DNA of 22,736 nt from Planctomycetota bacterium (GTDB lineage Bacteria; Planctomycetota; Phycisphaerae; UBA1845). Numbering within the stretch: position 1 is the first letter of the stretch; every line of letters starts with the position of its first letter. This document shows, one piece after another, positions 1 through 22,736 of the stretch. The stretch lies in assembly GCA_024278775.1 (NCBI GenBank), contig JAJRSP010000030.1, forward strand, positions 1 to 22,736, in the 5' to 3' direction. The translations under genes were made by a program, and so were the position numbers. Under the pieces are notes generated by a model, which worked only from the letters and a program-made list of their open reading frames with translations, was not told the DNA's origin and did not search any database.

Positions 1-620
1 ACGGTCACCCGATCAGAGGAATCGACCCGCACGAAATGAACATTGATTCGTTCGGGGAAAATATCTGCGTATTCGATGAGGGGCCCGAGTAATACCAGAT
101 CCACCGTATGTAGTTTGTCCACGAAAAGCACGGCGTGGGGGTTGCCCATCGACACGCAGGTCACGTTGAATTCGTGCCCTTCCACACGGAGCGGATACTC
201 GATCAAGCGATCACCGTCTACCCCGGCCGGCAGATCGCGCGCAGCCAAACTCGGCACCCCCATGTCAACCCGAACCTCTCGCACAACGCCCGCCTTCTGT
301 ATACAATTCGCGCGTTTCAATCCGTCATCCGTTTCGATGGTCAGTTCGTTAGCACTCACCATACCCCGGTCCACGGCATACTTGGCGACGCATCGGATGC
401 CGTTGCCGCACATCTGCGCACGCGATCCGTCGGCGTTGTACATGTCCATACGGATGTCGGCCACATCCGAGGGGCCGATCAGGATAAGCCCATCACTTCC
501 GACGCCCAGGTGTCGATCGGACACGCGGCGTGCCAGATCGGCGGGACACTCCACGGACTCCCGCGACAGGTCTACGAACACATAGTCGTTACCGAGCCCA
601 TGCATTTTCGTGAACTTCAT
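1..620 (-). CDS. dapF: Diaminopimelate epimerase DapF (3' end cut by window edge)
   Basis: Diaminopimelate epimerase converts LL- to meso-diaminopimelate for lysine and peptidoglycan synthesis in the cytoplasm. The first 206 residues are visible. The protein opens with KFTKMHGLGNDY, the family N-terminus. NADGSRAQMCGNGIRC follows at about residues 62-77, where Cys71 is the first catalytic cysteine, and S-M-G-N-P-H lies at about 158-163. The second catalytic cysteine lies beyond the left edge. The ATG at 618-620 is chosen because the family N-terminus begins there; no clear ribosome binding site precedes it. It follows the small acidic protein gene by 54 bases on the same strand. It has no flagellar role and probably marks the end of the flagellar block, either co-transcribed or with an unseen promoter. 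The family call is very secure. Confidence 0.96.
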   Translation of the reverse strand, partial: MKFTKMHGLGNDYVFVDLSRESVECPADLARRVSDRHLGVGSDGLILIGPSDVADIRMDMYNADGSRAQMCGNGIRCVAKYAVDRGMVSANELTIETDDGLKRANCIQKAGVVREVRVDMGVPSLAARDLPAGVDGDRLIEYPLRVEGHEFNVTCVSMGNPHAVLFVDKLHTVDLVLLGPLIEYADIFPERINVHFVRVDSSDRVT

Positions 621-674
621 ACCGGTTATTGTAGAAGATGGGGGATGGATCCGCGAACGACGTGCGCGCGTCAA

Positions 675-998
675 CTACACTTGCAAGTCAAGGTGTTGCC
701 GACCGTCCTCGTCCGTGGTGAGGCCGGGTGAGGAGACATCGGCATCCGGCGGTCCCTGCTCCGATGCGGTTTCCTCTTCGCTGCGCCCCTGGCTGCCACT
801 GCCTTCGGCATCGGCCGAGACTTTCGTGTTCTCGTCGCTTATTTCGACGGTGACCTCCAGCTCGTCCGCCGATTTAGCCTGACGAACGGCCGCCTGCGCC
901 TGACCAGCCGCCCGGGCCGCACGCGCTTTACCGACTTCTCTGGCTTGGAATCCCGCTTGCGCTGCTGACGAAGCGAGGTCCGATGGAATCTCGGCCAT
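675..998 (-). CDS. Small acidic, alanine-rich protein of unknown function downstream of fliA
   Basis: I do not recognise a characterised family. The 107-residue product has two parts. Residues 1 to about 45 form an Ala/Gln/Arg-rich, probably helical segment (MAEIPSDLASSAAQAGFQAR onward). The rest is a low-complexity Glu/Asp/Ser tail ending in DEDGRQHLDLQV. It has no signal peptide and no membrane segment. The ATG at 996-998 is chosen over an upstream ATG at 1019 because GGAG lies a suitable distance before it (GGAGTGAGCAC-ATG). It lies 176 bases downstream of the sigma-28 gene and 54 bases upstream of dapF, all on one strand. The composition suggests partial disorder. By position it could be a regulator or export-related partner of the sigma factor, but no FlgM similarity is visible and this is conjecture. 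I recall similar proteins beside fliA in Planctomycetota, from memory only. Confidence 0.75.
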   Translation of the reverse strand: MAEIPSDLASSAAQAGFQAREVGKARAARAAGQAQAAVRQAKSADELEVTVEISDENTKVSADAEGSGSQGRSEEETASEQGPPDADVSSPGLTTDEDGRQHLDLQV

Positions 999-1174
999 GT
1001 GCTCACTCCGATCTATCAATCACATACCAACGAACGGACGAGCCCCTATCTCGCACCGGTCTGCGGGCCGGCTGGCACCAGGCATACCTCTCTACCGGTA
1101 CTCGTTACCACGGGCAGACATCACCCAACCAACCACCGCCCGCACCAACCCACAATGGAAGGTGGTGGCCCGCG
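999..1174 (-). other. Intergenic region between fliA and the small acidic protein gene
   Basis: This 176-base gap lies between two minus-strand genes. Read on the minus strand, the part next to the fliA stop is rich in G and T. The part next to the small gene carries its ribosome binding site (GGAGTG). I see no hairpin followed by a T run, so no intrinsic terminator, and no convincing -35/-10 pair. A promoter for the small gene and dapF may lie here, but the sequence does not show it clearly. Confidence 0.4.
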
Positions 1175-1954
1175 CTAGTTGACAAGCTCTTTCTTGCGTA
1201 ACTCCAATTGCTCCTTCAGCAGGCGAAGGATCGACGAATGCATCTGAGACACACGGCTCTCTGACAGATCGAGCGTGATGCCAATTTCCTTCATCGTCAT
1301 CTCTTCGTAATAATACAGAATAAGAATCAGTCGCTCCGCCCGGGTCAATCCACGGGTAATCAGTTCCTTGAGGTCACGCTTTTGCATATCACGAACCGGG
1401 TCACGGCCACGCTTGTCCTCGATGACATCAATCTCGCAGACATCCTTGTTGGAGTCTGTTTCGCTGTATTTTCGCGACAGCGATATCTGTGACACGGCGT
1501 GCGCATCACGAATGAGCTTTTTGAGATCGTTTTTCGGCAGATTGAGGTGCTCCGCAATCTCCGTTTCACCCGGAGAATAGCCGAGTGTGGCCTCCAACTG
1601 GCGCGATACGCGATCAAGCTTGCTGGACCGACTCCGCACGAGACGGGGTACCCAGTCCATACTACGCAACTCGTCGAGAATCGCGCCGCGGATTCGAGGC
1701 GCACAGTAGGTTTCAAACTTTACCCCCCGGTTGAGATCGAAGGCGTCTATCGCATCCATCAATCCGAAGACGCCAGCCGACACAAGATCGTCGTTTTCGA
1801 TCTCATCCGCCAGCTTCGCGGCGATCCGCTCTGCGTTGTACTTGACGATGGGAAGAAAAACTTCCATCAGTTCATTACGCACGGCCGATGTTTTTTTGCG
1901 CTTGTACTTGCGCCACACAGCGGTCATGTCCGGCCTCTTCTTCGTTGCTCGCAT
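1175..1954 (-). CDS. fliA: Flagellar RNA polymerase sigma factor, sigma-28 (FliA/SigD/WhiG type)
   Basis: Sigma-28 directs RNA polymerase to late flagellar and chemotaxis promoters. The 259-residue product has the three-domain layout of the family. Region 2 includes NDDLVSAGVFGLMDAIDAFD and FETYCAPRIRGAILDELRSM at about residues 55-100. Region 3 includes SRQLEATLGYSPGETEIAEH. The C-terminal region 4 helix-turn-helix includes EEMTMKEIGITLDLSESRVS. The ATG at 1952-1954 is chosen because AGGAG precedes it by 9 bases. The reading frame stays open upstream to 2065, but that extension is Arg/His-rich, resembles no sigma factor and would run into the preceding gene. It lies 103 bases after the small membrane protein gene. 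No FlgM-like anti-sigma gene is recognisable in the window. Confidence 0.96.
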   Translation of the reverse strand: MRATKKRPDMTAVWRKYKRKKTSAVRNELMEVFLPIVKYNAERIAAKLADEIENDDLVSAGVFGLMDAIDAFDLNRGVKFETYCAPRIRGAILDELRSMDWVPRLVRSRSSKLDRVSRQLEATLGYSPGETEIAEHLNLPKNDLKKLIRDAHAVSQISLSRKYSETDSNKDVCEIDVIEDKRGRDPVRDMQKRDLKELITRGLTRAERLILILYYYEEMTMKEIGITLDLSESRVSQMHSSILRLLKEQLELRKKELVN

Positions 1955-2057
1955 GGATTTGGGCTCCTCACGCTTCCTTGCGCATCGCCGCGTGTGGGTC
2001 ATCCCAGGACCACGCGCGACCTGCCTGCCTCTCATATCGTGTCCGTCGAAACGGTGC

Positions 2058-2357
2058 CTATGCACCCGTCAATTCCCCTTCGGACAACGATGCCTCGGCC
2101 TCCGTCGGCGTGACTTCCGTGTCACCCGGGGGAGGCTCGTAACGTTTCACTATCTCCGCCTCGCGACTGCGCTCAAACTCTCGAACGACTATCTGCGCCG
2201 CAGCGCCAAGCACGAAACCAAGTATACAAAACAGAAAAAGCGCGAAGACGCCGCGCTCCAGGGTAATGGATATGGGGTTTTGGACGACGAGCCCGGCGAA
2301 AACCGTCACGCTAAAGGCAAACAAGCCCAGAACAGAACCGGCATATCGAGCGATCAT
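2058..2357 (-). CDS. Small membrane protein between flhG and fliA, function unknown
   Basis: This 99-residue protein is not assigned to a named family. It has two predicted transmembrane helices, at about residues 4-25 (SVLGLFAFSVTVFAGLVV) and 36-59 (GVFALFLFCILGFVLGAAAQ). A cytosolic-type tail follows, starting R-E-F-E-R-S-R and ending in an acidic stretch (TPTEAEASLSEGELTGA). A short loop joins the helices, so both termini probably face the same side. The ATG at 2355-2357 has only a weak ribosome binding site (GGATG, 8 bases upstream). It lies between flhG, 186 bases upstream, and the sigma-28 gene. That spot in other clusters often carries chemotaxis or motility regulators, so a flagellar role is plausible by context only. 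Confidence 0.72.
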   Translation of the reverse strand: MIARYAGSVLGLFAFSVTVFAGLVVQNPISITLERGVFALFLFCILGFVLGAAAQIVVREFERSREAEIVKRYEPPPGDTEVTPTEAEASLSEGELTGA

Positions 2358-2543
2358 TTTGGCAACATCCGTGTCGCAACCGACGCATCACACACACGCA
2401 AGAGCAAGCACGCTCTCGCCGAGCGAACCCCTCCAGTGCCTACCCGGCGCGAACTTCTCCAAGAAGCATCCGGCGTCCTTGCCGTGCCATCAAAAGAAGT
2501 TCACTGTGGTTCGGTAGCCGTCCTCTCGAACTAGATCATACCG
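2358..2543 (-). other. Leader region with competing inverted repeats between flhG and the small membrane protein gene
   Basis: No gene is visible in these 186 bases. An 8-base inverted repeat pairs GAACTTCT (2451-2458) with AGAAGTTC (2495-2502) across 36 bases. Part of the first arm can instead form a tight hairpin, CTTCT (2454-2458) with AGAAG (2462-2466), so the two folds exclude each other. A third small hairpin pairs AGAGC (2401-2405) with GCTCT (2412-2416). None is followed by a T run. The arrangement could tune expression of the membrane protein and sigma factor, but the repeats are short and may arise by chance. Confidence 0.3.
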
Positions 2544-3422
2544 CTACACGAACAAACCGGCCACGCGCTGTAACAAGCCGCCGCGACGCCGCGGTGTCAC
2601 ATCACTCTTCGTGAGTGATGCCGCTACCGCAGCAATGCAAGCGCTGGCGTTCGACCCAGGCTCGTGGATTACAAACGGGCTCCGCGCCAACACCGCCCGC
2701 TCCACAGAACTATCATGCAACATGTAGCCACCGTTGGCAACAGAATAATCTAAAAATCTCTGCGCAACTTTTGCAATACGATCGTAGGTCGCCAGCGCAG
2801 CCGCCCGACTGTCCGCCATGTTCACAAACAAACTGATGCGACCTTCACATCCAAGTCGGTGCAACGTCTTGATCGTAGCATAGGCATCCGTCATAGCAGT
2901 CGGTTGCGGCGTAGTCACGACGAACGTGTCATCCCCCCCCAGCGCAAAGCCAAGCACGTGCTCAGATATACCCGCGCCACAATCGTAAACGGCTATATCA
3001 GTATTGCGACCAAGCTGTGATAACTGCGACAACAAGTTTTCGCGCTCAAATGCCGAGAGATTGGCAAGCCCCTCCGTCCCGGAGGCACCGGGCACAAAGG
3101 TAATGCCACCGGGGCCGTCAATACAGATATCCTCAATGGAACGCACACCCCGAAGAAGGTGCGCGAGGGTGTAACGGGGTTGAAGTTTCATCAGCAAGTC
3201 CGCATTGGCCAGACCCATATCCAGATCTACCAACGCCACACGCTGCCCCCTCTGCCCCAGAGAAATCGCAAGATTCACGGCGATATTGCTCTTTCCCACA
3301 CCGCCCTTGCCGCTGACAATCGCGATACGACGCATTTTTCGGCGGCGTCGGACCAACATACGGAGTCGATCCGCCTGATCCCGCCGTCTACCATGCTGCG
3401 GTGAAGCTGCCATAGAAGTCAT
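2544..3422 (-). CDS. flhG: Flagellar number regulator FlhG (FleN/YlxH), MinD-like ATPase
   Basis: FlhG is a MinD/ParA-family ATPase that partners the GTPase FlhF to set flagellar number and position. The 292-residue product carries the N-terminal FlhF-activating motif D-Q-A-x-x-L-R (residues 15-21). After an Arg/Lys-rich stretch comes the deviant Walker A loop SGKGGVGKSN (37-46), then ALVDLDMGLANAD (63-75) and the Walker B-like VYDCGAG (145-151). The C-terminal tail (RRRGGLLQRVAGLFV) looks like the amphipathic membrane-targeting helix of MinD-like proteins. The start at 3422 lacks a strong ribosome binding site; an in-frame ATG at 3413 is the alternative. It begins 48 bases after flhF ends. 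Its coding strand contains a run of eight G at 2933-2940, codons Leu161-Asp164. Chromosome-partitioning ParA is unlikely given the D-Q-A-x-x-L-R motif and position. Confidence 0.95.
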   Translation of the reverse strand: MTSMAASPQHGRRRDQADRLRMLVRRRRKMRRIAIVSGKGGVGKSNIAVNLAISLGQRGQRVALVDLDMGLANADLLMKLQPRYTLAHLLRGVRSIEDICIDGPGGITFVPGASGTEGLANLSAFERENLLSQLSQLGRNTDIAVYDCGAGISEHVLGFALGGDDTFVVTTPQPTAMTDAYATIKTLHRLGCEGRISLFVNMADSRAAALATYDRIAKVAQRFLDYSVANGGYMLHDSSVERAVLARSPFVIHEPGSNASACIAAVAASLTKSDVTPRRRGGLLQRVAGLFV

Positions 3423-3470
3423 CCGGAGGCGAAGAACCGGCCCGGCTCACACCTCGAACCAACCACACCT

Positions 3471-4718
3471 TCAGGCAATCGCCGGCTGCATACCGACGCC
3501 CGTACCACGCGTATCACCACCACCGTCCAGTATGAGCGATGCCAATCGCCCTTGAACGGGAGCCTCAATATCATCCGGAACATCTTGCCCTGTCGTAAGA
3601 TACGACAGTTGCGCATTCGCCTTCCTAAGACAATTCACAATCACGCCGAATCCGATCGCCTCATCCAGCTTGGTGAAAATCACGCGATCGATATCCAACT
3701 CTTGGAAGCGGTCGATCGTGTCGTGTAGCACAGACTCGGAGCAAGTGCTCGACAACACCAGATGCACTTCGTGCGGGCGAACCCGATCGAAAAAACCGCC
3801 AAGCTCCTTGATTTTCAACGAATCACGCTGACTCCGACCGGCCGTATCAATGAGAATGACGTCTCGATCGTTCATTCGAGCCACCGCGTCCGCCAGTTGC
3901 GAGGGGGACAACGCCACTTCCACCGGAACCTCAATAATCTGCGCGTACGTCTTGAGTTGTTCGACGGCCGCAATCCGATAGGTGTCGATCGTAATCAACC
4001 CGACCTTGCGGTTGTCACGAAGACAGAAGTTCGCCGCCAACTTGGCGATCGTGGTCGTTTTTCCGACCCCGGTGGGACCAACCAACGCGATGATCGTCGG
4101 CTCCGCCGCCGAGGTCATACGTACCGGTCCGGCCAGGGGAAGCATGGGCTGCAACGCGGCGGCCAGCTCTCGACGCACCGCAACGGGATCAGTGAGTTCC
4201 TCCGCGGATAACGTGTGGCGCACCTGTCGGATAAGCCCATCGGCCACATCCTCGGCCATGGCATTCTGCACGAGTGCCAGGTAGGTGTCATACAAATGTT
4301 CGGGGAGATCAGTGTTTCCGTCGCGCCGCGATTGCTTGACGAGATCGGTGACGAGCGATTTCAGATCTCCCAATTCCGAGAGAAGTGCGTCGGCCTGTGG
4401 CACGGGCGCCACCGGCATGGTTCGCGACGAGGCATGAGTCGCCAAAGACTGAGTCATCAGTGACACCGGCTTGGCAGTTCCTTCCGCAAGACCCGATCGA
4501 CCCGGCTCCACCTGAAGTGTACCTCGGCGCAGCGCGCCGGGCAACTCCGACATATGCGGAGCCGCTGTGATTTCCACCCAGGGTTTCCCCCCAATGCCAA
4601 ACATGCCGCCCCTGACTCGGGTGCGCGTGTTGAGAATCACCGCATCACGACCGAAGGCGCGCTTCACTTTCGCAAGCGTTTCGGCCATGGTCCTACCTTC
4701 GAACGATCTAAGTCTCAT
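3471..4718 (-). CDS. flhF: Flagellar biosynthesis GTPase FlhF (SRP-like)
   Basis: FlhF is an SRP-family GTPase that marks the site of flagellar assembly at the membrane. The 415-residue protein begins MRLRSFEGRTMAETLAKVKR, the typical FlhF N-terminus. A variable linker and helical N domain run to about residue 205. The G domain has the P-loop GPTGVGKT (214-221), TIDTYRIAAVEQLKTYA (243-259), DTAGRSQRD (291-299) and TKLDEA (349-354). The ATG at 4716-4718 is chosen because the family N-terminus starts there; the frame is open upstream to 4760. The start overlaps the flhA stop by 11 bases, so translation is probably coupled. flhG follows directly, which is the usual FlhF-FlhG pairing. FtsY or Ffh is excluded by the N-terminus and neighbours. 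Confidence 0.96.
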   Translation of the reverse strand: MRLRSFEGRTMAETLAKVKRAFGRDAVILNTRTRVRGGMFGIGGKPWVEITAAPHMSELPGALRRGTLQVEPGRSGLAEGTAKPVSLMTQSLATHASSRTMPVAPVPQADALLSELGDLKSLVTDLVKQSRRDGNTDLPEHLYDTYLALVQNAMAEDVADGLIRQVRHTLSAEELTDPVAVRRELAAALQPMLPLAGPVRMTSAAEPTIIALVGPTGVGKTTTIAKLAANFCLRDNRKVGLITIDTYRIAAVEQLKTYAQIIEVPVEVALSPSQLADAVARMNDRDVILIDTAGRSQRDSLKIKELGGFFDRVRPHEVHLVLSSTCSESVLHDTIDRFQELDIDRVIFTKLDEAIGFGVIVNCLRKANAQLSYLTTGQDVPDDIEAPVQGRLASLILDGGGDTRGTGVGMQPAIA

Positions 4719-6786
4719 CTGTGAGAACCACCATACCATGTGACTCAACTTCGAACCCACGAACGATTTCGTTATACGACATCACCACCGCCGTGGGCAG
4801 TGGCACTTCCAGCATCTTGCGCACCCAAGGACGTATTTGGGGCGGCGTCAGCAATACCGGCAACCGGCCCTTGACGGCCGACGTGGCGGATTCCATTTGC
4901 TTGCGAACGGCTTCGACGATTTTCGTTTGAAGCGCCGGGGGCAGTGTGAGGATCGCCCCGTGTTCGCCTCGTTCGATACCCTTGCCGATGAGGTCTTCCA
5001 GTTGTGGATCGAGCGTCACACAGTGAATCCGCCCGTCGTCAGCCTTTTGCTGATGGCAGAGCGGCCTGGCCAGGGCGTGCCGGGCGTATTCCGTAAGGAT
5101 CTCCGCATCTTTCGTGCGTGCCGCAACCTCGCTGATCGCCTCCAAGATAGTCTCCAGATCACGAATCGGGACACGTTCACGCAAGAGCGATTGCAAGACG
5201 CGTTGCACCTCGCCCGGTTTTAGCACATCCGGTACCACCTCTTCCACAAGCTTGGGAGCCCGCTCGCGTAGATGGTCGAGCAACCGGTTGACCTCCTGTC
5301 GCGTCAGCAGTTCGTCGGCGTGCCGCTTCACGATTTCCGTCAGGAACGTGCTAATCACGCTCGATGGTTCCACCACGGTATAGTTTCGATGTTCCGCTTC
5401 GTGTCGTTGGTCTTCCGCGATCCACACCGCATTCAGGCCGAACGACGGCTCCTTTGTCTCAACACCGGGTATCCGTTCCGTCACCATGCCCGCATCAATC
5501 GCCAGCAGGTGACCCGGTAACACCTCATCCTCACCCACGTCAAACCCGCGTAACCGCACGCGGAATTGATTGGGTTGAAGCTGCATGTCGTCACGAATGC
5601 GAATCGGTGGTACGACAATCCCCAAATCCTGCGCCACTTGCTTACGCATGTTCGTCACACGTTCGAGAAGATCACCGCCTTGCTTTCGATCCACCAACTT
5701 GATCAGACCGTAACCGACGTTCAGCTCCATCGGATCCGGCGCGAGGTGCCGCTCGATCTTCTCGGGCGCAGCGGGTTTGCTCTTGGCCGCCGTTGCCTGC
5801 GCTACGGCCACCTTTTGTCGTTGAGACAAAAGATACGCAAAGAATCCGGTCGACACGCCCAGCAACACCAACGGTGGTTTCGGCAGGGGCGTCGCGGCCA
5901 GGACCATCAAGAAGAGCGCCGTCAGCCCCAGTGCCACCGGCTGCCCGGTCAGTTGCCCCAAGAGTTCGTCGCCGAGACTTCCCTTCTCTGCGCTGCGTGT
6001 GACGATCATGGCGGCCGCCGTGGAGACGATGAACGCGGGAATCTGCGACACCAGACCATCACCAATCGTGAGGATCGTATACTTTTCGAGCGTATCCCAG
6101 ATGCCGAGATTCTGCTCGACGAGGCCGACATAAATACCACCAATGATGTTGATCGCCGTGATGACGACGCCGGCCACCGCATCGCCGCGCACAAACTTAC
6201 TGGCACCATCCATCGCCCCGTAAAAATCCGCCTCACGGGTGATGTCGGCTCGACGTTTCTTGGCCTCTTCCTCGGCGATGATCCCCGCGTTGAGATCGGC
6301 ATCGACGGCCATCTGCTTTCCCGGCATACCGTCGAGTGTGAACCTCGCAGCCACCTCCGCAATTCGGGTGGCCCCCTTGGTGATGACCACGAATTGGATC
6401 ACCACGATGATCGAGAAAATGATGACCGCCACCGCTAACGAACCGCTCGCCACGAAACCGCCGAACGTTTTAATCACCACGCCGCCATCGCCGTTCGTAA
6501 GGATCAGCCGTGTGGTCGCGGTGTTGAGCACCAGACGGAACAGCGTCATACCAAGCAAGAGCGACGGAAAAGATGAGAACTCCAGCGGCCGGGAGATGTA
6601 CATCACCGTCACCAGCACGATGGCGGACAACGTGATGTTGCCGAGCAGGAGCAGATCCATCAACGGGGTAGGGAGCGGGATCAGAATCACCAGGATGAGC
6701 GACATCGTGCCCACAGGCAATAACATGCCCTGGTAGCTCTTTGCAGCCCGAGTGAGCGTTTTCCTATTGAGTTCCAGCTTGGCCAT
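4708..6786 (-). CDS. flhA: Flagellar type III export gate protein FlhA
   Basis: FlhA forms the nonameric export gate ring that binds chaperone-substrate complexes and couples proton flow to export. At 692 residues it has normal length. The N-terminal half carries the multiple membrane helices. The cytoplasmic loop contains the FHIPEP family signature RIAEVAARFTLDGMPGKQM (141-159), with the charged stretch EEEAKKRRADITREADFYGA shortly after. The C-terminal half is the soluble cytoplasmic domain, with the expected VVEPSSVI and LTRQEV segments. It starts with the ATG at 6784-6786, 32 bases after flhB ends, and overlaps flhF at its 3' end. A virulence-type SctV homologue is excluded by the surrounding flagellar genes. 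Confidence 0.98.
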   Translation of the reverse strand: MAKLELNRKTLTRAAKSYQGMLLPVGTMSLILVILIPLPTPLMDLLLLGNITLSAIVLVTVMYISRPLEFSSFPSLLLGMTLFRLVLNTATTRLILTNGDGGVVIKTFGGFVASGSLAVAVIIFSIIVVIQFVVITKGATRIAEVAARFTLDGMPGKQMAVDADLNAGIIAEEEAKKRRADITREADFYGAMDGASKFVRGDAVAGVVITAINIIGGIYVGLVEQNLGIWDTLEKYTILTIGDGLVSQIPAFIVSTAAAMIVTRSAEKGSLGDELLGQLTGQPVALGLTALFLMVLAATPLPKPPLVLLGVSTGFFAYLLSQRQKVAVAQATAAKSKPAAPEKIERHLAPDPMELNVGYGLIKLVDRKQGGDLLERVTNMRKQVAQDLGIVVPPIRIRDDMQLQPNQFRVRLRGFDVGEDEVLPGHLLAIDAGMVTERIPGVETKEPSFGLNAVWIAEDQRHEAEHRNYTVVEPSSVISTFLTEIVKRHADELLTRQEVNRLLDHLRERAPKLVEEVVPDVLKPGEVQRVLQSLLRERVPIRDLETILEAISEVAARTKDAEILTEYARHALARPLCHQQKADDGRIHCVTLDPQLEDLIGKGIERGEHGAILTLPPALQTKIVEAVRKQMESATSAVKGRLPVLLTPPQIRPWVRKMLEVPLPTAVVMSYNEIVRGFEVESHGMVVLTDET

Positions 6787-6818
6787 CCACTATCCCAATA
6801 GCGCCACAGCGCCGATCA

Positions 6819-7907
6819 TCAGGCTCCCACAAACCCGCGGCGCACGCCGTTCGGCGTGCGCCCGGTCAACTCATACACGTACGCCAGAATCTCCGCGATG
6901 GCGCGGTAAAACTTTTCGGGGATGTACTGCCCCGGCTCGACGGTTTCATACAGCGCCCGAGCCAAAGGCTTCCTTTCGATGGTCGGAATCCCATGCTCCT
7001 TCGCAATCTGACGAATTCGAATGGCCAGGTAATCCGCCCCCTTGGCGACGACTTTCGGCGCGGGCATCTCCGCCGCGTCATAGCGAATCGCGATGGAGAG
7101 GTGTGTCGGGTTGGTCACGATGACGTCGGCCGTCGGTACGTCCTTCTGCAACTGCTGCGCGGCGAGCTGCAACTGCAACTGCCGACGGCGACGCTTGATC
7201 TGCGGGTCGCCTTCCATGCTGCGCAATTCGTCCTTGACCTCTTCCTTGGTCATGCGAAGGTCTTTTTCATGGCGATAACGCTGCCACACGACATCGATCA
7301 GCGCCAGAATCAATAGCGCTCCCCCGAGGCGAAACCCGAGGTCCATCGTTAGCGCGGAACCGATCTGAATGATGTCGTAAAACCCGAACGAAAACGAATA
7401 CACGATGGCGGTGACGCTGCTCGCCAGCGTCACATAGGCGACGGCAGCGACCAGCACCAACTTCAAGAGACTGGTCGCCGCGCGCATCAGTGAACGAGCC
7501 GAAAAGAGCCGTTTGAATCCCGCCAGCGGACTAACCTTGCTTAAACTCGGCATCAATGGTTGAAACGTCACCAACCAGCCAATCTGCACGTACAGACTCG
7601 TCAACGTCGCCAGAAACACAATGACTAAAAACAAGCCGAGACGCTTAATCAACTCCACGACAATGGCACCGGCAAGCGGCAACACATTATCGAGCCGCTG
7701 CGGCTGGTCCGCCGAGAGCGCCGCCGTCATGATGGCCGCCAGCGACCGCCACAAACCCGGTCCAAGGACGGCCAGCGCCACAAACGCCGAAAACATCAGC
7801 ACGGCCGCCGTAAGGTCCTGACTGCGCGCCACCTGTCCCTTCGCGCGGGCCTCGTTTCGCCGTCTTGGCGTGGGGGCTTCTGTTTTTTCGTCTGCACCGG
7901 CCGCCAT
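6819..7907 (-). CDS. flhB: Flagellar export switch protein FlhB
   Basis: FlhB is the export-gate protein that switches substrate specificity from rod/hook to filament type. The 362-residue protein begins with the usual DEKTEAPTPRRRNEARAKGQ segment. Four membrane helices lie between about residues 32 and 210. The cytoplasmic domain contains the self-cleavage motif N-P-T-H (266-269), where cleavage occurs between Asn and Pro. Downstream lie APKVVAKGADYLAIRIR and GQYIPEKFYRAIAEILAYVY, both typical. The switch is triggered by FliK, which is encoded upstream in this cluster. The ATG overlaps the fliR TGA by one base (TGATG), implying translational coupling. No tail extension or missing key residue is seen. 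Confidence 0.98.
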   Translation of the reverse strand: MAAGADEKTEAPTPRRRNEARAKGQVARSQDLTAAVLMFSAFVALAVLGPGLWRSLAAIMTAALSADQPQRLDNVLPLAGAIVVELIKRLGLFLVIVFLATLTSLYVQIGWLVTFQPLMPSLSKVSPLAGFKRLFSARSLMRAATSLLKLVLVAAVAYVTLASSVTAIVYSFSFGFYDIIQIGSALTMDLGFRLGGALLILALIDVVWQRYRHEKDLRMTKEEVKDELRSMEGDPQIKRRRRQLQLQLAAQQLQKDVPTADVIVTNPTHLSIAIRYDAAEMPAPKVVAKGADYLAIRIRQIAKEHGIPTIERKPLARALYETVEPGQYIPEKFYRAIAEILAYVYELTGRTPNGVRRGFVGA

Positions 7908-8707
7908 CAGATCGTCAACCTCGTCATTCCCGGATCCAAACCGAACGACTCACGCACCATCGAAAGTGCCCGAAACGCCGCATCCACCAGCATGTCACCG
8001 GAGGCCATCAGGGCAACGCCCCCGATCGCCAGCGCAATCAAGAGGCGTAGCGTGAAGCCGACCGACAGGATGTTGAGCTGCGGCATCGTTCGAGAGAGAA
8101 ACCCCAACGCCACGCCGGACACAAACACGGCTACGATGATCGGTGCGCCGACCCGAACGCCCAAAATAAAGGCGGCCGTCAACATCTCGGAAAGCAACAC
8201 CACCACCGAATCGGACAATTGGAATGACAGAATCGGCACGGCATCGTACGTATCCAACAGCGCCGCCATGGTTGCACGATGTCCGCCAATAATGAGAAAC
8301 AACATCGTGAGCACAACCGTATATAGAGCACCCAATGTTGACACTTGTTCGTTGGTTGACGGGTCAACGATCTGCCCCATCGAGAGCCCCGCCTGCTGAC
8401 CGGCCGTGCGACCCGCTACCTCCGCTCCCATGATGAATATCGTAAGCGAAAGACCGATCGTCGCGCCGATCATCATCTCGGACACACCACCGATCAGCAC
8501 GGCCCCCAACCCCATGTGAGCAGGCACCTGTGATTTGACCATCGGAAACATGATGGCCGCTATCATCATGATCATGGCCGCACGCACCCGTGTGGGGATC
8601 ATCTGACTTCCGAACACCGGCGCAGTCATCACAAGCCCCGATATTCGAAAGAGTACGAGCGCGAACACCGGCAGACTATACAAAATGTCAATTAACGAAG
8701 CAGGCAA
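7907..8707 (-). CDS. fliR: Flagellar export gate protein FliR
   Basis: FliR is part of the FliP5-FliQ4-FliR1 export channel in the basal body membrane. The 266-residue protein is strongly hydrophobic with about six predicted helices. It shows family features such as FALVLFRISGLVMTAPVFGS near the start, AEVAGRTAGQQAGLSMGQIV around the middle and R-T-M-P-Q-L-N-I-L-S-V-G near the C-terminus. Translation appears to begin at a TTG (8705-8707): AGGAG lies 6 bases before it, and no better ATG sits nearby. The gene starts 30 bases after fliQ ends and its stop overlaps the flhB start. The family assignment is secure; the TTG start is slightly less so. Confidence 0.96.
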   Translation of the reverse strand: MPASLIDILYSLPVFALVLFRISGLVMTAPVFGSQMIPTRVRAAMIMMIAAIMFPMVKSQVPAHMGLGAVLIGGVSEMMIGATIGLSLTIFIMGAEVAGRTAGQQAGLSMGQIVDPSTNEQVSTLGALYTVVLTMLFLIIGGHRATMAALLDTYDAVPILSFQLSDSVVVLLSEMLTAAFILGVRVGAPIIVAVFVSGVALGFLSRTMPQLNILSVGFTLRLLIALAIGGVALMASGDMLVDAAFRALSMVRESFGLDPGMTRLTI

Positions 8708-8737
8708 CGATCACTCCTACCCACACCTCATCCACGC

Positions 8738-8998
8738 TCACCACGGTACGCCGCCGAGCATCTGCACGGCGTAGCCAATCATTTGTTCCGCGATCCAGGG
8801 AATAAAGAACGCCGCCGCGACAACCATGGCGGCGATCTTCGGCACAAACGTAAGCGTCTGTTCCTGCAACTGCGTCACCGCTTGGAACAGCGATATCGCC
8901 AGCCCCACCACCAGGCCGATCAGCAGAATCGGTGCCGACGACACCAACGCCATCCAAAACGCATTTCTTCCCAAAGATAGAGCCGCATCAAGTTCCAT
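8738..8998 (-). CDS. fliQ: Flagellar export gate protein FliQ
   Basis: FliQ is a small two-helix subunit of the FliPQR export channel. The 86-residue product is close to the usual length of about 89. Its two hydrophobic helices lie at about residues 15-40 (APILLIGLVVGLAISLFQA) and 53-72 (KIAAMVVAAAFFIPWIAEQM). The conserved loop between them reads QLQEQTLTFVPK. The ATG at 8996-8998 is chosen because AGGTG stands about 6 bases upstream; the frame stays open to 9046, but the extra residues are not FliQ-like. It follows fliP by 51 bases and precedes fliR by 30 bases, the standard order. Confidence 0.96.
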   Translation of the reverse strand: MELDAALSLGRNAFWMALVSSAPILLIGLVVGLAISLFQAVTQLQEQTLTFVPKIAAMVVAAAFFIPWIAEQMIGYAVQMLGGVPW

Positions 8999-9049
8999 AA
9001 GACACCTTTTCTCGACGGCGATCAAAGATGATTCGCCGACACCCACGCG

Positions 9050-9994
9050 TTACGCGAAGCTGCGCAACAGCGTCTCCACCACCAAATGCCACCCGTCCGC
9101 CAGCACAAACAGCAGCAGCTTAAACGGCAACGAAATCAGAACGGGCGGGAGCATCATCATACCCATCGAAAGCAAAATCGTGGCGATCACCATGTCCACG
9201 ACCAAAAACGGCAGATAGATTCGGAACCCCATGATGAACGCCGTTTTCAACTCGCTCAACATAAACGCAGGGATCATCACGGTGATCGGCACGTTAGCGA
9301 CGTCGATCTCTTCGTCCGGAGCGATAGTGCGGTTTTGGGCATACTCCAAAAACAAATACACATCCTCCTGGTTTCCGGCTTGATCAATCTGGCGATACAT
9401 AAAGTCTTTCATGTAATCGCTGGTGATGTCCATCGCCGCTTCCTGTCCCATTTTGTTATCAAAATAGGGACCGATGGCGTCATCATGCACGCGCTGCCAC
9501 GTCGGCGCCATCACAATCGCCGTAATGAACAGAGACAAGCCCAGCAGAACCTGCCCGGGAGGTAGCTGCGGCGTACCCACAGCCTGGCGAAGCAGGGCAA
9601 GGACAATCACGATACGCGGAAACGCCGTCATCATCACGAGAATCGACGGGACCAGAGTCAGCACCGTCATCAAGACAAGAATCTGCAACGTCGCGCTGAC
9701 GCCCTTGGCATCCGAAGCCGACGGCACAATTTTACTCAGATCGGGGATGCGAATACCGTTGTCAAACGAAGAACCGTCGGCGGCCTGAGTGGCTGTCGCG
9801 GCTTCGCTCTGCGCGCGGACGGGCGGCGCTGTAACAAACACCATCGTCAACGCGACCAGAACGACGAACGCCAAGCGACCGACACGAACATCCAACTTCC
9901 CAGAACGAGGGTCTCTACGCCCACGCCTCAGAGCCGGATCTTGCCGCCGTTCTTGAAACACATTGACACACGAGCCTCCATGCTCAGTGGTCAT
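9050..9994 (-). CDS. fliP: Flagellar export gate protein FliP, with an extended N-terminus
   Basis: FliP is the pentameric core of the export channel. From about residue 75 the 314-residue protein matches the family: MTAFPRIVIVLALLRQAVGT, the PPGQVLLGLSLF segment, and near the C-terminus AFIMGFRIYLPFLVVDMVIA and MMMLPPVLISLPFKLLLFVL. About 40 basic, polar residues precede the hydrophobic signal-like segment LAFVVLVALTMVFVTAPPVRA, probably cut after V-R-A (about residues 59-61). The ATG at 9992-9994 has GGAG 6 bases upstream, which supports the long form, although a shorter n-region is usual. It lies 46 bases after fliO, 51 before fliQ. Type III secretion SctR is a close relative but is excluded by context. 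Confidence 0.96.
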   Translation of the reverse strand: MTTEHGGSCVNVFQERRQDPALRRGRRDPRSGKLDVRVGRLAFVVLVALTMVFVTAPPVRAQSEAATATQAADGSSFDNGIRIPDLSKIVPSASDAKGVSATLQILVLMTVLTLVPSILVMMTAFPRIVIVLALLRQAVGTPQLPPGQVLLGLSLFITAIVMAPTWQRVHDDAIGPYFDNKMGQEAAMDITSDYMKDFMYRQIDQAGNQEDVYLFLEYAQNRTIAPDEEIDVANVPITVMIPAFMLSELKTAFIMGFRIYLPFLVVDMVIATILLSMGMMMLPPVLISLPFKLLLFVLADGWHLVVETLLRSFA

Positions 9995-10040
9995 TCGCGA
10001 CTCCGTGCGCCATACCCCCGCCCCCTGCAGGGCCCCGGCG

Positions 10041-10862
10041 CTACCTCTTCGCCTGCAAACCGCGCAATCGATCCTTCAATTGCGATAACGCACTTCCATG
10101 AAACGCCACACGCCGAGATGGCGCGACCGAATCCCTATCGCCGGCCCCCGCTTCGGTCAAACCTTCACCAAGATCAAGGTCGAAGGCATCCGCCTCGCGC
10201 GCGATCAGCTTATCGAACCCCTTCGCCGCCGGAACGATCCCGTCACCGACCTTCGCTACGAGTTCAGCCACCTCATCGCCGTCGGTGATCTCTGCAAGCG
10301 GAGTGATGCGCTCGCCGGACAATCCGATCAGCACAAACCGCCGACCAATCCGCAGCAACGCCACGTTGTGTTTGGGGGAGACCGCCGAACGAGCCACGAC
10401 ACGAAGCACGGCGCTGTCCGCGGTGCGAAATGAAGGCACGAACCGCCGGGCCAACCAATACACACCCGCCACCAGACTTAACACAATCGCCAGCGACACC
10501 AGACTCGATCGGTACCACGGCACGGTGAGGGTCTGACGGGGCGGTTCTTCGGTACCGGACCGTGCGGCACTACGTCGGCGTACCCACCTGACCGTAGAGG
10601 ATGCCGCGGGGGCATCGGCCGCTACCGCTTCATCCGCGGGGGAGCCGGTCTTGGCGACCAGACCAAGCTGCGCACCGGCCACGGGTTCCACGTCAACGGC
10701 ATGATCAGCTTCGAGCACCGAGACACTCTGATTCGGTGCCACAGCCTCACGCGATGCGTCATGTCCGGAGGAAGCGTACAGCGGCGGGACGGGGCCACCG
10801 ACCAATGCGGCCACCCCAGCGCAGAGACAAATTCCAGTCTTCCTCCATGAAGCCATGCTCAT
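10041..10862 (-). CDS. fliO: Flagellar biosynthesis protein FliO (FliZ-type)
   Basis: FliO assists assembly of the FliP ring in the membrane. The 273-residue protein is long for this family. It has a likely N-terminal signal peptide (residues 1 to about 31, hydrophobic core ICLCAGVAALVG), then a periplasmic Ala/Glu/Val-rich region of about 85 residues. A single membrane helix follows at about 119-138 (SSLVSLAIVLSLVAGVYWLA), then a cytoplasmic domain with the FliO hallmark RRFVLIGLSGERITPLAEI (174-192). The C-terminal tail is variable. A GGAGG site precedes both the ATG at 10862 and a second ATG at 10856, so the start could be either. It follows fliN by 41 bases and precedes fliP. The layout resembles Bacillus FliZ/FliO. 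Confidence 0.9.
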   Translation of the reverse strand: MSMASWRKTGICLCAGVAALVGGPVPPLYASSGHDASREAVAPNQSVSVLEADHAVDVEPVAGAQLGLVAKTGSPADEAVAADAPAASSTVRWVRRRSAARSGTEEPPRQTLTVPWYRSSLVSLAIVLSLVAGVYWLARRFVPSFRTADSAVLRVVARSAVSPKHNVALLRIGRRFVLIGLSGERITPLAEITDGDEVAELVAKVGDGIVPAAKGFDKLIAREADAFDLDLGEGLTEAGAGDRDSVAPSRRVAFHGSALSQLKDRLRGLQAKR

Positions 10863-10903
10863 TCGACCTCCCTGTCGAACGTGAGGCGGTAATGGTCGGC
10901 GGG

Positions 10904-11710
10904 CTACGCACTCACGCGATGCGGATCGTTCGAGATCACATCACTGATACGCACGCAGAAGTTATCGTTCAACACGAGCACTTCTCCGCGTGCCACCAAC
11001 CTGTCATTCACATATACATCTACGGGATCGCCGGCCAGCTTGTCAAGCTCGACGACGGCCCCCTCACCCAGTTGCAGCACATCCTCCACCAACATACGTG
11101 TTCTACCGAGCTCAATCTTCACACGCAGCTTGACATCATTGAGCATGCTCACCCGGTTGGCATCAGCGCTGGCAATCGTAGCATCAAAGTTCGTCAGGCT
11201 CGGTGGTGCCGAACCCGGAGGTGGGGGCGGAATCGGCGCAGCGGGGGCGGGGGCAGGCGCACTAGCCGCCGCCGCTTTTTCCTCTTCTATCGCGGCCTGC
11301 ATCATCGCCGCCGCTTCATCAAACGGACGCCCCATCGAATCGACTCGGTCATCGGGCGGAGACTCCGCCGCGTGCTCACTTCCACCCTTGTCCTCGGATG
11401 ACGTCTCGGAACCGGATTCCAAACCACTCAACAATGCGTCGATGTCGTCCTGTGAAACAGCCCCCGAAGGCTCAGCCGCCGGCGTCTCTGTCGCACCGGC
11501 ATCACCGCCCTCAGCACTAGCGCTCAACAAGGCGTCAATATCGGCTTGCGAAACCGCACCCGATTCCGCCTGCGAAGCGTCACCCTGATCTTCCGGGGAT
11601 GTCGCTTCGCTGGAAGCGGCTCCGCCGCTCATCAGCGCGTCGATATCCGCCTGGCTAAACCCGGCATCTCCCGACGACGCTGCGCCCGCTTGGCTCGGAT
11701 CGTCACTCAT
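10904..11710 (-). CDS. fliN: Flagellar C-ring protein FliN with three FliM-like CheY-docking motifs
   Basis: FliN forms the base of the C-ring switch and docks the export ATPase complex. The C-terminal SpoA domain is clear at about residues 188-262 (LNDVKLRVKIELGRTRMLVE and later GEVLVLNDNFCVRISDVI). The protein is 268 residues, against about 140 in E. coli FliN. The extra N-terminal half is acidic and Ser/Ala-rich and holds three near-identical motifs: FSQADIDALMS (18-28), VSQADIDALLS (53-63) and VSQDDIDALLS (85-95). A predicted helix (DEAAAMMQAAIEEEKAAAAS, 131-150) and a Pro/Ala linker (151-170) follow. The motif matches the CheY-P binding peptide at the start of FliM. Only one SpoA domain is present and no FliM middle (CheC-like) domain, so this is not a FliY or FliM-FliN fusion. 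It follows fliL by 80 bases, with no fliM between. Confidence 0.94.
   Translation of the reverse strand: MSDDPSQAGAASSGDAGFSQADIDALMSGGAASSEATSPEDQGDASQAESGAVSQADIDALLSASAEGGDAGATETPAAEPSGAVSQDDIDALLSGLESGSETSSEDKGGSEHAAESPPDDRVDSMGRPFDEAAAMMQAAIEEEKAAAASAPAPAPAAPIPPPPPGSAPPSLTNFDATIASADANRVSMLNDVKLRVKIELGRTRMLVEDVLQLGEGAVVELDKLAGDPVDVYVNDRLVARGEVLVLNDNFCVRISDVISNDPHRVSA
11426..11659 (-). repeat. Three coding repeats of the S-Q-x-D-I-D-A-L-L/M-S motif in fliN
   Basis: Three 11-residue units lie in frame at 11627-11659, 11522-11554 and 11426-11458 on the minus strand. They start 35 and 32 residues apart. Separating residues are acidic and Ser/Ala/Gly-rich and do not repeat. The units share Ser-Gln, Asp-Ile-Asp-Ala-Leu and a final Ser, with small changes at positions 1, 4 and 10, so they are amplified or convergent short motifs, not a recent large duplication. 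Confidence 0.9.
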
Positions 11711-11790
11711 AGATTCACACTACAACCCCAAACAGCATGTCCCGTACAAACCACGCGCTCTTATCGGCGAAGCGCGCGTCGCGCCGACAA
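11711..11790 (-). other. fliL-fliN intergenic region; site where fliM is usually found
   Basis: Only 80 bases separate fliL from fliN, so there is no room for fliM and no remnant of it is visible. A 6-base inverted repeat, CGCGCT (11754-11759) with AGCGCG (11771-11776), surrounds a GCCGATAA sequence (minus strand of 11761-11768). GCCGATAA matches a sigma-28 -10 box, but no TAAA lies 15 bases upstream of it, so I do not call a promoter. No T run follows the repeat on the minus strand, so it is not an intrinsic terminator. Confidence 0.4.
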
Positions 11791-12309
11791 TCAAACACCC
11801 GGTCGCGATTGTAGCAACTGCGGAATCAACACATCCTGAATCACATCTTCGTCGCCGAAGATTCGATCGAACTCATACTTCAAGCGTCGCCGAATGGTTC
11901 CCAAGTCCGGCTCATCCAAGTGTTTCGGGTCGGCACTACGTATCACTACATTGACAGCGTCTTCAAGCCGCGCACGGCGCGACTGCGTAAGCGATTCGAT
12001 CTCGGTAAGCCGATCGGCCTGTACCAGCCCTAATACGCGGATGTGATACGTAATGAACCGACCCGCCATTCTATTACTGGGGCGACACTCGGCCAACTCA
12101 ATCTCTGCGAGATCAGTCATTTTAGCACTGTCATCGCCCTCTCCCTCCGCCGCCGCAGCCTGTGGGGGAGGGGGGCTCAGCATGTTGGCGAGAAAATACA
12201 CCCCCGCCCCCTCACCGAGCATCAATGCCGCGACGACGACGATCGACAAACGACGCCCTGACGACGGTGGCGCGTCACCAGACGCATCGGTATTCTTTTT
12301 ATCAGCCAT
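11791..12309 (-). CDS. fliL: Flagellar basal body-associated protein FliL
   Basis: FliL surrounds the stator at the inner membrane and supports torque or stator stability. The 172-residue protein has a short polar N-terminus, one membrane helix at about residues 20-44 (LSIVVVAALMLGEGAGVYFLA) and a Pro/Ala linker. A periplasmic domain of about 110 residues follows, with the family pattern ITYHIRVLGLV and RLKYEFDRIFGDEDVIQDVL near the end. The ATG at 12307-12309 is chosen because GGAG precedes it by 7 bases. The start lies inside the end of motB (8-base overlap), so the two are probably translationally coupled, consistent with a stator role. The frame is open further upstream to 12351, but that is basic sequence inside motB. 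Confidence 0.93.
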   Translation of the reverse strand: MADKKNTDASGDAPPSSGRRLSIVVVAALMLGEGAGVYFLANMLSPPPPQAAAAEGEGDDSAKMTDLAEIELAECRPSNRMAGRFITYHIRVLGLVQADRLTEIESLTQSRRARLEDAVNVVIRSADPKHLDEPDLGTIRRRLKYEFDRIFGDEDVIQDVLIPQLLQSRPGV

Positions 12310-13060
12310 GGGAAGACTCCTTCGTTTCCTGAGCGGGCGTGCTACCCGCAAAATCTTCGATCAAGTCTTCCGTGACCAAAATTTCCACGCGGCGATTCAA
12401 CGAACGCCGCTCCTCCGTATAGGCCTGGCGCACCAGGGGTTCATTGTCACCGACAGCCACGAGTAACAGCCGCTCCGGACGAACCCCATGCTCCACCAAC
12501 ACGCGTGCGGCTGCTCGGGCCCGCGCGTACGACAGATCGCGGTCGTCCTCATAGAGCGAATCGGGTGGCAGCGGTTCACGTGTGGCATGCCCCCTCACCA
12601 GGATCTTGGTGTTGTAGCCGCGTAAACGTTCGGCCGTTTGCCCCAGCAGGTCTCGGGCCTCCGGCTTGAGCGTCGCACTGAAGCGGCTAAAGCTAATCCG
12701 ACCACCGACGACAACCTCCAATCCATCGCGTACGTCAGTGACGCGGAACTTTTTCCCGTGAATCCCCTCTTCCTCGGAATCACCACGATCTTTCGTAAAA
12801 ATAGGAACCTCGAGCTCCAGCAACTTCTGAATCAACGTATTCGCCGTATCGGCTTCGAGTGGCGTGGCCCCGACCGAGCCCACATATCCACCAAACGCAC
12901 GACGAAGTGACTCCATGACCCGTTGGAAACGCTGATCCCGCTTTTGCTCACTCATCGAAACAATAATGACAAAGAAGCACAGCAGGAGCGTCATGGCGTC
13001 ACCGTAGGTGACCATCCACTCAGGAGCCCCGGCCGGAGGATCTGGTTGTTTTCCCGGCAT
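12302..13060 (-). CDS. motB: Flagellar stator protein MotB
   Basis: MotB anchors the MotA5B2 stator to peptidoglycan and carries the proton-binding aspartate. The 252-residue protein starts P-G-K-Q-P-D-P-P. One membrane helix runs at about residues 16-37, with the likely ion-binding Asp21 in YGDAMTLLLCFFVIIVSM. A periplasmic linker and plug region follow. The OmpA-like peptidoglycan-binding domain covers about 115-230, with ILVRGHAT, DLSYARARAAARVLVEHGV and the signature R-S-L-N-R-R-V-E-I (219-227). The ATG at 13058-13060 has GGAG 6 bases upstream. It is 9 bases after motA and overlaps fliL. The motor ion (H+ or Na+) cannot be settled by eye. Confidence 0.96.
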   Translation of the reverse strand: MPGKQPDPPAGAPEWMVTYGDAMTLLLCFFVIIVSMSEQKRDQRFQRVMESLRRAFGGYVGSVGATPLEADTANTLIQKLLELEVPIFTKDRGDSEEEGIHGKKFRVTDVRDGLEVVVGGRISFSRFSATLKPEARDLLGQTAERLRGYNTKILVRGHATREPLPPDSLYEDDRDLSYARARAAARVLVEHGVRPERLLLVAVGDNEPLVRQAYTEERRSLNRRVEILVTEDLIEDFAGSTPAQETKESSHG

Positions 13061-13069
13061 TCGTCGCTC

Positions 13070-13852
13070 CTACGCCGCCTCAGATTCCTCAGCACTACTG
13101 TCCAGCCTCAACCGATTCGGCAGGAACGTCTTCAGCTTTTGCTCCACAATACGTGGGTTGTCCCCGGATTGAATCGCCATCACGCCTTTAATCATGATCA
13201 GCTTCACGAGCATTTCTTCTCGACTTCTCAGCCCAAGTTTATCAGCCATCGGCAACGCAATCAGGTTAGCCAACACCGCACCGTACATCGTGGTCAACAG
13301 GGCCACAGCCATCGCCGGGCCGATCGCAGAGGGATCGTTCATGTTTTGAAGCATGATGACCAGTCCGACGAGTGTTCCGATCATACCAAAGGCGGGACCG
13401 TATCGCCCGATGGTGTCAAAGATCGCCTTACCATCCGAGTGGCGGCCTTCGATCGTTTCCAGATCGTTCATCATGATGCTTTCGATCAGGTCCGGATCGG
13501 TACCGTCCACGGCCATTTGGATACCGGCCACGAGAAACGGATCTTTGATTTCTTTGGTGATGTTCTCCAGCGCCAGAATACCATCGCGCCGGGCCAATTC
13601 GGCATACCGTACCATGTCGGCGATCAAATCGGAAGCACTCGATACCTTGGTAAAAAAACAAATCTTCAACACCTTCGGCAGATCGAGCACACTCTTGAGT
13701 GGAAAGGCCACGAGCGTCGCGGCCACAGAACCCCCTAACACAATCGCCACCGAGCCGCCATCCATAAAAGCACCCAGGTCTGACTTGCCCATAATAGCCC
13801 AGAGCAACAGCGCTGTGCCGACGACCAAACCAATGACTGATGCAATATCCAT
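13070..13852 (-). CDS. motA: Flagellar stator protein MotA
   Basis: MotA is the ion channel subunit of the stator that pushes on FliG. The 260-residue protein has four membrane helices. The first two lie near residues 4-21 and 31-50 (SVAIVLGGSVAATLVAFPLK). A cytoplasmic region contains the FliG-interacting stretch YAELARRDGILALENITKEI. The last two helices include AFGMIGTLVGLVIMLQNM and ALLTTMYGAVLANLIALPMA, both standard. The C-terminus is acidic (AEESEAA). The ATG at 13850-13852 has AGGGA about 5 bases upstream. The spacing to flbD is 207 bases, the largest in the cluster, so the stator genes may have their own promoter. Confidence 0.97.
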   Translation of the reverse strand: MDIASVIGLVVGTALLLWAIMGKSDLGAFMDGGSVAIVLGGSVAATLVAFPLKSVLDLPKVLKICFFTKVSSASDLIADMVRYAELARRDGILALENITKEIKDPFLVAGIQMAVDGTDPDLIESIMMNDLETIEGRHSDGKAIFDTIGRYGPAFGMIGTLVGLVIMLQNMNDPSAIGPAMAVALLTTMYGAVLANLIALPMADKLGLRSREEMLVKLIMIKGVMAIQSGDNPRIVEQKLKTFLPNRLRLDSSAEESEAA

Positions 13853-14059
13853 GTTATTCCCTAATATCTAGCTCACGCCACAGCACAACGGCCATGACAC
13901 GACCACATCGCACCCCGCATCGGATATCGACGACTCCACTCACACCCATGAGAGCCGTCTACCGTCCGAGAACACCAGCCATCGCGACGATGCCGATAAC
14001 ATCGACGAACGTCCAAGATGAACCAGCGTGCCCTCGTCCACCGTGCCTCACGCCATTCG
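13853..14059 (-). other. Intergenic region between flbD and motA
   Basis: This is the largest gap in the window, 207 bases. I see no supported gene. The end nearest motA holds its ribosome binding site and an AT-rich patch (TAGATATTAGGG on the minus strand) that could act as part of a promoter, but no well-spaced -35 element is evident. A short inverted repeat, CGATG with CATCG, flanks TTATCGG near 13987-14003. No hairpin plus T run is present. A promoter for motA-motB-fliL is plausible by position only. Confidence 0.35.
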
Positions 14060-14254
14060 CTAGGCCACCTGAAAACCACGCACCTGCCGCTGATAATCAA
14101 TCGCACTTCTCACAACATCCTCCATCGCATCTCGTACGATGACTGAATCGCCATTGATGAACGTGATAATCGTATCCGGAGTGGATTCGATCATCTTGAT
14201 CAGGTCCGAGTTGACCACCACGACTCGATTGTCCAACCGCGTCACCGTAATCAT
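14060..14254 (-). CDS. flbD: Flagellar protein FlbD
   Basis: FlbD is a small conserved protein encoded next to flgE in many fla operons (YlzI/SwrD in Bacillus, where it supports motor torque). The 64-residue product shows the family pattern: MITVTRLDN at the start, VVVNSDLIKMIESTPDTIIT in the middle and FINGDSVIVRDAMEDVVRSA after it. The ATG at 14252-14254 is chosen because AGGAA precedes it by 6-7 bases and the family starts there; an upstream in-frame start at 14296 is disfavoured. It follows flgE by 54 bases. It is not the Caulobacter transcription factor of the same name. Its place upstream of motA-motB fits a motor-related role. Confidence 0.94.
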   Translation of the reverse strand: MITVTRLDNRVVVVNSDLIKMIESTPDTIITFINGDSVIVRDAMEDVVRSAIDYQRQVRGFQVA

Positions 14255-14308
14255 CCAAAGTTCCTTCCATACAACCCGGGCCACCTCACGGCACACCGCA
14301 ACCCGGCC

Positions 14309-16012
14309 TTAGCGAGCAAGAAGTAGTAGTTCCTGTAGCAAGTCGTCGGCGGCGCGCACCACGCGACTCGCCGATGAAATACCCGTCGAGGAGGTAATCA
14401 AATTGATAAACTCTCTCGCGATTTCCACATTGCTCTGCTCCAATGCGCCGGACACAATACGACCGGCCGTTCCTGTTCGCGCCGCCTGAATCTTGGCCGT
14501 GCCGCTGTTCGGCCCTTCCACGAACGTGTTCTGGCTCAAGGCGTTAAGACCCTCATCGTTCGTAAAAGTGGCCACGGCCATCTGAGCCAGCGTTTGCTCC
14601 GTATCGTTGGAATACAAACCGATGACCCGACCATCTTCCTCGATTCGATGATCCATCAGAATGCCAGCCGGAGCCCCATCCTGGCTATCCATAATCAGCT
14701 GAGAGGTTCCGTCCGAGCTGGTGCTTGCCGTAAGTGTGGCAAAGTCAAGCGTGATCGGCATCGGAGTCGCAGCCCCGGTTCCCGCGCGGTCGATACTCAG
14801 GTCGGTCCCCGTCGCACCGACAAACCCCCCGTTGGTATCAAACGAGATCGTACCGGTACCGATGATGGGAGACAGATCGGTATCATCTGCCGACTCGGCA
14901 TAAAAGCGCCATGTCGAACCCGAAGCGGACTTAGACTCCAGCGCGACGCGAATACGCACATCCACATCATTGCCAAGAGAATCAAACACACGAAGCGTCG
15001 TCGTCACGCCGTTTCCAATCGCCTGCTGGGTCGTGGAAAACGAGAACGGCGAGGCCACGGCACCGCTGGTGACATTAAGAACGGAGACGCCATCCAACGC
15101 CAGCGCGTTGATTTCACCGAGATTGGAGTTAATCACCAACGCACCCGGCACGGGATCCGCATTGCCTGCCACCTGCACACCCGGCGTGCCGCCAAGGCTG
15201 GGATCCGTATTGATGCCAAACGCCGATTCCATGAATTGTGCCAGATCACCAAGCGTGTTGCCCGTCGTCCCGACGATGAACGAACTCGTGGCCGTCGACA
15301 CACCGCCCTTGCTCGCACTGATTGACAACTCATCGCCACCGGAAAACAGCGATAGCCCATCGGAGTTTACCAGGTCGGTTAGCGCCGTAGCGGAAGTGGC
15401 GGCCGCCCCCGTGCCTGTCACCATCGCTTGCGATGTCGACACCGCACCCAACGAAGCGATGTTCGTGTTTTCCGCGTCAAGCCGCCCGTCCATGACCACC
15501 TGGCTCGTGGGGATGGCGTCACTGATGCTCCCGATGGGGATAAGTAGATCCGTGAGCGTGCTGGTATCAATGGTACCGTTCGCATCGGCGGCAAACACTT
15601 GCACGGGCGCACCACCGGAAGACACCATCCGATTGTCCGCGTTAAGCACGAATGAGCCGTCGCGCGAATACACCTGACTGCCGGATGAATCCGCGAGTAT
15701 GAAATAACCATCCCCGTCGAGCGCTAGGTCATCCGTAAGGCCCGTCGCATCCAACCCACCCTGAGAAAAGTTTCGCTGAATCGACGCGACGGTCGATCCG
15801 GTCCCGAGTTGATACGGCAGCGTACCCCCCGTCACCGGCTGAGGCGGCTCACCTTCGCTCACCGTTCGGTACAGCGTCGTCTCGAACGTCACCCGCTGAT
15901 TTTTGAATGCGGTGGTGTTGACGTTGGCAAGATTGTTACCCACCGTGTCTACACCGACGGTGTTGCTCTGTATGCCGGTAAAACCGACTATCATCGAAGA
16001 AGTCAAGGACAT
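14309..16012 (-). CDS. flgE: Flagellar hook protein FlgE
   Basis: FlgE polymerises into the hook, the universal joint of the flagellum. The 567-residue protein has the axial N-terminal motif (SLTSSMIVGFTGIQSNTVGV, then VGNNLANVNTTAFKNQRVTF). Large surface domains rich in Ser, Thr, Gly and Ala follow, and then a C-terminal helix (EQSNVEIAREFINLITSSTG onward). FlgE is favoured over FlgF/FlgG by size and by position after flgD. The usual C-terminal Q-R-x-Y-x-x-N segment is replaced by S-T-G-I-S-S-A at about residues 542-548. The ATG at 16010-16012 is chosen because AGGAA precedes it by 7 bases; the frame is open to 16075. No Cys is present, so cysteine-based hook cross-linking as in spirochaetes is not expected. 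Confidence 0.94.
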   Translation of the reverse strand: MSLTSSMIVGFTGIQSNTVGVDTVGNNLANVNTTAFKNQRVTFETTLYRTVSEGEPPQPVTGGTLPYQLGTGSTVASIQRNFSQGGLDATGLTDDLALDGDGYFILADSSGSQVYSRDGSFVLNADNRMVSSGGAPVQVFAADANGTIDTSTLTDLLIPIGSISDAIPTSQVVMDGRLDAENTNIASLGAVSTSQAMVTGTGAAATSATALTDLVNSDGLSLFSGGDELSISASKGGVSTATSSFIVGTTGNTLGDLAQFMESAFGINTDPSLGGTPGVQVAGNADPVPGALVINSNLGEINALALDGVSVLNVTSGAVASPFSFSTTQQAIGNGVTTTLRVFDSLGNDVDVRIRVALESKSASGSTWRFYAESADDTDLSPIIGTGTISFDTNGGFVGATGTDLSIDRAGTGAATPMPITLDFATLTASTSSDGTSQLIMDSQDGAPAGILMDHRIEEDGRVIGLYSNDTEQTLAQMAVATFTNDEGLNALSQNTFVEGPNSGTAKIQAARTGTAGRIVSGALEQSNVEIAREFINLITSSTGISSASRVVRAADDLLQELLLLAR

Positions 16013-16078
16013 GATCCGTTTCCTTTCGTATCCACGGTGCCGGTGCTCTCGCACGGACGTCCGCCTGGGGACCACTTT

Positions 16079-16693
16079 CTAGGCGGCCGCCTCCTGCGGC
16101 ACGCCGACCACATCCTTCACGCGTAACACATCACCCGTGTCCAACTCAAGCACGGCTTCTCCTTGCTCGTCCCTCCGCGCGCTCATCACCAGGCCTTCCA
16201 CGGCCCGCGGGTTTGACTGATCCTGCCGGTCCACACCAACTACCGGTTGCCCCACCAAAGCCTCCGCCGCTTGGAGCGGCGATTGAATCGACGCGACCTG
16301 CGTCAGCGGCGTCTCAACACCATTGGACAACACCAATACGGCATCGCCCGTCCCCGTAAACCTGATCCCGGTCACCACACCCGATGCCGTACCGCCGCTC
16401 GAATCCGGCAACGTCGTCACATACTTTCCGATCAGACCGGACGCCGAAGAAAAGTTCTGTTGCCCCGTCAGCCGTTGCAACGACTGCGTCAGATTGGTAG
16501 ACAACTCAATGTCACGAATGGAAGAAATCTGCCGCAGCAATTCCTCGTTCCCCATGGGTTCGAGTGGATCCTGCGCAGTGAGCTGCGTCGTCAGCAGCCT
16601 CATAAAATCCTGGCTCGACAACCCCGCCGTTGATGACGCCGGGGCGTTACCGGTACCAAACGCCGCTGCCGTCGATGAACTGATCGGTTCCAT
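16079..16693 (-). CDS. flgD: Hook assembly scaffold protein FlgD
   Basis: FlgD caps the growing hook and guides FlgE assembly; it leaves after hook completion. The 204-residue product has the family core LSSQDFMRLLTTQLTAQDPL followed by E-P-M-G-N-E-E-L-L-R-Q at about residues 25-56. A beta-rich region (GKYVTTLPDSS to the C-terminus) makes up the rest. The ATG at 16691-16693 is chosen because GGAGG stands 5 bases upstream; other in-frame starts lie at 16705 and 16741. It lies 66 bases upstream of flgE and 84 downstream of fliK. Its length matches the shorter FlgD form. Confidence 0.93.
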   Translation of the reverse strand: MEPISSSTAAAFGTGNAPASSTAGLSSQDFMRLLTTQLTAQDPLEPMGNEELLRQISSIRDIELSTNLTQSLQRLTGQQNFSSASGLIGKYVTTLPDSSGGTASGVVTGIRFTGTGDAVLVLSNGVETPLTQVASIQSPLQAAEALVGQPVVGVDRQDQSNPRAVEGLVMSARRDEQGEAVLELDTGDVLRVKDVVGVPQEAAA

Positions 16694-16756
16694 GACAACC
16701 TCCATGGTTTGGGCCGTTGTGTCGAGACCTCCGCTCGGCACCGCCGGCCGCTGTCA

Positions 16757-16774
16757 CGCGCGCCAAGACGCGCG
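16757..16774 (-). other. Short GC hairpin after fliK
   Basis: CGCGCG (16757-16762) can pair with CGCGCG (16769-16774) around a 6-base loop, starting 3 bases after the fliK stop. No T run follows on the minus strand, so it is not a standard intrinsic terminator. It could slow polymerase or protect the upstream mRNA end. It is short and may be chance in GC-rich sequence. Confidence 0.35.
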
Positions 16775-16777
16775 CGA

Positions 16778-18061
16778 TCAAACCTTGATATCCAGTCGCC
16801 GCTCCGCAACGACTTGCCAGTCCTCAACGATTGAGTCTGTGTGTCCTGTGTCACGGGTACCCGCGCCGGTGCGTACGGACGTTTTTCCGGCACCGGACCC
16901 CGCTTCCCGTTGACCCGCCATCTGATCAAAATCCCCGCCGACGCCACCTTCGGTGCCGCTGCCGTGAAACGCATACGTGTCGATGTCAAACCGGTCGACG
17001 ATGATGCCCTGCTCAGCCAAAGCCGCACGAAGATCGGCCGACCGCTCAGTCAACGCCTTCGTCGCGTCGGCGCTCTCGGTGCGAACATCTATGAGAAGAC
17101 GCTCGCCATCCATCCGAACGTCAATTTGAACGCGCCCCAGCTTGGGCGGGTTCAGGTGCATGCGTGCCGATGATTGCCACTTGCCTGATCGCATCCGGAT
17201 CGATCGCACCAACTCGTCAAACTTGTTCGGCGCGGCCTCACTTCCGAGACGCGATCGATCGGCGCGACCATCCGACTGCGACGGTTGAAACTGAGCGGTT
17301 CCCGAGGACTTCTTCGGGGAGGTCTGTAGATCGCGTGAGGCTGAGGGATCGCCGGCCGGTGCCGCGGCACGGGATGATTCCGCACCACTGACGCGCGCCG
17401 CCCCCAACGCCTGCCCGAGTTTTCCGGCCACCGTATCCGCAGCCTGCCCTGATGTCGCTAGCGCGACCGTGCGAGAGACCCCGGTGACGTTCGTGGAAGT
17501 GGAGGCCGGCGGCTTCGACTTCTCCGACTGAGGCGTGCCACTCAAAGCGCGCACTACGCTTCCCCCTCGCAAAGATGTCTCGGGCCGTACCGTCGATTCA
17601 CTCATCGGCGGTGGGGAAGGATTCTTGGAAGGCGTCGGCCCCGGTCGTTCGACGTGGTCACGTGGTACCCGCGCGGGATCACCGGCGGGTTGCGCCGCGG
17701 AGACGGTGGCATCGCTTGTCGCAGCCTTCATTTTGCTCCGAACACCCACGCTGGAGCGATCATACCGTGCGGGGGATCCCGCCTGAAGATCCCGCTGGTA
17801 GTTTTCACGCATCGCCGCTTCTCTACGCGCTTGGGCCGTGCCGCCGCGCGCCTCGAACATTTGCTCGGATGACAGAGAGTCCGAACCGATCTGCCGGGCG
17901 CGAACGCTTAATGTGTCCCGTGCGACATTCAGCACCAGATCGAACCCCATCGCCCCGTCCACCCCGACTCCATCGGCACCGGCTTCTTCACGACGCGATC
18001 CGCGGCGCGCTTCCACCGGCACGACGGCACGAGTCACACTGTCTACGGCACCAGTCACCAT
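16778..18061 (-). CDS. fliK: Flagellar hook-length control protein FliK
   Basis: FliK measures hook length and triggers the FlhB specificity switch. The 427-residue product has a long, poorly conserved, Ser/Pro/Ala/Arg-rich region (residues 1 to about 285) that fits the secreted ruler part. The C-terminal Flg_hook domain lies at about 285-365, with the hallmark ARMHLNPPKLGRVQIDVRM (299-317) and then ADLRAALAEQGIIVDRFDID. The ATG at 18059-18061 lacks a good ribosome binding site; it starts 8 bases after the MotE/YlxF-like gene ends, suggesting coupled translation. Position before flgD and flgE supports the call. The N-terminal part cannot be assigned by similarity. Confidence 0.9.
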   Translation of the reverse strand: MVTGAVDSVTRAVVPVEARRGSRREEAGADGVGVDGAMGFDLVLNVARDTLSVRARQIGSDSLSSEQMFEARGGTAQARREAAMRENYQRDLQAGSPARYDRSSVGVRSKMKAATSDATVSAAQPAGDPARVPRDHVERPGPTPSKNPSPPPMSESTVRPETSLRGGSVVRALSGTPQSEKSKPPASTSTNVTGVSRTVALATSGQAADTVAGKLGQALGAARVSGAESSRAAAPAGDPSASRDLQTSPKKSSGTAQFQPSQSDGRADRSRLGSEAAPNKFDELVRSIRMRSGKWQSSARMHLNPPKLGRVQIDVRMDGERLLIDVRTESADATKALTERSADLRAALAEQGIIVDRFDIDTYAFHGSGTEGGVGGDFDQMAGQREAGSGAGKTSVRTGAGTRDTGHTDSIVEDWQVVAERRLDIKV

Positions 18062-18069
18062 GAGGAGCG

Positions 18070-18747
18070 TTATCCGTTTTGATCCTTGAGGTCTCCCGCG
18101 CGCCTCGGTTCCACATCTCGAACCCGCCGCAGAATGTTTTCCATCTTGACCATGTCCTGCCCGCGCTTGGCCGACTCGACGATCTTCTTCGCCTGAGACG
18201 TTTCCAACTCCAGCAAAATCCTGGCGGCCTCGTCCGGATCATTCATATCGAGCAGGTGCTTCACGGCCAGCTTGGGTGGCAAGCCTTCCAAAATAGCCAA
18301 CTGTTTCTTGAAGCCGGCTCCTTCACGTTTCTCTTGGGACGCCGCCTGACGCTGCGCGGATTCTTCCTGTTCGCGTTTGAATCTCTCTCGCTCCGTCATC
18401 ACACGAAGCATGATGCTGTTGTTGAGTGCCAACCGCTGATCCATCTCGGTCTTAATTCGCTCCGCTTCCAACCGAAGCACTTCCATATCCGTCTGCGAGA
18501 CGATCCCCGACGACGTATCATCCTTCTCTGCCGCGGAATCATCAGCAGCGCCCTCCCCGGCTTCGGGTTCCGGCACGACGACCACCCCTTCCCCACGAAT
18601 CACCATCGCCAGGGCCCGAAACTTCTCGGCCGTCATCCCGCCGTTTTTCACGAGAAAACCAACCAGGGCACCAACACCCAAGACATTGAGCAGCGCCACC
18701 AGCGCCACCGAGTCATACACGCGTCGCCCCAAGCTCGGACTGGCCAT
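18070..18747 (-). CDS. MotE/YlxF-like membrane-anchored coiled-coil protein
   Basis: This 225-residue protein corresponds in position and design to Bacillus YlxF and alphaproteobacterial MotE, encoded between fliJ and fliK or near stator genes. It has one membrane helix at about residues 13-33 (SVALVALLNVLGVGALVGFL) and an acidic linker (60-80). A charged coiled coil spans about 84-145 (LRLEAERIKTEMDQRL and on). The C-terminal domain resembles the MgtE N-terminal/FliG-like fold (LAILEGLPPKLAVKHLLDMN, then DPDEAARILLELETSQAKKI). The ATG at 18745-18747 overlaps the fliJ TGA by one base (TGATG); a GTG just upstream at 18750 is an alternative. Alphaproteobacterial MotE chaperones MotC, so a role in stator or motor assembly is inferred, not shown. 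Confidence 0.8.
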   Translation of the reverse strand: MASPSLGRRVYDSVALVALLNVLGVGALVGFLVKNGGMTAEKFRALAMVIRGEGVVVVPEPEAGEGAADDSAAEKDDTSSGIVSQTDMEVLRLEAERIKTEMDQRLALNNSIMLRVMTERERFKREQEESAQRQAASQEKREGAGFKKQLAILEGLPPKLAVKHLLDMNDPDEAARILLELETSQAKKIVESAKRGQDMVKMENILRRVRDVEPRRAGDLKDQNG

Positions 18748-19223
18748 CACCCAGCACTCCCCACCGCGTGAGATCGGGTCATACGCAGGAACCGAACGAG
18801 GGACATCTCATCACTCATCGCCTGCTCTTCTCGCGTCGTTTCTTGGATATACCGGTCCCACTGCTTGTCTCTCAGCTTTTCAATCACACGTAGCCGCTTG
18901 GTGGCCTCGGCCAGACGGCTACGCTCCGCAGAGAGTTCACGCTGACGTTCGGCCAATGTCTCTTGGGTAAGCATCATCTGCCGGTGCAACCAGCCCCGGT
19001 GAAACTCTTGCGACCGCACCAGCGCCACGTCTAATCCCGCAGCCGTCATCGTGGCCGACGCCGCGTCCATGTTTCGACGCAACTGTTCACTCAGCACGGC
19101 CACGTGGTCTTCCACTCGTTGAACAGCGCGCACGGCCCGCGCCACGTTGCGCTGCTGTGCATCGCGTGCCTGGCGTCGGATGCGTTGTACGACATCCAAT
19201 CGAAACTGAAACTTCTTCGCCAT
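18747..19223 (-). CDS. fliJ: Flagellar export protein FliJ
   Basis: FliJ is the central stalk of the export ATPase ring and helps deliver chaperones to FlhA. The 158-residue protein begins AKKFQFRLDVVQRIRRQARD, the family start, and is almost wholly predicted coiled coil. It is charged throughout and rich in Arg, Glu and Gln (LAERQRELSAERSRLAEATK). The ATG at 19221-19223 has a nearby GGTGGGA; a GTG at 19232 is possible. It lies 58 bases after fliI, with a strong hairpin in the gap, and overlaps the next gene by one base. Family similarity is weak by nature, but size, coiled coil and place fit well. Confidence 0.92.
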   Translation of the reverse strand: MAKKFQFRLDVVQRIRRQARDAQQRNVARAVRAVQRVEDHVAVLSEQLRRNMDAASATMTAAGLDVALVRSQEFHRGWLHRQMMLTQETLAERQRELSAERSRLAEATKRLRVIEKLRDKQWDRYIQETTREEQAMSDEMSLVRFLRMTRSHAVGSAG

Positions 19224-19236
19224 ACGTCCCACCGTA

Positions 19237-19277
19237 ATCTGCCTCAGTCAACAGACCGCATCCCTGTTGAGGCAGAT
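19237..19277 (-). other. Intercistronic hairpin between fliI and fliJ
   Basis: A perfect 10-base outer stem pairs ATCTGCCTCA (19237-19246) with TGAGGCAGAT (19268-19277). After a 4-base bulge (19247-19250), ACAG (19251-19254) pairs with CTGT (19264-19267), closing a 9-base loop. The hairpin fills most of the 58-base gap and ends 13 bases before the fliJ start. The minus-strand sequence after it has no T run, so it is not a normal intrinsic terminator. It may set the fliJ to fliI ratio by RNA processing, stability or access to the fliJ ribosome binding site. Confidence 0.65.
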
Positions 19278-19281
19278 GTTG

Positions 19282-20640
19282 CTACGCTGTTTCCGGCTGC
19301 GCCGCCCCCAGCTTGCGTCGCGCCGCGCTGATGCCCTCACCCAATTCCAGAAGCTGCGCTCTCGTCTTGGACAACTCCGCCTGCTCCTCCACTCGCTGCC
19401 GAAGAAAGTCATCGATCTTCGGCTTCATCTGAACGGCCAGATCAAATTCCACATTGGCCCCCGGCGCATACGCTCCGACATTCACCAGGTCCTCGATATC
19501 ATTCCACACCGCCAACACCCGCCGGACCTCCGCGGCCGCCTCCAAGTGCGACTCATCGACCACGTCCTTCATCACACGACTGATACTGTCGAGCACGGAC
19601 ACGGCTGGATAATGGCCCCGGTTGGCCAGATCGCGCGACAGCCACACGTGACCATCGAGCACGCCACGAATCGCGTCCGACACCGGCTCGTTGATGTCAT
19701 CACCTTCGACGAGGACGGTATACAACCCCGTGATGCTCCCGTGCTCGGTCCGTCCGCTACGCTCCAACAGCCGCGGCAGCAAGCTAAACACGCTCGGCGG
19801 ATACCCTTTCGTGGTCGGCGGCTCACCGGCCGACAGACCGATCTGACGCTGCGCCATCGCCACGCGTGTCGCAGAATCCATTAACAAGAGCACATCCTTG
19901 CCCGTATCGCGAAAGTATTCCGCCACCGCCGTCGCCGTAAAAGCCGCACGAACGCGCAACACCGGCGACTCGTTTGACGTGCTCACCACCAGCACACATC
20001 GCTTCATGCCCGCTTCGCCGAGATCACGTCGAATAAAATCGCCCACTTCGCGACCACGCTCGCCAACCAACGCCACAACCGTCACATCAGCCGACGTGTA
20101 TCTCGCGATCATGCCGAGCAAGACGCTCTTACCCACACCCGTGCCCGCAAAAATACCGAGCCGCTGACCGCTACCCACCGTGTGCATGGCATCCATCGCA
20201 CGAATACCGGTTCCGAGTGACATTCGAATGGGATCTCTCGACAAGGCGGGCGGTGCATCGACATAAACCGGGTAGTGATCCTCCACGGAAAAGGAGGTGT
20301 GGCCACCGATAGGTCGTCCGAGCCCATCCAGCACCGCGCCGAGCATGCGCGAGCCCACCCCAATGTATTCAAGCCCGGTTCGACTCGTCACGGGCGCTCC
20401 CACACCCACGCCCAACGGCTCTTCCAGCGTCATGAGTACCGCACGGTCTCCCTGCGCGCCAACCACCTGCGCGGCGATGGGCGGGCGGTGACGCAATTCG
20501 ATCTCACACAGCGCACCAATCGGCAACGGTAATCCTTCTGCAACCACCGTCAGGCCGGTCACCTCGCACACACACCCCGTGATGCGCATGGAGTCAACCC
20601 CATCCACAAGACGAACGGCGCTGCGAAGCACGTTAATCAT
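19282..20640 (-). CDS. fliI: Flagellum-specific ATPase FliI
   Basis: FliI is the hexameric ATPase at the base of the export apparatus, related to the F1 beta subunit. The 452-residue protein has the Walker A loop AGTGVGKS (165-172), LVGERGREV (191-199) and the Walker B strand VLLLMDSATR (250-259). The Q-I-G-L-S-A-G-E-P-P-T-T-K-G-Y-P-P-S segment typical of FliI follows at 266-283. The ATG at 20638-20640 overlaps the fliH TAA by 8 bases, so translation is probably coupled. Upstream in-frame sequence to 20739 lies inside fliH and is not FliI-like. It sits between fliH and fliJ, its direct partners. Confidence 0.97.
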   Translation of the reverse strand: MINVLRSAVRLVDGVDSMRITGCVCEVTGLTVVAEGLPLPIGALCEIELRHRPPIAAQVVGAQGDRAVLMTLEEPLGVGVGAPVTSRTGLEYIGVGSRMLGAVLDGLGRPIGGHTSFSVEDHYPVYVDAPPALSRDPIRMSLGTGIRAMDAMHTVGSGQRLGIFAGTGVGKSVLLGMIARYTSADVTVVALVGERGREVGDFIRRDLGEAGMKRCVLVVSTSNESPVLRVRAAFTATAVAEYFRDTGKDVLLLMDSATRVAMAQRQIGLSAGEPPTTKGYPPSVFSLLPRLLERSGRTEHGSITGLYTVLVEGDDINEPVSDAIRGVLDGHVWLSRDLANRGHYPAVSVLDSISRVMKDVVDESHLEAAAEVRRVLAVWNDIEDLVNVGAYAPGANVEFDLAVQMKPKIDDFLRQRVEEQAELSKTRAQLLELGEGISAARRKLGAAQPETA

Positions 20641-21346
20641 CTTTCTGAGACCTTCCCAAAAAGAGCGCCACCAGATCATCCACCTGCGTCTCCAAAGACG
20701 CGTCGATGTTAATCTTCCGACCTTCCACCTGACACCCACCCGGCACTATCGTCTCATCCTCTTGGATGGATACCGCATCCGACGCTTCCACATGCGCCAG
20801 GGAATCCTTGGCATACGTCCGAATCGCCGTTAGATCGACCGGGTTCACTCGTATGACCAAGCCGTTCTTGTCGGCGATCAGGGATACCGCCCGACGCAGG
20901 TTTTCGGTTGCGGCTTCACGGTTCGTCTCACCCGTGGCAAAAGCCACCTTACGCGCCACGGTCGCCGCTAACGTGAGCAAGTCACGCTCGGCGGCGGCCT
21001 GAACATCAGCCCGCACGGCATTCAGCGCGTCCACCGCGCGCTGCAAATCGGCCGCTACCTGACGCTGTTCCGTTTTGAAAGTCTCAAGAGATTCTGCGAA
21101 AGCCGCTTCGTACCCTCGTTCTCTCCCCTCCGTCTCCCCTTTGAGGAAACCAATCTTGTAGCCCCGTTGCGTGGCCTGCTCCAACTGCTCCGTAGCGTCA
21201 CGCGCGGCCTGAGCGGTCATGGCCTCCGCCCGACGCTTCGCCTCCGCCACCAGCCCGCGCGCTTCCTCCAGGTAGTCGGCGAGGTCCACCGTCGACAAGC
21301 GTTGCAATATGGCACCGGCTTCGCCGGCCTTGATTACCGTCGACAT
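20633..21346 (-). CDS. fliH: Flagellar export ATPase regulator FliH
   Basis: FliH forms the peripheral stalk that links FliI to the FliN ring and regulates the ATPase. The 237-residue product begins STVIKAGEAGAILQRLSTVD, a typical FliH start. A long helical, Ala/Glu/Arg-rich middle (about 25-130) follows, with RGYKIGFLKGETEGRERGY giving the G-x-x-x-G pattern of FliH. A C-terminal vacuolar-ATPase E-subunit-like domain includes DETIVPGGCQVEGRKINIDA. The ATG at 21344-21346 is chosen with GGAGG about 9 bases upstream; the frame is open to 21376. It lies 73 bases after fliG and overlaps fliI. The type III secretion SctL relative is excluded by context. Confidence 0.94.
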   Translation of the reverse strand: MSTVIKAGEAGAILQRLSTVDLADYLEEARGLVAEAKRRAEAMTAQAARDATEQLEQATQRGYKIGFLKGETEGRERGYEAAFAESLETFKTEQRQVAADLQRAVDALNAVRADVQAAAERDLLTLAATVARKVAFATGETNREAATENLRRAVSLIADKNGLVIRVNPVDLTAIRTYAKDSLAHVEASDAVSIQEDETIVPGGCQVEGRKINIDASLETQVDDLVALFLGRSQKDD

Positions 21347-21419
21347 CGAGGCATCCCTCCACGCCCTCTTCGCCACGCACCGGAATCCTTCTTGGAATGG
21401 TCCGCTGTCATGGAAACCA

Positions 21420-22439
21420 TCAAACGATCAATTCCTTCTCACCGCCACGACCGGAAATAATCAGCTCGCCGGAATCCTCTAACCGTCGCACGACATCCAC
21501 GATTTTCTGTTGCGCCGCTTCGACATCGCTGATGCGCACCGGACCCATGTATTCCATATCTTCCTTAATTAACTGCGAGGCTCGCTCGGACATATTTCGG
21601 AAGATCTTATCCGCCAGTTCCTCGCTGGCCGTCTTCAACGCCAACGAAAGATCATCGTTCTCGATTTCCTTAAGCACCATCTGGATACCTTTGTCGTTGA
21701 CAAGCAGGATATCCTCAAACACGAACATGAGCCGCCGAATCTGTTCGACCAAGTCCGGATCCTGGGTCTCCAACCCTTCGAGAATGCTTTTCTCCGTGGA
21801 TCGATCGGCCAAGTTGAGCATCTCGGCCACGGTTTCCACCCCCCCGGCCTTCTGAAACGTCTGAGATACGATCCCGGAAAGCCGCATCTCCAAACCCTGC
21901 TCCACCTCGCGTATCACCTCCGGGTTCGTATTATCCATGTTGGCCACACGCGCCACGACTTCCAGTTGCTTCTCGATGGCCAAGCCGGCCAGTATCTCGG
22001 AAGCCTTCGTAGCCGTCAGGTGTGATAGGATTAACGCGATGGTCTGCGGGTGTTCGTCCTGAATAAAAGTCATCAGGTTTTCGGCATCGGTCTTGGCCAG
22101 AAACGAAAACGGGGCACGATGCACCTGATGTTCTATGATCTTGCCGATCTCAGCCGCCTGTGCAGGCGACAGCGCTTTTTGCAACAACACTTTGGCATAG
22201 GCCAGTCCGCCTTGCTTGGCGTACGTCCGCGCCAACGCCACGTTGTAAAACTCTTCGACGACCTTGCCGCGATCATCCGGACCCACCAGGTCCAACTGGG
22301 CGATCTCTCGCGTAATCTCCTCCACGAGTTCTCCGTTAAGACGCGACAATACTTCAGCCGCCACGTCATCTTCCACGTTGAGCAGAAGTATGGCGGCTTT
22401 TCTAGCCCCTCTGATTGGATCACCATCCGCCATCGGCAC
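21420..22439 (-). CDS. fliG: Flagellar motor switch protein FliG
   Basis: FliG is the rotor protein of the C-ring, contacting FliF at one end and MotA at the other. The 339-residue protein has the expected three domains. The N-terminal FliF-binding part includes ARKAAILLLNVEDDVAAEVL (12-31). The middle domain has the EHPQ motif (129-132) in QDEHPQTIALILSHL. The C-terminal torque domain has MFVFEDILLVNDKGIQMVLK (238-257). The frame starts at a GTG (22437-22439) with GGGG 6 bases upstream; an ATG at 22433 is a close alternative. It follows fliF by 102 bases. Length and charged torque helix are normal. Confidence 0.97.
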   Translation of the reverse strand: MPMADGDPIRGARKAAILLLNVEDDVAAEVLSRLNGELVEEITREIAQLDLVGPDDRGKVVEEFYNVALARTYAKQGGLAYAKVLLQKALSPAQAAEIGKIIEHQVHRAPFSFLAKTDAENLMTFIQDEHPQTIALILSHLTATKASEILAGLAIEKQLEVVARVANMDNTNPEVIREVEQGLEMRLSGIVSQTFQKAGGVETVAEMLNLADRSTEKSILEGLETQDPDLVEQIRRLMFVFEDILLVNDKGIQMVLKEIENDDLSLALKTASEELADKIFRNMSERASQLIKEDMEYMGPVRISDVEAAQQKIVDVVRRLEDSGELIISGRGGEKELIV

Positions 22440-22541
22440 TGCTATCCCCGCAAAAAACCCGTATGCGGTCTCAAGTCAACTTCGTTCCACGGGTCTGATT
22501 CATGCCCCACACAGCGTGGCACCGACCGTGGTCAATGGTTC

Positions 22542-22736
22542 TTACGGCTCGTCAATCCAACGCTCAATCAGTTGTGCCGCGCCTTCGGGGTCTTCTCTGA
22601 TCAGAGCGGATACTTCGGACCCCAGTTCCTGATACCTCAGGTCCTCACCGGCCACTTCCTGCCCGGTCAGCATGCTCGCGGAAGCCGACGCCTGTCCCAC
22701 CGGGAACGAGCCGACCGTCAACATCGGCTCATCACC
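22542..22736 (-). CDS. fliF: Flagellar MS-ring protein FliF, C-terminal end (5' part beyond window)
   Basis: FliF builds the MS ring in the inner membrane. Only the last 64 residues are present, reading in from the right edge (GDEPMLTVGSFPVGQ at the start). The extreme C-terminus (ALIREDPEGAAQLIERWIDE) is the conserved helix that binds the FliG N-terminal domain. The position directly upstream of fliG supports the call. An internal ATG at 22724 should not be taken as a gene start, because the frame is open to the edge and the C-terminal FliF motif needs the upstream part. Confidence 0.9.
   Translation of the reverse strand, partial: GDEPMLTVGSFPVGQASASASMLTGQEVAGEDLRYQELGSEVSALIREDPEGAAQLIERWIDEP

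Follow-up and report, generated by a model that had tools for sequence, protein, structure and literature searches.

Three FliM-type CheY-docking-like peptides in a planctomycete FliN suggest a multivalent CheY dock

The FliN protein encoded in the window (the whole stretch of planctomycete DNA analysed here, 22,736 nucleotides) carries in its N-terminal half three copies of a peptide resembling the CheY-docking peptide of FliM. The best reading of this arrangement, and a probable one on sequence comparison and structure prediction, is that this half of FliN acts as a multivalent dock for phosphorylated CheY (CheY~P) on the C-ring. Most studies of how CheY~P occupancy leads to switching and its steep cooperativity concern motors in which each FliM has a single tether. 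If each FliN brought three further tethers, a FliM1/FliN3 unit would hold ten peptides as against the usual one, and the spread among relatives, from no copy to three or more, would let the tether be studied apart from the switching site.

FliN and its genetic context

The window contains a minus-strand flagellar cluster in which fliG, motA, motB, a fliL-like gene, fliN, a fliO-like gene, flhF, a MinD-like (flhG-like) gene and fliA are matched by models. From the translations of their open reading frames, others are presumably fliH, fliI, fliJ, fliK, flgD, flgE, fliP, fliQ, fliR, flhB and flhA. The fliN gene lies between its fliL-like and fliO-like neighbours (Table 1), an order kept in relatives at those loci in which these neighbours could be identified. 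In many bacteria fliM is located between fliL and fliN; in the window, no fliM was found between the fliL-like gene and fliN.

The identity of FliN is supported by TIGR02480 (103.4 bits, above the cut-off of 84.05), and the FliY models remain below their cut-offs (NF005995, 122.7 against 218; NF006272, 78.2 against 219). The only Pfam family matched is PF01052, in a single domain, which bears out the description of this protein as a single-SpoA FliN. The strict pattern SQxDIDAL[LM]S is matched exactly three times, at aa 19, 54 and 86, all N-terminal to SpoA; these are the three copies reported in the preliminary description, whose span for the array (11426-11659) is correct to within one codon. 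S, A, D, E and G are abundant in the linkers between the peptides. In the conserved box DDRVDSMGRPFDEAAAMMQAAIEEEKA, the R, P and F of GRPF are invariant across 30 sequences.

Table 1. Features of fliN and its neighbours; window coordinates of the peptides were computed from their amino-acid positions
Feature	Position	Strand	Basis or remark
fliN, 268 aa, ATG start	10904..11710	minus	ORF; three peptides, conserved RPFD box, Pro-rich linker, SpoA
CheY-docking-like peptide 1, SQADIDALMS, aa 19-28	11627..11656	minus	strict pattern match
CheY-docking-like peptide 2, SQADIDALLS, aa 54-63	11522..11551	minus	strict pattern match
CheY-docking-like peptide 3, SQDDIDALLS, aa 86-95	11426..11455	minus	strict pattern match
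Conserved box DDRVDSMGRPFDEAAAMMQAAIEEEKA, aa 120-146	11273..11353	minus	between the peptides and the Pro-rich linker; partly predicted helix
SpoA (FliMN_C) domain, aa 189-259	10934..11146	minus	PF01052, 84.9 bits
fliL-like gene, directly upstream of fliN	11791..12351	minus	weak NF009420 match, 17.2 bits against a cut-off of 197
fliO-like gene, directly downstream of fliN	10041..10862	minus	TIGR03500, 51 bits, just under the cut-off of 55.25

A chance origin of the triple peptide was rejected: when aa 1-118 were shuffled 20000 times, the strict pattern occurred in 0 shuffles and the loose core xQx[DEA][ILVM][DEN]x[LMIFV][LMIFV] in 12, once in each. At the nucleotide level, pairs of copies match at only 20, 21 and 23 of 30 positions, and a fresh duplication was therefore rejected as well.

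The AlphaFold2 model of FliN (alignment A1, 30 rows) is poor overall, with a mean pLDDT of 61.3 and a pTM of 0.27. Within this poor global model, made with no partner present, each peptide is predicted to form a separate helix, with a block pLDDT of 72-79 against about 40 in the linkers, and the stretches between these helices are predicted to be disordered or are of low confidence. The query lacked the initial Met, so that one is added to model numbers to give protein numbers; in the latter the helices cover aa 20-27, 55-64 and 87-99 for peptides 1, 2 and 3, respectively. A fourth helix, aa 132-150, is placed within the box.

Selection on the peptides

The closest relative, locus L001 of genome G001, encodes a FliN that is 72% identical and likewise has three copies; identity across four export proteins is 87%. 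Between the two loci, pN/pS is 0.06 for the peptides and 0.05 for SpoA, against 0.40 for the linkers. The share of amino-acid-changing sites that have changed is 0.047 in the peptides, 0.021 in SpoA and 0.295 in the linkers, and 0.77 of the synonymous sites in the peptides have changed. The conserved box, placed by script, has a pN/pS of 0.05 and thus a constraint at the level of SpoA.

Five further pairs were run. For peptides and linkers, respectively, pN/pS is 0.06 and 0.66 (L009/L007), 0.12 and 0.54 (L003/L035), 0.19 and 0.67 (L005/L003, where the synonymous estimate exceeds 1 and is hence saturated) and 0.08 and 0.35 (L009/L030, with one copy in a gap). In the pair L040/L039, where the script found no RPFD box and the linkers went unscored as a separate class, the peptides stand at 0.03 against 0.22 for all remaining sequence before SpoA. 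These ratios indicate that the peptides are under purifying selection. They bear directly on the idea that the repeats are a functionless, drifting low-complexity expansion, as the loose-core copy number (0 to 6), the variable spacing and the composition of the linkers might suggest: with peptides constrained like SpoA against L001 while the linkers diverge, drift is disfavoured and we regard it as very improbable.

Peptide copies in homologues and genomes

The preliminary description had proposed counting motifs in FliN homologues. Among the 120 homologues listed of 7690 found, at least two loose cores occur in 97, one in 22 and none in 1; a stricter pattern, which did not admit D, N or G as first residue, gave at least two copies in 28 of the 120. 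The 120 listed homologues supply 266 peptide instances. At places left free by the pattern, the residue six positions past the first one of the peptide is A in 93%, and the residue just before the first one is I, V or F in 86%. The first peptide residue itself is S in 57%, D in 16%, N in 14% and G in 7%. PF28396 is listed for many of these homologues.

Copies were also counted in 120 genomes with a FliN frame, on stop-to-stop frames rather than called genes: none in 85, one in 10, two in 17 and three or more in 8. This set combines 80 loci with 40 genomes from a 101-genome draw of the class of G020; 54 genomes of this class passed the FliN cut-off, and G124 was left out. Being those that match the query best, the 80 loci lean towards FliN proteins like that of the window.

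A tree of FliP, FliR, FlhB and FlhA (FastTree, 70 rows) includes 69 of the 80 loci. The 11 loci with too few columns were left off; they include L002 and L012, with two copies each, and L035, with three. The window pairs with L001 within a 35-row clade in which most records bear the title Phycisphaerae or Planctomycetota. Of the 22 multi-copy loci included in the tree, 20 fall in this clade; the other two are L047 (titled Pirellulaceae, four copies) and L074 (two). The presence of at least two FliN copies has changed at least 10 times on the tree. One record, L039, is titled Alphaproteobacteria; its flagellar proteins group tightly with the Phycisphaerae-titled L040 and L031, and it is probably a mislabelled MAG.

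A search of 22 genomes with the DNA form of QxDIDxLL gave four matches in G001, three of them in FliN. In G006 and in G008, one of the matches falls in a second FliN-like gene. With the pattern reversed as a control, each genome gave 0 or 1 match.

Association with chemotaxis genes

CheW was searched for in the 120 genomes. All 25 genomes with at least two FliN copies have it; among those with fewer copies, 64 have it and 31 do not (Fisher p 2.4e-4, relatedness ignored). None of the 31 genomes without CheW has more than one copy. The reverse does not hold: FliN has zero copies in 57 of the 89 genomes with CheW, which counts against the CheY-dock reading. Most of the genomes are MAGs, and absences may therefore be gaps.

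Within the window's clade (34 rows with known CheW), CheW is present in all 20 loci with at least two copies and, among those with fewer, present in 6 and missing from 8. CheW is absent at four points of this clade. L045, L052 and L053 have 0 copies and their sister L028 has 2; L024 has 0 and its sister L006 has 3; L020, L025 and L029 have 0, 0 and 1, and their sister L004 has 2; L019 has 1 copy, as does its sister L021. Independent pairs gave 3.1 concordant and 0 opposed for at least two copies and 3.1 concordant and 0.2 opposed for at least one (median p 0.25 in each case, with too few pairs to decide). The phylogeny-aware test agrees in direction with the association and is not significant.

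The CheA dimerisation family was found in 28 of the 39 genomes examined. The 11 misses are eight CheW-less genomes together with G004, G013 and G030, each of which has CheW and two FliN copies; these three either count against the reading or reflect assembly gaps. A strong CheY match (E below 1e-25) was present in 11 of 19 genomes searched, nine of these with at least two FliN copies, and was not found in the other eight, only one of which (G004, with two) is multi-copy. The Fisher p of 0.0055 is only indicative, since the 19 genomes were picked with their CheW status in view. Counter-cases are G024, with a strong CheY and no FliN copy, and G019, with a strong CheY and one copy. In G001, a CheY is encoded near cheA and cheW on contig C36; it keeps the E. 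coli residues D12, D13, D57, T87, K92, Y106, K109 and K119, and K91 is replaced by E.

FliM and the second FliN-like gene in relatives

FliM was searched for in 50 of the 80 locus genomes and found in 46, including the closest relative, with one match each. Its N-terminal peptide occurs exactly once in all 46, mostly as LDQxEVDALLAAV, with L just before the first residue of the core in every case. In all 14 genomes for which both places are listed, fliM lies away from fliN, on another contig or, in G024, about 1 Mb off. The preliminary description had raised the possibility that FliN has taken over CheY binding from FliM. With a peptide-bearing FliM in 46 of the 50 genomes, FliN has not replaced FliM there, and a takeover finds no support among these relatives. 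A normal FliM elsewhere in the genome, which the same description had set against a role for the FliN peptides, is thus present in relatives, although its presence alone leaves such a role possible. No FliM was found in G010, G011, G012 and G037 of the 50 genomes searched, and FliN may have taken over CheY binding in these four; G010 and G012 have two FliN copies each.

The FliM peptide is intact in six CheW-less genomes (G019, G020, G024, G025, G029 and G045; FliM loci L084, L096, L107, L116, L124 and L126), and in four of them, G020, G025, G029 and G045, a strong CheY was also not found. The records of G020 and G024 are single chromosomes. Conservation of the peptide in these six genomes is the strongest point against taking a peptide as proof of CheY binding. 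The CheW-less genomes also separate the FliM peptide, which is kept, from the FliN copies, which are few or none.

Both observations bear on whether the FliN peptides bind something other than chemotaxis CheY, for example a different protein with a receiver domain (an adaptor that is CheY-like or controlled by c-di-GMP) or some other part of the motor. Because the FliM peptide is kept where CheW and a strong CheY are missing, peptides of this class may have a different partner, and further receiver proteins do occur in relatives. In genomes without CheW, however, FliN copies are scarce, in contrast to the FliM peptide, and another partner seems to us unlikely.

A second SpoA match, outside FliM and below the FliN cut-off, was found in 15 of 16 relatives. 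It belongs to a short second FliN-like gene, at loci that include L257 (G001), L258, L261 and L265. At four loci of this gene we take its neighbours to be ketoacyl synthase (fabF)-like, CCA-adding-type nucleotidyltransferase (pcnB-like) and rsmD-type methyltransferase-like genes. Its product has one peptide near the N-terminus in 11 of 21 loci (G001, G002, where it is weak, G006, G007, G008, G009, G012, G018, G028, G039 and G040), no peptide or only a remnant in 7 (G003, G004, G005, G010, G047, G075 and G144) and a decayed peptide in 3, those of the CheW-less G020, G024 and G025.

Similar arrays on other proteins

With aa 10-100 of FliN as query, 43 matches were obtained at E up to 10. Nine of them are proteins 434-464 aa in length, in which six or seven copies precede an apparent membrane span (P0121-P0126, P0130, P0132 and P0139). 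P0130 passes the FliL model and P0132 falls below its cut-off; no family was found for P0121 and P0122 on the model scan. Three CheZ-family proteins (P0134, P0140 and P0142, the last named Ignavibacteria by its source) have four copies each, in or past the end of the CheZ match. P0133, with seven copies, is similar in appearance.

The CheZ-family and FliL-like arrays hint at a more general solution. CheY-docking arrays could be a recurrent device, on FliN in the planctomycete clade (with single copies on FliM and on the orphan second FliN), on the tails of CheZ and ahead of the membrane span of FliL-like proteins in other bacteria. With such arrays, the motor or the region around it would work as a multivalent trap for CheY~P, with a copy number that changes rapidly in evolution and decays as chemotaxis is lost. 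We put this forward tentatively, as a possibility a little short of even.

The arrays on CheZ-family proteins in other records also suggest a different use of CheY~P binding, in which the peptides would serve as a sink or buffer, keeping CheY~P from the switching site and damping noise or ending the signal without promoting switching. None of the 50 relatives searched gave a CheZ, so that another means of limiting CheY~P may be needed. CheZ is, however, just as absent from relatives whose FliN has zero copies, and the peptides are carried by a C-ring subunit, adjoining the switching sites; we consider a sink quite unlikely.

A putative CheY~P dock on the C-ring

The multivalent dock suggested in the preliminary description fits most of the sequence evidence: selection on the peptides, their predicted helices, the association of copy number with chemotaxis genes and the arrays on CheZ-family proteins. 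The FliM peptide kept without CheW and the CheW-bearing genomes with zero FliN copies weigh against it. The dock accounts for the data better than a buffer or a different partner does.

In the dock that we propose, the disordered N-terminal half of FliN would be a string of three docking peptides of the type found at the N-terminus of FliM, each folding into a short helix in the alpha4/alpha5 groove of phosphorylated CheY. Three peptides per FliN would multiply weak CheY~P tethers round the C-ring, because each FliM is accompanied by about three FliN subunits, as known from other bacteria. FliM would contribute its own single peptide and, in many relatives, the short second FliN-like protein would add one. 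CheY~P could thus be captured, kept at a high local concentration and then passed to the FliM and FliN sites where switching occurs. CheY binding, its dependence on phosphorylation, the hand-over and the effect on switching are steps that we infer.

Published work, as far as the sections of each source consulted extend, provides points on both sides. In sections of PMC9126983, the EIDALL motif of FliM and FliY is reported to bind CheY~P; a FliM peptide has a Kd of 27 uM, and CheY~P binding proceeds in two steps. Sections of PMC6700473 give a FliM:FliN ratio of 1:3 and contacts of CheY~P with the folded part of FliN. According to the same sections, the affinity of E. coli FliN for CheY~P seems to be controlled by its N-terminal region; that this region is dispensable counts against the dock reading. 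Among the matches listed in the literature search, titles and abstract openings make no mention of several CheY peptides in FliN.

Comparison with known systems

The C-terminal CheY-binding peptide of CheZ resembles the FliN motif, and similar peptides, four each, are found in the three CheZ-family proteins described above. Unlike FliN, CheZ is a phosphatase and not a part of the rotor. That a CheZ peptide binds CheY is indicated by the title of a reference in PMC9126983.

In domain plan, the present FliN corresponds to that of E. coli, which has SpoA, a disordered N-terminal region and a place in the C-ring as a subunit contacting CheY~P (PMC6700473, in part). The E. coli protein makes this contact through its folded C-terminal domain, and those sections of the paper mention no peptide array. 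FliY of Bacillus, Thermotoga and Helicobacter is, like this FliN, a FliN-type SpoA protein with an N-terminal EIDALL-type peptide (PMC9126983, in part). The present protein differs from FliY in showing PF01052 only, with no FliY middle domain, and in scoring below the FliY cut-offs.

The N-terminal peptide of FliM (EIDALL; structure 1F4V, named in the sections of PMC9126983 consulted) is the closest counterpart. Typically for FliM and FliY, it is single and located at the extreme N-terminus, whereas FliN has three peptides, two of them far from the N-terminus, and the FliM of relatives keeps its own copy. All three strict matches have the SQxEIDALL-like core, and the FliN peptides are preceded by a hydrophobic residue, as in the FliM of relatives; the helix predicted on each FliN peptide is of moderate local confidence.
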